Of a stretch of DNA of 64,000 nt, positions 1-64,000 are shown piece after piece. The notes under the pieces were generated by a model. The model searched no databases. It saw nothing but the letters and a program-made list of their open reading frames with translations, and had not been told where the DNA came from. Source of the DNA: Halostella litorea (lineage in GTDB: Archaea > Halobacteriota > Halobacteria > Halobacteriales > Natronoarchaeaceae). Each line of letters starts with the position of its first letter. Positions within the stretch are counted from its first letter, which is position 1. Both the position numbers and the translations under genes were made by a program. The DNA lies in assembly GCF_004785955.1 (NCBI RefSeq), contig NZ_SJER01000001.1, forward strand, positions 62,001-126,000. The letters are read 5' to 3'.

Positions 1-267
1 CTCGACGAGCGGCCGCCGGCGTCGATGGACTTCCAGGCGCGACAGGAGAGCCTCCAGCCCCCCGAGGATTCGACGGACGTGCTCTCGGTCATCGAGGGCG
101 TGCTCGAGGCCGAGGAGGACGCCATCGAGACGTACCGGTCGCTCATCGACGCCGCCGAGGACGCCGACGACCCCGTGACCGAGGACTACGCGGTGACCAT
201 CCTCGCCGACGAGGAGGCCCACCGCACCGAGTTCCGCGGCTTCCGCAAGGAGTACCGAAGCGACTGA
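1..267 (+). CDS. Ferritin-like domain protein, C-terminal part (5' end outside window)
   Basis: The frame is open from base 1, so this is the C-terminal part of a gene that starts upstream. The visible 88 residues are helical and acidic. A first helix carries a glutamate cluster (EAEEDAIETYRSLI) and a second carries DEEAHRTEF, the E-x-x-H arrangement of ferritin/rubrerythrin-like four-helix bundles. Known members of this superfamily bind iron or serve in stress protection; the exact subfamily cannot be judged from the fragment. An internal ATG at 25 could serve as a start, but it would leave the four-helix fold incomplete. Confidence 0.6.
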   Translation, partial: LDERPPASMDFQARQESLQPPEDSTDVLSVIEGVLEAEEDAIETYRSLIDAAEDADDPVTEDYAVTILADEEAHRTEFRGFRKEYRSD

Positions 268-376
268 CTGGCAGGGCATCGGTCGCTGTCCGCCGTCGGC
301 TCCGGGGGGCGCCGGAGTCCGTCCGGAGCCCCTCGGGAGCCGAGGGTTTTTCTCGGATGGGGTTCACCGGGAGCGT

Positions 377-676
377 ATGAGCGACTTCAGCCTCGACCTC
401 AGGGCGGTCGAGGACCACATCGAGGACGAGGAAGACGGGGAGGGGACCGCGCGGGTCGAACTCGGGGTGCTCGACGGGACGACGCCGGACGAGGAGTGGA
501 TCGAGGCGGTCGAGTCCGGGTCGGTCCTCGTGTTGAACGTCGAGGGCGACGTGAACGAACTCGCCGCGGGGTTCGCACGCGACGTGAAGGACGACGGCGG
601 CGAACTCGTCCACTTCCGCGGGTTCCTGCTGGTCGCGCCCGCTGGCGTCCGTATCGACACCGACCGACTGGGATAG
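377..676 (+). CDS. Small conserved haloarchaeal protein, unknown function
   Basis: A 99-residue acidic protein with no membrane segment or obvious motif. The N-terminus (SDFSLDLRAVEDHIED) and an even, single-domain composition look like the small conserved proteins haloarchaea carry under DUF numbers; I do not assign one. A T-rich box (gggtttttctcgg, near 348) sits about 29 nt before the ATG, as expected for a leaderless haloarchaeal transcript, and supports this start. The gene lies on the far side of the replication origin from orc1. No function can be inferred. Confidence 0.65.
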   Translation: MSDFSLDLRAVEDHIEDEEDGEGTARVELGVLDGTTPDEEWIEAVESGSVLVLNVEGDVNELAAGFARDVKDDGGELVHFRGFLLVAPAGVRIDTDRLG

Positions 677-854
677 CGTCCTCCCGAGGCACCACTCCTC
701 AGTCGTTCCCCGTTCCAGTTTCCAGTCACTCTCCGTTCCGGTGTCTCTCCTGTTGCTGCCCAGTACATCCCGTCGCTCCTCCAGCACACTCCACTGCTAT
801 ACCGGGTCGGACAGCCGTTTCGGGCCGCCGTCGGTGACGGGAGTCGAAGGACAC

Positions 855-875
855 ACACCCCACGTTTCCAATGCT
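855..875 (-). repeat. Origin recognition box (ORB) copy 1, inverted
   Basis: The minus strand reads AGCATTGGAAACGTGGGG followed by TGT. It matches the four plus-strand copies and is the only one pointing the other way, so the AT-rich element lies between oppositely oriented boxes. Confidence 0.85.
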
Positions 876-954
876 ATCGTGGGAGGGGAGGTGGCCGTGT
901 GAGCGACCAGCGGGACGGGGCCGAACTGTGGAGTCCCGTTTCCTGTGCTATCCT

Positions 955-1060
955 CGATCCGAATAATGGGTATATTATTTAGAAAACTTTTTACGAAGTG
1001 TAGCGCCAAAAGTTCACTAAGCTAATTGTAAAGATAGAACTGTAACTATACATACACTAG
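955..1060. other. Candidate duplex unwinding element (AT-rich)
   Basis: About 100 bp of AT-rich sequence (for example gggtatattatttagaaaac) in an otherwise very GC-rich window, lying between ORB copy 1 and copies 2-5. The position and composition fit the site where the origin first melts. Confidence 0.7.
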
Positions 1061-1063
1061 AGG

Positions 1064-1152
1064 GATCAGATCGATCAGCGTCCGATCAGCGTCCAAGGAT
1101 CGATCCGATCAGCAGTCAGCGTCCGATCCGATCGGCAGTCGAAGATCGACTG
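1064..1152. repeat. GATC-rich short repeats inside oriC
   Basis: Irregular short repeats built on GATC and CGATCAGCGTC or CCGATC, occurring many times in about 90 bp between the AT-rich element and ORB copy 2. The spacing is irregular. The role is unknown; it could be a protein-binding or methylation-sensitive part of the origin, or simple-sequence expansion. Confidence 0.6.
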
Positions 1153-1219
1153 GCGGTCGTAGACCGGACGTCTTCCATTGGCGCAAAGGGCGTTCCTCCG
1201 CGGTGTACAGCCCCGGGAA

Positions 1220-1244
1220 AGCATCGGAAACTTGGGGTGGGTGG
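1220..1244 (+). repeat. Origin recognition box (ORB) copy 2
   Basis: AGCATCGGAAACTTGGGG then TGGGTGG. This is the first of four direct copies and the nearest to the AT-rich element on this side. Confidence 0.85.
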
Positions 1245-1269
1245 TACGGAGGATCAACCGAGACGGAAC

Positions 1270-1291
1270 GGATACGTAGAGCTACGTATCC
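1270..1291. promoter_or_regulatory. Perfect inverted repeat between ORB copies 2 and 3
   Basis: Arms GGATACGTAG and CTACGTATCC are separated by AG, giving 10-bp perfect arms. The site sits between two ORBs and could bind a dimeric protein or form a cruciform in the origin. No known family motif is recognised. Confidence 0.6.
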
Positions 1292-1300
1292 CTCCGGAAA

Positions 1301-1324
1301 AGCATCGGAAACGTAGGGTGGGTG
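1301..1324 (+). repeat. Origin recognition box (ORB) copy 3
   Basis: AGCATCGGAAACGTAGGG then TGGGTG. The core GGAAAC and the downstream G-run are kept; one G of the run is replaced by A. Confidence 0.85.
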
Positions 1325-1360
1325 AAAACCGTTCCCGCACCCCGGCCGACCCGTCCCGGT

Positions 1361-1384
1361 AGCATTGGAAACCCGGGGTGGGTG
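1361..1384 (+). repeat. Origin recognition box (ORB) copy 4
   Basis: AGCATTGGAAACCCGGGG then TGGGTG. It has the same orientation as copies 2, 3 and 5. Confidence 0.85.
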
Positions 1385-1469
1385 CCAGCAGGCGCGGAGG
1401 ACGAACCCGGTTTCGCCGGCCGCCCCGATATCGTTCCTCGCGCCGGCAGGGAGCCGGTTCCGCCGCCGA

Positions 1470-1493
1470 AGCATCGGAAACGCGGGGTGGACG
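1470..1493 (+). repeat. Origin recognition box (ORB) copy 5
   Basis: AGCATCGGAAACGCGGGG then TGGACG. It lies about 40 bp before the orc1 start and just upstream of its TATA-like box, so Orc1 binding here could also repress orc1 transcription. Confidence 0.85.
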
Positions 1494-1502
1494 AAACCAC
1501 GC

Positions 1503-1510
1503 CACTTATG
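1503..1510 (+). promoter_or_regulatory. orc1 promoter (TATA-like box)
   Basis: cacttatg lies about 28 nt before the ATG at 1536, which suits a leaderless transcript. It follows ORB copy 5 directly. Confidence 0.5.
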
Positions 1511-1535
1511 TCCGACCCCTCGAACGTGCGGTACG

Positions 1536-2768
1536 ATGGGAAGTCGAGAGTCAGCAGATATCGCGAAGGAGGTGTTCGAGCAGGAGGACCAGATCTTCGC
1601 CAACAAGCAACTCCTCAGCATCGGACACGTCCCCGAACCCGACCGCATCGTCGGTCGGGACGACGAGATCCGCGACCTCGCCGAGCAGCTCCGCGGAGCG
1701 ATCGAGGGGTATTCGCCGGACAACGTCATCGTCTACGGGAAGACGGGGACCGGGAAGTCGCTCGTGTCGAAGTACGTCATGGGCCGCGCGCGCGACCTCG
1801 CGGAGGACGACGTCGCCGTCGGCACCGCCTACCTCGACTGCTCGGAGGACAACACGGAGACACAGGCGGTCTCGTCGCTTGCCAAGACGCTCAACGACGA
1901 GGCCGCGACGGACATCGCCGTGCCACAGACCGGTCTCAGCACGTCGAAGTACTACAAGCGCCTCTGGGAGATCCTTGACCGGCGGTACGACGTGATGATG
2001 GTCATCTTGGACGAGGTCGACCTGATGGCCGACGACGACCTCCTGATGAAGCTCTCCCGCGCCGAGGAGGCGAACAAGGTCGACTGCCACATCGGCGTCA
2101 TCGCCATCTCCAACAAGATCCAGTACGCCGAGAACTTAAACGAGCGCGTCAAGTCCAGCCTCCAGCACAAGGAACTATTCTTTCAGCCCTACGACGCCAC
2201 GCAGCTCCGCGAGATCATGCGCAACCGCGCCGACGCGTTCCAGGAGAACGTCCTGACGGACGACGTGATCCCGCTCTGTGCCGCCTTCGCCGCCCAGGAG
2301 CACGGCGACGCGCGCAAGGCGATCGACATCCTCCGACACGCGGGCAAGATCGCCTACAAGAACGGCTCGGACACCGTCACGGAGGAACACGTCCGCGACG
2401 CCCAGCAGCTCGCGGAGAAGGACCGCTTCCGCGAACTCATCGACGGCGCGCCGACGCAGGCCAAGACCGCCCTGCTCGCGCTCGCCGAACTCTCCCTGAA
2501 CAACGACACCGAGGCGTTCCCCACCCGCGAGGTGTTCAAGCAGTACCGCGTCATCTGCGACGCCATCGACATGGACACCCTCTCCGAGCGGCGCTTCCGG
2601 GACATCCTCAAGGAGCAGGCGTTCCTCGGCATCGTCGACGTCGAGAAGCTGAACCAGGGGCTGGCCGGCGGCGTCACGCTGAAGAACCGCCTCATCGAGG
2701 ACCCCGACATCGTCCGCGAGATACTGCTGGAGGACGGCCGGATGTCCGCCTGGAACGAGGACCGGTAG
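1536..2768 (+). CDS. orc1: Orc1/Cdc6 replication initiator
   Basis: A 410-residue AAA+ ATPase that recognises origin boxes and starts replication by loading the MCM helicase. Walker A is GKTGTGKS at residues 68-75. Walker B is ILDEVD with the catalytic acidic pair at about 159-160. The arginine-rich sensor region and a C-terminal winged-helix region follow, and the length is normal for archaeal Orc1. The frame stays open upstream to 1365, but the ATG at 1536 is chosen because the family N-terminus (AKEVFEQEDQIFANKQLL) follows it closely, a TATA-like box lies 28 nt before, and the ORBs end just upstream. Its position beside five ORBs marks it as the cognate initiator of this origin. Autoregulation through the boxes is likely but inferred. 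Confidence 0.95.
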   Translation: MGSRESADIAKEVFEQEDQIFANKQLLSIGHVPEPDRIVGRDDEIRDLAEQLRGAIEGYSPDNVIVYGKTGTGKSLVSKYVMGRARDLAEDDVAVGTAYLDCSEDNTETQAVSSLAKTLNDEAATDIAVPQTGLSTSKYYKRLWEILDRRYDVMMVILDEVDLMADDDLLMKLSRAEEANKVDCHIGVIAISNKIQYAENLNERVKSSLQHKELFFQPYDATQLREIMRNRADAFQENVLTDDVIPLCAAFAAQEHGDARKAIDILRHAGKIAYKNGSDTVTEEHVRDAQQLAEKDRFRELIDGAPTQAKTALLALAELSLNNDTEAFPTREVFKQYRVICDAIDMDTLSERRFRDILKEQAFLGIVDVEKLNQGLAGGVTLKNRLIEDPDIVREILLEDGRMSAWNEDR

Positions 2769-2876
2769 CTCCGGTCGCTCGGTCACCGCTCCGGCTCTCG
2801 ACTTCCGCCCCGCTGGCGACTTATCGCCATTGGTCGCCCTCACTCTTCGTCACCACCCACCCCCTTCGTCCACGTC

Positions 2877-3050
2877 CTCACTCTTCCTCACCGCTCTCAC
2901 TCTTCCTCACCACACTCACCATTCGTCGCCGCTCTCACTCCTCTTCACCACACTCACCATTCGTCGCCGCTCTCACTCCTCTTCACCACACTCACCATTC
3001 GTCGCCGCTCTCACTCCTCTTCACCACACTCACCATTCGTCGCCGTTCTC
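2877..3050. repeat. 38-bp tandem repeat array downstream of orc1
   Basis: A pyrimidine-rich unit of 38 bp containing accattcgtcgccgctctc recurs with exact 38-bp spacing. The core attcgtcgcc starts at 2921, 2959, 2997 and 3035, with more degenerate partial units upstream from about 2877. The strand is almost all C and T, so the other strand is purine-rich. The last unit runs into the stop codon of the MBL-fold gene on the minus strand. There are no unique spacers, so it is not a CRISPR array. It lies just outside the origin, between the ends of two converging genes. Confidence 0.85.
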
Positions 3051-3906
3051 ACACCTCGTCTCCGACCTCCAGCGTCGTCAGGTCGTTCGCGATCCGCACC
3101 TCGCCGGGGAACCGGCCTTCTATCGTCGCCGTCATGGCCCCCTCCTTCCCGCGCGTTTCGGGGCCGAGATGCGTCAGGTAGACGGTCTCGATATCGCGGC
3201 CGGCGAGCACCCCGGCCAGTTCGGAGGGCGTCGCGTGGTCCGCGCCGTCCGCCCCGTTGGACTCCGCACCGTCGTCCGAATGTGTGCGGGCGTCACCGCC
3301 GTCCGGGGGCGCGCAGTCGTGGACGAGGACGGCCGACCCGTCCGCGAGGTCGGCGATCGCCGCCGACGCCGCCGTGTCGCCGCTGAACGTCACCGCGTCG
3401 GCGTACTCGCCTCCGTCGGCGGCGGCGGTCCCGGCGTCCGTGCCGCCGTTCGGCGCCGCCGCGTCCTCAACGCGATACCCGAGCGTCGGCGTCGAGTGGT
3501 CCGCCTCGCGGGCGGTCACCGAGAACCCCGCGGCCTCGAAGGTCCCGGGGGCCACCTCGCAGACGGTGACGTTCGCGCGCTCGTGCAGGTCGTCGACCGC
3601 GAGCAGGTGGTCGAGCGCCTCGACGGTCCCCCGCGGGCCGTGGACGGTCAGGTCCGGTTCGCCCGCGAGGACCCGCGCCTTCACGAGCGACGGGAGGTCG
3701 GCGACGTGGTCAAGGTGGGTGTGGGTCAGCGCGACGGCGTCGACGGCAGCGGGGCCGACGCCGGCCTCGGCGAGGCGGTGTACGACCCCGCTGCCGCAGT
3801 CGACGAGCAGCCGCCGCGAGCGGTCGGCGGAGTCGACCAGAGCCCCGCTCTGGTGCCGGTCGCCGTTCGGAACCGCGGTCCCCGTCCCGAGAAGCGTGAC
3901 GCGCAT
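3049..3906 (-). CDS. MBL-fold metallo-hydrolase (RNase Z-like)
   Basis: A 285-residue metallo-beta-lactamase-fold hydrolase. The N-terminus MRVTLLGTGTAVPN is typical of the RNase Z/arylsulfatase-like branch. The metal-binding motif THTHLDH (HxHxDH) is intact, and later metal ligands appear as READHSTPTLGYRV, a SGDTA motif and a final THLGP. An acidic, glycine-rich stretch in the middle (around AAAPNGGTDAG) is an insertion of the kind common in halophiles. The ATG at 3906 is chosen over a longer open frame because the beta-strand of the fold begins there. The substrate is unknown; tRNA 3' processing, phosphodiesters and other esters are all used in this superfamily. Confidence 0.8.
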   Translation of the reverse strand: MRVTLLGTGTAVPNGDRHQSGALVDSADRSRRLLVDCGSGVVHRLAEAGVGPAAVDAVALTHTHLDHVADLPSLVKARVLAGEPDLTVHGPRGTVEALDHLLAVDDLHERANVTVCEVAPGTFEAAGFSVTAREADHSTPTLGYRVEDAAAPNGGTDAGTAAADGGEYADAVTFSGDTAASAAIADLADGSAVLVHDCAPPDGGDARTHSDDGAESNGADGADHATPSELAGVLAGRDIETVYLTHLGPETRGKEGAMTATIEGRFPGEVRIANDLTTLEVGDEV

Positions 3907-4032
3907 GTACGTCGGCGTACCACGGACGCCGGCAAAAGGGTGCGCCCGCGCGGCGACGACCGACCCCGTTCGTGGCCACGGTCTGCGGGTCACGGGCCAC
4001 GGTCGGCGACCCACCGGGGCCACGCGCCGCCC

Positions 4033-4713
4033 TCAGCAGAACGTGAGATGGTGGCCGTCGGGGTCCGTGATCCGGACGTCGCCGTCGACCATCGTCACCT
4101 TCGAGGCGCGGTTGAGCACCGCGTCGACCGCGAGCCCGGGGTTGCCGTCGGTCTCGAACCCGAGGTCGACGTGGACTCCGCCGCGCGCGTCGGCGATCCC
4201 CAGCTGTGGCTCCCACAGCTCCAGGTCGACGGGGCCGCCGAGCCGGACCCGGCGGCGGTCGTCGCCGCGGTCGACCACCTCGAAGCCGAGCGACGTGTAG
4301 AACCCGGTCGCCCGCTCCAGGTCCGACACCTCCAGCACGACCTCGAAGATCCCGCCGATCCCCTCGCCGCCGACGTCGCGCTGGCCGAGTTCGACGCAGT
4401 TCCCGTCGGGGTCGTAGAGGTACAGCGACTTCGCCGACCCGAACTCCCGCTCCGTGAGGTCGTAGCTCCGCGCAAGCCGGTCGTACCAGCGGTCGTACTC
4501 GCCGGCGGGGACGGCGAACGCGAAGTGGGTGTGGAGGCCGCCGCGGGGCGGCAACTGCGGGCGACGAAGGACCAGGCTGACGTCGCCCGCCCCGAGCGCG
4601 ACTTCGCGTTCGTCGGCCCGCTCGACCGGGAGGTCGAGCGTCCCGGCGTAGAACCCGCGGGCGCGGTCGAGGGATTTGACTTCGAGCGCGAGCCACCGGA
4701 GGGCGTCCAGCAT
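4033..4713 (-). CDS. VOC-family protein with two glyoxalase/dioxygenase domains
   Basis: A 226-residue protein made of two vicinal-oxygen-chelate modules, about residues 5-115 and 120-226. Each shows the usual strand-helix pattern (ALEVKSLDRARGFYAGTLDL and EVVLEVSDLERATGFYTSLG), and both end with a DPDG signature (YDPDGNCVEL and TDPDGHHLTF). This layout is typical of ring-cleaving dioxygenase-like or catechol-2,3-dioxygenase-like proteins in haloarchaea. The substrate is not known. The protein starts MLDALRWLALEV, and the gene is in the same orientation as the MBL-fold gene with about 125 bp between them. Confidence 0.75.
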   Translation of the reverse strand: MLDALRWLALEVKSLDRARGFYAGTLDLPVERADEREVALGAGDVSLVLRRPQLPPRGGLHTHFAFAVPAGEYDRWYDRLARSYDLTEREFGSAKSLYLYDPDGNCVELGQRDVGGEGIGGIFEVVLEVSDLERATGFYTSLGFEVVDRGDDRRRVRLGGPVDLELWEPQLGIADARGGVHVDLGFETDGNPGLAVDAVLNRASKVTMVDGDVRITDPDGHHLTFC

Positions 4714-4811
4714 ACGTCACGATCGTTCGGCAGGAACTTAGTTTCGTACGCTCGGCGGCACCGCCGGCCAGTCCGACGGGTCGACCGCTTATGTTCGTCC
4801 GGTCCCACTCA

Positions 4812-5501
4812 ATGCGTATGCCGATGAAAGCAGACGGTCGCCCGACGGAGCCACGAGAGATCGACCGCTGGGAGGGCGGGCTCGGCTGGATCGCTCACCC
4901 CGAGGAGACGATGCAGCGGGCGAGCCACGCGCTGGCGACCGACGAGGGGGTGTGGCTGGTCGACCCCGTCGACTGCGAGGGGCTGGACGAACTCGTCGCC
5001 CCCCTCGGCGAGGTCGCCGGCGTCGTCGTGCTGTTGGACCGCCACAAGCGGGACGCGGCGGCGGTCGCGCGTCGCCACGACGTGTCGGTCGCGCTCCCGC
5101 GGGAACTGCGCGACGTGGCGGCCGACCTCGACGCGCCGACGACGACGTTCGGCGACGAACTCGGGTCGACGGGGTACCGGACGATCCCCGTCGTCGACAA
5201 CCCGCTCTGGTCGGAGGTCGCGCTGTACGACGCCGAGTCGGGCACGCTCGTCGTCCCGGAGGCGGTCGGGACGGTCGACTACTTCGTCGCCGACGGCGAG
5301 GGCCTCGGCGTCCACCCCATGCTCCGGGCGTTCCCCCCGCGCAAGGCGCTGGGCGGGCTCGCCGTCGAACGCGTCCTCGTGGGCCACGGCGAGGGGGTCT
5401 CGTCCGACGCCGCACCGACGCTGGCTGCGGCGCTCCGGAACTCGCGGCGGAACGCCCCGAAGGTCTACCTGCAGGCGGCCAGGGGCCTGCTGCCGGTGTG
5501 A
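4812..5501 (+). CDS. Conserved haloarchaeal protein, possible degenerate MBL fold
   Basis: A 229-residue soluble acidic protein. It reads like an MBL-fold protein in outline (GVWLVDPVDCEG, then a strand followed by LLDRHKRDAAAVARRH, where active enzymes have HxHxDH), but the metal ligands are missing. A further strand region (GTLVVPEAVGTVDYF) matches the point where such folds carry later motifs. The ATG at 4812 is chosen because cttatg lies about 25 nt upstream, suiting a leaderless start; an in-frame ATG at 4791 overlaps that box. Fold and function are inference. Confidence 0.7.
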   Translation: MRMPMKADGRPTEPREIDRWEGGLGWIAHPEETMQRASHALATDEGVWLVDPVDCEGLDELVAPLGEVAGVVVLLDRHKRDAAAVARRHDVSVALPRELRDVAADLDAPTTTFGDELGSTGYRTIPVVDNPLWSEVALYDAESGTLVVPEAVGTVDYFVADGEGLGVHPMLRAFPPRKALGGLAVERVLVGHGEGVSSDAAPTLAAALRNSRRNAPKVYLQAARGLLPV

Positions 5502-5510
5502 CCGCTCCGC

Positions 5511-5936
5511 TTACTCCTCTTTCTCGTCCAGTTCTGCCCGCCGATCCGGTGGTTCGGGCGGCGCGAGCGCTGCGCCGATACGACGCAGGACCGGTGACGA
5601 CGCGGCCCGACGCTCGACCGACCGGCCGACACCCGAGGCGACCCGCCAAGTGATCGAACCGCGCACCACCGCCCCGACGACGGGCACGATCCGGTCGAGG
5701 ATCCGGACGAACGGCCCGACGGTGTACGTCTCGCGGAGGTCGATGACTATCACTTCCGGGTCCGGCTCGGCGGTGAGCCACTGGAACAGCCAGGAGCCAC
5801 GGATCCACCGCCCCGCGGTTCGAGTCACGGCCCGGCCGCCGCGGGAGAGCGCGGCGGCGGCCGATCGGATCGCCGACCCGTGGTAGCCGGCTCTGAGGCG
5901 GTCGAACAGCCCGCGGGAGTTCGTCTCGCCGGACAT
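5511..5936 (-). CDS. Hypothetical haloarchaeal protein
   Basis: A 141-residue protein with an arginine-rich N-terminal half, a central hydrophobic stretch (EVIVIDLRETYTVGPFV, then a run rich in I and V near residues 80-92) and an acidic tail ending ELDEKEE. The central part could be one weak membrane segment or a buried strand and helix. I do not recognise the family. Its ATG overlaps the stop of a 37-codon frame upstream (ATGA), so the two are probably co-translated. Both lie downstream of the AglB-like gene on the same strand. Confidence 0.55.
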   Translation of the reverse strand: MSGETNSRGLFDRLRAGYHGSAIRSAAAALSRGGRAVTRTAGRWIRGSWLFQWLTAEPDPEVIVIDLRETYTVGPFVRILDRIVPVVGAVVRGSITWRVASGVGRSVERRAASSPVLRRIGAALAPPEPPDRRAELDEKEE

Positions 5937-6049
5937 CAGGATCCCCCCGCGCCGTCGGCCGACGACGCAGTGCCCTCGAACGAGACGACCGTCCCGTCGA
6001 CGACGTTCGCCCGGTCGAACAGAATCACATCCTCGGCGATAGGTTGCAT
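5936..6049 (-). CDS. Possible 37-residue leader/small protein coupled to the next gene
   Basis: A short frame starting MQPIAEDVILFDRANVVDGT and ending AGGS. Its TGA overlaps the ATG of the gene at 5511-5936 as ATGA, the usual sign of translational coupling. An AT-rich box (aatttgagtg on the minus strand) lies roughly 30 nt before the ATG. In the same frame a longer start is possible further upstream. I do not recognise the product. The coupling is the main support. Confidence 0.4.
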   Translation of the reverse strand: MQPIAEDVILFDRANVVDGTVVSFEGTASSADGAGGS

Positions 6050-6189
6050 TTGCGTGCTCTTCTCACTGGGATCACTCAAATTCTTCCCGTCACGCCGGAT
6101 TGCAGGCTGACGCTCCCCGGACGCGGGCCGGGAGTGCCCCTGCCGCCCCCGTCCGCGAGCCATCTCTCCGTTCAAGCGGCACGAGTAGG

Positions 6190-8631
6190 TCACGTCTCTA
6201 CCGTCCCGTTCACTGCGACTGATGTCCCGTTGGCCACGGCGCTCTCGGGGACCGTCACGGTCCGGTTGCCGACCGCGTACTCGCCCGGGTAGGCGACGGT
6301 GACGGAGAACGTGCCGTTCCCGACGGCCGCGGACCGCGCGTACGTGAACGTCTCCCCGCCGATGTCGACCTCGCGGGAGAGCGTCACGGTGCCGTTCGAC
6401 GCCGCCTCGCCGGTCACCGTCGCGCCGGGGACGAGGCGGAACACCGTCCGCTCGCCGCCGTCGGTCGCGTAGACGGCGCGGTAGTGGGCGGTACCGTTCC
6501 CCTTGCGCTCCTGGAGGGTGGCGTACACCGTGCCGGCGGTCAACCCGTCGCTCCCCGACCTGTCTCCGGTGACGACGTACGCCGCCCGGCCGCTGAGGCG
6601 GTCGTACCACGCCCCGGGGTCCGTGCTGACGAGGAAGCCCTGGTAGTTCGCCCGGGCGTAGCCGTAGGAGTCGGACTGCCCGCTCGCGAAGGCGTTGTAC
6701 AGGCGGTTTCGGTCCCAGCGGCTGAACACGTACCGCTCGTCGGCGGCCAGCCCTTGGGCGTCCGCATCGTCGCCGAGCCACGCCGCCGCCCGGTAGGATT
6801 CCTCCTCTATCGTCAGGTCGTCGGTGAGCGGCGGAGTCAGCCCCGCGCCCAGGCCCGCGACGAGGACCGTCAGCGCGACCAGCAGCCCCGCGGTCCGCCC
6901 ATCGAGTGCGGCCGTATCGAACGTCCGGCCCGCGCCGTCGCCGCGGAGGGAACGCGTCCCGCCCGCCCCGAGCGACGGCCCCGATCCGTCGCCTCCTGCT
7001 TCGTCACCGCCGCCGAACGGCGTCGGTCGCCGCGCGAGGTCGACGACGCTCGCCAGGTGGACGAAGCCGAGGCCGCCGACCACCGCGACGGGCACCGCGA
7101 GCGCGCCGGCGAAGCGGACCTGCAGAACGCCCAGGACCAGCAACACCACGACGTACGCAGTCGCCGCGAGCCACTCGGTCCGGTCGCGGGCGACGGCGGC
7201 CCACCCGCCCCACGCCGCGTACGGGAGCGCGAGGAACAGCGCCAGCCCGAAGTAGAAGATCGGCGCGAGCGGCCCGCCGAGGTCGGGGTCGAACAGCGAC
7301 CCGGTCTCGACGATGTCGCCTTGCCCCGGTTTCAGCGCGAGCCGTTCGACCTCCTGGCGGAACTCCGCCCGGAAATCCGGGAACGACCGCCACACGACGC
7401 CGAACACGGCCGCCGCGGCCGCGACGAGGCCGCCGCCGGTCGCCAGCCACGAGAGGTCGGCGCGGTGGCCCGCCTCGGCGACGACCGCGACCGCGAGGCT
7501 CCCGAACAAGAGGAAAGCCGGGGTGAGCGCGACGTACTTCGCGTGCCACCCCCACGCGCCGTGCGCGCCCCACACCGCGCCCGCGGCGAGGGCCACCGCA
7601 ACCAGTTCCGGCCCGAGGCCCCGCAGCGGCGACCGCCCCGCGCGGAGGTCCACGGCCGCGCGCAGGAGGACGTACAGCCCCACCGGGAGGATGAGCAGCG
7701 GGCCGGCGTTCCAGGCGAGCACCTGCGCGGCGACGCCGAGGGCGAGCAGGCCGGTCCACGGGGCGGCCGCCGCGGCCAGGTCCCGTGGTGGCCGGTCACG
7801 GTCCACGGCGGCCAGCGCGACGAGCGCGTACAGCGCCACGGCGACGAGCATGTAGTCGAAGGCGTGGTGGTCGCCGAAGCCGACCGCCGAGCGGTAGGCG
7901 TGGACCGGCGTGACCGCGAGCAGGCCGACCGCAGCGACGCCGACGCGGGCGTCGTCGGTCAGCCGCCGCGCGGTCCCGTAGACGGCCAGCCCGGTCACGA
8001 GCGCCGCGGCGACGGGGTACCACGCGAGCGTGAGGTCGACGGTGCGGGCGTCGCCGCCGACCGTTCGGGCGACGGACCACAGGACGGCCGCGAGCAGCGG
8101 CTCGCCGTCGAGCAGCCGGTCGGGCACGGCGAACAGGCCGGCGTCGTCGGCTGCGAGCTGGAGCAGCCAGTGGCGGTAGAAGTACGGGTCGTTCGCCAGC
8201 AGGACGATATCGCCGTTCCGGAACACGCTCGGGGAGGCGACGAGGCGAAAGAGCGCGACGAGCGCGAGCGCGGCGGCCAGCGCCGCGGCCGCGTCGCGAC
8301 GGACCCGCGGGAGGCGCTCACGGAACCGGTCGAGGGCGGCGCTCGCGTCGACGCCGGCGCTCCCCCCGCTCGATTCCCCGCCCGGTCCGTCCGCCGTCGC
8401 GCCGTCGAGCGCGCGGTCGACGGCGACGGGGTCGGCCAGCCGGTACTCGTCGCCGGCGCTCTCGACGACGCCGCTCGCGACGATCTCGCCGAACGCCCCC
8501 GAGTCGACGGACACGTCGTCGAACGTCCACGTCTCGCGGGCGCCGTCGACGTCGCGTATCTCCCGGAGGGCGGGTTCGAGCTCGGGGCGGTCCGCGAGGA
8601 GGGCGACGACCTCCTCCCGCGCGTCGGTCAT
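6190..8631 (-). CDS. Divergent AglB/STT3-type oligosaccharyltransferase paralogue
   Basis: An 813-residue multi-membrane protein. Residues 1 to about 80 look like a small soluble winged-helix-like or regulatory domain (EEVVALLADRPELEPALREI). About a dozen membrane segments of the GT-C fold follow, then a C-terminal extracellular part rich in N-x-T/S sequons. STT3-like features are LLANDPYFYRHWLL after the first membrane helix and GFGDHHAFDY (the DHH motif). Where the catalytic WWDYG motif should be, the sequence reads FSRWDRNRLYNAFASG, so the acceptor-binding signature is lost or changed. It could have another acceptor, act as a transferase of a different type, or be regulatory. A TATA-like box is at 8655-8664. 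A canonical AglB is at 39209-42160. Confidence 0.75.
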   Translation of the reverse strand: MTDAREEVVALLADRPELEPALREIRDVDGARETWTFDDVSVDSGAFGEIVASGVVESAGDEYRLADPVAVDRALDGATADGPGGESSGGSAGVDASAALDRFRERLPRVRRDAAAALAAALALVALFRLVASPSVFRNGDIVLLANDPYFYRHWLLQLAADDAGLFAVPDRLLDGEPLLAAVLWSVARTVGGDARTVDLTLAWYPVAAALVTGLAVYGTARRLTDDARVGVAAVGLLAVTPVHAYRSAVGFGDHHAFDYMLVAVALYALVALAAVDRDRPPRDLAAAAAPWTGLLALGVAAQVLAWNAGPLLILPVGLYVLLRAAVDLRAGRSPLRGLGPELVAVALAAGAVWGAHGAWGWHAKYVALTPAFLLFGSLAVAVVAEAGHRADLSWLATGGGLVAAAAAVFGVVWRSFPDFRAEFRQEVERLALKPGQGDIVETGSLFDPDLGGPLAPIFYFGLALFLALPYAAWGGWAAVARDRTEWLAATAYVVVLLVLGVLQVRFAGALAVPVAVVGGLGFVHLASVVDLARRPTPFGGGDEAGGDGSGPSLGAGGTRSLRGDGAGRTFDTAALDGRTAGLLVALTVLVAGLGAGLTPPLTDDLTIEEESYRAAAWLGDDADAQGLAADERYVFSRWDRNRLYNAFASGQSDSYGYARANYQGFLVSTDPGAWYDRLSGRAAYVVTGDRSGSDGLTAGTVYATLQERKGNGTAHYRAVYATDGGERTVFRLVPGATVTGEAASNGTVTLSREVDIGGETFTYARSAAVGNGTFSVTVAYPGEYAVGNRTVTVPESAVANGTSVAVNGTVET

Positions 8632-8654
8632 GTTCCCCGCGAGAGGTCACACCC

Positions 8655-8664
8655 GCATAAAACC
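8655..8664 (-). promoter_or_regulatory. Promoter of the AglB-like gene
   Basis: The minus strand reads ggttttatgc about 27 nt before the ATG at 8631, a good haloarchaeal TATA box for a leaderless transcript. Confidence 0.55.
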
Positions 8665-8724
8665 AACTACTCCGCCGGGACAGGATCCGGTCGCCGTTGC
8701 GGCCGCTCCCCTCGCTGCGCCGGC

Positions 8725-9216
8725 TCACGCCTCCGCGCCGCCGACCCGCCGGTCCGCCAGGGCGACACCGGCCGCCACGGCGACCGCAACCGCAAGCACC
8801 CGCGGGTCCGACGACACGTAGAGGCTCGGCGTCGGCGGCCGCCACGGCACCGGGTAGAGCCAGAACCCCGCGCGGCCGTCGGCGTACGCCCGCAGCCCGT
8901 CGAGGACCAGCGCCGACCCGCCGCCGGCGACCAGCGCCGCGTACGCCGGCCGCCACCGCCGGCCGAACGCGAGCGCGATGAGGCCGCCGACCAGCAGGAC
9001 GCCGGCGAGCGTGCCGACCGCCCCCACGTCGAAGGGGACGCCGAGCGCCCGGCTCACCGCGGCGGAGTCGACGAGTATCTCGACCTTGATCAGGTCGGGG
9101 ATCGCCGCCCCGGCGACGCCGACCGCGACCCACTCGTCCGTCAGGCGGTCGACCCGCCAGCTTGCGACGGTCAGCAGGGCGTACGCGAACAGGACGTGTG
9201 AGAGCAGGTCAGGCAT
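8725..9216 (-). CDS. Membrane metal-dependent hydrolase-like protein (YdjM/DUF457-like)
   Basis: A 163-residue integral membrane protein with about four hydrophobic segments. The N-terminus MPDLLSHVLFAYALLT followed by AAIPDLIKVEI matches the membrane-bound LexA-binding/YdjM (DUF457-like) group, whose members carry an early SH and a later PD-type metal motif. The real activity of this group is poorly known. The ATG at 9216 lies inside the end of the upstream gene (8-nt overlap), so the two are probably translated together. A start 12 nt further upstream is possible. Confidence 0.65.
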   Translation of the reverse strand: MPDLLSHVLFAYALLTVASWRVDRLTDEWVAVGVAGAAIPDLIKVEILVDSAAVSRALGVPFDVGAVGTLAGVLLVGGLIALAFGRRWRPAYAALVAGGGSALVLDGLRAYADGRAGFWLYPVPWRPPTPSLYVSSDPRVLAVAVAVAAGVALADRRVGGAEA

Positions 9217-9748
9217 CGTCGGTTCCACCTCCCCGGACGGCGGTTCCGTCGCCCGCGTCGCCGCCCGCCGAACCGTCCCGCGGGACGAACGACAGCGTCG
9301 CCGGGTCCACCCGCCAGCGCCGGAAGAACAGCGCGAGGATCCCGAGCGCGCCGACGGCGGAGACGGCGTACTTGTACAGCGCCGCCCCGCCGTCGGGGTT
9401 GACGACCACCGACTCCGAGACGGTCATCGTCCGCCCCGCTTCCAGCGTTCCGTACGCCTGGACGGTGCCGCCCGGTTCGACGTCGCGGTCGAACCCGCGG
9501 AGCGTCATCGCGAACTCGCCGCCGTCGTGTTCGACGCTGACCGTCGCGGTGCGGGCGTCGCTGTCGACGCGCTCGACGGTGCCGAACACGAGCGTCCGCT
9601 CGCCGACGTGGGCGTCGTACTCCGCCGCGAGTTCGTCGCTCGTCGGCGAGTCCCAGCGTCGCTCCTCGGTCGCGTCGTAGTGGACGCAGAGCCCGAAGAT
9701 CGCGGCCAACAGCAGCACTGCGACGGCCGCGCGACGCCGGTGTGACAT
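9209..9748 (-). CDS. Membrane-anchored protein with an OB-fold-like domain
   Basis: A 179-residue protein with an N-terminal signal or anchor helix (RRAAVAVLLLAAIFGLCVHY), an outer domain of about 85 residues and a second membrane helix near residues 125-145. The outer domain (GERTLVFGTVERVDSDARTA and VQAYGTLEAGRTMTV) has the strand pattern of OB-fold modules seen in membrane-anchored haloarchaeal proteins. I do not know its ligand. The downstream hydrolase-like gene overlaps its stop, which suggests one operon of two membrane proteins. Confidence 0.55.
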   Translation of the reverse strand: MSHRRRAAVAVLLLAAIFGLCVHYDATEERRWDSPTSDELAAEYDAHVGERTLVFGTVERVDSDARTATVSVEHDGGEFAMTLRGFDRDVEPGGTVQAYGTLEAGRTMTVSESVVVNPDGGAALYKYAVSAVGALGILALFFRRWRVDPATLSFVPRDGSAGGDAGDGTAVRGGGTDDA

Positions 9749-9802
9749 ACCCCCGATTGCCGACGCGGCCTGAATGAACGCTTCGGTTCCGTTACGGCCG
9801 AG

Positions 9803-10621
9803 TCAGATCCACAGTGCGACCCCGCCGGCGACGGCGAGGGAGCCGAGCCCGACGCAGACGGCCCAGAAGTCGACCCGCTCGACGACCCGCATCAGCGCGT
9901 CGATGGTGAGGTAGCCGACGACGGCGGCGGCGGCCAGCGCGACCAGCGCCGGGCCGACGTCGACGCTCGGGATGCCACCCTCGTCGAGTACCGTCAGCGC
10001 GCCCGCGCCGAAGGCTGCGGGGACGCTGAGCAGGAACGAGAGGCGGAACGACGCCGGACCGTCGTGGCCCCGCAGGAGCAACGCGCCGGCGGTGGTCCCC
10101 GACCGCGAGACGCCCGGCAGGAGCGCGAGCCCCTGGAGCGCGCCGACGAGCACGGCGTCGAACGCGTCGGGCGACCCCCGCGTGCCGAGCGCGCGGTCGC
10201 CGGCGAGTTTCTGGAACGCGCCCGTGACGACCAGCAGGAGGCCGATGAGCGCGACGAACGCCCCGCCGGTGAGTTCGCCCACCAGGTTGTCGAGCGCGAG
10301 GTACGCGGCTATCCCGACCACGCCGGAGGCGAGCGTCGCCAGCACGATGAAGGAGAGGTCGGCCGTGTCGTCGCCGAAGGCCGTCCCCGGCCGCCAGCGC
10401 GGCGCGGCGGCGACGGCGTCGCGGAACTCGTCGCGGTAGTACACCGTCGCCGACAGCGCCGTCCCGACGTGGAGGAACAGCGAGAACTGGACGGCGGCGG
10501 ACGGCGACGACCCGACTGCGGCGAGGAAGACGGCGACATTGCCCTCGCTCGATATCGGCAGCCACTCGAAGACCCCCTGCAGGATCCCGGCGATGAGCGC
10601 GACGAGCGTGGCGCGGTCCAT
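9803..10621 (-). CDS. UppP/BacA-type polyprenyl diphosphate phosphatase
   Basis: A 272-residue membrane protein of the undecaprenyl-diphosphatase family. Both family signatures are present: LQGVFEWLPISSEGN near the N-terminus and LLPGVSRSGTT in the second half. Known members remove a phosphate from C55-PP so that the carrier lipid can be reused. In archaea the natural substrate would be dolichyl diphosphate, though some haloarchaeal members are considered general prenyl phosphatases. The usual histidine after SSxG is replaced by asparagine (SSEGN). The ATG at 10621 is chosen over a TTG two codons upstream. It lies near glycosylation genes, consistent with a role in lipid-carrier recycling. 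Confidence 0.8.
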   Translation of the reverse strand: MDRATLVALIAGILQGVFEWLPISSEGNVAVFLAAVGSSPSAAVQFSLFLHVGTALSATVYYRDEFRDAVAAAPRWRPGTAFGDDTADLSFIVLATLASGVVGIAAYLALDNLVGELTGGAFVALIGLLLVVTGAFQKLAGDRALGTRGSPDAFDAVLVGALQGLALLPGVSRSGTTAGALLLRGHDGPASFRLSFLLSVPAAFGAGALTVLDEGGIPSVDVGPALVALAAAAVVGYLTIDALMRVVERVDFWAVCVGLGSLAVAGGVALWI

Positions 10622-10699
10622 GCGCAACTCCGGTCACCGCCCGGACATAACGGCTTCGGATCGCGCGCCGCGGGGCCGCACCAGGTTCGGCCGGTCCGC

Positions 10700-10804
10700 T
10701 CAGGCCCCCTCGGCCCGGCCGCGCTCCGCCGCCGCGTAGATCAGCGCCCAGAGGGCACCGAGCGCGAGCAGCCACGCGAACGCGACGGCAACGAGGATCA
10801 GCAT
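10700..10804 (-). CDS. Small single-span membrane protein (34 residues)
   Basis: The frame begins MLILVAVAFAWLLALGALWA, continues with a charged tail (AAAERGRAEGA) and ends at TGA. The first 25 residues form one membrane helix and the tail would lie in the cytoplasm. It stands alone between the UppP-like gene and the next plus-strand gene. Small proteins of this shape are frequent in archaea, but I do not recognise this one. The support is the clean start-stop frame and its membrane pattern. Confidence 0.45.
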   Translation of the reverse strand: MLILVAVAFAWLLALGALWALIYAAAERGRAEGA

Positions 10805-10963
10805 GAGACAACCGGTCGCTCCCCTCCTCCCTTGTTATGGGCCGCCAAACGCGGTCGACCCGTCGCCGGGATTCCGGTAAGCGCCCGTTTCGCCCGTCAC
10901 TCGCGGAATATCCATACCTACGTCCGGCGATGGGTCTTTCCCGGCCCGGGTCGTATGTGAGCC

Positions 10964-11377
10964 GTGGTCTACGTTACGCGCGGCCTCGTGACGGTTCTGC
11001 TCGAACTCGCCCGCGAGGCCGAACCGGGGGAGGTCACGGCGAACCTGGCCGTCACGCCGGCCGGCGAGCTCAGCGGCGCGGAGAGCCTGCCGGCCGACGT
11101 CCCCGTGTTCACGGACTTCTACCTGCCCGGCAGCGGCGGGGCGGTCGACGCCGTGTTCGGCGTCGACCTCTCGACGCCGTCCCGGCAGACCCAGGGGCGG
11201 TTCGTCTCCCACCCGCAGGGCGAACTGGCGGTGTCCCGGACGGACGACCTCCACGAGGCGGTGTTCGTCGCGGTGCCGCCGTGGGAGGAGGCGAACCTCG
11301 CGGCGTTCGACCGGCGCGGCCGCCGGCGGGACCTGACGGTTGTCGACGCCGAGCCGCCACAGGAGTCTATCTCGTAG
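10964..11377 (+). CDS. JAMM/MPN-like protein with an incomplete metal motif
   Basis: A 137-residue soluble protein. The stretch FVSHPQGELAVSRTDDLHE fits the second half of the JAMM metalloprotease motif, H-x7-S-x2-D (SHP, then S and D at the right spacing). The first histidine of the usual H-x-H pair is valine, so metal binding may be lost or changed. The preceding part (PVFTDFYLPGSGG) also resembles MPN-fold proteins, which cleave isopeptides from ubiquitin-like modifiers (SAMPs in haloarchaea) or act as scaffolds. It starts with GTG at 10964. Proposed as a degenerate JAMM-fold protein; not certain. Confidence 0.55.
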   Translation: MVYVTRGLVTVLLELAREAEPGEVTANLAVTPAGELSGAESLPADVPVFTDFYLPGSGGAVDAVFGVDLSTPSRQTQGRFVSHPQGELAVSRTDDLHEAVFVAVPPWEEANLAAFDRRGRRRDLTVVDAEPPQESIS

Positions 11378-11407
11378 CGCGCCGCCCGGGTCGGGCGGAC
11401 GCCGAGG

Positions 11408-11617
11408 TCACTCCAGGTAGCCCAGATCCCGCAGCTGGGACGTTATCTCGTCGAACTCCGCCTCGGTCAGCTCGCCCTGCTGCTGGTGCTGGATGACGAT
11501 GCTCCGCAGGAGAAAGCGGACCAGGTCGCTCGTGCTCTGGAAGCTCGTGCCCTCGATCGTCTCGTCGACCCGGTCGGCCAGGTCCTTCGGGATGGAGACG
11601 GTCGTGTACTCGGTCAT
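11408..11617 (-). CDS. Ribbon-helix-helix (CopG-like) DNA-binding protein
   Basis: A 69-residue protein with a typical RHH fold: the beta strand TEYTTVSIPKDLADRV, helix A, then SFQSTSDLVRFLLRSIV as helix B. Proteins of this type bind DNA as dimers through the paired N-terminal strands. A short C-terminal extension ends SQLRDLGYLE, which closely resembles the tails of the sulfatase-like proteins in this window. The target genes are unknown. It is divergent from the plus-strand gene at 11711. Confidence 0.85.
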   Translation of the reverse strand: MTEYTTVSIPKDLADRVDETIEGTSFQSTSDLVRFLLRSIVIQHQQQGELTEAEFDEITSQLRDLGYLE

Positions 11618-11710
11618 ACGGGAGGTGGGGCGCGGGCGACCGAAAGGCTTTGCGACCGCCGGCCGACGCGTCGGCACTGGTTTTTTGCCGCGGCGTTCGT
11701 ATCCGCGGAT

Positions 11711-12034
11711 ATGGGAGTGCGGCCGCCAGCGAACGACAGCAGCGACGAACCGGAGGCGATCGAGTTCGGGATCGCCGCCGTCGACGCGCGACTCGACGAG
11801 GCCGACGTGACGTTCCCGGCGACCCGCGAGGACCTCGTCGCGGCGCTCGACTCCGAGGTGCCGTACGACGCGAAGGGGCGTTCGATCCCGCTCGCCGACG
11901 CCATCGACGAGACGGGCCGGCGCGAGTTCGACTCGGAGGTCGACCTGCTCGACGAACTCCACCCGGTGTTCGAGGAGCGCCGCGCCTCGCCAGTGGGCCT
12001 GCTCGACCAGGTACGCGCGATCCTGCCCTTCTAG
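11711..12034 (+). CDS. Small acidic haloarchaeal protein (DUF5789-like)
   Basis: A 107-residue protein of two to three predicted helices (IEFGIAAVDARLDEADVTFP, ATREDLVAALDSEV and a C-terminal LLDELHPVFEERR). The pattern of a short helical domain with the phrase TFPATREDLVAAL resembles small haloarchaeal proteins grouped as DUF5789 or DUF2795, whose function is unknown. I offer that link with limited confidence. The ATG at 11711 is chosen because upstream sequence in the same frame is not family-like. The gene ends 6 nt before the aglJ stop on the opposite strand. Confidence 0.6.
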   Translation: MGVRPPANDSSDEPEAIEFGIAAVDARLDEADVTFPATREDLVAALDSEVPYDAKGRSIPLADAIDETGRREFDSEVDLLDELHPVFEERRASPVGLLDQVRAILPF

Positions 12035-12040
12035 CCCGCC

Positions 12041-13072
12041 TCAGCGGTCCGGCGGTTCGGCCTCCCGCTCCGCGGCCGCGACCTCAGGGTCGCGCTCCGC
12101 GTCGGCCGGTTCGGCCGGGTCGACCGCGCGTCCGGCGGTTTTCCGACCGGTCTTGCGGTCCGACTCCAGTCGCTGGAGGCGGTGCATCTGGTCGCGGTGG
12201 AGCGTCACGATCATGTCCGAGAGGACGCCGAAGATGATCAACTGGACCCCGAACAGCAGGGCGAACGCGGCGACGACGGCGATGACTTCGTGGCTGATCC
12301 CGCGGGTGATCCACTCGACGCCGACGTACGCCGCGAGCGCGCCGCCGGCGGCGACGCCGGCCGCCCCGACGCTCCCGAAGTAGAACAGGGGGTTGTTCGT
12401 CTTCGCCAGCCGGTACAGCGTCAGGATGATCGTCCCGCCGTCCCACACCGGGTGGAGGTTCGTCTCCGAGTCCTCCGGCCGCGCGAGGTAGCTGATCGGG
12501 ACCTCCGTCATCTCGACGCCGTGTTTCACGCACTCGACGGCCAGTTCCGTCTCGATCCCGAAGCCCTCGGAGTTGAGTCGGAACAGTTCGACCGACTCGC
12601 GGGTGAACGCCCGGTAGCCGCTGAGGATGTCGTAGTTGGACTGCCCGTGGATGAAGTGGAACGCGCGGTCGATGATCCCGTTGCCGAACTGGTTGAGCCG
12701 CGTCATCGCGCCGGCCTCCATGTCGGCGAAGCGGTCGCCGATGACGTGTTCGGCCTCGCCGGCGAACAGGGGGTCGAGCATCGCGGGGGCGTCCTCCGGG
12801 CGGTACGTGCCGTCGCCGTCGAGCATCAGCACGTACTCGCTGTCGACGTACTCCAGTCCCTCCTGGACGGCCTGGCCCTTCCCGGAGCCGGACTGGACGA
12901 CCACGCGAGCGCCGCGAGCCTCGGCTATCTCGCGGGTGTCGTCCGACGAGTCGCCGTCGACGACGAGGACGTTGTCCAGCCCCTGTTCGTGGAACCCGTC
13001 TATCACCTCCCCGATGGTCGCGGCCTCGTTCAGCGTCGGGATCAGGACGCAGACGTCCCCGTAGTCCGCCAT
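12041..13072 (-). CDS. aglJ: AglJ dolichol-phosphate hexosyltransferase (GT2)
   Basis: A 343-residue GT2 glycosyltransferase that adds the first sugar to dolichol phosphate in haloarchaeal N-glycosylation. N-terminal signatures are VCVLIPTLNEAATIGEVIDG and VVDGDSSDDT, then the DxD-type MLDGDGTYRPEDA. A family stretch DILSGYRAFTRES follows, and there are two C-terminal membrane helices (residues about 230-310) that anchor it. The match to Haloferax AglJ is strong by eye, including ETNLHPVWDGG and AKTNNPLFYFG. The C-terminal tail is longer and more charged than usual. The ATG at 13072 is preferred over a GTG five codons upstream. Confidence 0.92.
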   Translation of the reverse strand: MADYGDVCVLIPTLNEAATIGEVIDGFHEQGLDNVLVVDGDSSDDTREIAEARGARVVVQSGSGKGQAVQEGLEYVDSEYVLMLDGDGTYRPEDAPAMLDPLFAGEAEHVIGDRFADMEAGAMTRLNQFGNGIIDRAFHFIHGQSNYDILSGYRAFTRESVELFRLNSEGFGIETELAVECVKHGVEMTEVPISYLARPEDSETNLHPVWDGGTIILTLYRLAKTNNPLFYFGSVGAAGVAAGGALAAYVGVEWITRGISHEVIAVVAAFALLFGVQLIIFGVLSDMIVTLHRDQMHRLQRLESDRKTGRKTAGRAVDPAEPADAERDPEVAAAEREAEPPDR

Positions 13073-13179
13073 TGTCGGTGACTCCACGGGGGAGGCGCAA
13101 AAGGTTTGCTTTCAGGCGTGACGGACGGCCCAGCCGTGTCAGGCCGTCCCGCCGGGTAGCCGTCGTGCTCGGACGCCGC

Positions 13180-13314
13180 TCAGTCGCCCGCGGCCTCGCG
13201 GCGCTCGCTCAGGTGCTCCCAGATCTCGGTGCAGCCACACCCGTCGTCGACGCCGTCCAGGTGGTCGTCGACCCCACACGCCTCGCCCTCGTCCTCCGAT
13301 ATCCCGTCGACCAT
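13180..13314 (-). CDS. Small cysteine-rich acidic protein under the TrmB operator
   Basis: A 44-residue acidic protein. It carries four cysteines and two histidines: EACGVDDHLDGVDDGCGCTE then EHLSERRE. The Cys/His spacing would allow one metal site. Its ATG sits exactly 1 nt from a perfect palindrome (13316-13336) identical in its arms and its distance to the ATG to the one before the sqdB-like gene at 14424. This shared promoter layout is the best reason to believe the frame is real. I do not recognise the family. It could be a small zinc-binding regulator or an adaptor of the glycan genes. Confidence 0.6.
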   Translation of the reverse strand: MVDGISEDEGEACGVDDHLDGVDDGCGCTEIWEHLSERREAAGD

Positions 13315-13315
13315 A

Positions 13316-13336
13316 GTTACTCAGTTAGTGAGTAAC
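13316..13336. promoter_or_regulatory. Palindromic TrmB-type operator, copy 1
   Basis: GTTACTCA-N5-TGAGTAAC, perfect arms of 8 bp. It contains TACT-N8-GAGTA, the known binding pattern of haloarchaeal TrmB. It is 1 nt from the ATG of the small Cys-rich gene (minus strand) and about 110 bp before the TrmB-like gene. Confidence 0.75.
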
Positions 13337-13446
13337 CGAAAGGCGTGGGTCGTGATAAGCTTTTGGGAGCGACGGCGGCTCCGGCGGCCCGCCCCGCGCA
13401 GGGCGCAACGCCCGATTTACGGTGCCGCGCGAGAAAGCGGCCGGCA

Positions 13447-14295
13447 ATGAGCGCGCGCGATCCGACGGACCTCCTCGAACGGCTCGACCTGAAGGAGTAC
13501 GAGGCGACGGCGCTGTCGCACCTGCTGGCGGCCGGGCGCTCCACCGCGCCGGACATCGCCGAGGCGACGGGCATCCCCAAGGCGCGGATCTACGGCGTGC
13601 TGGACACGCTGGCGGACCTGGGGTACATCAAGGTGTACCCGGGCCGCCCTAAGGAGTACGAGCCGAAGTCGCCCGCGACGATCCTCGACCGCGTCAAGGA
13701 GAACCGCCGGCAGGAGTACGAGCGCCGCCGCCGGGAGGTCGAGGACCTGCGCGAGGAGTTCCTCGCGGAGTTCCGCCCGCGCTACGAGCGGGCCGACGAC
13801 GACGTGTCCCCGACCGCGGAGCTGTTCTACGTCGTCGACGTCGGCGACCCCAGCGAGTCCGAGACCCGCAAGCTCTACGCGGACGCCGACGAGCGGGTCA
13901 ACGTCATCACGAACAGCTTCGCCTACTTCGACGCCGTCGAGCCGGCCTTCGCCGACGCCGTCGACCGCGTCGACGTGGACGTGCTCTTTCTCCACCCCCG
14001 CCACCTGCCCGACGAGAAGCGGGAGCGACAGGCGGAGATCGTCGACAGGATCGCCGCCGAGTACCCCGAGGTCGGGATTCGCTTTTCCGAGGAGCGGTTG
14101 CCGTGGCGCGGCACGTTCGCCGACCCGAGCGCGACCTACGACTCGGGGAAGGCGATCTTCCTCGTCGAGGAGCGCGACGTGCCGAACCACAAGCGCCAGG
14201 CCGCCATCACCGAAAACGGGTCGTTCGTCGCGGGGATGCAGCGGTACTTCGACCTCGTGTGGGAACACGAGAGCCTCGCGGAGTACCCGGACTGA
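13447..14295 (+). CDS. TrmB-family transcriptional regulator
   Basis: A 282-residue regulator. Residues 5-80 form the TrmB winged helix (LERLDLKEYEATALSHLLA, TAPDIAEATGIPKARIYGVL, then a DLGYIKVYPGRPKEYEP wing). A coiled linker (residues about 85-120) and a C-terminal phospholipase D-like or ligand domain follow. Haloarchaeal TrmB proteins sense sugar and regulate sugar metabolism genes at TACT-N8-GAGTA. Two such sites flank this gene, one at 13316 before it and one at 14402 at the start of the nucleotide-sugar operon. The ATG at 13447 fits the domain. It may be autoregulated and may control the small gene and the operon. The ligand is unknown. Confidence 0.85.
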   Translation: MSARDPTDLLERLDLKEYEATALSHLLAAGRSTAPDIAEATGIPKARIYGVLDTLADLGYIKVYPGRPKEYEPKSPATILDRVKENRRQEYERRRREVEDLREEFLAEFRPRYERADDDVSPTAELFYVVDVGDPSESETRKLYADADERVNVITNSFAYFDAVEPAFADAVDRVDVDVLFLHPRHLPDEKRERQAEIVDRIAAEYPEVGIRFSEERLPWRGTFADPSATYDSGKAIFLVEERDVPNHKRQAAITENGSFVAGMQRYFDLVWEHESLAEYPD

Positions 14296-14401
14296 GCCGT
14301 CGCTGGGGGGGTCCGCCCGCGCCGCTGCTCGATACCGCCCGTAGCCACAGCGCCGTCGTCAGCCGACCCCTCCCGTTCCGAACAAAAGGCTTATGCCACC
14401 A

Positions 14402-14422
14402 GTTACTCACATTCTGAGTAAC
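14402..14422. promoter_or_regulatory. Palindromic TrmB-type operator, copy 2
   Basis: GTTACTCA-N5-TGAGTAAC, the same arms as copy 1, ending 1 nt before the ATG at 14424. It overlaps the expected start of a leaderless transcript, so bound protein would block transcription of the sugar operon. A TATA-like box (aaaaggcttatg) lies just upstream. Confidence 0.8.
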
Positions 14423-14423
14423 T

Positions 14424-15563
14424 ATGACGGTTCTCGTCACCGGTGCCGACGGCTACGTCGGCTGGCCGACCGCTCTGCGACTGGCGCGGCGACTCGACGA
14501 GCGGGTCGTCGGCGTGGACAACCTCGCGCGGCGCGACTGGGTGGAGGACGCGGGCAGCGTCTCCGCCGTCCCGGTCGACGACCCCGAGATGCGGTTCGCG
14601 GTGGAACCGAACCTGAGCTTCGTGTACGCCGACCTCGCCGACCGCGACGAGGTACAGCGGCTGCTCGACGTCCACGAGCCCCACACCGTCGTCCACGCGG
14701 CGGCCCAGCCCAGCGCGCCGTACTCGCAGATAAACGGCGAGCGCGCGCTGTACACCCAGCGCAACAACCTCTCGATGAACGTCAACCTGCTCCACGGGCT
14801 GAAAGACGCCGGGCTGGAGGACACACACTTCATCGAGACGACGACGACGGGCGTCTACGGCGCGCCCGAGTTCCCGATCCCCGAGGGCGGCGCGACGATG
14901 GAGAACCAGGGCGAGCGCGACGACGTGCCGTTCCCGGCGATGGGCGGTTCCTGGTACCACGTCACCAAGTCCTTCGACAACGCGAACGCGCGACTGGCGA
15001 ACACGCAGTGGGGCCAGCCGGTCAGCGACCTCCGGACCGCCATCGTGTACGGCACCGAGACCGCGGAGACGGAGGAACTGGAACTCCCGACGCGGTTCGA
15101 CTTCGACTACTACTTCGGCACGGTCGTCAACCGCTTCTGCGCGCAGGCGGTCGCGGGCTACCCGCTCACCGTCTACGGCAAGGGCGAGCAGCGCAAGCCG
15201 ATGGTCGGCCTCCGCGACACCGTCGAGAGCATCGCGACGCTGGTCGAGGACGGCCACGCCGGCGACGGCGTCGAGGTGTACAACCAAGTGACCCGCCCGG
15301 TCGCCATCGTCGAACTCGCCGAGACGATACAGGCGGTCGGCGAGGAGTTCGACCTCGACGTCGAGATCACCCACGTCGAGAACCCCCGCGAGGAGGACGA
15401 GGAGCACAAGATGGAGATGGAAAACGAGGAGTTCGCGGACCTGGTCGGCGAACCGCAGTCCCTGGAGGCGGGCGTCCGCGACGTACTGACGACGCTGACC
15501 CGCCACCGCGACCGCATCACCGCCCGCGAGGACCGCTTCCTGCCGGAGGTGTTGCTCGATTAA
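14424..15563 (+). CDS. sqdB: UDP-sulfoquinovose synthase-like SDR (SqdB/Agl3 family)
   Basis: A 379-residue extended SDR. The Rossmann motif VTGADGYVGWP is at the N-terminus and the YxxxK pair is SWYHVTKS. The region AAAQPSAPYSQINGERALYT followed by TTTGVYGAPEFPI matches plant SQD1 and archaeal Agl3, which make UDP-sulfoquinovose from UDP-glucose and sulfite. VVNRFCAQAVAGYPLTVYGK also aligns with SQD1 by memory. The product could be used for a sulfonated surface glycan or a sulfolipid. It is the first gene of a tightly packed operon and has a TrmB-type operator directly before the ATG. The exact substrate is inferred from homology. Confidence 0.75.
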   Translation: MTVLVTGADGYVGWPTALRLARRLDERVVGVDNLARRDWVEDAGSVSAVPVDDPEMRFAVEPNLSFVYADLADRDEVQRLLDVHEPHTVVHAAAQPSAPYSQINGERALYTQRNNLSMNVNLLHGLKDAGLEDTHFIETTTTGVYGAPEFPIPEGGATMENQGERDDVPFPAMGGSWYHVTKSFDNANARLANTQWGQPVSDLRTAIVYGTETAETEELELPTRFDFDYYFGTVVNRFCAQAVAGYPLTVYGKGEQRKPMVGLRDTVESIATLVEDGHAGDGVEVYNQVTRPVAIVELAETIQAVGEEFDLDVEITHVENPREEDEEHKMEMENEEFADLVGEPQSLEAGVRDVLTTLTRHRDRITAREDRFLPEVLLD

Positions 15564-16485
15564 CGTCCTCGTCACCGGGGGCGCGGGCTACGTCGGCAGC
15601 GCCCTCCTGCCAGTGCTTTCCGACGCGAGCCACGACGTCCGCGTGCTCGACGACTTCTCGCTGTCGTCGCCCCGCAACCTCGTCGACGCCCCGCCCGTGG
15701 ACTTCGTCCGCGGCGACGTGCGCGACGAGGCCGTCGTCCGGGAGGCGATGGAAAACGTCGACGCCGTGGTCCACCTCGCAGCGATCACGGGCGCGGCCAA
15801 GACCCACGACATCCCCGAGAAGACGTTCGACGTGAACCTCAGCGGCACTGAGACGGTACTGTCGGCGGCCGAGGACGAGGGCGTCGACCGGGTCGTGCTC
15901 GCCAGCTCCTGTAACGTGTACGGCGAGACCTACGAGACCGACCTGAGCGAGGACTCGCCGACGGACCCCGGCAACCCCTACGCCGAATCGAAGCTCGCCG
16001 CCGAGGAGGCCTGCGTCGACGCCGACGTGGAGGCGGTCGCGCTCCGGCTGGCGACCAACTACGGCTGGAGCCCTGGCGTCCGGTTCAACCTCGTCGTCAA
16101 TTCCTTCGCGTTCCGCGCGGTGATGGACGAGCCGCTGACCGTCTACGGCGACGGCCGGAACTGGCGGCCGTTCCTCCACGTGCGGGACACGGCCCGCGCG
16201 TTCGCCGCGGCGCTGGACTGGCCGGAGGGCCGGTACAACGTCGGCGAGGACAACTACCGCATCGAGGACGTCGCCGCGACGGTCGCCGAGGTCGTCGGCA
16301 AGCCCGTCGAGACGGACTACCTCGAGGACGAGGACCCCGGCCCCTCCTACAGCGTCACGTTCGAGCGGATGGCCGACCGCGGCTTCGAGCCCGAGTTCTC
16401 GCTCCGGGAGGGCGTCCGCGACCTGACCGACAGATTCGCCGCGGGCGAACGCCTTTCAGACTCCGCGATGAGAGGACGTACATGA
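15559..16485 (+). CDS. NAD-dependent sugar epimerase/dehydratase (SDR), non-canonical start
   Basis: A roughly 308-residue extended SDR. The Rossmann signature NVLVTGGAGYVGSALLP begins at 15562 and must belong to the protein, but no ATG, GTG or TTG precedes it in the open frame. The only standard in-frame start is GTG at 15613, which would remove the NAD-binding motif. An ATT at 15559 overlaps the previous stop (gattaac) and is the best structural start. The active-site set SSCNVYG and NPYAESK is intact. The family makes sugars by 4-epimerisation or 4,6-dehydration; the substrate is unknown. A sequencing error at the junction is also possible. Confidence 0.75.
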   Translation: MNVLVTGGAGYVGSALLPVLSDASHDVRVLDDFSLSSPRNLVDAPPVDFVRGDVRDEAVVREAMENVDAVVHLAAITGAAKTHDIPEKTFDVNLSGTETVLSAAEDEGVDRVVLASSCNVYGETYETDLSEDSPTDPGNPYAESKLAAEEACVDADVEAVALRLATNYGWSPGVRFNLVVNSFAFRAVMDEPLTVYGDGRNWRPFLHVRDTARAFAAALDWPEGRYNVGEDNYRIEDVAATVAEVVGKPVETDYLEDEDPGPSYSVTFERMADRGFEPEFSLREGVRDLTDRFAAGERLSDSAMRGRT

Positions 16486-17438
16486 CAACGGACATGACGG
16501 AAACGCACACCGTAGGCGTGACCGGGGCCGCCGGCTACATCGGCTCCCGCGTCGCGAAGGTCCTCCTTGCCGAGGGCCACGACGTGGTGCCGGTCGACGA
16601 CTTCTCGGTCGGGGACGTACGGGAGATAGACGGCCGCCGCGTCGAGGAGGTCGACGTGCGCGACCGCGACGCCGTCCGCGAGGCGTTCGACGGCGTCGAC
16701 GCCGTGATGCACCTCGGCGCGGTGAGCGGCGTCCCGGACTGTCAGGAGAATCCGGAACACGCGTTCGACGTGAACGTCGGCGGCACGGAGAACGTCGCCT
16801 GGTTCTGCCGCGAGCGGGGGACGCCGCTGGTGTTCCCCTGCAGCATGGCGGTGCTCGGCGACCCCGTCGAGTTCCCAATCACCGCGGACCACCCGCGGAA
16901 CCCGCTGAACTTCTACGGCCGGAGCAAGGCGCTTTCCGAGGACGACGTCCACCAGCTAGCCGACGGGGAGTTCCCCGCCCACGTGTACGTGAAGTCGAAC
17001 CTGTACGGCCACCACGAACTTGACGGACGAGAGATAGGAAAGAACACGGTGATAAACATCTTCGTCGACAAGGCGCTGGACGGGGAGCCCCTGACCGTCC
17101 ACGAGCCAGGGACGCAGGCGCGGGACTTCATCCACGTCAAGGACGTGGCCCGCGCCTACGCGCTCTCGCTGGACGAACTCGTCGGGAGCGACCCCGGCGC
17201 GACGACGTTCACGCTTGCCAGCGGCGACGACCGGAGCATCCTCGACATCGCCGAGGCCGTCCAGTCGATCGTCGCGGATGAGCGCGGGTACGAGGTACCG
17301 ATAGAGATGGTCGAGAACCCCCGCGAGAGCGAGACCGAGGTCGGCGACTTCACCGTCGACACCTCGGAGGCCAGAGCGGAGATCGGCTTCGAGGCGGAGT
17401 ACGACGTGGACCGCGCGGTCCGGGAGATGGTGCGATGA
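16482..17438 (+). CDS. NAD-dependent sugar epimerase/dehydratase (SDR)
   Basis: A 318-residue extended SDR. VTGAAGYIGSRVAKVLLA is the NAD-binding motif. The YxxxK pair is NFYGRSKA, and PCSMAVLGD replaces the more common SS-x-VYG. The end shows the typical RDFIHVKDVARAYALSL and DVDRAVREM regions. The ATG at 16482 overlaps the previous stop as ATGA, so it is translated with the neighbour. It is the third SDR in a row; together they could turn one UDP-sugar into a modified hexose. The substrate is unknown. Confidence 0.8.
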   Translation: MTTDMTETHTVGVTGAAGYIGSRVAKVLLAEGHDVVPVDDFSVGDVREIDGRRVEEVDVRDRDAVREAFDGVDAVMHLGAVSGVPDCQENPEHAFDVNVGGTENVAWFCRERGTPLVFPCSMAVLGDPVEFPITADHPRNPLNFYGRSKALSEDDVHQLADGEFPAHVYVKSNLYGHHELDGREIGKNTVINIFVDKALDGEPLTVHEPGTQARDFIHVKDVARAYALSLDELVGSDPGATTFTLASGDDRSILDIAEAVQSIVADERGYEVPIEMVENPRESETEVGDFTVDTSEARAEIGFEAEYDVDRAVREMVR

Positions 17439-18667
17439 AGGCGGTCGTCGTCGCCGCGGGCGAGGGCACGCGGATGCGGCCGCTGACCGCCAACCGGCCG
17501 AAGCCGATGCTCCCGGTCGCCGGGAAGCCGATGCTCGAACACGTGATGGACGCCTGCGCGGACGCCGTCGACGGCTACGTGCTGGTCGTCGGCTACCACG
17601 CCGAGGCGATCCGCGAGGGCGTCGGCGACGAGTTCCGCGGCCTGCCCGTCGACTACGTCGAGCAGGACGAACAGCTCGGCACCGCCCACGCCATCGAGCG
17701 GGCCGAACCGCACGTCGACGAGCGGTTCCTCGCGCTGAACGGCGACGTGGTGTTCGACCCCGAACTGGTCGACCGGCTCGCGGAAACCGGCACCACGACG
17801 ATCGCAACCATGCGCGTCGACGACCCCACGTCGTACGGCGTCGTCGGGCTGGCCGACGGGAACGCCGGCGACGGGGAGGGCGGCTTCCGCCGCGCGACCA
17901 GCATCGTCGAGAAGCCCGCCGATCCGCCGTCGAACCTCGCCAACCTCGGGCTGTACGCCTTCGACCCGGCGATCTTCGAGTACATCGACCGGACGACGCT
18001 CAGCCAGCGCGGCGAGTACGAAATCACCGAGTCGCTGGGCATGCTACTGGACGACGGCCACGAGGTCGCCGTCGTCGAACACGACGGCCGCTGGCTCGAC
18101 GTTGGCCGCCCGTGGGAACTGCTCGACGCGACCGAGGCCGCGCTCGCGGACCTGGAGGGACGGATCGACGGCGAGGTCGAGGACCGCGCGACCCTCAAGG
18201 GCCCCGTCGTCGTCGAGGAGGGCGCGCGCGTCCGGAACGGGGCGTACGTCGAGGGGCCGGCGATGATCCAGTCGGGCGCGGACGTCGGCCCGAACGCCTA
18301 CGTCCGCGGGGCGACGGTGATCGGGCCGGACGTCCGCGTCGGCAACGCCGTCGAGGTGAAGAACTCGATACTGATGGCGGGCGCGTCCGCCGGGCACCTG
18401 TCGTACGTCGGCGACTCCGTCGTCGGCCGCGACGCCAACCTCGGCGCGGGGACGACCGTCGCGAACCTCCGGCACGACGATGAGAACGTGAAACTGACCG
18501 TGAAGGGCGAGCGCGTCGACACCGGCCGCCGGAAGCTCGGCGTAGTGCTCGGCGACGGCGCGAAGACGGGGATCAACACGAGCCTCAACGCCGGGACGAA
18601 GCTCGGGGCGGGCGCGATGACGCGGCCGGGCGAGGCGGTCATGGAGGACCGCGGTGATTCGATATGA
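17435..18667 (+). CDS. GlmU-like sugar-1-phosphate nucleotidyltransferase/acetyltransferase
   Basis: A 410-residue two-domain protein. The N-terminal nucleotidyltransferase (residues 1-235) has AAGEGTRMRPLT, then RPKPMLPVAGKPML, QDEQLGTAHA and LNGDVVF. The C-terminal half is a left-handed beta-helix of hexapeptide repeats (from about residue 255) with the motif GDGAKTGINTSLNAG, which matches the archaeal GlmU-like enzymes (for example Methanocaldococcus and Sulfolobus) that make UDP-GlcNAc. It overlaps the SDR by ATGA and is followed by a second protein of the same design. Probable role: making UDP-HexNAc or a related nucleotide sugar. Confidence 0.8.
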   Translation: MKAVVVAAGEGTRMRPLTANRPKPMLPVAGKPMLEHVMDACADAVDGYVLVVGYHAEAIREGVGDEFRGLPVDYVEQDEQLGTAHAIERAEPHVDERFLALNGDVVFDPELVDRLAETGTTTIATMRVDDPTSYGVVGLADGNAGDGEGGFRRATSIVEKPADPPSNLANLGLYAFDPAIFEYIDRTTLSQRGEYEITESLGMLLDDGHEVAVVEHDGRWLDVGRPWELLDATEAALADLEGRIDGEVEDRATLKGPVVVEEGARVRNGAYVEGPAMIQSGADVGPNAYVRGATVIGPDVRVGNAVEVKNSILMAGASAGHLSYVGDSVVGRDANLGAGTTVANLRHDDENVKLTVKGERVDTGRRKLGVVLGDGAKTGINTSLNAGTKLGAGAMTRPGEAVMEDRGDSI

Positions 18668-19836
18668 AAGCAGTCATCCTCGCGGCCGGCGAAGGCCAGC
18701 GGCTCGAACCGCTGACCAACCGCCGGCCCAAACCGATGGTACCGATCGCGAACCAGCCGCTGCTGGAGTACGTCATCGATGCGGTGTCCGACGCCGGGAT
18801 CGACGAGATTGTCCTCGTCGTCGGCTACAAGCGCGAGCGCATCCAGACGTACTTCGGCGACGGCCACCGCTGGGGCGTCGACATCGAGTACGCCGTCCAG
18901 GAGAAACAGCTCGGCACCGGCCACGCCGTCCTGCAGGCCGAGGACCGCGTCGAGGACGAGTTCCTCGTGCTCAACGGCGACCGCATCATCACGGCCGACC
19001 TGGTCGAGCAACTCGTCGAGACGCGCGCCGAGACCGGCGACACGGTGATGGGACTCACGCGGGCCGACGAGCCGAGCGAGTACGGCGTCGTCACGCTGGA
19101 CGGCGAGCGCGTCGTCGGGGTAACGGAGAAGCCCCGCGCCGCGGCCGCGCCGTCGGACATCGTCAACGCCGGCGTGTACGCGTTCGACGAGGCGGTGTTC
19201 GACGCGATCCGGGATATCGACGCCGGCCCGGCCGGCGAACTGGCGCTCACGTCGGCGATCGAGGCACTCGTCGACGACCGCGACGGGGCCGTCCGGGGCG
19301 TCCGCTACCGCGGGCTCTGGGTCGACGTCTCCTACCTGTGGGACGTGACCGATGTCACCGCGCGCGTCCTCGACGCGACAGACGAACCGGTCCAGCGCGG
19401 GACGACCGAACCCGGTGCACACGTCGCCGACGACGTGCGGACCGGTTCGAACACGCGGATCGGGGCCAACGCGACGGTCCGCCGCGGGACGGCGCTGGGC
19501 GACAACGTCACCGTCGGCGCGAACGCTGTGCTCTCGAACGTCGTCGCCTTCGACGACGCGACGATCGGCGACGGCGCGGTGCTCCGGGACTGCGTCGTCG
19601 CGGAGAACGCCACCGTCGGGCCGAACTCGACGGTGCCCGGCGGGCCGGCCGACGTGATCGTCGACGGGACGGTGTACGAGGACGTCGACCTCGGCGCGGT
19701 GATCGGCGACAACGCCAGCGCCGGGGCCGGCGTCGTCTTCGACGAGGGGACGGTGATCGGCGACGGGACCCGGATCGGCGACGGCGTGACGGTGTCCGGG
19801 TGCGTTCCGCCGGACACGGAGGTGCGGAGGGGATAA
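18664..19836 (+). CDS. Second GlmU-like nucleotidyltransferase with beta-helix domain
   Basis: A 390-residue paralogue of the preceding gene. The N-terminal domain has AAGEGQRLEPLTNRRPKPM, QEKQLGTGHA and LNGDRII. The C-terminal part carries hexapeptide repeats (GTTEPGAHVADDVRTGSN, GDNVTVGANAVL and so on) ending in a short loop. It lacks the GAKTGINTSLN-like segment found at the end of the previous protein, so it may be a nucleotidyltransferase with a structural helix only. It overlaps its neighbour by ATGA. Two such enzymes in tandem could use different sugars or work as one complex; specificity is unknown. Confidence 0.78.
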   Translation: MKAVILAAGEGQRLEPLTNRRPKPMVPIANQPLLEYVIDAVSDAGIDEIVLVVGYKRERIQTYFGDGHRWGVDIEYAVQEKQLGTGHAVLQAEDRVEDEFLVLNGDRIITADLVEQLVETRAETGDTVMGLTRADEPSEYGVVTLDGERVVGVTEKPRAAAAPSDIVNAGVYAFDEAVFDAIRDIDAGPAGELALTSAIEALVDDRDGAVRGVRYRGLWVDVSYLWDVTDVTARVLDATDEPVQRGTTEPGAHVADDVRTGSNTRIGANATVRRGTALGDNVTVGANAVLSNVVAFDDATIGDGAVLRDCVVAENATVGPNSTVPGGPADVIVDGTVYEDVDLGAVIGDNASAGAGVVFDEGTVIGDGTRIGDGVTVSGCVPPDTEVRRG

Positions 19837-19837
19837 C

Positions 19838-21634
19838 ATGTGCGGGATCGTCGGCTACGTCGGCCCGCAGTCGCCCCTCTCGGTCGTCGCGACCGGGCTG
19901 AAGAACCTGGAGTACCGCGGCTACGACTCCGCGGGCGTCGCGCTGAACGACGGCGGGATCGAGGTGTACAAACAGGAGGGCGAGATCGACGACCTCGACC
20001 TCCCCGAATCGACGGACGCGACCTGCGGGATCGGCCACACGCGCTGGTCGACCCATGGGGAGCCGACCGACGCGAACGCCCACCCCCACACCGACTGCGA
20101 GGGGGAGATCGCTGTCGTCCACAACGGGATCATCGAGAACTACGATGCGCTGAAGGCGGAACTGGACGGCCACCGGTTCACCAGCGAGACCGACACAGAG
20201 GTCATCCCGCACCTCATCGAGGAGGTGTACGACGGCGAGGACTTGGTCGGCGCGGTGCAGGCCGTCCTCGACCGGCTGGAGGGAAGTTACGCCTTCGCGG
20301 TCACCGCGGTCGGCCACGACGGGATGGTCGCCGCCCGGATGGACAGCCCGCTCGTCGTCGGCCACGGCGAGGACGGCAACTTCCTCGCCAGCGACGTGAC
20401 CGCCTTCCTCGAACACACCCGCGACGTCTCCTACGTCGAGGACGGCGACGTGGTCGCGGTCGACGCCGACGGCGTGACGGTGTACGCCGACGGCGGGGTC
20501 GTCGAGCGTCCCGTCCGCACCGTCGACTGGGAGGCCGAGGCCGCCGAGAAGGGCGGCTACGACCACTACATGCTCAAGGAGATCCACGAGCAGCCCCGGT
20601 CGCTCCGGCAGACGCTGTCGGGGCGGGTAGACGCGGTCAACGGCGACGTCGACCTCGACGTCGACCTGCCCGAGCAGTACCTCCAGTCCGTCGAGGAGGT
20701 CCAGATCGTCGCCTGTGGCACCTCCTACCACGCCGGGCTGTACGCCCAGCAACTGATCGAGTCGCTGGCGGACGTCCGCGTCACGGTCCACGTCGCCAGC
20801 GAGTACGACTTCACCGGCGGGCGCGACCCGTGGCGCACGCTCGTCCTCGCGGTCACCCAGAGCGGCGAAACCGCGGACACGCTGTCGGCCATGCGCGAGG
20901 CCGCCCGCGCCGGCGCGCGGACGCTCGCCGTGACCAACACCGTCGGCAGCACCGCCGCCCGCGAGGCCGACGACGCGCTGTACATCCGCGCCGGCCCGGA
21001 GATCGGCGTCGCCGCGACCAAGACGTTCGCCGCACAGGTGACGACGCTGTCCCTGCTGTCGGCGTACCTCGGGCGCGAGCGCGGCACGCTCTCGGCCAGC
21101 GAGGCGGGCGACCTGCTGGAGAACGCCCGGGGGCTTCCCGGCGCGATCCAGCAGATCCTCGACGTGGAGAGCGACATCCGCGAGGTCGCCGAGGAGTTCG
21201 TCGACGGCGACGGCTTCTTCTTCGTCGGCCGGAAGCTGGGCTGTCCCGTGGCCCTGGAGGGCGCGCTGAAGCTGAAGGAGATATCCTACGCCCACGCGGA
21301 GGGCTTCGCCGCCGGCGAGCTGAAACACGGCACGCTCGCGCTGGTGACGCCCGACACGCCCGTGCTCGCGGTGCTCACCGAGGGCGCGAACCCACGGGCC
21401 ACGCTCAACAACGTCAAGGAGGTCGAGTCCCGCGGCGCGCCGGTGGTCGGCGTCACGTCGCTGGGCGACGCCGAGAAGTTCCTCGACGCCTCCTTCGAGG
21501 TGCCCGAACTCGGTCGGCTGGAGCCGCTGCTGGCGAACGTCTACCTGCAACTGTTCGCCTACCACGTCGCGAAGCTGAAGGGGCGCTCAATCGACAAGCC
21601 GCGGAACCTGGCGAAAAGCGTCACGGTGGAGTGA
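19838..21634 (+). CDS. glmS: Glutamine-fructose-6-phosphate aminotransferase (GlmS)
   Basis: A 598-residue enzyme converting fructose-6-phosphate and glutamine to glucosamine-6-phosphate, the first step to UDP-GlcNAc. MCGIVGYVGP shows the catalytic Cys2 of the class II glutaminase domain, followed by GLKNLEYRGYDSAGVA. Two SIS domains follow (VACGTSYHAG, TQSGETADTL, and a second with GFAAGELKHG). The C-terminus reads DKPRNLAKSVTVE, the family end. It is separated from the upstream stop by 1 nt and closes this operon. It gives the amino sugar that the nucleotidyltransferases before it would activate. Length is normal. Confidence 0.95.
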   Translation: MCGIVGYVGPQSPLSVVATGLKNLEYRGYDSAGVALNDGGIEVYKQEGEIDDLDLPESTDATCGIGHTRWSTHGEPTDANAHPHTDCEGEIAVVHNGIIENYDALKAELDGHRFTSETDTEVIPHLIEEVYDGEDLVGAVQAVLDRLEGSYAFAVTAVGHDGMVAARMDSPLVVGHGEDGNFLASDVTAFLEHTRDVSYVEDGDVVAVDADGVTVYADGGVVERPVRTVDWEAEAAEKGGYDHYMLKEIHEQPRSLRQTLSGRVDAVNGDVDLDVDLPEQYLQSVEEVQIVACGTSYHAGLYAQQLIESLADVRVTVHVASEYDFTGGRDPWRTLVLAVTQSGETADTLSAMREAARAGARTLAVTNTVGSTAAREADDALYIRAGPEIGVAATKTFAAQVTTLSLLSAYLGRERGTLSASEAGDLLENARGLPGAIQQILDVESDIREVAEEFVDGDGFFFVGRKLGCPVALEGALKLKEISYAHAEGFAAGELKHGTLALVTPDTPVLAVLTEGANPRATLNNVKEVESRGAPVVGVTSLGDAEKFLDASFEVPELGRLEPLLANVYLQLFAYHVAKLKGRSIDKPRNLAKSVTVE

Positions 21635-21671
21635 GACGCGCCCGCCGCCGGCCGCCGCTACCGCGTTCCGC

Positions 21672-22955
21672 TCACCAGGTCAGGCCTTCGTACACCTCTA
21701 GCTCGTTCTCGTCCACGTCGATCCGACGGCCGTCGATCAGCACCTTCCGGGCCATCCCCGAGAAGTCCAGGTCGTCGAACTCCGGCCACTCGGTCGCGAC
21801 CATCGCTGCGTCTGCGCCGTCGAGCGCCGCCGCGGCGGAGTCGGCATAGGTCACGTCGGGGTACTTCTCGCGGGCGTTCTCCGTGGCGACGGGGTCGTAG
21901 GCGACCACGTCCGCGCCGCGGTCCCGGAGGTGGCCGACGAGGTCCATCCCGCGGGAGCCCCGCACGTCGTCGGTGCCGGGCTTGAACGCGACGCCGAGGA
22001 CGGCCACGCGAGCGCCCTCCGGGTCGACGTGGTCCGCGAGCAGGTCGACCATCCGGCGCGGCTGGAGGTCGTTGACCGCGACGACGGCGTCCAGCAGTTC
22101 GGGCTCGTACCCCTGCTCCCGGGCGACCGCCCGGACCGCGTCCACGTCCTTCGGGAAGCAGGAGCCGCCCCAGCCGAGCCCGGAGCGGAGGAACTGGTCG
22201 GAGATGCGGTCGTCCAGCCCGACCGCGTCGAACACGTCGTAGGCGTCGACGCCGAGTTCCTTGCAGACGTTGCCGAGTTCGTTCACCAGCGACACCTTCG
22301 ACGCCAGCATCGCGTTGTTGGCGTACTTGATCATCTCGGCCTCGCGCAGCCCCGTGTTCACGACGGGGACGCCGTCGGTGACCGGCGCGTAGAGCTCCGC
22401 GAGCAGGTCCCGGACCCACGGCTGCTCCGTGCCGAACACGACCTTGTCCGGTTCGAGGAAGTCCGAGACGGCGGTGCTCATCCGCAGGAACTCGGGGTTC
22501 ATCCCGAGGCCGAGGTCCTCCCCGACGGTCTTCCCGGACGCCTCGGCGACGGCCGGCCCGATCACCCCGTCGGTCGTCCCCGGCACGACCGTGCTCTTGG
22601 TGACGACGGCGTGGCGGCCGTCCTTCGCGGCCAGCGCCTCGCCGAGCGCCTCCGCGCCGGCCTCCATCACCGCCAGGTCGATGCTGCCGTCCGCGCGCGA
22701 GGGGGTCGGGAGACAGAGCAGCGTGAGGTCGGTCTCGACCACGGCGTCGTAGTCCGTCGTCGCGCGCAGACCCTCGCCGGCGTTGCGCTCGATCCGCTCG
22801 GCCAGCCCCGCCTCGTGGATCGGCGCGTCGCCGGCGTTTATCGCCTCGACGACCGCCTCGTCGATGTCGACGTTCACGACCTCGTGGCCGAGGTCCGCGA
22901 GGCAGGCCGCGACGGTGGTGCCGACGTAGCCGCTCCCGACGATGGAGACGTTCAC
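21672..22955 (-). CDS. aglM: UDP-glucose 6-dehydrogenase (AglM)
   Basis: A 427-residue dehydrogenase oxidising UDP-glucose to UDP-glucuronate, used in the Haloferax N-glycan pathway. N-terminal NAD motif VSIVGSGYVGTTVAACLADLG; LCLPTPSRADGSIDL; the catalytic cysteine in GGSCFPKDVDA; and a C-terminal domain (AVLGVAFKPGTDD). The start is GTG at 22955, chosen because the NAD-binding strand begins there and the GTG overlaps the stop of the upstream epimerase (GTGA). A longer frame from 22982 adds eight residues that are not family-like. It is the last gene of an aglF-epimerase-aglM unit facing glmS. Confidence 0.92.
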   Translation of the reverse strand: MNVSIVGSGYVGTTVAACLADLGHEVVNVDIDEAVVEAINAGDAPIHEAGLAERIERNAGEGLRATTDYDAVVETDLTLLCLPTPSRADGSIDLAVMEAGAEALGEALAAKDGRHAVVTKSTVVPGTTDGVIGPAVAEASGKTVGEDLGLGMNPEFLRMSTAVSDFLEPDKVVFGTEQPWVRDLLAELYAPVTDGVPVVNTGLREAEMIKYANNAMLASKVSLVNELGNVCKELGVDAYDVFDAVGLDDRISDQFLRSGLGWGGSCFPKDVDAVRAVAREQGYEPELLDAVVAVNDLQPRRMVDLLADHVDPEGARVAVLGVAFKPGTDDVRGSRGMDLVGHLRDRGADVVAYDPVATENAREKYPDVTYADSAAAALDGADAAMVATEWPEFDDLDFSGMARKVLIDGRRIDVDENELEVYEGLTW

Positions 22956-23935
22956 GACCGGATCACCATCGGTTCGTACCACTCGCGGTTCTCCCGATAC
23001 CAGTCGACGAACCGTGAAACCCCGTCGCGGATGCTCACGCTCGGCTCGTAGTCGAGCAGGTCGCGGGCCTTCGAGACGTCTGCGTGGGTGTGCCGGGCGT
23101 CGGCCTCGTTCGCGTCGGTGTACTCGATGCCGACGTCAGCCCCCGTCTCGGCGATGATGTGCTCGGCCAGTTCCTGAACCGTGATGTTGCCCGACGAGCC
23201 GACGTTCAGCGCCTCGCCGTCGGCCGCGTCGGTCTCCAGCAGCGCCACGTTGGCGTCGACGATGTCGGAGATGTAGGTGAAATCCCGGGTCTGCTGTCCG
23301 TCGCCGTAGATCACCGGCGGCTTCCCGTTGAGGCACCGCGAGGTGAAGTTCGTGATCGCCATGTTCGGGCGCATTCGGGGGCCGTACACCGTGAAGTGAC
23401 GCAGGCTCACCGTCGAGACGTCCCGGAGGTTGTCCCAGACGCGACAGTAGTGTTCCGAACTGAGCTTGGTGATCGCGTAGGGGCTCTGCGGGTAGTTCGG
23501 GTGCTCCTCGTCGTAGGGCAGGTAGTCGTCCTTGCCGTACACCGACGACGACGAGGCGTTCACCACGCGCTCGACGCCGTGGTCGGCGGCGGCCTCCAGC
23601 ACGTTCAACAGCCCGCCGACGTTGTTCTCGTTGTACGCCGTCGGGTTCTCGACGCTCGTGCGGACGCCCGCCTTCGCCGCCTCGTGGTAGACGAACTCGA
23701 TGTCGTCGCCCGCGACCACGTCCCGGACCAGTTCCTCGTCGGTGATCGACCCCTCGACGAACTCGAAGCGGTCGCCGCCCGCCTCCCGGCACCGGTCGAG
23801 GTTGTGCTCCTTGATCCCCAGGTCGTAGTACGGGTCCATGTTGTCGAGCACCGTCACCCGGTGCCCGTCGGACAGCAGTCGCTCGGCGACGTGCGAGCCG
23901 ATGAAACCCGCGCCGCCCGTCACGAGGACGTTCAT
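22952..23935 (-). CDS. UDP-sugar 4-epimerase-like SDR
   Basis: A 327-residue extended SDR. NVLVTGGAGFIGSHVAERLL is the NAD motif, SSSSVYG holds the catalytic serine, and YAITKLSSEH supplies YxxxK. The pattern (DNMDPYYDLGIKEHNLDRC, TVYGPRMRPNMAI) resembles UDP-glucuronate or UDP-GlcNAc 4-epimerases. It lies between aglF and aglM, consistent with altering UDP-glucose or UDP-glucuronate, for instance to a galacturonate form. The ATG at 23935 is 47 nt from aglF's end, and the stop overlaps the next start. Substrate inferred only. Confidence 0.82.
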   Translation of the reverse strand: MNVLVTGGAGFIGSHVAERLLSDGHRVTVLDNMDPYYDLGIKEHNLDRCREAGGDRFEFVEGSITDEELVRDVVAGDDIEFVYHEAAKAGVRTSVENPTAYNENNVGGLLNVLEAAADHGVERVVNASSSSVYGKDDYLPYDEEHPNYPQSPYAITKLSSEHYCRVWDNLRDVSTVSLRHFTVYGPRMRPNMAITNFTSRCLNGKPPVIYGDGQQTRDFTYISDIVDANVALLETDAADGEALNVGSSGNITVQELAEHIIAETGADVGIEYTDANEADARHTHADVSKARDLLDYEPSVSIRDGVSRFVDWYRENREWYEPMVIRS

Positions 23936-23982
23936 ACCCGACCTATCGGCGACGACGGGTTTGTGGTTTCCGGTCTTCGCGG

Positions 23983-24735
23983 TCAGCTATCGCCGGCTTC
24001 CGCGGCCGCCGCCTCCGCGTCCTCGCCCTCATTCAGTCGCTTCTCGACCCGGTCGCGGTCCTCGGGGTAGCCCACGTCGACGCGCCACCCGTCCATCCGG
24101 ATGGCGTCGATGGTGCGCCCCGACTGAATGAGCAGGTCGACGGCGTCGGGCAGTTCGTACTCCCCGCGGTCGCTCGGCTGGACGAGGTGACAGGCGTGGA
24201 AGATCGCCGGCGTGAACGAGTAGAAGCCGGTCATTACCAGGTTCGACGGCGGGTCGTCGGGCTTCTCGACCAGTTCGACGATCTCCCCGTAGCCGTTGGT
24301 GTCACAGACCCCGTATCGGGACGCCTCCTCGATCGGCACCTCCTCGACGAGGAAGGCGGCGTCCGCACGGTCCTCCTGCATGCGGTTCACCACGTCGCCG
24401 AGGTTCGCCCGGAACACGTTGTCCCCGAGCATCAACACGAAGTCGTCGTCGATGTGGGGTTCGGCCTGCAGGAGGGCGTGTGCGAGGCCGAGCTGCTCGC
24501 GCTGGTGGGCGTACGTGATCGGCACGCCGCGGTACTCGTCGTCGTACCGCTCCATGATCTTCTGTTTCTTGTAGCCGACGACGACGACGAACTCGTCGAC
24601 CCCGATATCGATGAGGTTGTCGAACACGTCCTCGATGAGCGGCTTCCCGTCGACTTCGACCATCACTTTCGGCTTCTCGTCCGTGAGCGGGCGGAGGCGG
24701 GTGCCCTTGCCCGCGGCGAGGATGACGGCTTGCAT
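23983..24735 (-). CDS. aglF: AglF-type glucose-1-phosphate uridylyltransferase
   Basis: A 250-residue nucleotidyltransferase that makes UDP-glucose from UTP and glucose-1-phosphate for the N-glycan pathway. It has AAGKGTRLRPLTDEKPKVM, HQREQLGLAHALLQ, LGDNVFRANLGDVV and VEKPDDPPSNLVMTGFYSF; the match to Haloferax AglF is close by eye. There is no C-terminal beta-helix. A TATA-like box (cgcttttatgc on the minus strand, 24758-24768) lies about 27 nt before the ATG. It heads an operon with the SDR and aglM. Confidence 0.92.
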   Translation of the reverse strand: MQAVILAAGKGTRLRPLTDEKPKVMVEVDGKPLIEDVFDNLIDIGVDEFVVVVGYKKQKIMERYDDEYRGVPITYAHQREQLGLAHALLQAEPHIDDDFVLMLGDNVFRANLGDVVNRMQEDRADAAFLVEEVPIEEASRYGVCDTNGYGEIVELVEKPDDPPSNLVMTGFYSFTPAIFHACHLVQPSDRGEYELPDAVDLLIQSGRTIDAIRMDGWRVDVGYPEDRDRVEKRLNEGEDAEAAAAEAGDS

Positions 24736-24757
24736 ACCCTAATTCCTGAGCGGAGAC

Positions 24758-24768
24758 GCATAAAAGCG
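24758..24768 (-). promoter_or_regulatory. Promoter of the aglF-epimerase-aglM operon
   Basis: The minus strand reads cgcttttatgc about 27 nt before the aglF ATG at 24735, a good TATA position for a leaderless mRNA. Confidence 0.6.
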
Positions 24769-24769
24769 T

Positions 24770-25078
24770 ACCTCCATCGTGCTTATGCCACATATACGTA
24801 ATACACATATTAGATATTTAAATCAAAAAGAGGTTGGATATAGTAGACGTGATCTTCGTGAATATATTGTTGTCTGATTGTCTTATTCTGAATTCATGAT
24901 GCCGGTGTTTATAATACATTTTAAACTTTTCTTCTTTTCGTTTCTGTTTCGTAATCATTTCATTCCTATCTATTTAATTTTCAATCTTAGAACAAGTGTC
25001 TCCCGATCGATGAAAGGGGTTAAACACTGTCCGTTAGAAGAGACTACCCAGACTCTATCCGCGGTGTTGTGACGACCT
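24770..25078. other. AT-rich gap at the border of the low-GC block
   Basis: About 300 bp of AT-rich DNA (for example attagatatttaaatcaaaa), the largest non-coding AT-rich stretch besides the origin. I see no convincing gene, tRNA or repeat in it. A short frame at 24878-25072 has a composition set by the AT-rich sequence and is not believable. The gap marks the change from GC-rich codon use (aglF and before) to lower-GC genes from 25079. It probably holds the promoter of the flippase gene at 25079. Confidence 0.6.
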
Positions 25079-26494
25079 ATGAATCTCGAGCGATCGACAA
25101 TACTTCACTTTTCAACGCAGATCGCGATCACCGTCTCGGGTTTCGTTGCGACGTTCGTCATTGCACGGCTACTCGGGTCCTCCTCGCTGGGGGCGTACAC
25201 CGTAGTCGTCGCGCTCGTGTTCTGGCTCAGTCTGCCCGTTACTGCTATCGGGGAGGCGGTGAACAAGCGCGTTAGCGAAGGAAAACGGCGAGGGGAGTTC
25301 CTAACGGCCGGGTTCCTGTTGACTGTCGCCGGTGTTCTACTCGTCGGCGTGCCCCTGCTACTGTTTGATGATCTGTTGAACGAGTATCTCGGCGCGTCGT
25401 TGGCCTTGCTGTTCGTGTTCCTGTACGCCAGCAACGCCGGTTTCGAATGGATCCTATCCGCATTAAAGGGTCAAAAGAGAGTAGCTCATTCCGGCGGCGT
25501 TCAGGCTATTGAACGGGTGATCCGGACCGCTACGCAGGTGGGGCTCATCTTACTCGGCTGGAAAGTCGGTGGCCTAGTGCTCGGACACGCGTTATCTCTC
25601 GGCATCGCCGCTTTGTCCGGTATTGTGTTCTTTCGGGTTCGTCCGGCCGTCCCGTCGGTCGAACAGTTCCGGAGCCTTCTCCGGTATGCTCGGTATTCAT
25701 GGCTGGGTGCGTTGAAAACCAGGTCCTTCGCTTGGATGGATACGATAGTCCTCTCGTTTTTCGTCGTCGATTCGCTTATCGGCATCTACGAGGTCGCGTG
25801 GACCCTTGCCTCGGTATTTGCGCTTGTTAGTATTTCCATTCAAAGAACGCTTTTTCCGGAAGTGAGCGAACTGGGTGTCGAAGAGGAGTACGATCGAATT
25901 CGGAGCTTCCTCCGGGAAGGCGTTATATTTACCGGGGTCTTTGGCATCCCCGGACTGTTCGGTGCCGCGATCCTCGGCTCGTCGATCCTTTCGATGTATC
26001 GACCGGAGTTCACCCGTGGAGAGACGATCCTGATCGTCCTCATCATCGCTCGCATGGCAGCTGCGTACGGCCGCCAATTCATGAGCGTCATCAATGCGAT
26101 CGACCGGCCGGACGTTGCCTTCCGGATCAACCTCCTGTTCGTCGTCTCCAATATGGGACTGAACGTCGTGCTCGTGTGGCAGTTCGGGTGGTACGGCGCA
26201 GCGGTTGCCACGACCGTTTCCGCCGTGCTCTTGCTTCTCACGGCGTACTATTCGCTGGATTCGCTCATCGGCGCTCCCAAGGTCCCGGTCGGCGAGATCG
26301 GGAAACAAGTGCTCGCCGCCACCGTGATGGCGGCCGTAATCGCGCCTCTAAATTATTACTCCCCGGCCGGACATCACTTCACCCTCGGCTTGGTCGGGTT
26401 CGGAGCCGCTATCTATGCCGGGTTGCTGTACGCGCTTTCCCCGTACGTTCGAACCAAGTTCCGGACCGTCGTACCCGCAGTTGAAAACTTATGA
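25079..26494 (+). CDS. Lipid-linked oligosaccharide flippase (MATE/MOP, AglR-like), copy 1
   Basis: A 471-residue membrane protein with about 14 hydrophobic segments of the polysaccharide transporter (MOP) type, which moves lipid-linked glycans across the membrane; AglR is the Haloferax example. It is the same length as, and colinear with, the protein at 35516-36931: both share YARYSWLG, YRPEFTRG, NAIDRPDVAFRIN and FGWYGAAVAT. Its codons are less GC-rich than those of its paralogue and of aglF. It leads the low-GC block and is followed 13 nt later by a GT-C gene, so they are probably co-transcribed. Substrate not determined. Confidence 0.8.
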   Translation: MNLERSTILHFSTQIAITVSGFVATFVIARLLGSSSLGAYTVVVALVFWLSLPVTAIGEAVNKRVSEGKRRGEFLTAGFLLTVAGVLLVGVPLLLFDDLLNEYLGASLALLFVFLYASNAGFEWILSALKGQKRVAHSGGVQAIERVIRTATQVGLILLGWKVGGLVLGHALSLGIAALSGIVFFRVRPAVPSVEQFRSLLRYARYSWLGALKTRSFAWMDTIVLSFFVVDSLIGIYEVAWTLASVFALVSISIQRTLFPEVSELGVEEEYDRIRSFLREGVIFTGVFGIPGLFGAAILGSSILSMYRPEFTRGETILIVLIIARMAAAYGRQFMSVINAIDRPDVAFRINLLFVVSNMGLNVVLVWQFGWYGAAVATTVSAVLLLLTAYYSLDSLIGAPKVPVGEIGKQVLAATVMAAVIAPLNYYSPAGHHFTLGLVGFGAAIYAGLLYALSPYVRTKFRTVVPAVENL

Positions 26495-26507
26495 ACCCCA
26501 TCTAATA

Positions 26508-28280
26508 ATGTCCAGTATGGATCTCGAAGCGCTTGGCTATCTGCGTCGAGTCCGTCAGCGGGTTGAAGCTGATCTCCGTGCGGATCCGTTTCTCCGGGGG
26601 ATTCTCCTAGGGTCGCTCGTACTCTCAGCATTCGGTATCTGGTATCGGGTACCCAACTTCGCCGGCCCTGACGAATATTCCCGCCTGATTCAGCCGATGA
26701 AAACGGCCGGATACGTAGCGACTGATCCGAGTTTCGACTCGTTCCGAACCGGGGTAACTGACGGGAGAGCACTCGGTGCGACGTTTTACCTCTACGGTAT
26801 CGTCCTCGTCCCGGTGTTCCTCCTCGTCCTCGCCTCGGGCCGGATCGGCGAGTTCGTTTCGCTCGGCGGGCTCAGTTCGCGCTGGGAGCTCTGGCACGCC
26901 GCCCCCGACTGGTTCTGGACGCTGAGCATCCTCTTCGGACGGGGGATTAACGTGGTCCTCGCCGTCGGGTGCGTGTACCTCGTGTATCGGATCGGCGCTC
27001 GCACGAGAACTCGCCAGACCGGCCGGTACGCGGCGATCCTACTGACGCTCTCGCTCGGGTTCATCGCTGCCGCCCACGAGTTAGCCGAAGACGTTCCCAT
27101 GCTGTTTTGCTTCCTGTTGGCACTGCTGTTGATAATTCGATATGTGGAGACGGGACGCGGTTCTACCCTCCTTCTCGGGAGCTTCTTCGGGGGGCTTGCT
27201 ATCGCCTTCAAACTCACTGGCGGGGTAGCAGCAGTGGTTCTGGGCGTCGCCATCATCGTTCGGACGCTGCGTAGCACCGACGGATTCCGCACGGCGTTAG
27301 AGCCACGGCTTTACGCGCTTTGTTTCGTCGTCGGTCTCGGGGCGGTGTACGTTGGAATCCCGAGTGCCCTCGTCGGCGGTCCGGAGGCCCTTCTGACCCG
27401 GCTCACGCACACCACCACCCGGAAGACGACGGCGCTCCAGTCAACGCCGCCGATATCGTACTGGATGACGCTACAGTACGTCAAATCCCTCGGAGTGCCG
27501 CTGTTCGTCGCCTGCCTATGTGGTGTTGCGGCCACCGTGTTCCGGTTCGGTCGGTCGCGCTCGATCCCCGATCATGAACTGCTGTTGCTCGTCGCCCTTT
27601 CGACATACGTTGTCGTCTTCTCGCAATGGCAGTTCGTCCGGATGCACCACTTACTACCGACGATTCCGCTCCTGCTTCTCCTATTGGCTCCACGACTTGC
27701 TCGTCTACGAAACGAGCACGGCGCTACGGGTCGCGTGGTCGTCGCACTACTGTTACTCTCCACCGCGATGTTTGCGGTCGCCGGCGACGCGAAGTATGCG
27801 ATGGATCGCCGTGATGACGCGACGGGATGGATGGCCACCGAATTCGGCGAGAACGAGTCGGTGCTGGTGTATGAGAACTCCATCGCAGACGTGGCTGCCG
27901 TCCATGGACGGCCGGTAACACACTATGAGTACCGCGAGGAGAACGCGACGTACTCCAGTTCACTTGTATTGAACGAGACGGCGTACACCGAATGGATGGT
28001 ATCGACGCCACAGCGGGGTCCCGAGTACATCCAACTGACAAGCAGCGATCTGGCCTATCTCTCCCCACTCAGCGCAAGATCGTATCAGTATCCCCGTCGC
28101 GCCGAGTACATCAAGACACTGGTGGACGGTGACGGCTACGACTACACGGTCGCCCGTGAGTTCGGCGACCGATCCGTGGAGAAGGAATCTCTCGAAGAGC
28201 GGATTCTCAGGGCGGCGATCGATCCGGACGTCCCACAACGGGAGTCATACGTTCTCCTGTTGGAACGGTCCGAAGAATGA
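26508..28280 (+). CDS. GT-C membrane glycosyltransferase (PMT/ArnT-like)
   Basis: A 590-residue protein with about 11 membrane segments and a C-terminal soluble part of about 170 residues. The first loop after the first membrane helix has the acidic FAGPDEYSRL, as in GT39/ArnT-type enzymes that use a dolichyl-phosphate sugar. The C-terminal part may face the outside (it contains N-x-T sequons such as NATY and NETA). Likely role: transfer of a sugar from dolichyl-P to a glycan or protein. The ATG at 26508 is chosen over a longer frame because it follows the flippase stop closely and the N-terminus fits. Substrate unknown. Confidence 0.7.
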   Translation: MSSMDLEALGYLRRVRQRVEADLRADPFLRGILLGSLVLSAFGIWYRVPNFAGPDEYSRLIQPMKTAGYVATDPSFDSFRTGVTDGRALGATFYLYGIVLVPVFLLVLASGRIGEFVSLGGLSSRWELWHAAPDWFWTLSILFGRGINVVLAVGCVYLVYRIGARTRTRQTGRYAAILLTLSLGFIAAAHELAEDVPMLFCFLLALLLIIRYVETGRGSTLLLGSFFGGLAIAFKLTGGVAAVVLGVAIIVRTLRSTDGFRTALEPRLYALCFVVGLGAVYVGIPSALVGGPEALLTRLTHTTTRKTTALQSTPPISYWMTLQYVKSLGVPLFVACLCGVAATVFRFGRSRSIPDHELLLLVALSTYVVVFSQWQFVRMHHLLPTIPLLLLLLAPRLARLRNEHGATGRVVVALLLLSTAMFAVAGDAKYAMDRRDDATGWMATEFGENESVLVYENSIADVAAVHGRPVTHYEYREENATYSSSLVLNETAYTEWMVSTPQRGPEYIQLTSSDLAYLSPLSARSYQYPRRAEYIKTLVDGDGYDYTVAREFGDRSVEKESLEERILRAAIDPDVPQRESYVLLLERSEE

Positions 28281-28328
28281 CGACCAGTCACCCGAGTGGC
28301 CGGCAGTTAGTCCCCGACGATGGCGACA

Positions 28329-29438
28329 TCACCCGGAATCGACATATCCCAGATCCCGAAGCTGATCTTCGAGTTCTGCCGGGACCTCGGCGCTCGCTGC
28401 TTCGCCCCCTTGCTGACCGCTCTCGTACGATACGTCCGCGTCGCGCGCGACGATCTTCGTGTCGAAGTCCTGCCATGCGACCGTTGCCTTGTCGTTCCAC
28501 GGGGCAACGGTCAGAACTTGATCCGTCGTCGTCTCGGTGCGGTCGTTGCCCTGCCACTCCCGCGGCGCGTCTAAGCCGACCGCCCCGAGGATCGTCGGCG
28601 GTAGGTCAATAAGGCTCAGTGGGCCGTCCTCCATTTGGATCCCGTCGAACTTCACTGGGACCTGAATCAGGAAGTCGTCGACTCGCCGTTTGTGTGCCTG
28701 ATGATAGTAGAACCCGGCATCGCCAAACCCCTCCCCATGGTCCGAGGTAAAGACGGTTACCGGATCCGAATCGAGCCGTTCGAGAAGATATCGAACGTTC
28801 TCGTCGGCCCGCCGGATGGCGTCCCTGTACGCCGATTCGATCCGCCCTTTCTCGTCCGAAGACAGTTTGTCCGGCGAGAAAAACGCCTTCTGGTCTAGCT
28901 CCTGTGAGATGCCGACGCCGTCCGGTCCGTACGGTCGGTGTGTTTCCATCAGGTGGACCCACAGAAACCGAGGCGACGAGGCGGCGTTAAATCGCTCTAT
29001 GGCCGATTCGATCATCTCCCGATCCCGGGGGCGGTTCTCGCTCTTTGCCTGTGGCGGATACAGTTTGTAGTAGATCCACCGCAGCGGGTCGAACCCTGCA
29101 AGATACTGTCGGAGTTTGCTACCCTGGTTACCCAGTTCGATGAACGTTTCGTACTCATCAAATCCAGCGTCGAATCCGAACGATGCGTCGGTGTTTGGGG
29201 TTGGAGAGAGACCAATACAGGTGTATCCGCTGTCCGAAAGTGTCTCCGCGAGGGTCGGCGACGCGACGTTGGCTTCTACCGCGGCCCTGTACTGCGCCGA
29301 GTGTAGCGCAGCGAGACTCGGCCGAGTGTAGTGACTCGCCGTGACCCCCAGCTGCGTGTCCCACGACGAGAGGAACTCGAACGTATCCTCGTAATCACTC
29401 CGGACGGAATCGGCGGTTACGAGAACGATATCCTCCAT
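28329..29438 (-). CDS. Sulfatase/alkaline phosphatase-superfamily protein
   Basis: A 369-residue protein. N-terminal DIVLVTADSVRSDY carries the metal-binding Asp of the superfamily, and the later metal pair is FTSDHGEGFGDAG with downstream H. The nucleophile region reads HYTRPSLAALHSAQY, with Thr/Ser and no Cys of the C-x-P-S-R type. So it is more likely a phosphotransferase or a different hydrolase than a formylglycine sulfatase, but this is not sure. It lacks a clear signal peptide. The C-terminus is QLRDLGYVDSG. Its own AT-rich promoter (aaacttataattacgc on the minus strand) lies about 30 nt upstream. Possible glycan modifier. Confidence 0.7.
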   Translation of the reverse strand: MEDIVLVTADSVRSDYEDTFEFLSSWDTQLGVTASHYTRPSLAALHSAQYRAAVEANVASPTLAETLSDSGYTCIGLSPTPNTDASFGFDAGFDEYETFIELGNQGSKLRQYLAGFDPLRWIYYKLYPPQAKSENRPRDREMIESAIERFNAASSPRFLWVHLMETHRPYGPDGVGISQELDQKAFFSPDKLSSDEKGRIESAYRDAIRRADENVRYLLERLDSDPVTVFTSDHGEGFGDAGFYYHQAHKRRVDDFLIQVPVKFDGIQMEDGPLSLIDLPPTILGAVGLDAPREWQGNDRTETTTDQVLTVAPWNDKATVAWQDFDTKIVARDADVSYESGQQGGEAASAEVPAELEDQLRDLGYVDSG

Positions 29439-29486
29439 CGACCCGCGGTTATCAGACTGCGTAATTATAAGTTTGGATCCCGCCGT

Positions 29487-30557
29487 TTACCGGATCCAGG
29501 TTACGAAGATGGTTCGTGCGAGCCCGACGGCGTATCCGAACTTCGGCTTCTTGGTCTCACCGCTCTCCCGCTGTTTGATCGTCACCGGTATCTCCGTGAT
29601 CCGCAGGCCCTTCTTGCGAGCCTCAATGATCAGTTCCGGCGCGCTGAACCGTTCCTCGGTGAGGGTGAGTTTGTCGAGATCGGCGCCGCGGATCGCTCGA
29701 AACCCGTTAGTACAGTCAGTGATGTCCGCCCTCGTGGTCAAGTTTATCAATGCCGTAAATGCCCGTATACCACTCTGTCTGGTGAGGCCGTTGTTCGAAT
29801 TGTCGGCCCCGATGTACCGCGATCCGAGCACGTAATCCGCCTCGTTATCTACTATCGGACCGACGAGCCTCCCGAGCTGGTCCGCCGGATGTTGGCCATC
29901 GGCGTCCATCGTGACGACAACGTCCGCCCCGTGTTTGCTCGCTATTTGGAAGCCGGTCCGAAGCGCACTCCCCTGTCCCTGATTGATCGGGTGCTCGACT
30001 ACGATCGCAGAGGAATCGCTGACTACGTCAGCCGTGCCATCGGTTGACCCGTCGGAGACAACTACTGGGTACGTCTCGAGCCCCCGTACTTCATCGGGGA
30101 GTTCATCGATCACACCCTGTACGCTCGCGGACTCGTTGTACGCAGGAATCACGATGAACAGCGTCTCCGCATCCGGCGTAATAGTCACGTCGGCCGCTTG
30201 CTCCGCAGCGAGGTTACGAGTGAGGTCGTTGATCGAGACCTGGTTTTTCCGAATGAGGGTCGCGAGATACAGAATGAGAAACACGAACGCGGTGTTCGCG
30301 ATCAGGGAGACGACCAGCGAGCGACTCTCGATGTTCAGGAACGCGCCGATACTACCGTAGAGGTCCGGTAGGAGACCAACCGTCACTATCCCGAGCGAGA
30401 GCAGTATTGCGATGAGGAATTCGGTCTTCGAGAACGTCTTCCGGTATCGGTCGAAACCCCAGAAGAACACTGCGGCGGCGACGGCGATCAGTACCCACTG
30501 GAGGGCGGCGTTTTCCAGCCCCGCAGTGAGTTGCAGGTAGGCGTCGGGGACCAGCAT
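29487..30557 (-). CDS. DUF2304-GT2 fusion glycosyltransferase
   Basis: A 356-residue protein. Residues about 1-120 hold three membrane helices and a short tail (IRKNQVSINDLTRNLAAEQ) as in DUF2304 proteins, which are usually encoded separately beside GT2 genes. Residues about 130-356 are a GT2 domain: IVIPAYNESASV, VVSDGSTDGT, the metal-binding MDADGQHPADQLG and DCTNGFRAIRG. It could attach a sugar to dolichol phosphate, as DPM-type enzymes do; the N-terminal helices would hold it to the membrane. Codon use is of the lower-GC type. It lies downstream of nothing on its strand and begins with ATG at 30557. Confidence 0.8.
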   Translation of the reverse strand: MLVPDAYLQLTAGLENAALQWVLIAVAAAVFFWGFDRYRKTFSKTEFLIAILLSLGIVTVGLLPDLYGSIGAFLNIESRSLVVSLIANTAFVFLILYLATLIRKNQVSINDLTRNLAAEQAADVTITPDAETLFIVIPAYNESASVQGVIDELPDEVRGLETYPVVVSDGSTDGTADVVSDSSAIVVEHPINQGQGSALRTGFQIASKHGADVVVTMDADGQHPADQLGRLVGPIVDNEADYVLGSRYIGADNSNNGLTRQSGIRAFTALINLTTRADITDCTNGFRAIRGADLDKLTLTEERFSAPELIIEARKKGLRITEIPVTIKQRESGETKKPKFGYAVGLARTIFVTWIR

Positions 30558-30646
30558 TCAGTGGGTATCAGATATTCGACCTACTTGTTTGTTTCTACGA
30601 CCGATGAACGAAGACACCAAGTGAATGAGGGAACACTGCTCTGAGG

Positions 30647-31468
30647 ATGACCGACCAGGCTGCCGTACTCTCTATCGACCTGGAGTTCTTCTCCCATATT
30701 CCGGCGTATAGGAACGCCAGGGGGACCTCACGCCGGACAGATATCGGCACGGATGGAGTGGACGATCTGTTGGCTGCGTTCGGTGAGGCGGAAGCGACCG
30801 GGACGTTCTTTGTAGTATCCGATGTCGCCGAGGGGAATCCATCGCTCATACGGCGAGTCGTGGACGCCGGCCACGAGATCTGCTCGCACACTCACAGCCA
30901 TCGACACCTATCCGAACTCTCACCCAAGGAGCGACGAACTGAACTCGAGAGATCGCGTCGCGTGTTAAGGTGCGTCACCGGGGCGGACGTAAACGGGTTC
31001 CGGGCGCCGTCGTTCGATATCACCGACGACCACTTCCAACTACTGGACGACACCGGTTACGAGTACGATTCCAGCGTGATCGCCTGCCGCTCCATCCCAG
31101 GTTGGTACGGAGGCGAGTACGACGCCGAGCGACCCTGCTCCGCAAGGGCCATCTCCGCAAACTCCCCCGATCATCTCCGAGAACTTCCGGTGAGTGTCAT
31201 GCCGGGGCTTCGACTACCGTTGACCGGAACTTGGCTACGGTTCTTCGGCGTACGGTACACGCTTCTCGGTATGAAACTGCTGGCCCGACGGGGGATCGCC
31301 CCAGTACTGTATATTCACCCCTGGGAACTCGTTGACCTCCCCTCGGTCAATGGCGTCCCCTCGCGGGTGTACTGGCGGACGGGGAGGTGGATGCGGCGAG
31401 CGGTACGACGGATCCTTGCAGCCCCCTTCGACTTCGTATCGGCGAACTCGGTGGTTCACGATGAGTGA
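30647..31468 (+). CDS. Polysaccharide deacetylase (NodB-type)
   Basis: A 273-residue hydrolase removing acetyl groups from amino sugars. SIDLEFF carries the catalytic Asp (about residue 11). SHTHSHRHLSEL (residues 80-91) supplies the metal-binding H-x3-H. GFRAPSFDIT and LYIHPWELVD are the other NodB motifs. No signal peptide is visible, so it could act on a lipid-linked sugar on the inner side of the membrane, or the amino end may be different. It lies in the low-GC block. The stop overlaps the start of the next gene by 8 nt, so the two are coupled. Confidence 0.85.
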   Translation: MTDQAAVLSIDLEFFSHIPAYRNARGTSRRTDIGTDGVDDLLAAFGEAEATGTFFVVSDVAEGNPSLIRRVVDAGHEICSHTHSHRHLSELSPKERRTELERSRRVLRCVTGADVNGFRAPSFDITDDHFQLLDDTGYEYDSSVIACRSIPGWYGGEYDAERPCSARAISANSPDHLRELPVSVMPGLRLPLTGTWLRFFGVRYTLLGMKLLARRGIAPVLYIHPWELVDLPSVNGVPSRVYWRTGRWMRRAVRRILAAPFDFVSANSVVHDE

Positions 31469-32486
31469 CCTCCGCTCCTACACGGTTCGGGCCCTGCAGT
31501 ACGGACTCGCCGTAGCCGCACTCGCGTGGCTCCTTCAGCAGACTGACTGGACCCGAAGCTTCCGGCTCCTGGTGAGTCTTTCCCGGGGTACGGTCGCCGC
31601 ACTGTTTCTCATCACATTGCTTGAGTTCGTCTCCAGGTTCTCGATGTGGCACTCCCTGTTGAACATCCGCTACGAGTCCACCTTCGGTGTTGCCGCTCGG
31701 ATCGATCTGGTGATCAAGTTCGTCAATCACGTCATCCCCTCCCGCGTGTCAGGGCATTCGATGGCCCCCGCGGTCCTCCATCACTACACCGACCACGACT
31801 GGACGGAATCAGTCGCCCTCGCGGGACTGAACACCGGGCTCTACGCGCTACTCTACGGTGCGGTCGCCGGAATCGGGCTGTTGTTCTTTGCGACCGAGTT
31901 CTCCTACGGGGTATTACTTCTGGTCGGCCTGTCCACCGCCGTTTACGTCACCGTCGCAGCAGTAATCCTCCTCACCGGGCGCAACGCACAGCGGGTCACT
32001 GGGATCGGGGGACGCGGAGCCGCACTGCTGGAACGCATTCCGTATGCAGGTGAGAAAATGTCGGTCCTGGCGGCGAAACTCCCCTCGTTCGCCGGCGAAT
32101 CGGCTACGACGTTCCGGGAACTCTGCCGCGCCCGGCGTTCGCTGGCCGTTTACGCCGCCGCCTGGACCTGTACGCTTATGGTATTTCCGGGCCTTCGCGT
32201 CTGGTTGTTGTTGGCGGCGGCCGACGTATCGTCGGTTGCCGCATGGCTGCTGCCGTTGGCGCTCGTAGTCGGATACAGCGTGACGGTGATGCCACTGACG
32301 CCGGGCGGGATCGGCGTCGCCGAGGCGTCTGCGTCCTTGGTCCTCATTTCGCTTGGTATCCCCGAACAGGTAGCCGCATCGGTGATCGTCGTAGACCGAC
32401 TTCTGGGCGTCTATCTCCCCGCGCTCGTGGGTTGGGTTCCCGTCTCCCGACTTGACCTCCGGGAGTTGGTTTCCGACTGGACGTAA
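31461..32486 (+). CDS. UPF0104/LPG-synthase-type flippase-like membrane protein
   Basis: A 341-residue integral membrane protein with about eight hydrophobic segments. It has the look of the lysylphosphatidylglycerol-synthase transmembrane domain (UPF0104, also found at the C-terminus of AglD), with IKFVNHVIPSRVSGHS in the first half and VMPLTPGGIGVAEAS in the second. Members may translocate polyprenyl-linked sugars; this is not settled. The ATG at 31461 lies inside the end of the deacetylase gene. It is a probable partner of that enzyme in presenting a modified sugar. Confidence 0.75.
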   Translation: MSDLRSYTVRALQYGLAVAALAWLLQQTDWTRSFRLLVSLSRGTVAALFLITLLEFVSRFSMWHSLLNIRYESTFGVAARIDLVIKFVNHVIPSRVSGHSMAPAVLHHYTDHDWTESVALAGLNTGLYALLYGAVAGIGLLFFATEFSYGVLLLVGLSTAVYVTVAAVILLTGRNAQRVTGIGGRGAALLERIPYAGEKMSVLAAKLPSFAGESATTFRELCRARRSLAVYAAAWTCTLMVFPGLRVWLLLAAADVSSVAAWLLPLALVVGYSVTVMPLTPGGIGVAEASASLVLISLGIPEQVAASVIVVDRLLGVYLPALVGWVPVSRLDLRELVSDWT

Positions 32487-32527
32487 CAAACAGAAGGTAT
32501 ATTGCGGCGATACCCCGTGATACGGGT

Positions 32528-34069
32528 ATGACTCGGACCTTTGTCCTCGGCCTCGACGGGGCCAGTTGGCGCCTCGTGGAACCGTGGATCGAAGCTGGCG
32601 ACCTCCCGAATTTAAGCCAACTCCGAAACGAGGGGACGTGGGCGACGAGTCGGAGCTGTCTCCCCCCGGTTACGTTCCCGAACTGGAAGTGCTATTCTGC
32701 AGGGAAAAACCCCGGTAAGTTCGGCGTGTACTGGTTCGAGCGGATCGATCTTGAAAGAGGCCGTATCGACGTAATGAACGGCCAGAACTTCAAAACGGCC
32801 GAGCTGTGGGACTATCTGAACGACGCGGGCTACAGCGCCGGTGTGGTCAACATGCCGACGATGTATCCGCCGCGGGAACTCGACGGCATCGTGGTCGCCG
32901 GCGGTCCCGACGCCGTGAGCGGTGAGTACCGCTCCATCGACTCGGGATACGCGTCCCCGAGTTCGTTCGTCGAGCGGCTCGAGACCGAGTACGACTATCA
33001 GGTACACCCGGAGCCGTTGCTCTCCTCGAACGAGGAACGCGGTGAGGAGGTCGACGCCATCCTCGAACTCCTCGACAAGCGACTACAGGTCGCCTACGAT
33101 CTGTACGTCGAGGACGAACTGGACTTCGTCCACGTCACGCTGTTCTACCTGAACGTCCTCCACCACTTCTTCTGGGATGAGGAGCCCACGAAGCGGGCGT
33201 GGAAGCTCGTCGACGAGTGGGTCGGGGAGCTCTCCGAACTCGAAGGAACTAACCTAGTCCTGATGTCCGACCACGGGTCGGCGGCGACGACGACTGAGTT
33301 CTACATCAACGAGTGGCTCGCGGAAAACGGATACCAGCGTCGGACACGCTCCGCCGAATACTACTTTCGGAAGATCGGGCTCACCAGAGAGAACGCTCTC
33401 AGGTTAGCAAAGCGAGCGGGCTTGGTCAACTTCCTGGCCAACACGGTCCCGGAAAGCGTACAGGAACTCGTCCCGCAGTCGGCGGGTGCGAAACGCGAGC
33501 GTAAACTGGAACAGGTCGTCCTATCTGAGACACGGGCGGTAGCGAGCGCGCAGGGTCCAGTATACCTCAACCCGGATTTCGACGCCGACGAGGTTTCGGA
33601 GCGTCTCATCGAAGACCTTCGGGAGGTTTCCGACGAGAATGGCGACCCCATCTTCACGGATGTATACCGGGGTGACGAGGTGTATGACGGACCATACGTC
33701 GGTGATGGACCGGAGGTAGTCGTCGACCAGCGGCCGGGGATCCACGTGAACGACGGCATGGGACGCGGCGTCGTTCAGACAAAGCCCGACCGCTGGGCCG
33801 CTGAAAACACGCGGGACGGGATATTCGTCGCGTCAGGTCCGGACTTCGAGGCGCGTGGCGAGATCGACCCGATATCCATTACCGACATCGCACCGACCGT
33901 TCTGACGGCGTATGGCCTCGACGTGCCGACGGATATGGATGGGAGTATCATTCCATCGTTGGCCGACGGTCCCACTGGGTCGCGTGACCCGATCCGGATC
34001 GACACGGCCAATGGGTCCGCTAGCGACGACGTCGCTGATCGCCTGAAACAGCTCGGCTACATGGAGTAG
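32528..34069 (+). CDS. Alkaline phosphatase-superfamily (phosphodiesterase-like) protein
   Basis: A 513-residue protein. N-terminal FVLGLDGASWRLVEPWI fits the nucleotide pyrophosphatase/phosphodiesterase branch; the metal Asp is in LGLDGA, and the nucleophile is Thr in PPVTFPNWKCYSAGKNP. A second metal set is LVLMSDHGSAATTTEF, with a later H (GIHVNDGMG). These enzymes cleave or transfer phosphate diesters, so a role in phosphate modification of the glycan is possible. No signal peptide is seen. The end is DRLKQLGYME. A TATA-like ggtatattgc lies about 28 nt before the ATG. It is the last gene of the lower-GC block. Confidence 0.75.
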   Translation: MTRTFVLGLDGASWRLVEPWIEAGDLPNLSQLRNEGTWATSRSCLPPVTFPNWKCYSAGKNPGKFGVYWFERIDLERGRIDVMNGQNFKTAELWDYLNDAGYSAGVVNMPTMYPPRELDGIVVAGGPDAVSGEYRSIDSGYASPSSFVERLETEYDYQVHPEPLLSSNEERGEEVDAILELLDKRLQVAYDLYVEDELDFVHVTLFYLNVLHHFFWDEEPTKRAWKLVDEWVGELSELEGTNLVLMSDHGSAATTTEFYINEWLAENGYQRRTRSAEYYFRKIGLTRENALRLAKRAGLVNFLANTVPESVQELVPQSAGAKRERKLEQVVLSETRAVASAQGPVYLNPDFDADEVSERLIEDLREVSDENGDPIFTDVYRGDEVYDGPYVGDGPEVVVDQRPGIHVNDGMGRGVVQTKPDRWAAENTRDGIFVASGPDFEARGEIDPISITDIAPTVLTAYGLDVPTDMDGSIIPSLADGPTGSRDPIRIDTANGSASDDVADRLKQLGYME

Positions 34070-34098
34070 CTTCACGATCCCCGCATCCGGGGAAAGGC

Positions 34099-34107
34099 CC
34101 ATATACG
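34099..34107 (+). promoter_or_regulatory. Promoter of the sulfatase-like gene at 34128
   Basis: catatacgg lies about 25-28 nt before the ATG at 34128, in a position suited to a leaderless transcript. Confidence 0.5.
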
Positions 34108-34127
34108 GTATCGTTGGCAACACTAGC

Positions 34128-35516
34128 ATGTCGACGCCCCCCAACGTCCTCTGGATCACCCTCGACAGCGTCCGTGCCGACCACACGACGATGGGCGGGT
34201 ACCGCCGGGACACGACCCCCAACATCCGGGCTATCGCGGAGGAGGACGGCGGGACCTACTTCTCGAACTGCTTCGCCGTCGGGAACGCCACCGCGTCGTC
34301 GGCCGCCTCGATCCTCACGGGCGTGTACCCGTCCCGACACGGTCACAAGATGTCGAACGAGGCGGTTCCCCGGGAACTCGCCACCGTCGCAGAACGGTTC
34401 CGCAATGCGGGCTACGCGACCGCGGGGATCAGCCGCAACTCCTACGTCAGCTCCGGGACGGGACTCGACAGGGGGTTCGACCGGTTCGAGTGGCTCGCCT
34501 CGTCGACGCTGCTCGACGCGCTCTCTCCGAAGACGCTCGCCAAGTACCTCGTCAACGTCCGCCGGCACTCGGCCGGGCTGACGGCCGACACCGCGAAGCA
34601 CGCGACGCCGTACCTCGTCAACGAACTGGGGAAACGCTGGCTGGCGGATCTCGCGGACGAGCAGCCGTTCTTCGCGTACGTTCACTACAACGAACCGCAC
34701 AGGCCGTACTACCCGCCGCGCCCCTACCTCGACCGGTACACGGACGGAATCGGCGTTTCCGCGAGTGAAGCGGCGGAGATAGCGATGCGGGTCCACGAGG
34801 ACACCGACGGGATCATCGCCCGGGGGTACGACCTCTCGGCGGAGGAGGAGCGGGCGCTGGTGGCGATGTACGACGCGGAGATCGCCTACACCGACGAGAT
34901 GGTCGGGCGGCTGGTCGACCACGTCCGGTCGCTGGATCTGGGCGACACCGTCGTCGTCGTCACCGCGGACCACGGCGAACTGTTCGGCGAACGCGGGCTG
35001 CTCGCCCACCGGGTCGCGCTCAACGACGCGGTGACGCACGTCCCGCTGGTCGTGTCCGGACTCGACGTGGACTACCCGTCGGACGCGCTGGTCCAGCATC
35101 CCGACCTGGTGAGGACGCTCGTCGATATCGCGGGCGCGTCCACGGCCGGCCTGCAGGGGCTCGACATGCGCGAGTCGGTCAGGGACCACGCGATATCACA
35201 GCGTCCCGGAACGAGCTTCGAGCAGTATCTGGACCACGACCCGGAGTTCGACGCCGACCGCTTCCACGCGGGGATGGTCACCAGCCTCCGCACGTCGGAG
35301 TTCCGCTACGACCGGAGCGACGACGACTCGCGGCTGTTCGCCCTCCCGGACGAGACGACGGACGTCGCCGACGAGTACCCGGACGTGGTCGCCGAACTCG
35401 ACGGGGAACTCTCCGAGTGGCTCGCGGCGGAGGGCCAGCCGATAGCGACCGGCGAGGGAGACGACATGTCGGACGCAATGCGTAAGCAGCTCCGGGACCT
35501 CGGCTACGTGGAATAA
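34128..35516 (+). CDS. Sulfatase-family protein
   Basis: A 462-residue protein. NVLWITLDSVRADHTTM begins the superfamily with the metal Asp. The nucleophile stretch is FAVGNATASSAASILTGVYP, where a formylglycine sulfatase would have C/S-x-P-S-R, so it is a serine- or threonine-using member rather than a classic sulfatase. VVTADHGELFGERG carries the second metal set. VHYNEPHRPYYPPRPYL is a family stretch. It ends QLRDLGYVE. It begins the GC-rich part again, with the flippase start overlapping its stop (TAATG). Probable role in adding or removing a phosphate or sulfate group on glycan; unproven. Confidence 0.78.
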   Translation: MSTPPNVLWITLDSVRADHTTMGGYRRDTTPNIRAIAEEDGGTYFSNCFAVGNATASSAASILTGVYPSRHGHKMSNEAVPRELATVAERFRNAGYATAGISRNSYVSSGTGLDRGFDRFEWLASSTLLDALSPKTLAKYLVNVRRHSAGLTADTAKHATPYLVNELGKRWLADLADEQPFFAYVHYNEPHRPYYPPRPYLDRYTDGIGVSASEAAEIAMRVHEDTDGIIARGYDLSAEEERALVAMYDAEIAYTDEMVGRLVDHVRSLDLGDTVVVVTADHGELFGERGLLAHRVALNDAVTHVPLVVSGLDVDYPSDALVQHPDLVRTLVDIAGASTAGLQGLDMRESVRDHAISQRPGTSFEQYLDHDPEFDADRFHAGMVTSLRTSEFRYDRSDDDSRLFALPDETTDVADEYPDVVAELDGELSEWLAAEGQPIATGEGDDMSDAMRKQLRDLGYVE

Positions 35517-36931
35517 TGCGTCTCGGCAGAACCACCCTCATCCACTTCGCGACGCAGGTCGGCGTCTCCCTGGCGGGATTTCTCGCCACGTTCGCCATCG
35601 CGCGCTTCCTCGGGGCGGGCACGCTCGGCACCTACGCCGTCGCGGTGGCGCTGCTGTTCTGGCTCAACGTCCCCGCGAACGCGGTCGGCAACGCGATCAA
35701 CAAGCGCGTCAGCGAGGGCGTCGACCGCGGAGCCTTCATCGGGTCCGGCCTCCTCATCAACGGCGTCATCGCCGCCGCGCTCGCGGTGCTCGTCGTCGCG
35801 TTCGCGGAGCAGGTCGACGCCTACGTCGGCGCGCCGGTGAGCGGGCTCGTCGCCGCGCTCGTCGTCGGCAACGTGGCGCTGCTGACGGTGATCGGGGCCC
35901 TCAACGGGCAGAAGCGGGTGGCCCACACGGGCGGACTGCGGGCGGTCGAACGGGTCGCCCGGACGGGGCTTCAGGTGGGGTTCATCCTGCTGGGGTACAA
36001 ACTGACCGGGCTGCTCGTCGGGCACGCGGCGTCGCTCGGCGCGGCCGCCGTCCTCGGCCTCCTGCTGTTCGAGGTGCGGCCGTCGCCGCCGTCCCGCGAA
36101 CACGTCCGCAGCCTGCTCGAATACGCGCGGTACTCGTGGCTCGGCACGCTCAAGACCCGCGCGTTCGGCTGGATGGACACCATCGTCCTCGCCCTCTTCG
36201 TCCCGTCGGCGCTCATCGGGATCTACGAGGTGACGTGGACGCTGGCGTCGACGCTGGCGCTCGTGAGCAACTCGGTCCAGCAGACGCTGTTCCCCGAGTT
36301 GAGCGAACTCGGCGTCGAGGAGAACTACGACCGGGTCCACCACTACCTGAACGAGGGGCTGGTGTTCACCGGCGTGTTCGCCATCCCGGGGCTGTTCGGC
36401 GCGGCGGTGATCGGCCCGCGGATCCTCAAGATATACCGACCGGAGTTCACCCGCGGGGCGACGGTCCTGCTCGTGCTCATCGCGGCCCGCACGCTCGCTG
36501 CCTACGGCACGCAGTTCCTGAACGCCGTCAACGCCATCGACCGGCCGGACGTCGCCTTCCGGATCAACGCCGCGTTCGTCGCCGCGAACGTCGTCCTCAA
36601 CGTCGCCCTCGTCTACCGGTTCGGCTGGTACGGGGCCGCCGTCGCCACGGCGCTCTCGGCCGCGCTGATGCTCGCGCTGGGCTACGCCGCGCTGACGTCG
36701 CTCATCGGCCGCCCGAACGTCCCGGTCCGGGAGATCGCCCACGAGGTCGGCGCGAGCGCCGCGATGGCCGCCGCGGTGTACGGCCTCGTGCAGGTCCTGC
36801 CGGGGTCCCACTACGCGACGGTCCTGCTCGTCGCCGTCGGGGCCGCCGTGTACGCCGGCCTCCTCGTCGCGCTGTCGACGCGCGTTCGGGAGAAAGCGGT
36901 CGGCCTGCTGCCGGCGCGGATCGGGGCGTAG
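35516..36931 (+). CDS. Lipid-linked oligosaccharide flippase, copy 2 (GC-rich paralogue)
   Basis: A 471-residue MOP-type flippase with about 14 membrane segments. It is the same length as, and colinear with, the copy at 25079-26494. It differs in the region 80-125, which is more divergent. Codons are GC-rich like the core genome. The ATG overlaps the preceding stop by one base (TAATG), so it is coupled to the sulfatase-like gene. Having two flippases suggests two glycans, or replacement of an older gene by a new one. Which is used with AglB is not known. Confidence 0.82.
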   Translation: MRLGRTTLIHFATQVGVSLAGFLATFAIARFLGAGTLGTYAVAVALLFWLNVPANAVGNAINKRVSEGVDRGAFIGSGLLINGVIAAALAVLVVAFAEQVDAYVGAPVSGLVAALVVGNVALLTVIGALNGQKRVAHTGGLRAVERVARTGLQVGFILLGYKLTGLLVGHAASLGAAAVLGLLLFEVRPSPPSREHVRSLLEYARYSWLGTLKTRAFGWMDTIVLALFVPSALIGIYEVTWTLASTLALVSNSVQQTLFPELSELGVEENYDRVHHYLNEGLVFTGVFAIPGLFGAAVIGPRILKIYRPEFTRGATVLLVLIAARTLAAYGTQFLNAVNAIDRPDVAFRINAAFVAANVVLNVALVYRFGWYGAAVATALSAALMLALGYAALTSLIGRPNVPVREIAHEVGASAAMAAAVYGLVQVLPGSHYATVLLVAVGAAVYAGLLVALSTRVREKAVGLLPARIGA

Positions 36932-36956
36932 ATCGGCCGCCGCAGCGTGGACCGTT

Positions 36957-38162
36957 CTACCGGGCGAGCGCGCGCAGGATCCCGTCGTACCGCCGAACCG
37001 CGGCGTCGAACGAGTACTCCGCCTCGACGAGTTCGCGGGCGTTCCCGCTCGCCGCCGCCGGGTTCTCGTCGTCGAGTATCCGGGTGATCCGCGTCGCGAT
37101 CGCTTCGGGCGTCGACTCCGTCATCCGGTACCCGGTCTCGCCGGCGCGGACGACGTCGGGGACCCCCGACACCGGCGTCGCGTACGCCGGCGTCCCGCAG
37201 GCCATCGCTTCGAGGATCGTCGTCGGCAGGCCCTCGGTCGGCCGTGACGGCATCACGAGCAGGCGGAGGTCGTTCAGCGCCGCGGGCACGTCGTCGTGGT
37301 CGACCCAGCCGGCCAGTTCGACGCTCCCGTCCGCGACCTCGTCCGCCAGTTCGCGGGCCAGCCAGTCGGAGAGGTCGCCGTCCCCGACGAACCGGAACGT
37401 CACGTCGTCGGGGAGCCGCTTCGCCACGGCGGCCAGCGTCCGGACGCCCTTCTCCTCGTCGATGCGGCCGAGGAAGCCGACCGTCCGGCCGCGGTCCTCG
37501 TAGGGCACGTCGACGTCGAACTCGTCGGTGTCGACGTACCGCGCGCCGTTGGGGTGGAGCTTCTCCCCGTACCCATCGAGGCCCAGTTCCGCCGCCATCC
37601 CGGGCGTGTAGGTGACGATCCCGTCGGCCAGCCGGTAGTTGATCCGTTCGAGGGACCACACCGCGCCCGCGAGCGCCCGTGCGACCGGCGACGGGACGCG
37701 CTCCTCCCAGTTCAGGCGCAGCGTCAGCGGCACGTCGCCGCGCGGTTCGAGGACGACGGTCCGCCCGAGCAGCGTCGCGGCCACGACCGGGAGCAGGTAC
37801 GACGTCGCGCCGAAGAAAAGCACCACCTCCTCGTCGCGGTCGGCGATCGCCTTGCACATCCGCAACTGGTTCAGGGCGAAGCGGACCGCGGCGACGACGA
37901 TGCCGGAGCCGGCCCCCTTCCGCGAGACCTCTATCAGTTCGTGCCGGTCGCGGATCGCCGAGTCGGCCGGCAGGTCGGCGGTGACGAGCGAGACGGCGGT
38001 GACCGCCGAGAGCACCTCCAGCAGCGTCCGCGTCGCGTTCTCGCCGGCCGCCGAGAGCGGGTGGGTGACGACGCAGACGCCCGGGTGGTCGCCGTCGGGT
38101 CGGGTGTCGTCGCCCTGCTCCGCGTCGGCATCGTCCCCGCCGCCGTCGGTGTCCGTCACCAT
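36957..38162 (-). CDS. Glycosyltransferase family 4
   Basis: A 401-residue GT4 enzyme with two Rossmann-like domains. The N-terminus has an acidic tail (TDGGGDDADAEQGDDTRPDG) then VCVVTHPLSAAGENATRT. The C-terminal nucleotide-sugar site shows VGFLGRIDEEKGVRTLAA, RLLVMPSRPTEGLPTTILEA and GVPDVVRAGETGYR. The ATG at 38162 is chosen because it overlaps the stop of aglG (ATGGTGA), and the 583-residue longer frame runs through the upstream gene. It probably adds a sugar to the lipid-linked glycan on the inner membrane face. Donor and acceptor unknown. Confidence 0.82.
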   Translation of the reverse strand: MVTDTDGGGDDADAEQGDDTRPDGDHPGVCVVTHPLSAAGENATRTLLEVLSAVTAVSLVTADLPADSAIRDRHELIEVSRKGAGSGIVVAAVRFALNQLRMCKAIADRDEEVVLFFGATSYLLPVVAATLLGRTVVLEPRGDVPLTLRLNWEERVPSPVARALAGAVWSLERINYRLADGIVTYTPGMAAELGLDGYGEKLHPNGARYVDTDEFDVDVPYEDRGRTVGFLGRIDEEKGVRTLAAVAKRLPDDVTFRFVGDGDLSDWLARELADEVADGSVELAGWVDHDDVPAALNDLRLLVMPSRPTEGLPTTILEAMACGTPAYATPVSGVPDVVRAGETGYRMTESTPEAIATRITRILDDENPAAASGNARELVEAEYSFDAAVRRYDGILRALAR

Positions 38163-39073
38163 TTCCACGCCCCGTACACGTACCCCAGCCCGACGACGCC
38201 GGTGAACACGAGCAGCGCGACCGCCTGCAGCGCCTGCGTCGCCGAGGGTCCGGTCACCGCCCGCTTCACCCGGTTCGGGAAAAACCGGAACAGCAACTTT
38301 CCGAGAAACGCGCTCTCCTCGTCGCCGGAGTCGGGCACCAGCGTCTCCATCGCCCGCTTCGAGTAGCCCTGCCAGAACGCCCGGTTCAGCAGCCACATCG
38401 GGTCCGTGCGGTACTCGAACACCTTGTGGGCCACCTCGGCGTCGGGCACGTAGTAGACGCCCTGACCGTACTCCCGCCCGAGCCGGGCACAGAGCTCCGT
38501 CTCGCCGCCCTGCAGGTTCTTGTCCCCCTTCCGGCCACCGATGTCCGGGTCGAAGCCGTCCAGGTCGAGGAAGGCGTCGCGGCGAAAGGAGATGTTCGAG
38601 CCGAACGTGTTGCGGACCTCGCCGGGGCCGTCGGCGAACCCGCGGTGGGTGACGCCGACGAGCCAGTAGAACTCGCTTGGCAGGTAGGCGGGCTTGCCTG
38701 CGACCCACGCCGGAACCATCTTCCCGCCGGCGGCGACCGCGTCGTGGCTCTCATAGGCGTCGACGAGGCGGGCGACCCACGCCTCGTCGGCGACGGCGTC
38801 GTCGTCGATGAACGCGACGACGTCCCCGCTCGCCAGCTCCGCGCCGCGGTTGCGGCTCCGCAACAGCCCGACGTTCTCGTCGTTGCAGTGGACGACGATG
38901 CCGTCGCGGTCGCCGTACTCGCCGCGGACGCGCTCGTACACCGGTTCGGTCCCGTCGACCACCACGACCAGTTCCACGTCGTCGTGCGTCTGGGCGAGGA
39001 CGCTGTCGGCCGCCTCCCGGAAGTCGTCGTAGGCGTCCATCGAGTACGTGCACAACACGACCGAGACCTTCAT
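38156..39073 (-). CDS. aglG: AglG-type GT2 glucuronosyltransferase
   Basis: A 305-residue GT2 enzyme. VSVVLCTYSMDAYDDF, VVVVDGTEPVYERV, CNDENVGLLRSRNRGAELA and FIDDDAVADEAWV are the nucleotide-sugar and DxD motifs. FYWLVGVTHRGFADGPGEVR and FGSNISFRRDAF match Haloferax AglG, which adds glucuronate to the dolichol-linked glycan. The C-terminus has one membrane helix (QAVALLVFTGVVGLGYVYG). The ATG at 39073 is preferred over a GTG three codons upstream. The stop overlaps the start of the GT4 gene. Confidence 0.85.
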   Translation of the reverse strand: MKVSVVLCTYSMDAYDDFREAADSVLAQTHDDVELVVVVDGTEPVYERVRGEYGDRDGIVVHCNDENVGLLRSRNRGAELASGDVVAFIDDDAVADEAWVARLVDAYESHDAVAAGGKMVPAWVAGKPAYLPSEFYWLVGVTHRGFADGPGEVRNTFGSNISFRRDAFLDLDGFDPDIGGRKGDKNLQGGETELCARLGREYGQGVYYVPDAEVAHKVFEYRTDPMWLLNRAFWQGYSKRAMETLVPDSGDEESAFLGKLLFRFFPNRVKRAVTGPSATQALQAVALLVFTGVVGLGYVYGAWKW

Positions 39074-39208
39074 CGCCCCCACGTTCGACCCCCCGACGCT
39101 TGTCGTTTTTCATCGCCGAGACGCCGCCGGGACCGCGTCGCCGTCCGCCCGCCGGTGCACCGCTCCGTATCACAAGGCCTATAGGCGTTTTCGAAGTTGC
39201 TTCACCCA

Positions 39209-42160
39209 ATGAGTAGCGAGACAGAAACCGTCGATGAGGAGGCCGCGAGCGAGCGGTCCCCTCTCGATATCTGGGAGGACTGGTACCACGTACCGGTGCT
39301 CTCGGTGCTGGTCGCGTTCATGTTCTGGACACGGATCCAGGCCCGCGACCGGTTCGTCAGCGGCGACCAGATCCTGTTCAGGGGTAACGACGCGTACTAC
39401 CACCTCCGGGAGATCCAGTACACCGTCAATAACTGGCCGTTTACGATGGGCTTCGACCCGTGGACGCACTTCCCGTTCGGCAACGCGTCCGGCGGCCAGT
39501 TCGGGTCCCTGTTCGACCAGATCGTCGCCACGGCGGCGCTCGTCGTCGGCCTCGGCAACCCGTCGGACCAGACCGTCCGGACGGTCCTGCTGTACGCGCC
39601 CGCCGTCTTCGGCACGCTGACGGCGATCCCCGTCTACTACCTCGGGAAGCACTACGCCGGCCGCCTCTCCGGTGTGTTCGGCGTGCTTGTGTACGCCCTG
39701 ATCCCCGGGACGATCCTCACCCGCGCGACGGTCGGCTTCGGCGACCACCACATCGCCGAGGCCTTCTTCCTCTCCATCGCCCTCCTGATGGTCGCCCGCG
39801 CCCTCCGGGTCGCCCAGCGCGAGAAGCCGGTGTACGAACTCGTCGTCGACCGCGACTGGGAGACGCTCCGCCGCCCGATAGTCGCGAGCGTCCTCGCGGG
39901 CGTCGCCATCGCGCTGTACATGTGGACCTGGCCGCCCGGCGTGATGTTCGTCGGCATCCTTGGCGCGTTCTTCGCGCTCTCGTTGTCGGTCGACTACGTC
40001 CGCGGCCGGAGCCCGGACCACACGGCGTTCGTCGGCGTGGTCTCGATGGCAACGACGCTCGTCATGCTCGTCCCCAAGACGGGGTCGCTGGGCTTCTCGA
40101 CGACGACCATCTCGCTCACGCAGTACTTCCTCGTGTTCGCCGTCGGGGCCGGCTGTGCGTTCATGGCGTGGCTGGCGCGGGAGTGGGACGACCGGGACCT
40201 GTCGCGGCTCGGCTACCCCGGCGCCATCGCCGGCGGGATCCTCGTCGGGACGGTCCTGCTCGCGGTCATCGTGCCCGACGCGTTCAACCTGATACTCAAC
40301 AACGTCGAGCGCGTGATGGCGTTCGGGCAGAGCGACACGTCGCGGACGGTCGCCGAGGTCCAGGCGGTGCCGCTGGACAGCGTCGGCCAGTACATGACCG
40401 GCCAGTTCGGGCTGACCTACCTCACCGCCGCGCTCGGGCTGTTCTGGCTCCTCTCGCACCTCGCCTTTGTCGGCGATGACTACCGGCCCGACGAACTCCT
40501 GCTCGTCGTCCTGACGGTCTTCTTCACGCTGATGGCGCTGACCCAGCGCCGCTTCTTCTACTACCTCGCGATCCCCGTGTTCGTGTTGAACGCGTGGGTG
40601 TTCGGGCAGATAATCCGGATGCTGAACGTGCCGACGACCGTCGACCGCCTCGGCGACATCGAGGGGTACCAGGTGATCACGCTCGTCGCCGTCCTCCTGC
40701 TGGTGACCGTGCCGCTCGCGTCACCGTTCGCCGCCTCGACGGCGACCAGCGCCGCAACCCAGACCGGCCCCGCGGACTCCACCTACTGGGCCGAGAGCGG
40801 CAACTGGCTGCAGAACAACACGCCCGCCCCGGGCACCTACGGCAACCCGGACGGCGAGCCGATGGAGTTCTACGGGACCTACGAGCAAACCGAGGACTTC
40901 GACTACCCCGAGGGCGCGTACGGCGTGATGTCGTGGTGGGACTACGGCCACTGGATCACCGTCGAGGGCGAGCGCATCCCGAACGCCAACCCGTTCCAGC
41001 AGGGGCCGCGTCCCGCCTCGGCGTTCTTCCAGACGACGAACGAGACCCGCGCCGAACTGATCCTGGAGGCGCTCCCGTCGCTTGACGACCGCGACGAGCA
41101 CATCAGCAACCTCTCGAACGAGGAGCTCCGGACGATAGTCGACCAGCAGAGCCAGCAGGAGGCGAGCGAGGACACCCGCTACGTGATGATCGACGACCAG
41201 ATGGCGAGCAACAAGTTCTCGCCGATCACGCGGTGGGCAGGTCCGAATTACGCTGACTACGTCGGCGTCCAGGAGTACACCATCGGCCAGAACCGGACGG
41301 CCAACCTCCAGGGCATGAACGAGCGGTTCGAGAACACGATGCTGTCCCGGCTGTACTACCACGACGGCCAGCAGCTCTCGCACTACCGGCTCGTCCACGA
41401 GACGGAGTCCGACACGACGATACTCTCGCTCGCCCGGCAGACCCAGAGCGGCGTCGAGTCGACCGGGTTCATCAACCGGCGGCTGACGTCGCAGGTGTAC
41501 AACAGCCTCCAGAACCCGACCTCCGGGCTGGTGCCCTACGACGTGCGCCAGGAGTCGACCGTGAAGACGTACGAGCGCGTCGAGGGCGCGACCCTCGAAG
41601 GGAGCGTCAACACGACGAACGCGACGTCCGTGACCGCGTACGTCACGCTCAACGGGACGGCTGACCAGCGCCAGTTCAGCTACTACCAGACCGTCGAGAC
41701 CGACGCGAACGGGAACTTCGAGATGACGGTGCCGTACCCGACCAACGAGACGCTCGGCCCCGAGGACGGCTACACCAACTCCAGCGTCCGCGCGGCGACC
41801 AACTACACCGTGTTCACGGGCAGCCTGGAGGACCAGGACGTCCAACTCGTGACCGGGCAGACGCTGTTCCGGAACATCGATCAGCCGGCACAGATGGGGC
41901 AGGCCGACGTCCCCGAGTCGGCGATCCACGAGGGCGACACCATCACCGTCGAGATGGAGTCGCTTGGCGGCAACGCCACCGACGGGAACGCCACTGACGG
42001 CAACACGTCCACCGGGAACGCCACCGACGGCGACACGTCGGGCGGCAACACCACGGACGGCAATACCACCGACGGGAACACCTCCGACGGAAGCGGTTCC
42101 GACGGCACGACAACGACGGCGGCGGTCGACGCGCGGCAGGCGTCGGTCGCGACCCCCTGA
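39209..42160 (+). CDS. aglB: AglB oligosaccharyltransferase (STT3)
   Basis: A 983-residue enzyme that transfers the lipid-linked glycan to Asn in N-x-S/T of surface proteins. It has about 13 membrane segments in the N-terminal half. The acidic motifs are FRGNDAYYHLRE (Asp at residue 61) and GFGDHHIAEAFF (178-185). The catalytic WWDYG is at residues 576-580. MIDDQMASNKFSPITRW fits the DK/MI-type pocket. A further C-terminal part carries many N-x-T/S sites, and residues 922-965 are a run of about seven sequons in an N-x-T/S-D-G-like repeat. The start at ATG 39209 fits. The DUF368 gene follows 5 nt later. Confidence 0.95.
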   Translation: MSSETETVDEEAASERSPLDIWEDWYHVPVLSVLVAFMFWTRIQARDRFVSGDQILFRGNDAYYHLREIQYTVNNWPFTMGFDPWTHFPFGNASGGQFGSLFDQIVATAALVVGLGNPSDQTVRTVLLYAPAVFGTLTAIPVYYLGKHYAGRLSGVFGVLVYALIPGTILTRATVGFGDHHIAEAFFLSIALLMVARALRVAQREKPVYELVVDRDWETLRRPIVASVLAGVAIALYMWTWPPGVMFVGILGAFFALSLSVDYVRGRSPDHTAFVGVVSMATTLVMLVPKTGSLGFSTTTISLTQYFLVFAVGAGCAFMAWLAREWDDRDLSRLGYPGAIAGGILVGTVLLAVIVPDAFNLILNNVERVMAFGQSDTSRTVAEVQAVPLDSVGQYMTGQFGLTYLTAALGLFWLLSHLAFVGDDYRPDELLLVVLTVFFTLMALTQRRFFYYLAIPVFVLNAWVFGQIIRMLNVPTTVDRLGDIEGYQVITLVAVLLLVTVPLASPFAASTATSAATQTGPADSTYWAESGNWLQNNTPAPGTYGNPDGEPMEFYGTYEQTEDFDYPEGAYGVMSWWDYGHWITVEGERIPNANPFQQGPRPASAFFQTTNETRAELILEALPSLDDRDEHISNLSNEELRTIVDQQSQQEASEDTRYVMIDDQMASNKFSPITRWAGPNYADYVGVQEYTIGQNRTANLQGMNERFENTMLSRLYYHDGQQLSHYRLVHETESDTTILSLARQTQSGVESTGFINRRLTSQVYNSLQNPTSGLVPYDVRQESTVKTYERVEGATLEGSVNTTNATSVTAYVTLNGTADQRQFSYYQTVETDANGNFEMTVPYPTNETLGPEDGYTNSSVRAATNYTVFTGSLEDQDVQLVTGQTLFRNIDQPAQMGQADVPESAIHEGDTITVEMESLGGNATDGNATDGNTSTGNATDGDTSGGNTTDGNTTDGNTSDGSGSDGTTTTAAVDARQASVATP
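41972..42115 (+). repeat. Sequon-rich coding repeat at the aglB 3' end
   Basis: The sequence encodes a simple repeat around NATDG and NTTDG (about seven N-x-T/S sites in about 40 residues) and ends in a low-complexity Thr/Ser/Ala tail. Codons differ between copies, so it is an old or selected repeat. Confidence 0.7.
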
Positions 42161-42165
42161 CCACG

Positions 42166-43107
42166 ATGAGCGCGGGGACCGCCGGAACCGTCCGGGAGTG
42201 GGCGTCGGTGTACCTGAAGGGGTTTTTCATGGGCAGCGCCGACACGGTGCCCGGCGTCTCCGGCGGGACCATCGCGCTGATCACGGGGATCTACGAGCGG
42301 CTCATCGCCGCGCTGACGGCGATAGACCCCGCGACCCTCCGTGACCTCGTCCGGCCCCACGACCCGGACGCGCGGGCGGCGGTGTGGGACCAGCTCGTCC
42401 GGATGGACCTGCCGTTCCTGCTCACGCTCGGCGCGGGGATGCTGACGGCCGTCGTCACCCTCGCCCACGCGCTTGAGACTACCGTCCACCAGCATCCGGG
42501 ACCGGCGTACGCCTTCTTCTTCGGCCTCATCGGCGCGTCGGCGCTGGTGCTGTACGAGCAGGTCGACGTGACGACCCCGCGCCGCCTCGGCGTCGCCGTC
42601 GTCGGCGTCGTGCTCGCCGCCGCGGTCTCCGGCGAGGCCTCCGCCGGGGTGTCCCACGCCCTCCCCGTGATCCTGCTTGCGGGCGCGGTCGCGGTCTGTG
42701 CGATGATCCTGCCGGGCGTCTCCGGGGCGTTCCTGCTCATCCTGCTCGGGCAGTACGAGTACATGCTCGGTGCGCTCACGGAGTTCACCGGGGCGCTCGG
42801 CGGGCTCGCGGGCGACGGGTCGGTGTCGGCCGTCGCCGCCGCCACGCCGCCGGTGCTCGTGTTCGTCCTCGGGGCGCTCGCCGGCCTGCTCACGCTCGCC
42901 CGGGTGATCGACTGGGCGCTCGCGAACTACCGCGCGGCGACGCTGACCTTCCTCGTGAGCCTGATGGTCGGCGGCCTCCGCCTCCCCGCGGAGCGCGTGC
43001 TGGCGGCGGTGACCGCCGACGCCGTGACCGTCGTCGTCGCCGCCGTCGCGGGCGGCACGCTGGTGGTCGCGGTGGACGTACTCACGGACGACCTGGAGTA
43101 CGCGTGA
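42166..43107 (+). CDS. DUF368 membrane protein (PopT-like carrier-lipid translocase)
   Basis: A 313-residue membrane protein with about eight hydrophobic segments and two PGVSG motifs (ADTVPGVSGGTIAL and MILPGVSGAFLLIL) in the two halves, the signature of DUF368. Bacterial DUF368 proteins (PopT) have been shown to bring undecaprenyl phosphate back across the membrane for reuse. The gene begins 5 nt after aglB's stop, the enzyme that releases dolichyl (di)phosphate on the outer face, so a role in carrier return is a reasonable inference. No test is known to me for archaea. Confidence 0.8.
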   Translation: MSAGTAGTVREWASVYLKGFFMGSADTVPGVSGGTIALITGIYERLIAALTAIDPATLRDLVRPHDPDARAAVWDQLVRMDLPFLLTLGAGMLTAVVTLAHALETTVHQHPGPAYAFFFGLIGASALVLYEQVDVTTPRRLGVAVVGVVLAAAVSGEASAGVSHALPVILLAGAVAVCAMILPGVSGAFLLILLGQYEYMLGALTEFTGALGGLAGDGSVSAVAAATPPVLVFVLGALAGLLTLARVIDWALANYRAATLTFLVSLMVGGLRLPAERVLAAVTADAVTVVVAAVAGGTLVVAVDVLTDDLEYA

Positions 43108-43286
43108 GACGGCAGGCGGTCGGTTAGCAGTCCCCGACCGCCCAAGGGCGGGACGAACGCGCCGTTCGACCACACGGATCCCGGAGACAGTTCGCGGCTC
43201 ATCTGGGCTACCTCGATACCGCAGCCCCTGGTCCGTGAGACCGGACATCACAACGTTTTTGCACGACATATCTACATGTTGTAACG

Positions 43287-44030
43287 ATGAAATGCGATCG
43301 GTGTTCGACCACGATCCAAAACGACGAGTGGTTCTGCTCGTACTGCGGCAAGAAGCGGCCGACTTGCCCGGACTGTGGGACTGACTACTCGCAGGCGGGC
43401 GGCGACGGCAGCGCCCCGGCGAGACAGTGTCCGTCGTGTAACCTGCCGCGGAAGGCGGGTTGTCCGGAATGTGACGCGATCATCGACGCGACCCGGACGG
43501 CGTGTCCCAACTGTGGCAACGACGCCGCGGAGGACCGGCGCGGCCGCACCGGGAAGTTCAAAACCAGAGCCATCGTGTTCGGGGTCGGTATTCCGGTCGG
43601 GGCCTGGCTCCTGTTCAGCGGGTTACCGGGGATACTCACCTGGGCCCTCTGGATCCCGGCGGCTGTGATGGGGGGGATCGGTGGCCTGTGGTACCGACAG
43701 CGGATGAAGGTAAACGCCGATAAGATACGGCAGCAGTTCGTCGGCGAGTTCAGCGCCGCACAGAAGCAACACGAGTCCTACAACTACAGACAGGAGAAAA
43801 AGGAGCAACGGAAGAAGGAGCGAAAGCGAAAGCGGCGTCGGGAGCGGGCGCGGCGGACGGTCGTCGACATGAACTGCCCGGTCTGTGGTCACGGGTGGCT
43901 GGTTCGAGAGGGGCAGGTCGCGGACGTGCACCACGGTGAGGGGGTCAACATAATCGGGTCCGAACAGTACGGCCGCATCGAGGTCCAGTGCAACGACTGC
44001 AACCACACCCGTCGGCTGCAAGTCGAGTGA
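43287..44030 (+). CDS. Zinc-ribbon membrane protein
   Basis: A 247-residue protein with several CxxC pairs in residues 1-80 (CDRC, CSYC, CPDC, CPSC, CPEC, CPNC), giving a double zinc ribbon plus an extra pair. One or two membrane helices follow (about residues 94-132), then a very basic, charged coiled region (EKKEQRKKERKRKRRRERAR), and a further ribbon (CPVCGHGW and CNDCNHTR). A T-rich box (cgtttttgc) lies about 29 nt before the ATG, and the leader is AT-rich. It could tether nucleic acid or a protein to the membrane; role unknown. Confidence 0.7.
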   Translation: MKCDRCSTTIQNDEWFCSYCGKKRPTCPDCGTDYSQAGGDGSAPARQCPSCNLPRKAGCPECDAIIDATRTACPNCGNDAAEDRRGRTGKFKTRAIVFGVGIPVGAWLLFSGLPGILTWALWIPAAVMGGIGGLWYRQRMKVNADKIRQQFVGEFSAAQKQHESYNYRQEKKEQRKKERKRKRRRERARRTVVDMNCPVCGHGWLVREGQVADVHHGEGVNIIGSEQYGRIEVQCNDCNHTRRLQVE

Positions 44031-44146
44031 GGTCGGGGACAGGAAGCCGAGTTCCGGTCGAACACGGCGGGGAATCGGGGGATCTTATCCCCGGATGTCG
44101 GGTATCGGCGGCGTCCGGGACACCGGACAAGTAAGGGGCCGACCCG

Positions 44147-44836
44147 TCACCGTCGCCGCCAGGCCCAGATGCGCCGGCAGAGCACGAACCACAGCACCAG
44201 CATCACGGGGAAAAGAACTGCCTTCGCGGTGCCTCCAAGCACCTGACCGAGAGCGTAGATAGGGCCGATGCTGAGGAAATACGAGAGCCCGACCGAGAGG
44301 AGGGCGTCGAACCCGAACTCGAGTGCGTGGACGGCCCGTCCGAGCACGGAGGTGGGTGCCGCCGACTCCGGGGCCTGCCCCTCGGCCGAGGAACCCGTCG
44401 CGTCCGTTTCGGCCGGCTCGCCGCCGGAAGTCGCCCGACGCCCGATCAGCCGCGGTCTGAGGGTGAGCCGGTACGTCCGGCGCGCCAGATACGCGGCGGC
44501 GACGGCCAGTTGCACGCCCGGGACGAGCGACAGCGGGACCCAGACGTCCCTCCGTGGCTGCCAGTCCGCCTCCCGCCCCACGTACTTCGTGTCGGCGTTC
44601 ATCGAGACCGGAATGACGACGACGTGGGCGAGCCCCACGAGTGTGAGCACGCCCCCGAAAAGCTCCAGGCCGGTCCAGTCGGCGTCGGCTTCGTCGGCGT
44701 CCTCGGCGGACGGCTCGTTGTCGATGGGGCCGGCGTCGATCATGGCACCGAGCAGGACGGTGTACAGCCCGACGACTACGAGCGCGGCGAGCACCAACCC
44801 CAGCAGAAGCCCGCGAACGCCGTTCGTGCGTGCCAT
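44147..44836 (-). CDS. Haloarchaeal membrane protein, unknown function
   Basis: A 229-residue protein with about five hydrophobic segments (residues 8-30, 60-80, 100-118 and two near the end) and an acidic loop rich in D, E and A after the first. A linker of about 30 residues in the middle is Ser/Ala/Glu-rich. The end is basic (ICAWRRR-like: IWAWRRR). I do not recognise the family. It is separated from the Orc1-like gene (44906-46054) by about 70 bp on the same strand and could be in the same transcript as the glp genes or alone. Confidence 0.6.
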   Translation of the reverse strand: MARTNGVRGLLLGLVLAALVVVGLYTVLLGAMIDAGPIDNEPSAEDADEADADWTGLELFGGVLTLVGLAHVVVIPVSMNADTKYVGREADWQPRRDVWVPLSLVPGVQLAVAAAYLARRTYRLTLRPRLIGRRATSGGEPAETDATGSSAEGQAPESAAPTSVLGRAVHALEFGFDALLSVGLSYFLSIGPIYALGQVLGGTAKAVLFPVMLVLWFVLCRRIWAWRRR

Positions 44837-44905
44837 ACGGAGTGGGATCGCCCCGTATGTCGGTGTTCCAACAGGTATTAAAGGGTTTGGGAACCGGCCG
44901 GCGGG

Positions 44906-46054
44906 CTACCCGCCGTCGTAGAGCCGCCGGAACACGAGCGTCGGGAAGCGCGTCTCCACCCGGCTCGGCCGGCGGCCGGTCCCGTCGGCGTCGCTCGCCG
45001 CGACGCGTTCGAGGACGTCCGCCTCGGCGAGTTCGTACAGGAACCGCTTGACCGTGCTGGCGGTCAGGTCCGAGCGGTCCGCTATCGCCGTCGCCGCCTC
45101 GTCGACGGTCGCCGGGCCGTCGAGGTCGAGCAGCGTCGCGAGCACGCGCTGGCGGTTCTCGGGCAGCGCGAGCACGCGGCCGACGTGGACGCAGTCGTCC
45201 GGGACCGCGTCCATCCCGGCGTCGACGTCGCTCGCCCGGATCCGGTCGGCGTCGGCCCGGTCCGCGGCGTCGGCCGCGCCGAACGCGGCCGCGAGCGCGT
45301 CGTGGGCGTCCCCACCGGCCCACTCCGCGATCCGCCGGGCCTGGCCGTGGCGGAGGACGCCGTTCTCCAGGGCCTGCGACGCGCGGGCGGTGAGCACGTC
45401 GACGAGCGCGTGCTGCCGGTAGGCCGGGACGTGGATCGTCTCGTCCTCCCAACTCGGCGGGACCGACCGGCCGACGAGCGCCAGCGAGACGGAGTCCTCG
45501 ACCGGGGTGAGCCACCGCCGGACGTCCGCGACGGTGACGTCCTCCGCGTCGCTGACGTGGTCGACAGCGACGACCGCCCGGCGCTTCGGCGTGTCGAAGT
45601 GGTCGCGGAGGCGGTCCCGGAGCGTCTCCGTCCCGACGCCCCGCTCGGGGACGGGGTCGTCCGCGACGGCGTTGAGGAGGGTGTGGTAGAAGCGGAACTC
45701 GCTGGTGGCCCGATAGGCGTCGACGCGGACGAAGCCGACCGACCCCTCGGCGCTGCCGGCACGCGTGGTGGTGCCGATCGGCTGGCGGCGGCGGCCGATC
45801 TGGTCGTTCAGCGCCGCCAGCAGGGCGCTGACGACCGCCGACTTGCCGGTTCCCTTCGGGCCGTACACCGCGACGTCGTCCGGGAGGCGGTCGCGGAACA
45901 CGGGGTCCAACACGTCGAGGAGGCGTTCGAGCACCGGGCCGCGACCGACGGGTTCGGACAGGTGGACCGCGGGGTTCAGCGGCCCGCGGTCGAGGATCAG
46001 GCCACCCTCACGCGTCCGGGTCTGTCGCCGAGCGATACGGTCGGTGATGTCCAT
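44906..46054 (-). CDS. Degenerate Orc1/Cdc6-like ATPase in the glp operon
   Basis: A 382-residue AAA+ protein of the Orc1/Cdc6 family. Walker A is GPKGTGKS (intact), followed by SALLAALNDQIG. At Walker B, where active members have DE, it reads AVDHVSDAEDVT (Asp-His), so ATP hydrolysis is likely reduced. The C-terminal winged helix is present (ENRQRVLATLLDLDGP and STVKRFLYELAEADVL). It starts 9 nt after glpC on the same strand, so it belongs to the glpABC transcript. Haloarchaea carry many Orc1 paralogues, most of which do not act at an origin beside them; I see no ORB-like boxes here. It may be a regulator. Confidence 0.8.
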   Translation of the reverse strand: MDITDRIARRQTRTREGGLILDRGPLNPAVHLSEPVGRGPVLERLLDVLDPVFRDRLPDDVAVYGPKGTGKSAVVSALLAALNDQIGRRRQPIGTTTRAGSAEGSVGFVRVDAYRATSEFRFYHTLLNAVADDPVPERGVGTETLRDRLRDHFDTPKRRAVVAVDHVSDAEDVTVADVRRWLTPVEDSVSLALVGRSVPPSWEDETIHVPAYRQHALVDVLTARASQALENGVLRHGQARRIAEWAGGDAHDALAAAFGAADAADRADADRIRASDVDAGMDAVPDDCVHVGRVLALPENRQRVLATLLDLDGPATVDEAATAIADRSDLTASTVKRFLYELAEADVLERVAASDADGTGRRPSRVETRFPTLVFRRLYDGG

Positions 46055-46063
46055 CTGTCCGTG

Positions 46064-47401
46064 TCACTCCTCGACCAGCGCCGTCTCCAGCAGTTCGAGC
46101 GGGTGCTTGATCTCGTAGCCGGTGCCGTGTTCCATCTGCATCGCGCAGGTGGGGCACTCGGTCATCCCGGTGTCGGCGTCGGCGGCCTCCATGTGCTCGA
46201 ACATCTCCTCCCCGATCTTCATAGACGTGTCGTAGTGCTCCTCCTTCCAGCCGTACGTGCCGCTGATGCCCGAACAGGAGTCGCCCACGTCGTGGGCCTC
46301 GACGCCGTCGATGGACTCGGTCACCTCGACGGCCTGGCCCTCCAGCCCCTGGTTGCGGGCGTGACACGGCGCGTGGTAGGCCACGTCGGGGAAGTCGACC
46401 TCGGTGTCCGCCAGTTCGCCCTCCAGGTCCTCGTGGATCCGGAGGTACTCGAGGGCCTCGTACGTGTTGTTCGAGAGGTCCTCGATGCCGTGGAGGTCGA
46501 ACAGTTCCGGGTACTCCTGGCGGAGCGACATCGAACAGGAGGTACAGGAGGCGACCACGTCCGCGCCGTCGCCGATGGCCGCGACGAACTCCTCGACGTT
46601 CGTCTCGGCGGCGCGCCGGGCGTCGTCCAGCATTCCGTTCGCGAACATCGGCGTGCCCGAACAGCGCTGGGGCGGGACCATGACCTCGTAGCCGAACGAC
46701 TCGAACACGCGCACCATCGCCTTGCCCACCTCGGGCGTGTTGTAGTTGGCGTAGCAGCCGTGGAAGTAGGCGACGCGTTTGTCGGGGTTCGAGACCTGCG
46801 AGCCACCTCGCTCTGCTCGCGCCTCCCGCGCTCGCTCCTTCGAGGTGGCGTTGCCACCTCGCTCGCTCCACCACTCCCGGAACGTCTGGGTCGCGAACTC
46901 CGGCATCTCCCGCTCGCTGGGGATGCCCATCACCTTCTCGCCGAGCCACGAGGTGACGCCCAGCCCCATCACGAAGTTCGCGAGGCGGGGGACCTTGCTC
47001 CCGAGGCTCGCGAGCAGGCGGTAGTTCGAGAGCATGCGGTTGCGCAGGTACTCGACGGAGAGTTTGTCCATCTGCTCGTCGACGTACTCCCCGCGGGCCG
47101 TGTTGTGCATCTGGCTCAGCGGGACGTTCGACGGGCACGCGCCGTCACAGCGCATGCAGTTCGAACACTTCATCACGGAGTCGTCGATGTCGTGGTCCCC
47201 CTTGCGCTTCAGCCGCCACTGCTCGGGGCCCTGGAACTTCGGCCCGGGGAACTCGTCCTCGACCTCGGCGACGGGGCAGTTCGTGTCGCAGGTCGAGCAC
47301 TTGTAGCAGTCGTCGGAGCCGGGGCGAAGGTCCATCTCCGTCTCGTCGCCGAACACCTGTACCGGTTCGAAGTCGTCGTCGGGGGATTCTGCGTCGCTCA
47401 T
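46064..47401 (-). CDS. glpC: Anaerobic glycerol-3-phosphate dehydrogenase subunit C
   Basis: A 445-residue membrane-associated iron-sulfur subunit that passes electrons from GlpAB to the quinone pool. Two 4Fe-4S motifs: CYKCSTCDTNCP and CSNCMRCDGACP. Two CCG domains follow, with HAPCHARNQ, DSCSGISG and CPTCAMQM. The part at about residues 180-200 (SERGGNATSKERAREARAER) is a 17-residue in-frame insertion flanked by short direct repeats; see the repeat entry. The ATG at 47401 overlaps the stop of glpB (ATGA). Length is otherwise typical. Confidence 0.93.
   Translation of the reverse strand: MSDAESPDDDFEPVQVFGDETEMDLRPGSDDCYKCSTCDTNCPVAEVEDEFPGPKFQGPEQWRLKRKGDHDIDDSVMKCSNCMRCDGACPSNVPLSQMHNTARGEYVDEQMDKLSVEYLRNRMLSNYRLLASLGSKVPRLANFVMGLGVTSWLGEKVMGIPSEREMPEFATQTFREWWSERGGNATSKERAREARAERGGSQVSNPDKRVAYFHGCYANYNTPEVGKAMVRVFESFGYEVMVPPQRCSGTPMFANGMLDDARRAAETNVEEFVAAIGDGADVVASCTSCSMSLRQEYPELFDLHGIEDLSNNTYEALEYLRIHEDLEGELADTEVDFPDVAYHAPCHARNQGLEGQAVEVTESIDGVEAHDVGDSCSGISGTYGWKEEHYDTSMKIGEEMFEHMEAADADTGMTECPTCAMQMEHGTGYEIKHPLELLETALVEE
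46802..46864. repeat. Short insertion-like repeat inside glpC
   Basis: GCCACCTCGCTC occurs at 46802-46813 and again at 46853-46864, 51 bp apart, with the inverted form CGAGGTGGC at 46841-46849 between. The 51-bp period keeps the frame (17 codons). Confidence 0.6.
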
Positions 47402-48711
47402 GTGGTATCACCGGGGATCGCCGCGTCGCTCGTCTCGCCGCCCGCTGCCCTCCCTGCCGCCGTCCCGGCGGCGTAGCCGGTCGCGAGGGAGACGCCGCCG
47501 CCGGACTTCTCGGCCGCGAAGTCGTAGCCGCCGAGGACGCCCCCAGCGGCCCGCAGGTTCCCGTACTCCGCCGTCCCGTCGGCCGCCCGCGGGCGCAGGT
47601 CGCTGTCGACGTCGACCCCGAAGCGGGCGAAGGGGTGGTCGCCGAACGCGTCCGCGTCGAACCAGTCGTAGCGGTCCGACGGGTGTGGCACGTGGCAGTC
47701 GAAAATCGGCTCCCGGACCGCCTCGCGGTCGGAGTCGATGCCCTTGCCGACGAGGCCGCCCGTCGCCAGCACGAACTGGTCGGCGTGGTACGGCACCGGC
47801 CGGCCGGTTCGGTCGACGACCACCGCGCGGATCCGGCCGTCCTCGGCCTCCACCTCCACCGCGGGGTTGCCGGTCTCCGCGTGGACGCCGGCCTCGGCCA
47901 GCGCGGCGTAGAGTCGGTCCTCCAGCCGGAGGCCGGGGAGGCTCGGCGGCCCCATCGGCACCTCGAACACGTCCGCGTCGAGTTTCTCCGCGAGCGACGC
48001 GCGGACGCCACACGGGTCGTCGTCGCCCAGTACCGCCGGGAAGCCGACGCGCTCCTCGCCGTCGAGGTGGGGCTTGACCGCCTCGGCGAGCGCCGTGCGG
48101 GCGGGCACCCCGTTCAGGTCCTCGTTCCGGTCCAGCGCGTGGGCGTACCGCGTCACCTTCGCGTCGTCGCGGAACTCGCCGGGGAACCGGACCGTGGCCC
48201 CGCGGGCCTCGAACGGGACGCCGGCGGCCGCGAGGTGGTCGGCCGCGAGCGGCGCGTCGAAGTCGGTCAGCGCGGCGAACCCGACCAGCAGCGCGTCCCG
48301 GCCGTCGCTCGCGAGGCCGGCGGCGGCCGACTTCGGGTAGCGCGCCGTCGGCTTGACCGTGCCGCCGTGGGTCGGCACGAGCGCGTTCCGGTCGGTGTGA
48401 CTGCCGACGTACGTGTCGCCCACGGCGTCGTCGAACAGCGCCAGCCCCTCGCGGACGGCGTCCGCGCCGACGCGCTCGTAGGGGTGGCCCTCCGGCAGGT
48501 CGGCCAGCGCGTCGAACGGCTCCGCGATCGGGTCGGCGTCCTCGCCGCCCTCGGGCGGGTAGCCGAGCACGTCGACGAGGCCGCTGGCGTGCCGGAGCGT
48601 GCTCTGCTTGTGGGAGATCAGGCGCACGTCCGCGTGCTCGCTGGCGGCGAGCGCGGCGGCGACGCCCGCGAGGCCGCCGCCGACCACCAGCACGTCGTCC
48701 CTAATCGCCAT
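47398..48711 (-). CDS. glpB: Anaerobic glycerol-3-phosphate dehydrogenase subunit B
   Basis: A 437-residue flavoprotein subunit. The FAD-binding N-terminus is [19 protein letters not shown], followed by [20 protein letters not shown], and a later [16 protein letters not shown] and [11 protein letters not shown]. With GlpA and GlpC it oxidises glycerol-3-phosphate to dihydroxyacetone phosphate. The ATG at 48711 lies 11 nt within glpA's end, showing coupling; the longer upstream frame has no family sequence. The stop overlaps the glpC start. Confidence 0.92.
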
Positions 48712-50431
48712 GGTCGCCCCCGTCGGTGGCGACGCCGCGACCCTCGCCGGCGGCGTCCGGCGCGCCCGGGCCATCGTCGAAGGCGGCGTAGTCGACGCCG
48801 CCCGTCCTCGCGGGGTCGCGGTCGCGGTTCATCGTCGTGGCGTGGAGCGCGTAGTTGAGCGCGGCCTGCGAGAGCTGTTCGCCCCACAGCGCGTGGACCT
48901 CGCCCTTCCAGCGCTCCTGGAACAGTTCGTCCAGCGCCTCCCGGGCGGTCGGCTCGTCGTACTCGGGGTGGAGCTCCGCGGCCATCCGGTGACAGCAGAA
49001 GCCGCCCTGGCAGTTGCCCATCGACGCGCGCGTCCGGATGCGGACGGCGTTGAGGTCCGTGCCGGCCGACGCGATGGCGTCCTGCACCTCGGCGCGGGTG
49101 ACGGCCTCGCAGTCACAGACCACGGGGTTCGGGTCCGCGGAGGCCAGCACCTCCTCCGTGCGGGAGCCGAGCCGTTGGGTGCTCCGGCGGGCGACCGGCG
49201 AGCGCAGGCCGAAGCGGTCCATCGCGGCGTCCAGGTTCCCCGGGTGCTCGCTGCCCGGCAGGGGCTCGTCGGCGGTGCGACACTCCCCGCGGACGCCCAG
49301 TTGCTCGCAGACGTGGTCGCTTATCTCCTCGGCCATCATCCGGTAGGTGGTGAACTTCCCGCCGACGATGGAGGTGAGGCCGCGCAGGTCGTCTCGCTCC
49401 TCGTGGTCCAGCAGGAAGTAGTCCCGCGTGATGTCGGTCGGGTCCTCGCTGCCGACGTCCGGCGGCTCGTACAGCGGGCGGACGCCCCAGAACGACCGCA
49501 CCGTCCGGGCCTCCTCCAGGATGGGGACGAGTTCGGAGAGCGTGTCGATCATCAGGTCGACCTCCCACCCCTCCTCGGGGTACTCCGCGGGGTCCTCGAC
49601 CTCCTCGTCGGTCGTGCCGAGGATAGCGGTCGTCTCGTGGGGGACGACGATGTCGGCGTCGCCCTTCGGCCGGCAGCGGTTGACGACGGTGTCGACCTGC
49701 CGGCAGTTCATCACGACCATCACGCCCTTGGACGGTCGGACCTCCACGTCGACGCCGGCCATGTCGCCGATCTGTCCCGCCCACGCGCCCGTCGCGTTGA
49801 CGACGTAGTCGGCGTGCATCTCCTCGGTCGTGCCCGGGGTCGCGTGCTCGCGCTTGCCGGGGCCGCTCTCGTGGCGGACCTTCACCCCGGTCACGTCGTC
49901 CTCGTCGCCGAGCAGGTCGACCACCTCGGCGTGGGTCTCGATGCGTGCGCCGTGGTTCTCGGCGCTGACCGCGTTGGCGACACAGAGGCGGAACGGGTCG
50001 ATCGCCCCGTCGGGCACCTTGATCGCACGTTTCACGTCGCCGGCGAGGTACGGTTCGACCTCGCGGGCCTCCGCGGCGGTGAGTTCCTCGGCCGGGATGC
50101 CACACTCCCGACACCCCTCCAACTTCTCCCGGAAGTACTCGTCGGAGTCCTCGGGGCGCTGGACGAACAGGCCGCCGGTCTCCTCGACGCAGTGGCTCGC
50201 GATGTCCCGGAGGACGCGGTTCTCCTCGATGCACTCCGTCGCGCTGGCCTGGTCGGACACGGCGTACCGCCCGCCGCTGTGGAGCAGGCCGTGCATCCGC
50301 CCCGTCGTCCCGTGCGTGAGGTTCCCCTGCTCGACGAGGGTCACGTCGACCCCCCGCATCGCGAGGTCACGGGCGATCCCTGTCCCCGTCGACCCCCCGC
50401 CGATCACGAGAACCTCGGTGGTGTGAGTCAT
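48701..50431 (-). CDS. glpA: Glycerol-3-phosphate dehydrogenase subunit A
   Basis: A 576-residue FAD enzyme, the catalytic subunit of the glycerol-3-phosphate dehydrogenase. [20 protein letters not shown] is the FAD-binding motif, [20 protein letters not shown] is a family stretch, and [16 protein letters not shown] lies near the middle. The C-terminal BFD-like region binds 2Fe-2S ([27 protein letters not shown]). The ATG at 50431 fits the FAD motif; the 10-residue upstream extension is not family-like. It opens the glpABC operon opposite glpK. Confidence 0.94.
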
Positions 50432-50674
50432 CCGTTTCCTGGGACGTGGGGTCGCTCCCACTTTACTTTACCGCCACATGCGATTGGACAGTAAACGATC
50501 CGAATCTGTCCGGTAGTTTTGCGAATATCTCCCGAATAGTCCCGTCTATCCCGGACTCAGGGAAAGTTTTATAATGAAAGTGCGTACTGTTTACTGATAG
50601 AGCGGTACCAACGATAAAGATATCACGGTGCCGTCAGTCCGGCACGAGCCGGCGCTACCACTGGTGAAAGAAAA
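50432..50674. promoter_or_regulatory. Divergent glpA-glpK control region
   Basis: A 243-bp gap between divergent genes. A TATA-like gttttataat at 50566-50575 lies on the glpK side, with a leader of about 75 nt containing GTGCCG/CGGCAC able to form a hairpin and a GGTGA near the start. The glpA side has cggtaaagtaaagtg on the minus strand. CAGTAAAC (50489-50496) and its complement GTTTACTG (50589-50596) form a widely spaced inverted pair, a candidate site for the glycerol regulator (GlpR-type). Confidence 0.6.
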
Positions 50675-52216
50675 ATGTCAAACGAAACATATGTGGGCGC
50701 GGTCGACCAGGGGACGACTGGCACGCGCTTCATGGTGTTCGACCACAGCGGTCAGGTGGTCGCGAACGCGTACGAGAAACACGAACAGATCTACCCGGAG
50801 CCGGGTTGGGTGGAACACGACCCGATGGAGATCTGGGAGAACACGAAGACGGTCGTGACCCGCGCGCTCGAGGACGCGGGCGTCGAGGCCGACCAGCTGG
50901 AGGCGCTCGGGATCACGAACCAGCGCGAGACGACGCTCCTGTGGGACGCCGACACCGGTCGACCGATCCACAACGCCATCGTCTGGCAGGACCGACGGAC
51001 GACCGACCGCGTCGAGGAACTGGAGGAGGCCGGCAAGGTCGAGGAGATCCGCGAGAAGACCGGGCTGGAGGCCGACGCGTACTTCTCGGCGACGAAGGCC
51101 GAGTGGCTGCTGGAGAACGCCGACCCGATCAAGACCCAGCGCGCACGGCCCGCCGACATCCATGAACGGGCCGCCGACGGGGACATCCTGTTCGGGACGA
51201 TAGACACCTGGCTCATCTACAACCTCACGGGCAACCACATCACCGAGGTGACAAACGCGTCTCGGACGATGCTGTACAACATCCGCGACCTGGAGTGGGA
51301 CGACGAACTGCTCGATGAGTTCGACGTACCCCGCGAGATGCTGCCGGAGGTCCGCCCCTCCAGCGACGAGGACCTCTACGGCCACACCGACCCCGACGGG
51401 TTCCTCGAAGCCGAGATACCGGTCGCCGGCGCGCTCGGCGACCAGCAGGCCGCGCTGTTCGGCCAGACCTGCTTCGACGAGGGCGACGCGAAGAACACGT
51501 ACGGCACCGGCTCCTTCTTCCTGATGAACACCGGCAACGACGCCGTCGCGAGCGACCACGGGCTGCTGACGACGATCGGCTTCCAGCGCTCGGGCGAACC
51601 GGTCCAGTACGCCCTTGAGGGGTCGATCTTCGTCACCGGCGCGGCCATCGAGTGGCTGGAGGACGTCGACCTCATCGAGAACGCCGCCGAGACGGCCGAA
51701 CTCGCGCGGAGCGTCGACTCCACCGACGGGGTGTACGTCGTGCCTGCGTTCACGGGCCTCGGCGCGCCCCACTGGGACCAGCGCGCCCGCGGCACCATCC
51801 TCGGGATGACGCGTGGCACCCGCCGCGAGCACATCGTCCGCGCGACGCTCGAATCGATCGCCTACCAGACCCGCGACGTGGCCGAGGCCATGGAGGCCGA
51901 CTCCGGCATCGACATGGCGACGCTGCGGGTCGACGGCGGCGCGGTCAAGAACAACTACCTCTGTCAGCTCCAGGCCGACATCATCGACACCGACATCGCG
52001 CGGCCGGAGGTCGACGAGACGACCGCGCTCGGCTCGGCGTACGCCGCCGGGCTGGCGGTCGACTACTGGGAGTCCGTCGACGAACTCCGCGACAACTGGC
52101 AGGTCGACCGCGAGTTCGAACCCGACATGGACCGCTCGAAGGCCGACGAGATGTACGGCCGCTGGGGCGACGCCGTCGAGCGCGCGAAAGGCTGGGCGCA
52201 GGACGGTGGTGAGTGA
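50675..52216 (+). CDS. glpK: Glycerol kinase
   Basis: A 513-residue FGGY kinase converting glycerol and ATP to glycerol-3-phosphate, the main route of glycerol use in haloarchaea. VGAVDQGTTGTRFMVFD is the N-terminal ATP-binding motif. GITNQRETTLLWD, the DTWLIYNLTG region, NTYGTGSFFLMNTG and GGAVKNNYLCQLQADI are family signatures. ATG at 50675; a GGTGA is 8 nt upstream. The stop is 2 nt before the next gene, so the two are cotranscribed. Length is normal. Confidence 0.96.
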   Translation: MSNETYVGAVDQGTTGTRFMVFDHSGQVVANAYEKHEQIYPEPGWVEHDPMEIWENTKTVVTRALEDAGVEADQLEALGITNQRETTLLWDADTGRPIHNAIVWQDRRTTDRVEELEEAGKVEEIREKTGLEADAYFSATKAEWLLENADPIKTQRARPADIHERAADGDILFGTIDTWLIYNLTGNHITEVTNASRTMLYNIRDLEWDDELLDEFDVPREMLPEVRPSSDEDLYGHTDPDGFLEAEIPVAGALGDQQAALFGQTCFDEGDAKNTYGTGSFFLMNTGNDAVASDHGLLTTIGFQRSGEPVQYALEGSIFVTGAAIEWLEDVDLIENAAETAELARSVDSTDGVYVVPAFTGLGAPHWDQRARGTILGMTRGTRREHIVRATLESIAYQTRDVAEAMEADSGIDMATLRVDGGAVKNNYLCQLQADIIDTDIARPEVDETTALGSAYAAGLAVDYWESVDELRDNWQVDREFEPDMDRSKADEMYGRWGDAVERAKGWAQDGGE

Positions 52217-52218
52217 GG

Positions 52219-53289
52219 ATGGTCGCTGAGCTGTCGGCGGCGGTCCTGCAGGTCCCGGTCGTCGGTATCGAAGCGGAGCATTTCATCGTGCTGGTGCTCG
52301 CGGCTGCGGCGGGCGGCGCGTTCGGCGCGGCGATCGGCGCGCTGCCGTCGTTCGTGTTCACCGGCTTCGTTGTCCTGCTCGGCGAGGGTCTAGCCGTGCT
52401 CAGCGGGACCGGGTCGGAGTTCAACAGCCTCGGCGGCACGGACCTCGCGGCCGGCGTCACCGGAACGATCGGGTTCGGGCCGGTCACCGGCCCGCACGTC
52501 GCCTTCGCCGGCGGCGTGGCGGCCACCGCGTACGCGGGCATGAAGTATCCCGAGATGGAGCCGGCCGGCTGGGACTTCCACTTCGGGAAGAACATCCTCT
52601 ACGCGTTCGGCACGAAGCCGGACATCCTCGCCGTCGGCGCTGTGTTCGGCGTGCTCGGGATGTTGATAGTGCGGATCGGCAACAACCTGGCGCTCCCGTT
52701 CGACACCATCGCCTTCGCGGTGTTCGCCACGGCGTTCCTCGCGCGGCCGGCCTTCGGCTACCCGGTCGTCGGGAGTGCCGGCGGGAGCGGCTACTTCGAC
52801 ATGGGGCCGTTCGAGCGCGAGGAGGAACGCGGCGACGGTAGCGGCCGACTCGCGGTCGAACCGTGGCTCCCACAGCAGTACAAGTGGTCCGGCGTCACGG
52901 CCATCGGCCTCGTCGGCGGCGCGCTTGGCGGCTGGACGTGGATCATGACCGGCAGCATCTTCATGGCGTACGGCATCTCCGCGGCCAGCCTGCTGTTTCT
53001 CAACCTCGGCGTCGAGAACTTCCCGGTCACCCACCACATCACGCTCGGGGGGTCGACGTTCGCCGTCGTCGCCGCGGGCGGGACCGGCAGCGAACTCGTC
53101 GTGATGCTCGCCGCCATCGCCGGCGGCGTCGTCGGCGCGCTGCTGGGGGAGATCACCCAGCGGCTCTTCTACGCCCACTCCGGGACCCACGTCGACCCGC
53201 CCGCGATGTCCATCTTCATCTACTCGCTGGCGATCGGCGTCCTCTACCTGGCGGACCTGCTGCCGAACTCGGGCTACCTCGGCCTCTGA
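52219..53289 (+). CDS. Membrane protein after glpK (GlpX-like, putative glycerol transport)
   Basis: A 356-residue integral membrane protein with about nine hydrophobic segments, rich in Gly and Ala. I see no NPA motif of aquaporins and no MFS signature. The gene begins 2 nt after glpK and is the same kind of neighbour often labelled as a putative glycerol-uptake protein in haloarchaeal glp clusters, so an uptake role is likely from context but unproven. ATG at 52219 is preferred over the GTG two codons upstream. Confidence 0.65.
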   Translation: MVAELSAAVLQVPVVGIEAEHFIVLVLAAAAGGAFGAAIGALPSFVFTGFVVLLGEGLAVLSGTGSEFNSLGGTDLAAGVTGTIGFGPVTGPHVAFAGGVAATAYAGMKYPEMEPAGWDFHFGKNILYAFGTKPDILAVGAVFGVLGMLIVRIGNNLALPFDTIAFAVFATAFLARPAFGYPVVGSAGGSGYFDMGPFEREEERGDGSGRLAVEPWLPQQYKWSGVTAIGLVGGALGGWTWIMTGSIFMAYGISAASLLFLNLGVENFPVTHHITLGGSTFAVVAAGGTGSELVVMLAAIAGGVVGALLGEITQRLFYAHSGTHVDPPAMSIFIYSLAIGVLYLADLLPNSGYLGL

Positions 53290-53374
53290 GGCGGTCCCGA
53301 ATTTTTTGGAACGCACCCGTCCCCAGCGGCGGCGTTTGCGGCCGGTTAAGTAGCTCCCGACGCGACCGGGTGGT

Positions 53375-54049
53375 ATGGACGCTCCCCCGCTCGCGGTCGA
53401 CATCGACGGCACGCTGACCCGCCCCGACGGCGGCCTCGACCCGCGGACGTTCGACGCGATCCGCGACTGGCCGGCCGACGTGGTCGTCGCAACCGGGAAG
53501 TCGTTTCCCTACCCCGTCGCGCTCTGTCAGTTCGTCGGCATCGAGGAGCTGGTGATCGCGGAGAACGGCGGCGTCGTCTGCACCCGCGACGACGTGTCGG
53601 TCGTCGGCGAGCGCGAGGCCGCCCGGGCCGTCGCCGAGGAGTTCGTCGCGCTCGGCCACGACCTCGGCTGGGGCGACGCCGACCTGATCAACCGCTGGCG
53701 GGAGACGGAGATCGCCGTGCGCCGGACCGCGCCGCTCGAACCGCTGGAGGAACTCGCCGCCGACCACGGGCTGACGGTCGTCGACACGGGCTACGCCTAC
53801 CACGTCAAGTCGCCGGATGTGAGCAAGGGCGCGGGGCTGGCGGCGCTCTGTGAGTCCCTGCCCCACGAACCGGCCGACTTCGTCGCCGTCGGCGACAGCG
53901 AGAACGACGTGTCGACGTTCGAGTGCGTCGGCCGGAGCTACGCCGTCGCCAACGCCGACGCGGCGGCGACCGCCGCCGCGGACGTCATCACCGAGGGCGC
54001 ACACGGGGAGGGGTTCCTCGAAGCGCTCGCCGCGGTCGGCGGGGACTGA
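53375..54049 (+). CDS. Phosphoglycolate phosphatase (HAD family)
   Basis: A 224-residue HAD-type phosphatase. AVDIDGTLTRPDGG has the nucleophile Asp and the second Asp. VVATGKSFPYPVAL, then KGAGLAALCE, and the metal-binding GDSENDVSTFECVG complete the motifs. The form matches the archaeal phosphoglycolate phosphatase of the Thermoplasma type, which removes phosphate from 2-phosphoglycolate. It is alone in its unit. A metabolic housekeeping role is likely. Confidence 0.85.
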   Translation: MDAPPLAVDIDGTLTRPDGGLDPRTFDAIRDWPADVVVATGKSFPYPVALCQFVGIEELVIAENGGVVCTRDDVSVVGEREAARAVAEEFVALGHDLGWGDADLINRWRETEIAVRRTAPLEPLEELAADHGLTVVDTGYAYHVKSPDVSKGAGLAALCESLPHEPADFVAVGDSENDVSTFECVGRSYAVANADAAATAAADVITEGAHGEGFLEALAAVGGD

Positions 54050-54108
54050 ACGCCGCCACAGCTCTCAATCCAGAAACACTTATTGGCGCGTTCCTTCACG
54101 GCTCCCCC

Positions 54109-54369
54109 ATGGGAACCCGGAGCGTAACTGCGGTCGGCTACGTCGTGTTCGGGGCCGTGATCGCCGCCATCCCGCTGTTTCTCGTGAGCGGGCCGGAACT
54201 GTTCTCCCCGTCCGCGGTCCTGCAGTACGCGGGCGGGGGGCTACTCGTGGTTGTCGGGGTCGGCGCGCTCCTCGGCGCGTCGGTGCTCGAATCCCGGCCG
54301 ACGCCGTTGATCGCCGCGGCGGGGGCGGTGGTCGGAGTCGTCGGGCTACTGGGACAGTTCCTGCTGTGA
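54109..54369 (+). CDS. Small membrane protein with three hydrophobic segments
   Basis: An 86-residue protein with three membrane helices (TAVGYVVFGAVIAAIPLFLV, a second from about LQYAGGGLLVVVGVGALLGA, and a third PLIAAAGAVVGVVGLLGQFLL-like). ATG at 54109; a TATA-like acttattgg is about 28 nt upstream, consistent with a leaderless mRNA. Family not recognised. Confidence 0.6.
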   Translation: MGTRSVTAVGYVVFGAVIAAIPLFLVSGPELFSPSAVLQYAGGGLLVVVGVGALLGASVLESRPTPLIAAAGAVVGVVGLLGQFLL

Positions 54370-54393
54370 CGGCTGACCGGGGACCGCCGCCGA

Positions 54394-54603
54394 CTACGGC
54401 AGGCTGATGCCGTGTCGCGAGAGGTACTTGCTGGCTCCCTTTATCTCCACGGGGCTGCCGATGATGCGGTAGTAGCCCTCCTCCTCGTAGATGCTCACCA
54501 CGAACTCCTCCTGAAGCCCGTCCTTCAGGCCGGCCGACCCGTCCAGGTCGTCGGTGGGGAGGACGATCTGGGTGCTGTCTCGGAGCCTGGACGGGTCCGG
54601 CAT
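54394..54603 (-). CDS. Small conserved haloarchaeal protein
   Basis: A 69-residue protein, DPSRLRDSTQIVLPTDDLDG then EEFVVSIYEEEGYYRIIGSP and VEIKGASKYLSRHGISLP. It is compact, with a strand-rich end, and resembles small haloarchaeal proteins sometimes given the VNG_1110C name; that link is from memory. No metal site or membrane helix is seen. It lies between the small membrane gene and the Drg GTPase gene, on the other strand. Confidence 0.6.
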   Translation of the reverse strand: MPDPSRLRDSTQIVLPTDDLDGSAGLKDGLQEEFVVSIYEEEGYYRIIGSPVEIKGASKYLSRHGISLP

Positions 54604-54751
54604 ACTCTATCCGTTCCGAACGGTGGCCGTGATATTAACGTGTCGAAGTGTCCCGGTTCCCGCAGCGGCCGGCGTCCGCCCCGAACCCGGGCCGTGCCGG
54701 CATCGCCCCGGAAGGAAGCCTTTTTCGGCGTCGGCGGCCGACTGGCGTACG

Positions 54752-55861
54752 ATGGGGCTCGAAGAGGAGATACAGGAGCTAGAGGAGGAGATAGCCACCA
54801 CTCCGTACAACAAATCCACCGAGGCCCACATCGGACGCCTGAAGTCCAAGCTCGCCGAGAAAAAGGAGAAGCTCGAAAATCAGAGTTCCGCCGGCGGCGG
54901 CACCGGCTACCACGTCGAGAAACACGGCGACGCGACGGTCGCGCTCGTCGGGTTCCCCAGCGTCGGCAAGTCGACGCTTCTGAACGCCATGACCAACGCC
55001 GACAGCGAGGTCGGCTCCTACGAGTTCACGACGCTGGACGTCAACCCCGGCATGCTCCAGTACAACGGCGCGAACATCCAGATGCTCGACGTCCCGGGGC
55101 TCATCGAGGGGGCCGCGAGCGGCCGCGGCGGCGGCCAGGAAGTGCTCTCGGTCGTCCGGGCCGCCGACCTGGCCGTGTTCGTCCTCTCCGCTTTCGAGAT
55201 CGACCAGTACGAACGGCTCCGCGAGGAACTGTACGCGAACAAGATCCGGCTCGATCAGGAGCCTCCCCGCGTGTCGATCACCAAGAAGGGCAAGGGCGGC
55301 CTGAAGATAAACGCCAGCGTCGACCTCGACATCTCCGAGGACGCGATCAAGGGCGTCCTCCGGGAACACGACTACATCAACGCCGACGTGGCGATCGGCG
55401 AGAACCTCGATATCGACCGGCTCATCGACGGCGTGATGGACAACCGCGAGTACATCCCCTCCGTCGTCACCGTCAACAAGGCCGACCTCATCGACCCCGA
55501 CTACCTCGAAACCGTCAATGACAACCTCCGCGCCCACGACATAGACCCGGACGACGCCGTGTTCATCAGCGCCGAGGAGGAGAAGGGCCTCGACGCCCTC
55601 GCCGAGCGCATCTGGGAGGAACTCGGCCTGATGCGGATCTACATGGACAAGCCCGGCCGCGGCGTCGACTACGAGGAGCCGCTCGTCCTCTTCGAGGGGG
55701 CGACGGTCGAGGACGCCTGCCACAAGCTCGGCGGCGAGTTCGAGGACCGCTTTCGCTTCGCCCGCGTCTCCGGGCCCAGCGCGAAACACGACGAACAGCA
55801 GGTCGGCACCGACCACGAACTCGCCGACGAGGACGTCCTCCGGCTGATCACCCGCAAGTGA
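54752..55861 (+). CDS. Drg-family GTP-binding protein
   Basis: A 369-residue OBG-type GTPase. A helical N-terminal coiled coil (EEEIQELEEEIATTPYNKST) precedes the G-domain: VGFPSVGKSTLL (G1), FTTLDVNPG (G2), DVPGLIEGAA (G3), VNKADL (G4) and FISAEEEKGLD (G5). The C-terminal TGS domain (about 290-369) has KPGRGVDYEEPLVL. Drg proteins bind ribosomes or translation factors. The ATG at 54752 fits the family; the longer upstream frame from 54554 does not. A TTTTT box is 25-30 nt before. Confidence 0.92.
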   Translation: MGLEEEIQELEEEIATTPYNKSTEAHIGRLKSKLAEKKEKLENQSSAGGGTGYHVEKHGDATVALVGFPSVGKSTLLNAMTNADSEVGSYEFTTLDVNPGMLQYNGANIQMLDVPGLIEGAASGRGGGQEVLSVVRAADLAVFVLSAFEIDQYERLREELYANKIRLDQEPPRVSITKKGKGGLKINASVDLDISEDAIKGVLREHDYINADVAIGENLDIDRLIDGVMDNREYIPSVVTVNKADLIDPDYLETVNDNLRAHDIDPDDAVFISAEEEKGLDALAERIWEELGLMRIYMDKPGRGVDYEEPLVLFEGATVEDACHKLGGEFEDRFRFARVSGPSAKHDEQQVGTDHELADEDVLRLITRK

Positions 55862-56295
55862 CGCGCCGCCGCACGGCGGCCGTCCTCGCGCTGGCGCTTT
55901 TCCCCTGGACCGTGACGCTCTACCCCGGCGGCAGCGGATTCGTCTTCCCGTGGGGGCTGTACTCGCCCGACCCCGGCGGGGTGGTGCTCGTGACCGACTA
56001 CTTCCTCGTCCACACCAACGCCGCGGCGCTCCCGCCCCACCTGACGGCGTGGGGCGTCGGCACGGCCGTCTACGCCCTCGCGCTCACGAGCGCCGCGCTC
56101 GGAACCGCGGCCGGCCGCGAGGACCGCCGCGTCACCGCGGCGCTGTTGGTGGTCGCTGCCGTCGCTCACCTCCGCTTCTCGCTCGGGACGGACCACGCCG
56201 GGGTCACCACGCTGCCGGTCGGCCCCGTGGCGCTGTTCGTCGTCGCCTGGTGGTTCCACGCCGGCGACCTCCGGCGGATCGCAGTGCCCGGGTAG
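55858..56295 (+). CDS. Haloarchaeal membrane protein (TIGR04206-like)
   Basis: A 145-residue protein with about four hydrophobic segments. FPWTVTLYPGGSGFVFPWGL and HLRFSLGTDHAGVTTLPVG are distinctive. It resembles the haloarchaeal membrane family TIGR04206, from memory. Start GTG at 55858 overlaps the stop of the Drg gene (GTGA), so it is translated with it. Function unknown. Confidence 0.6.
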   Translation: MTRRRTAAVLALALFPWTVTLYPGGSGFVFPWGLYSPDPGGVVLVTDYFLVHTNAAALPPHLTAWGVGTAVYALALTSAALGTAAGREDRRVTAALLVVAAVAHLRFSLGTDHAGVTTLPVGPVALFVVAWWFHAGDLRRIAVPG

Positions 56296-56386
56296 CCGCC
56301 GCGTGGGACCCGCTCGCACCGAGCGATCGCCGGAACCGCCCGCCCCTTCCGGTACCCTTTTCGAGCGAGCGACGGTACGTAGGGGT

Positions 56387-57145
56387 ATGAGCGCACCGCT
56401 CGACCACACGATGATGCGCGTCGAGGACCTGGATGCATCGCTGGACTGGTACCGGACACATCTCGACTACGAGGAGAAGGGCCGCTGGGAGGCCGACACG
56501 TTCACCAACGTGTTCCTCGGCCCCGAGGACGCCCACGACGAGGGCGCGCTGCTCGAACTCACGTACAACCACGACGGCCGCTCCTACGACATGGGCGACG
56601 CCTGGGGCCACATCGCCGTCCGCACGGAGGACGTGTACGACGCCTACGAGGAACTGATGGACGCCGGCGTCGAGGACTACCGCGACCCCGACTCCTGTGG
56701 CGGCGAGTACGCGTTCGTGAAAGACCCCGACGGCCACGAGATAGAGATCGTCGAGCGCGACCACGGGGCGCGCTGGAGCCTCGACCACACGATGATCCGC
56801 GTCGAGAACGCCGAGGAGGCGATCGGCTGGTACACCCGCGTGCTCGACTACGAGATGTTCCGCCGGAGCGAGCACGACTCCTTCGCGCTGTACTTCATGA
56901 AGCCCGCCGACGCCGCCGACGAGGCGATGTCGGTCGAACTCACGTACAACTACGACGGCCGCTCCTACGACGTGGGCGACGCGTGGGGCCACGTCGCCGT
57001 CGAGGTCGACGACCTCCAGGGCTTCTGGGACACCGCGATGCGGCGGGACGCCGAGGACTACCGCGACCCCGAGTCCTGCGACATGCGCTACGCCTTCACC
57101 AAGGACCCGGACGGCCGCGAAGTCGAGATAGTCACGGCGGACTGA
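56387..57145 (+). CDS. Tandem glyoxalase I-like VOC protein
   Basis: A 252-residue protein made of two close copies of one VOC domain (residues about 4-125 and 130-252). Each copy carries the metal set: [10 protein letters not shown] / [21 protein letters not shown] / [21 protein letters not shown] / [10 protein letters not shown], and HEIEIVE / REVEIVT. That pattern fits glyoxalase I (methylglyoxal detoxification). A single-chain tandem enzyme is seen in plants and some microbes. The ATG at 56387 is selected from the family N-terminus; the longer frame from 56303 is not. Confidence 0.82.
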
Positions 57146-57255
57146 AACCCCGCCCACGTCGCTCCCGCATCGACCGACAACAACCCCCGACCGACCCGCT
57201 CTCCTCGCGCCCCGGATGCCAACCTTTCAAGCCGTCGCTCCCCTACGTGGGGGCG

Positions 57256-58236
57256 ATGGGAAACGCTGACCTGCGCGACCTGGCCGTCATCGAGACGGTG
57301 CCGTTCGACGACCTCGCGGGGAGCGTCGTCGGCGTGGACGCGCACAACTGGCTGTACCGCTACCTGACGACGACGGTGCGGTGGACCGAGGACGGCGCGT
57401 ACACGACCGCCGACGGCACCGAGGTGGCGAACCTGATCGGCGTCGTCCAGGGCCTGCCGAAGTTCTTCGAGGGCGACGTGACGCCGGTGTTCGTCTGGGA
57501 CGGCGGCCCCTCGGAGCTGAAGGCCGACGAGATAGCGGAGCGCCGCGAGGCCCGCGAGCAGCGCGAGGAGCAACTGGCCGAGGCCCGCGAGCGCGGCGAC
57601 GCCGTCGAGGCGGCCCGGCTGGACTCCCAGACACAGCGGCTCACCGACGTCATCCACCGGACGACGCGGGAGCTGCTCGACCTGCTCGACGTGCCCCAGG
57701 TCGAGGCCCCGGCGGAGGGCGAGGCGCAGGCCGCCCACATGGCCCGGCGGGGCGACGTCGACTACGCCGGGACGGAGGACTACGACGCCCTGCTGTTCGG
57801 CGCGCCCGAGACGCTCCGCCAGCTGACGAGCAAGGGCGACCCCGAACTGATGGACTTCGAGGCGACGCTCGCCGAACACGACTTCACCTGGGAACAGCTC
57901 GTCGACGCCGGGATCCTCTGTGGCACGGACTTCAACGAGGGCGTCAAGGGCATCGGCCCGAAGACCGCCGTCTCGGCGGTGAAGGAACACGGCGACCTCT
58001 GGGGCGTACTGGAGGCCCGCGACGCCTACGTCGAGAACGCCGACGTGGTGCGGACGCTGTTCCTGAACCCCTCGGTCACCGACGAGTACGAGTTCGAGAC
58101 GACGCTGTCGCCTGACGTCGCGGCCGCTCGCGAGTACGTGGTCGACGAGTGGGGCGTCAGCGAAAGCGAGGTCGAACGCGGCTTCGAGCGGATCGAGGAG
58201 TCGACGAGTCAGACGGGACTCGACCGCTGGACCTAG
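57256..58236 (+). CDS. fen: Flap endonuclease 1 (FEN1)
   Basis: A 326-residue structure-specific nuclease acting in lagging-strand maturation and repair. [12 protein letters not shown] and VFVWDGG hold the N-domain acidic residues; [13 protein letters not shown] and [17 protein letters not shown] hold the internal residues and the helix-hairpin-helix. The C-terminus QTGLDRWT fits a PCNA-binding PIP box. ATG at 57256. The stop TAG shares a CTAG with the stop of the ABC gene on the other strand. Confidence 0.93.
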
Positions 58237-59378
58237 ACCTGCGGTTCGAGCGTCTCGACGGCGTCGAGCCGGCGGTTCCACAGCGCCTCGCCGGTGCGGC
58301 CGTCGAAGATGTGGACCGCGTCCTCGGGGACGTGCGCGACGACGGACTGGCCGGCCTCGACGCGGCGCATCCCGTCGACGGTGACGACGAAGGTCCGGCC
58401 GCTGTCGCTCCCGTCGAACGTGAGGTACACGTTGTTCTCGTCGCCCATCGGCTCGACGACGTCGACGGTCGTCGCGAAGTCGTGCTCGCCGGAGCCGTCG
58501 GTCGTCACCTCGATGTCCTCCGGGCGGACCCCGAGCGTGAGGTCTTTCTTCCCCTCGACGGCCGCGGCCGTCTCGCGGGACAGCGGGTACTCGAAGCCCT
58601 CCCCGACGAGCGTGCCGTCGGCGTTCTCCACCTCGAAGAAGTTCATCGACGGCTCGCCGATGAAGCCGGCGACGAAGCGGTTGTTCGGCTCGTGGTAACA
58701 CTCCAGGGGCGTGCCGACCTGCTGGAGCTTCCCGTCGTCGAGGACGGCGATCTGGTCGCCCATCGTCATCGCCTCGGTCTGGTCGTGGGTGACGTAGATC
58801 GTCGTCGTCCCCAGGTCCTCCTGGATGCGCTGGAGCTCCGTCCGCATCTGCGAGCGGAGCTTCGCGTCCAGGTTGCTGAGCGGCTCGTCCATGAGGAACA
58901 CTTCGGGGTCCCGGACGATGGCGCGGCCCAGCGCGACGCGCTGTTGCTGGCCGCCCGAGAGGTCTCGGGGCTTCCGGTCCAGCAGGTCGTCGATGCCCAT
59001 CATCTCCGCGGCCTCCTCGACGCGGGCGTCGATCTCGTCGTCGGGCATGTCCGTCGACTCCTGGAGGCCGAACGCCATGTTCGTCCGCACGGTCATGTGC
59101 GGGTACAGGGCGTACGACTGGAACACCATCGCGATGTCGCGCTCGGACGGCTTCTTGTCGTTCAGCAGGGAGCCGCCGAGGCGTATCTCGCCGTCGGTGA
59201 TCGATTCGAGTCCGGCGACCATCCGCAGGGTCGTCGACTTCCCGCAGCCCGACGGGCCGACGAGCACGAGGAAGTCACCGTCGTCGATGTCGGCGGACAC
59301 GTCGTCGACGGCGACGATGTCGCTCCCGTCGTCGTCGACGAACACTTTCGTCACGTGGTCGAGTGTGAGTTCTGCCAT
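58233..59378 (-). CDS. ABC transporter ATP-binding protein (UgpC/MalK-like)
   Basis: A 381-residue ATPase for carbohydrate uptake. Walker [10 protein letters not shown], signature [14 protein letters not shown], Walker [17 protein letters not shown]-loop [10 protein letters not shown]. The C-terminal OB-type domain (residues about 240-381) and the piece [10 protein letters not shown] are of the MalK/UgpC type. It is the last gene of a four-gene ABC unit (solute-binding, two permeases, ATPase) on the minus strand. Substrate not known. Confidence 0.9.
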
Positions 59379-59410
59379 ATGTTAGGTCGTGTGTGGGTGA
59401 GTGGTGATAG

Positions 59411-60331
59411 TCATGTCGCCGCTCCCTCCGCGAACTCCTCGCCGAACATCACGTAGACGACGAGGGTCGGGAGCGCCGTCAGGAGCGCCCCGGCCATCCG
59501 CAGGCCGAAGTCGGTTCCCTGCTGTGCCTCGCCCAGACCCGCCAGGATGAGCGTCACCGGCGCGGCCTCGCTGCTCCCGCTGGAGATCAGGATCAGCGCG
59601 AACAGCAGTTCGTTCCAGATCTGGGTGAACTGGTAGATGAGCACGACCGCGAACATCGGCGTCGACAGCGGGAACACGATCCGCCGGTAGATCCGGCGGA
59701 TGCTCGCGCCGTCCAGCCGTGCGGCCTCGATCATCTCGACGGACATCGACTTGTAGAACGACCGGAACAGGATCGTACAGATCGGGATGCCGTAGGCGAT
59801 GTGCGTGATGACCAGTTTGAGCAGGTCCGCGTAGTCCGCGGGGACCACCGGACTCTGCCAGACGAACCAGAACAGGTCGTCGACCGGGAAGTAGATCGAC
59901 CAGAACTGGGTCAGCGGTACGAGCACCGCCTGGTACGGGATGAAGATCCCGGCCACGAACAGCGCCAGGATGGGGATCTGCCCCTTCCAGCTGATCTGGG
60001 TGAGGCCGTAGGCGGCCATGCTCCCCAGCAGCGCGGAGAAGACGGTCGCCGGCACGGCCATCACGACGCTGTTGAACAGCCCGCTCGCGAGCTGGTCGAA
60101 CGCCGTCTGCCACTTGGCGAGGGTGAAGCCGTCGCCGAGCGGCGGCGCGTACGGCGCGGTCCCCGTGACCGCGCCCGAGGTCTTGAGCGACGTCACCAGC
60201 CCCGTTTCGATGGGGACGAGGAAGAAGCCGACCAGCAGGACGAGCACCGAGTAGAGGCCGACCCGCTTGCCGCTGATCCCGCTGCCCGTTCCGGTCGACT
60301 CGTCCGTCGTCGTGGATGTTTCCCCGCTCAT
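59411..60331 (-). CDS. Carbohydrate ABC transporter permease (MalG-like)
   Basis: A 306-residue permease with about six membrane segments. A Thr/Ser-rich N-terminal tail (ETSTTTDESTGTGSGISG) precedes the first helix. The EAA motif is EAARLDGASIRRIYRRIVFP. ATG at 60331 overlaps the stop of the other permease (ATGA). It pairs with the MalF-like permease upstream and the ATPase downstream. Confidence 0.88.
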   Translation of the reverse strand: MSGETSTTTDESTGTGSGISGKRVGLYSVLVLLVGFFLVPIETGLVTSLKTSGAVTGTAPYAPPLGDGFTLAKWQTAFDQLASGLFNSVVMAVPATVFSALLGSMAAYGLTQISWKGQIPILALFVAGIFIPYQAVLVPLTQFWSIYFPVDDLFWFVWQSPVVPADYADLLKLVITHIAYGIPICTILFRSFYKSMSVEMIEAARLDGASIRRIYRRIVFPLSTPMFAVVLIYQFTQIWNELLFALILISSGSSEAAPVTLILAGLGEAQQGTDFGLRMAGALLTALPTLVVYVMFGEEFAEGAAT

Positions 60332-61311
60332 AGGTTCCCGTGCTTGTGCTGGTGGTAGAGGTACGGTGCGACGATGCTCAGCGCGAGCAGGAACAGCAGG
60401 ATCGCGATCGCCGAACCGTACGCGAACTCGTTTCTGCTGTACGCGGTCCTGACCATCAGGGTCGGGAGGATGTCGGCCCCCTTCGGCGGCCGGTAGCCGC
60501 CCACGAGCGCGTACAGGAAGTCGAACGCCTTGAGCGCGAACACCATCAACACGACGGTGGCGCTCACCATCGCGTTGCGAAGCTGCGGGATGATGACCCG
60601 CCAGTACATCTTGATCGTGCTCGCGCCGTCGACCCGGGCCGCTTCGTAGTGCTCGTCGGGGATCGACTGGAGCGTGGCGAGGTAGACGACCATCGTGTAG
60701 CCGCTGAACTGCCACACCAGCGCGAACACGACCGCGCCGAGCACCAGTTGCGGGTCACCGATCCAGCTGTACGGGCCGAGGCCGACCACGCCGAGAATGC
60801 CGTTTACGATCCCGTCCTCGACGTTGTAGAGCCACAGCCAGAACTGGGCCGTGACGACGAACGACAGGCTCATCGGGAGCAGGTAGATCGTCCGGAACCC
60901 GTTTTTGAACCGGATCTGCCGGTCGAGCAGGATCGCCAGCACGAGCCCGATGACCAGACAGACGACGATGAACGAGACGATGAGCACGACCGTGTTCCGG
61001 GCGGCGACGATGAACTGGGAGTCGTTGAACGCCCGAGTGTACATCTCGAAGTCGAGCGACGAGTAGTCGATCGGCCCGAACCCGCTGTGGTCGGTCAGCG
61101 AGATGAGGGCGTTCCAGGCGATCGCGCCGTACACGAAAAAGCCCATCAGCAGGAACGGCGGGAGCCAGAAGGGGCTGGACTCGATGAGGTCGCTGTCGAG
61201 CCTGTCGCGCAACCCCGAGGACTCCTCGACCGTCCCGCCGTCCGCGCGGACCTCCTCGTCGTTGTCTTTGCCGACGAGTAACCGTTTTGCGGCGGTCAAT
61301 AAATGGCGCAT
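60328..61311 (-). CDS. Carbohydrate ABC transporter permease (MalF-like)
   Basis: A 327-residue permease with about six membrane segments after a charged N-terminal stretch of about 45 residues. The EAA motif reads EAARVDGASTIKMYWRVIIP. It begins with ATG at 61311, 18 nt after the solute-binding gene's stop, and its own stop overlaps the next permease. Part of one transporter. Confidence 0.88.
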   Translation of the reverse strand: MRHLLTAAKRLLVGKDNDEEVRADGGTVEESSGLRDRLDSDLIESSPFWLPPFLLMGFFVYGAIAWNALISLTDHSGFGPIDYSSLDFEMYTRAFNDSQFIVAARNTVVLIVSFIVVCLVIGLVLAILLDRQIRFKNGFRTIYLLPMSLSFVVTAQFWLWLYNVEDGIVNGILGVVGLGPYSWIGDPQLVLGAVVFALVWQFSGYTMVVYLATLQSIPDEHYEAARVDGASTIKMYWRVIIPQLRNAMVSATVVLMVFALKAFDFLYALVGGYRPPKGADILPTLMVRTAYSRNEFAYGSAIAILLFLLALSIVAPYLYHQHKHGNL

Positions 61312-61329
61312 TGGAAGATGGGGGCGGTG

Positions 61330-62643
61330 TTACTCCTGGACGACGCCCATGAGGCCCTCGGTGGCCGCGTCGACGTTGTACGGGCCGGTGAACTCCGAGG
61401 TGATGACCTCCTTCAGGCTCTCGAGCTGGGACGGGCTCACGGCGAGGCCGTGGGCGATGGTCGGCGGGAGCTCCTCGGCGTTCTGGAACTCCTCCATCGT
61501 CTGCTGGAGGTACGGGCCGAACTCGTCCTTCGACACGTCGGTCCGGGTCGGGATCGACCCCTTGCGGCTGTTGAAGTCGATCTGGGCCTGCTCGCCGCCG
61601 ACGTACTTCATGAACGTCTTGGTCGCCTCGGGCGAGGGGTTCTCGCCGCTGTTGTCGACCGGGTAGATGAACGAGTCGATGTGGAACGTGTAGAGGCCGT
61701 CGGTGCCCGGGAACGGGACGTAGCCCCAGTCCTCCTCGTAGGTCATGTCGTTGTTCCGGTACGCGCCGGCGGCCCAGTTACCCTGGTGGATGAACGCCGC
61801 CTCGCCGTTCATGATCTTGCTGTTGGACTCCGTCAGCCCGATCGAGGAGGCGTCGTCGTTGATGTAGTTCTCGAGGATCTCCGCCGTCGTCTGGAGCGCG
61901 CTGTTGACGGCGTTCTCCGCGTCGCCGCCCTCGACGAAGTTCATGTAGGAGTCGTACCCCTCCTGGCCGAGCAGGACGACGGCGAACAGCTGCAGCGTCG
62001 TCCAGGGGGCGACCATCGCCTGTGCCATCGGGACGGCGTCCGTGTTGTCCTGGACCTGGCCGAGCGCGTCGAGCAGGCCGTCGACGCTGGAGATCTCGGT
62101 GGGGTCGACGCCCGCCTCCTCGACGACGCTGACGTTGTAGAAGAGGCAGTTCAGCCGGTGGGAGCCGATCGGCACCGCGGAGTAGCTCCCGTTGACGTTA
62201 CACAGTTCGGCGGCCTCGTCGACGTGGGCGTCCTTCAGGTTGGCATCGTCCCAGACGTCCTCCTCGATGTCGCCGAGCACGCCGTCGTACTGCTCCAGGT
62301 TGCGGCCGGGCCACCCGGCGAAGGAGGACGGCGGGTCGTTGCTGCTCAGCCGGTTGCTGACGACGGTGTCGAGGTTCTCGTTGCCGCCGCCGCCGATCGG
62401 CTCGATGTTCGTGTCGACGTCGCCGTGTTCCTCGCGGAAGCCCTCGAACAGGGCCTCGCCGGCCGCCTTCCCGTCGCCGCCGGTCCAGCCGTGCAGGACG
62501 TTCAGCGTCCCCGATCCGCCGTCGCCCCCGGTGATCGCGCTCAGGCATCCCGCGGCACCCGTCATCCCGATAGCACCGGCCGCGCCGGTGGTCTTGAGTA
62601 TCGTACGACGTGTAAGGTCGTCAGTATTGGTTTCGTCTGTCAT
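61330..62643 (-). CDS. Carbohydrate ABC transporter solute-binding lipoprotein
   Basis: A 437-residue binding protein. The N-terminus has the twin-arginine motif RRTILKTTGAAG and then TGAAGCLSAI, a Tat signal with a lipobox Cys, so it is a lipid-anchored extracellular protein as usual in haloarchaea. The mature part has the type-1 fold (LNVLHGWTGGDGKAAGEALF, AFIHQGNWAAGAYRNN). ATG at 62643 is chosen from the Tat signal. It is the first gene of the transporter unit. Substrate may be a sugar or glycerol-phosphate-like compound; not determined. Confidence 0.88.
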   Translation of the reverse strand: MTDETNTDDLTRRTILKTTGAAGAIGMTGAAGCLSAITGGDGGSGTLNVLHGWTGGDGKAAGEALFEGFREEHGDVDTNIEPIGGGGNENLDTVVSNRLSSNDPPSSFAGWPGRNLEQYDGVLGDIEEDVWDDANLKDAHVDEAAELCNVNGSYSAVPIGSHRLNCLFYNVSVVEEAGVDPTEISSVDGLLDALGQVQDNTDAVPMAQAMVAPWTTLQLFAVVLLGQEGYDSYMNFVEGGDAENAVNSALQTTAEILENYINDDASSIGLTESNSKIMNGEAAFIHQGNWAAGAYRNNDMTYEEDWGYVPFPGTDGLYTFHIDSFIYPVDNSGENPSPEATKTFMKYVGGEQAQIDFNSRKGSIPTRTDVSKDEFGPYLQQTMEEFQNAEELPPTIAHGLAVSPSQLESLKEVITSEFTGPYNVDAATEGLMGVVQE

Positions 62644-62898
62644 GTTCCTGCCTCTGTTGAGACTCACACGAAAGATAATAGGGAAGTAACTTAAGCTTTT
62701 CCCAAATTAATTCGTGAACGAGTGAACTTTTTATATAACTCGAATTATATTTCTCCACGGACCTGTTCGCCGGCGGTTTCGTGGAGTATGTACTTTCGGG
62801 GCGCCGAGGATAAGCCTTCGCCGTCCGGGACGGGGCCGAACGGGTCGGCTCGGCGGCGTTCCGGTGGCTTTTACCCCGTACCGGTCCGACGGTCGGGT
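62644..62898. promoter_or_regulatory. AT-rich divergent gap before the ABC transporter and fumC
   Basis: A 255-bp gap. On the minus strand an AT-rich part (agttatataaaaagttc) is a candidate promoter for the transporter, giving it a leader. On the plus strand gcttttac at 62867-62874 lies about 25-30 nt before the fumC ATG, a good leaderless start. No clear operator is seen. Confidence 0.55.
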
Positions 62899-64000
62899 AT
62901 GTCCGACGATTACCGCACGGAGCGGGACAGCCTCGGCGAGATGCGCGTGCCGGCGGACGCGTACTGGGGCGCACAGACCCAGCGCGCGGTCGAGAACTTC
63001 CCGATCAGCGGGCTGACGTTCGGCCGGCGGTTCGTCCGCGCGCTCGGCGTGGTGAAGAAGGCCGCCGCACAGGCCAACCTCGACCTGGAACTGATCCCCG
63101 AGGAGAAAGGCGAGGCCATCGTCGTTGCCGCCGACGAGGTCATCGCCGGCGAGCACGACGACCAGTTCCCCGTCGACGTGTTCCAGACCGGGTCGGGCAC
63201 CTCGACGAACATGAACGCCAACGAGGTGATCGCCAACCGCGCGACCGAGATCTACGGCGGCGAGGTCGGCACCCGCGAGATCCACCCGAACGACCACGTC
63301 AACTTCGGGCAGTCCAGCAACGACGTGATCCCGACCGCGATGCACGTCGCCTCGCTGGAGGCCGTCGAGAAGGACCTCATCCCCGCGCTCGACACGCTCC
63401 GCGAGGCGCTCGAAGCCAAGGAAGACGAGTTCGACGACGTGGTCAAGACCGGCCGCACGCACCTCCAGGACGCCACGCCCGTCCGCCTCGGGCAGGAGTT
63501 CGGCGGCTACCGCACGCAGGTCGAGAAGGGCCTCGCGCGCGTTGACAACACCCGCGAACACCTCGCCGAACTCGCGCTCGGCGGCACCGCCGTCGGCACG
63601 GGGCTGAACACCCACGAGGACTTCCCCGGCCTCGTCGCCGAGTACGTCACCAAGGAGACCGGCGTCCAGTTCCGCGAGGCCGACGACCACTTCGAGGCCC
63701 AGGCCGCCCACGACGCGATGAGCGAGGCCCACGGCGCGCTCCGGACGGTCGCCGGGTCGCTCAACAAGGTCGCCAACGACCTCCGCCTGCTCGCGTCCGG
63801 CCCGCGCAACGGGCTGGGCGAGATCGAACAGCCCGAGAACCAGCCCGGGTCGTCGATCATGCCCGGCAAGATCAACCCCGTCGTCGCCGAGGCGGTCAAC
63901 CAGGTCCACAAGCAGGTGGTCGGCAACGACGCCGCCGTCTCCGCCGGCGCTGCCGAGGGCCAGATCGACCTCAACCTGTACAAGCCCGTCATCGCGTACA
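62899..64000 (+). CDS. fumC: Class II fumarate hydratase, 3' end outside window
   Basis: The first 367 codons of FumC, which converts fumarate to malate in the TCA cycle. SDDYRTERDSLGEMRVPADA begins the protein. FQTGSGTSTNMNANEVI and GRTHLQDATPVRLG are substrate-site regions, and GSSIMPGKINP is the family signature, all present. The C-terminus lies beyond base 64000. ATG at 62899 with a TATA-like box at 62867. It stands apart from the transporter, which is divergent. Confidence 0.95.
   Translation, partial: MSDDYRTERDSLGEMRVPADAYWGAQTQRAVENFPISGLTFGRRFVRALGVVKKAAAQANLDLELIPEEKGEAIVVAADEVIAGEHDDQFPVDVFQTGSGTSTNMNANEVIANRATEIYGGEVGTREIHPNDHVNFGQSSNDVIPTAMHVASLEAVEKDLIPALDTLREALEAKEDEFDDVVKTGRTHLQDATPVRLGQEFGGYRTQVEKGLARVDNTREHLAELALGGTAVGTGLNTHEDFPGLVAEYVTKETGVQFREADDHFEAQAAHDAMSEAHGALRTVAGSLNKVANDLRLLASGPRNGLGEIEQPENQPGSSIMPGKINPVVAEAVNQVHKQVVGNDAAVSAGAAEGQIDLNLYKPVIAY

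Follow-up and report, generated by a model that had tools for sequence, protein, structure and literature searches.

A short TrmB-family protein and its putative twin operators at a predicted sulfosugar operon and a microprotein gene of Halobacteria

Two identical-armed palindromes in Halostella litorea, one at a predicted sulfosugar operon and the other at the gene of a small acidic protein, most probably form a one-regulator, two-operator switch, in which a local TrmB-family repressor is dedicated to the sulfoquinovose operon and to a partner microprotein. The regulator (P0001) is short, lacks the known sugar site of the family and, judging from the comparison of genomes, would be devoted to these two targets. 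The same comparison supports the sites themselves, their near-exclusive use at two gene families and their co-inheritance with the regulator. The features of the locus are listed in Table 1, with positions in the window, i.e. the whole stretch of 64,000 nucleotides that was analyzed.

Table 1 Features of the regulator locus in the window
Feature	Position	Strand	Remarks
Putative operator O1, GTTACTCA-GTTAG-TGAGTAAC	13316..13336		1 nt before ATG of the small-protein gene (minus strand)
Putative operator O2, GTTACTCA-CATTC-TGAGTAAC	14402..14422		1 nt before ATG of the sqdB-like gene (plus strand)
TrmB-family regulator, 282 aa (P0001)	13447..14295	+	PF01978, AlphaFold model, structure match to TrmBL2
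TATA-like GCTTATG	14389..14395	+	just upstream of O2, by reading
TATA-like GCTTATC	13354..13360	-	upstream of O1 on the minus strand, by reading
Small acidic protein, 44 aa	13180..13314	-	motif HL-DV-DG[CA]GCTEIWEHLSE-R
sqdB-like UDP-sulfoquinovose synthase-like SDR enzyme, 379 aa	14424..15563	+	first gene of the presumed operon
NDP-sugar epimerase (GalE-like) 1	15560..16485	+	presumed operon; the listed ORF starts at GTG 15613
NDP-sugar epimerase (GalE-like) 2	16482..17438	+	presumed operon
AglJ-like glycosyltransferase	12041..13072	-	TIGR04182, 455.7 bits (cut-off 325)

Both 21-bp sites are exact, perfect palindromes of the form GTTACTCA-N5-TGAGTAAC. As the sequence-only reading had described, each lies 1 nt from an ATG, at 13314-13312 on the minus strand for O1 and at 14424-14426 on the plus strand for O2. 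With up to three mismatches allowed they are the sole matches in the window; shuffled versions of the window (n = 100) gave a mean of 0.07 matches at this threshold, and two sites in none of the 100. The genome scan that the same reading had called for found TTACTCA-N5-TGAGTAA exactly only at O1 and O2 in the whole genome (3,745,232 bases in 13 contigs), along with two further sites carrying 2 mismatches each. Exactly two copies, spaced 1.06-1.23 kb apart, were found in all five genomes of the genus that were searched, H. litorea included, and the palindrome was absent from all four genomes searched in the rest of the family. Both sites read TACT-N8-GAGTA, in agreement with the published core TACT-N7-8-GAGTA of the Halobacterium salinarum TrmB operator (PMC4158304), which bears out the recognition of this string as a TrmB motif.

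To place the palindrome in the class, 292 genomes drawn evenly from a larger group were compared. An ortholog of the regulator was found in 99 of them by a protein search in which at most 8 candidates were scored per genome, so that an ortholog may have been missed; the weakest ortholog has an E-value of 2.7e-76, against 3.9e-20 for the best hit among the rest. The exact palindrome, searched for as GTTACTC-N7-GAGTAAC (14 fixed letters, arm letters 1-7 thus being fixed by construction), occurs in 82 of the 292 genomes with 1-3 exact sites in each, and the reversed control pattern was not among the matches listed. All 82 of these genomes have a regulator ortholog and none of the 193 ortholog-less genomes has the palindrome (Fisher 5.4e-56, which is indicative only because the genomes are related); like all co-occurrence counts given here, these come from non-independent samples. 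In the 12 genera that have exact sites and are mixed, with some genomes carrying the regulator and others lacking it, the palindrome is present in 23 of 23 regulator genomes and in none of the 77 others, and 5 further mixed genera contain 8 regulator genomes and no exact copies, a comparison that omits two genera of the latter kind (g7, with G101, and g37, with G234). An sqdB-like gene accompanies the regulator in 98 of 99 genomes and is found in 13 of the 193 others. Comparative genomics thus supports, far more strongly than a single window could, the proposal that O1 and O2 are putative twin operators of the local TrmB-family protein.

The palindromes are concentrated at two gene families. 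Among the 134 listed, 72 lie 1-4 nt upstream of sqdB-like starts, one per genome (1 nt in 35 cases, 2 nt in 29, 3 nt in 2 and 4 nt in 6), and an additional one outside the 134 lies 1 nt before the sqdB-like gene of G237 (locus L093). The sites sit on a nucleotide-sugar operon, the kind of target that the sequence-only reading had expected. Starts of the small-gene family account for another 58, of which 54 were found by script and those of G162:C18, G159:C15, G201:C2 and the second G150 site by reading; the script-found sites lie 1 nt (22) or 0 nt (12) from the start codon or overlap it (20). Four of the 134 palindromes are at neither gene family, which counts against a dedicated switch.

In the 20 overlapping sites (e.g. 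L084:5837-5857) the right arm TGAGTAAC falls within the first codons ATG-AGT-AAC (Met-Ser-Asn), once GTG-AGT-AAC, and the second G150 site overlaps likewise. The palindrome of G141 is located 42 nt before an ORF that resembles a sugar nucleotidyltransferase by eye. Another, at G257:C3:38323 (L180), is separated by 4 nt from the ATG of an unassigned ORF, which may represent a third target family. Two palindromes of one genus, at G162:C37:48663 (L178) and G159:C9:520222 (L066), have no clear target and a common TATA-like stretch just upstream.

Imperfect sites serve as a check on the arm letters that the exact-pattern search had fixed. Where a regulator genome has no exact palindrome at its sqdB-like gene (25 genes), an imperfect one with 13-15 of the 16 arm letters is always present, its first letter 20-27 nt ahead of the start codon. 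When the 73 exact copies are added, all 98 genomes have a site at the sqdB-like gene; one such gene was counted per genome, the second copies of G279 and G101 being set aside. A comparable site was found at one of the 13 sqdB-like genes of regulator-less genomes, that of G092, and remnants of 11 of the 16 arm letters at the same sqdB position in G007 and G222, both regulator-less. Among 455 other called genes of 40 regulator loci, two reach at least 13 arm letters near the start; the first (L099) proved to be an sqdB-like gene placed in the wrong cluster, the second (L109) a regulator gene that is divergent from sqdB and shares its site. Since both were traced to sqdB operators, no unrelated gene in the 455-gene set has such a site. 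The sqdB-like operon of G092 (L206, L221) has a 15-of-16 site in a genome where the ortholog was not detected, which also counts against a dedicated switch.

The gene between the two sites had been assigned to the TrmB family, and the assignment stands: residues 10-76 of P0001 match the winged HTH domain PF01978 at 64.8 bits (cut-off 25.6). The AlphaFold model (pLDDT 89.9, pTM 0.57) comprises a winged HTH, a long helix (residues 76-117) and a PLD-like alpha/beta domain, so that the predicted fold is that of the TrmB family along the whole chain. The closest structures over this length are those of Pyrococcus TrmBL2 (5box, 5bpd), with HTH, long helix and PLD-like domain in a chain of about 264 aa compared to 282 aa in P0001. 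The alignment with 5box (Foldseek E 1.7e-17; Z 17.1 over 252 residues) has an rmsd of 20.1, so domain orientation differs from that of the P0001 model; TrmB (3qph) was matched at a Foldseek E of 7.8e-11. TrmBL2 is a chromatin protein according to the PDB titles, whereas the local regulator has 1-3 specific exact sites per genome. P0001 scores far below the cut-offs of all the NCBIfam TrmB equivalogs (TrmBL1, 56.5 of 650 bits; TrmBHalo, 38.1 of 500; TrmBL2, 36.2 of 530; TrmB, 32.4 of 600). Second regulator copies at G279:C1:1221713-1222531 and G101:C55:53117-53948 are apparently degraded, with internal stops or split in two.

The description of the switch as sugar-responsive was not supported. 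The sugar-binding domain PF11495 has no match in P0001 at E-values up to 10, and of two orthologs scanned one matches at 17.9 bits, below the cut-off of 22.2. The TrmB sugar-binding domain structure 2f5t aligns with P0001 only at its residues 110-242, the PLD-like part (Z 14.3, 127 residues, rmsd 2.6), and the published TrmB sugar contacts N305, G320 and E326 (PMC10817205) fall beyond this stretch, in a C-terminal part that P0001 does not have. A sugar ligand consequently does not follow from homology. Invariant residues of the PLD-like domain include R212, P219, R221, G222, D226, P227, Y231, G234 and N257 and could form a pocket for a non-sugar ligand. Thiol sensing, known from one TrmB-family regulator (PMC9426492), was rejected for this one: P0001 has no Cys, nor have 21 of 34 aligned sequences, P0001 included.

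The position of the palindromes within the promoters suggests how such a regulator may act. An AT-rich, TATA-like peak precedes the palindrome by 10-16 nt in the sqdB-like promoters (44 distinct) and by 18-22 nt in the small-gene promoters (56 distinct). If transcription starts about 26 nt from TATA (PMC4158304, PMC10817205), the start would fall within the palindrome. For TrmBL1, Tgr and VNG1451C, sites located downstream of TATA go with repression (PMC4158304), and repression is thus the likely mode at O1 and O2 as well. The scheme that we infer, from binding and dimerisation through repression rather than activation to the ligand and the pathway product, is as follows. At two promoters the TrmB-family protein, presumably as a dimer, would bind the 21-bp palindrome, which closely follows the TATA-like element and spans the position where transcription is expected to start. 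The transcription machinery would thereby be blocked, leaving the sqdB-epimerase-epimerase operon of the UDP-sulfoquinovose pathway and the microprotein gene repressed, until the PLD-like domain binds a ligand, perhaps a metabolite of the pathway, and the regulator is released. At four loci (L075, L079, L081 and L110) the regulator gene comes after the sqdB and epimerase genes in the same orientation, an arrangement that would give negative feedback.

The same regulator and operators might instead serve activation, or the sign of regulation might switch with the ligand. Whether a TrmB protein activates or represses depends on where its site lies (PMC4158304), TrmB of Har. hispanica is mainly an activator (PMC10817205), and O1, whose end lies 110 nt upstream of the regulator's own ATG, could affect the regulator itself differently. 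In both gene families, however, the sites follow the TATA-like peak and span the expected start, which is the published repressor position, and we consider activation unlikely. One target of Har. hispanica TrmB is regulated in a direction that breaks the position rule (PMC10817205), so repression is not certain. A further possibility is that the palindromes act as RNA or DNA hairpins near the start codon, in control of translation, rather than as protein sites. Such a role would suit inverted repeats that are perfect, lie within 0-4 nt of a start codon and in some genomes overlap it. Yet many imperfect copies have their symmetry broken in one arm while most letters are kept, the arm letters of the exact set being fixed by construction; the palindrome is co-inherited with one DNA-binding protein, and transcription is expected to start within the repeat. 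A hairpin is hardly credible.

It is also very improbable that the palindromes belong to the global haloarchaeal TrmB (VNG1451C type), with the local TrmB-like gene as a bystander. The global protein has a published core, TACT-N7-8-GAGTA, in common with the palindromes (PMC4158304), its N-terminal region in G187 is 30% identical to that of P0001 over 124 aa, and the H. litorea genome carries it. Its distribution is nevertheless unrelated to that of the palindrome: global TrmB (NF047392) is encoded in 249 of the 292 genomes, 181 of them without an exact palindrome, and the palindrome genomes comprise 68 with and 14 without it (Fisher p 0.47). The palindrome follows the local ortholog instead (82 of 82 genomes vs. 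0 of 193), so it tracks the local protein despite the common core and HTH, and the global TrmB was rejected as owner on these grounds. A dedicated local repressor is the reading retained below.

The label sqdB-like, which the sequence-only reading had used, was upheld with respect to homology and not with respect to full synthase identity. The best solved-structure matches of the protein are SQD1 (1qrr, 1i24; 241 bits, residues 3-369), and the homology is full-length, with alignment of the YHxxK and TxGxYG stretches, which we take to hold the catalytic residues. Against NF041015 (UDP-sulfoquinovose synthase) it scores 347.4 bits, below the cut-off of 575, and the qualifier "like" is kept for that reason. 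Its predicted activity is synthesis of UDP-sulfoquinovose from UDP-glucose and sulfite. The sqdB-like and epimerase genes presumably form a single transcript, as their spacing suggests. No ATG, GTG or TTG could be read at the N-terminal motif of the first GalE-like gene (15556-15575); by reading, the motif begins at an ATT that overlaps the sqdB-like stop codon, a junction that recurs in two other Halostella loci (L008, L009). The sqdB-like gene at L099:8825-11089 (G242) is a 754-aa frame in which the homologous parts are about 930 nt apart, as if by an in-frame insert.

The locus continues with two genes of the sugar nucleotidyltransferase-like type (TIGR03992) and with an ORF judged GlmS-like by eye. 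The AglJ-like gene, which has the orientation of the small gene and is located downstream of it, is a possible read-through target. Neighbours of this kind, AglJ here and AglB-like and AglG-like genes in some genomes, make a general connection to glycans plausible. Sulfoquinovose occurs in the N-glycans of Har. hispanica, but nothing in the present argument depends on this. Genes for AglB-like (TIGR04154), AglG-like and polyprenyl-phosphate transporter-like proteins were seen in the regulator neighbourhood at L080, L102 and L103, the families being assigned on proteins of L102 and L103 and extended to L080 by the same clusters. A sulfatase-like gene (L072:6909-8276) is present in the fetched regulator neighbourhood of 7 of 40 loci (cluster c10: L075, L076, L083, L087, L107 and L109, plus L072); the assignment was made on L072 only, where the arylsulfatase model gives 134.7 bits (cut-off 481).

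The small protein has no Pfam match, and its structure prediction shows a helix at residues 28-43 (pLDDT 76.7). Its gene had been called Cys-rich. Three Cys are indeed present, but they are not the conserved feature: in 29 aligned sequences the invariant residues are D24, G25, G27, C28, W32 and R39, with Cys28 the only invariant Cys, whereas the first Cys position of the CGC motif can also be occupied by Ala. In three additional sequences outside this alignment the Trp is replaced by Met or Ala. A zinc-finger reading was rejected, there being one invariant Cys only. With members in 276 of 292 genomes, the family extends well beyond the operator-linked copy. In 8 of the 13 regulator-less genomes with sqdB the small gene adjoins sqdB; in most of the other five loci the inspected stretch was the roughly 600 nt upstream. 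The link between the two genes is hence more than regulatory, which argues for a small protein that may act in the pathway and not in regulation alone.

Small-protein paralogs adjoin DUF7119 genes in the three loci tested (L166, L151 and L155). A 32-41-aa ORF with the string ADVAPELYE directly precedes them in L166, L151, L153 and L171, and the end of such an ORF is also present in L168. An FrhB/FdhB-like gene (L167:42-1475; F420 hydrogenase beta-like and iron-sulfur domains) precedes another paralog. These neighbours of the widespread paralogs gave nothing firm on the function of the small protein, and a search for its motif peptide in the open-licence literature found none. A bolder proposal, which we put forward tentatively and with low confidence, is that the microprotein is a dedicated partner of UDP-sulfoquinovose synthase, e.g. 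for delivery or gating of the sulfur donor via the invariant Cys, and that the TrmB-like protein is at the same time a dedicated sensor of the sulfosugar pathway. If so, the latter would be the first named dedicated sensor of an archaeal sulfosugar pathway.

The local regulator has the same TrmB-type winged HTH as the TrmB proteins of H. salinarum (VNG1451C) and Har. hispanica. Those are global regulators that carry PF11495 and have numerous targets, more than 110 promoters in the case of H. salinarum (PMC4245038), and the NCBIfam model of this type has 349 positions; in contrast, the local protein has 282 aa, no match to PF11495, and 1-3 exact sites per genome. The TGM of Thermococcales TrmBL1/Tgr (TATCAC-N5-GTGATA) likewise has palindromic arms and a 5-bp spacer, but it differs in its letters, and TrmBL1/Tgr serve a glycolysis/gluconeogenesis regulon with sugar inducers. 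For H. salinarum TrmB, a role in securing monosaccharides for glycosylation of the S-layer has been proposed (PMC4245038), and in the available passages of that review it is this global protein, not the local regulator, that connects TrmB with S-layer glycosylation.

With regard to the target genes, an operon of Haloquadratum walsbyi has the same gene set, a UDP-sulfoquinovose synthase and two GalE homologs, for which sulfolipid synthesis was proposed and phosphate limitation hinted (PMC1544339). The available portion of that account names neither a regulator, an operator nor the small partner gene. Agl3 of Sulfolobus acidocaldarius and plant SQD1 belong to the same sqdB-like enzyme family; in its available passages on Agl3, the S-layer review mentions neither a local TrmB-type regulator nor a partner microprotein (PMC4245038). 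The same source reports sulfoquinovose in the S-layer N-glycans of Sulfolobus, as well as a sulfoquinovose glycan in Hfx. volcanii, said to be without an Agl3 homolog (PMC4245038), so the sqdB route may not be the sole one. In the open-licence literature, TrmB and sulfoquinovose were found together only in this review, whose available text on them concerns H. salinarum TrmB or the glycans of Sulfolobus or Hfx. volcanii, not a local regulator; nor is the available TrmB text of PMC13286277 about it. No report of a regulator or operator of SqdB-GalE-GalE was found in the open-licence literature, on which our claims of novelty are based.

The observation of two sites thereby becomes a testable regulon that is present in 99 of the 292 Halobacteria genomes sampled, about a third, and that consists of one short TrmB-family regulator, one operator and two target gene families. 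Archaeal sulfoquinovose synthesis would gain a dedicated regulator, and the TrmB family a branch in which the core motif is kept and the known sugar site is missing. The microprotein can be named as a likely partner of the sulfosugar pathway.
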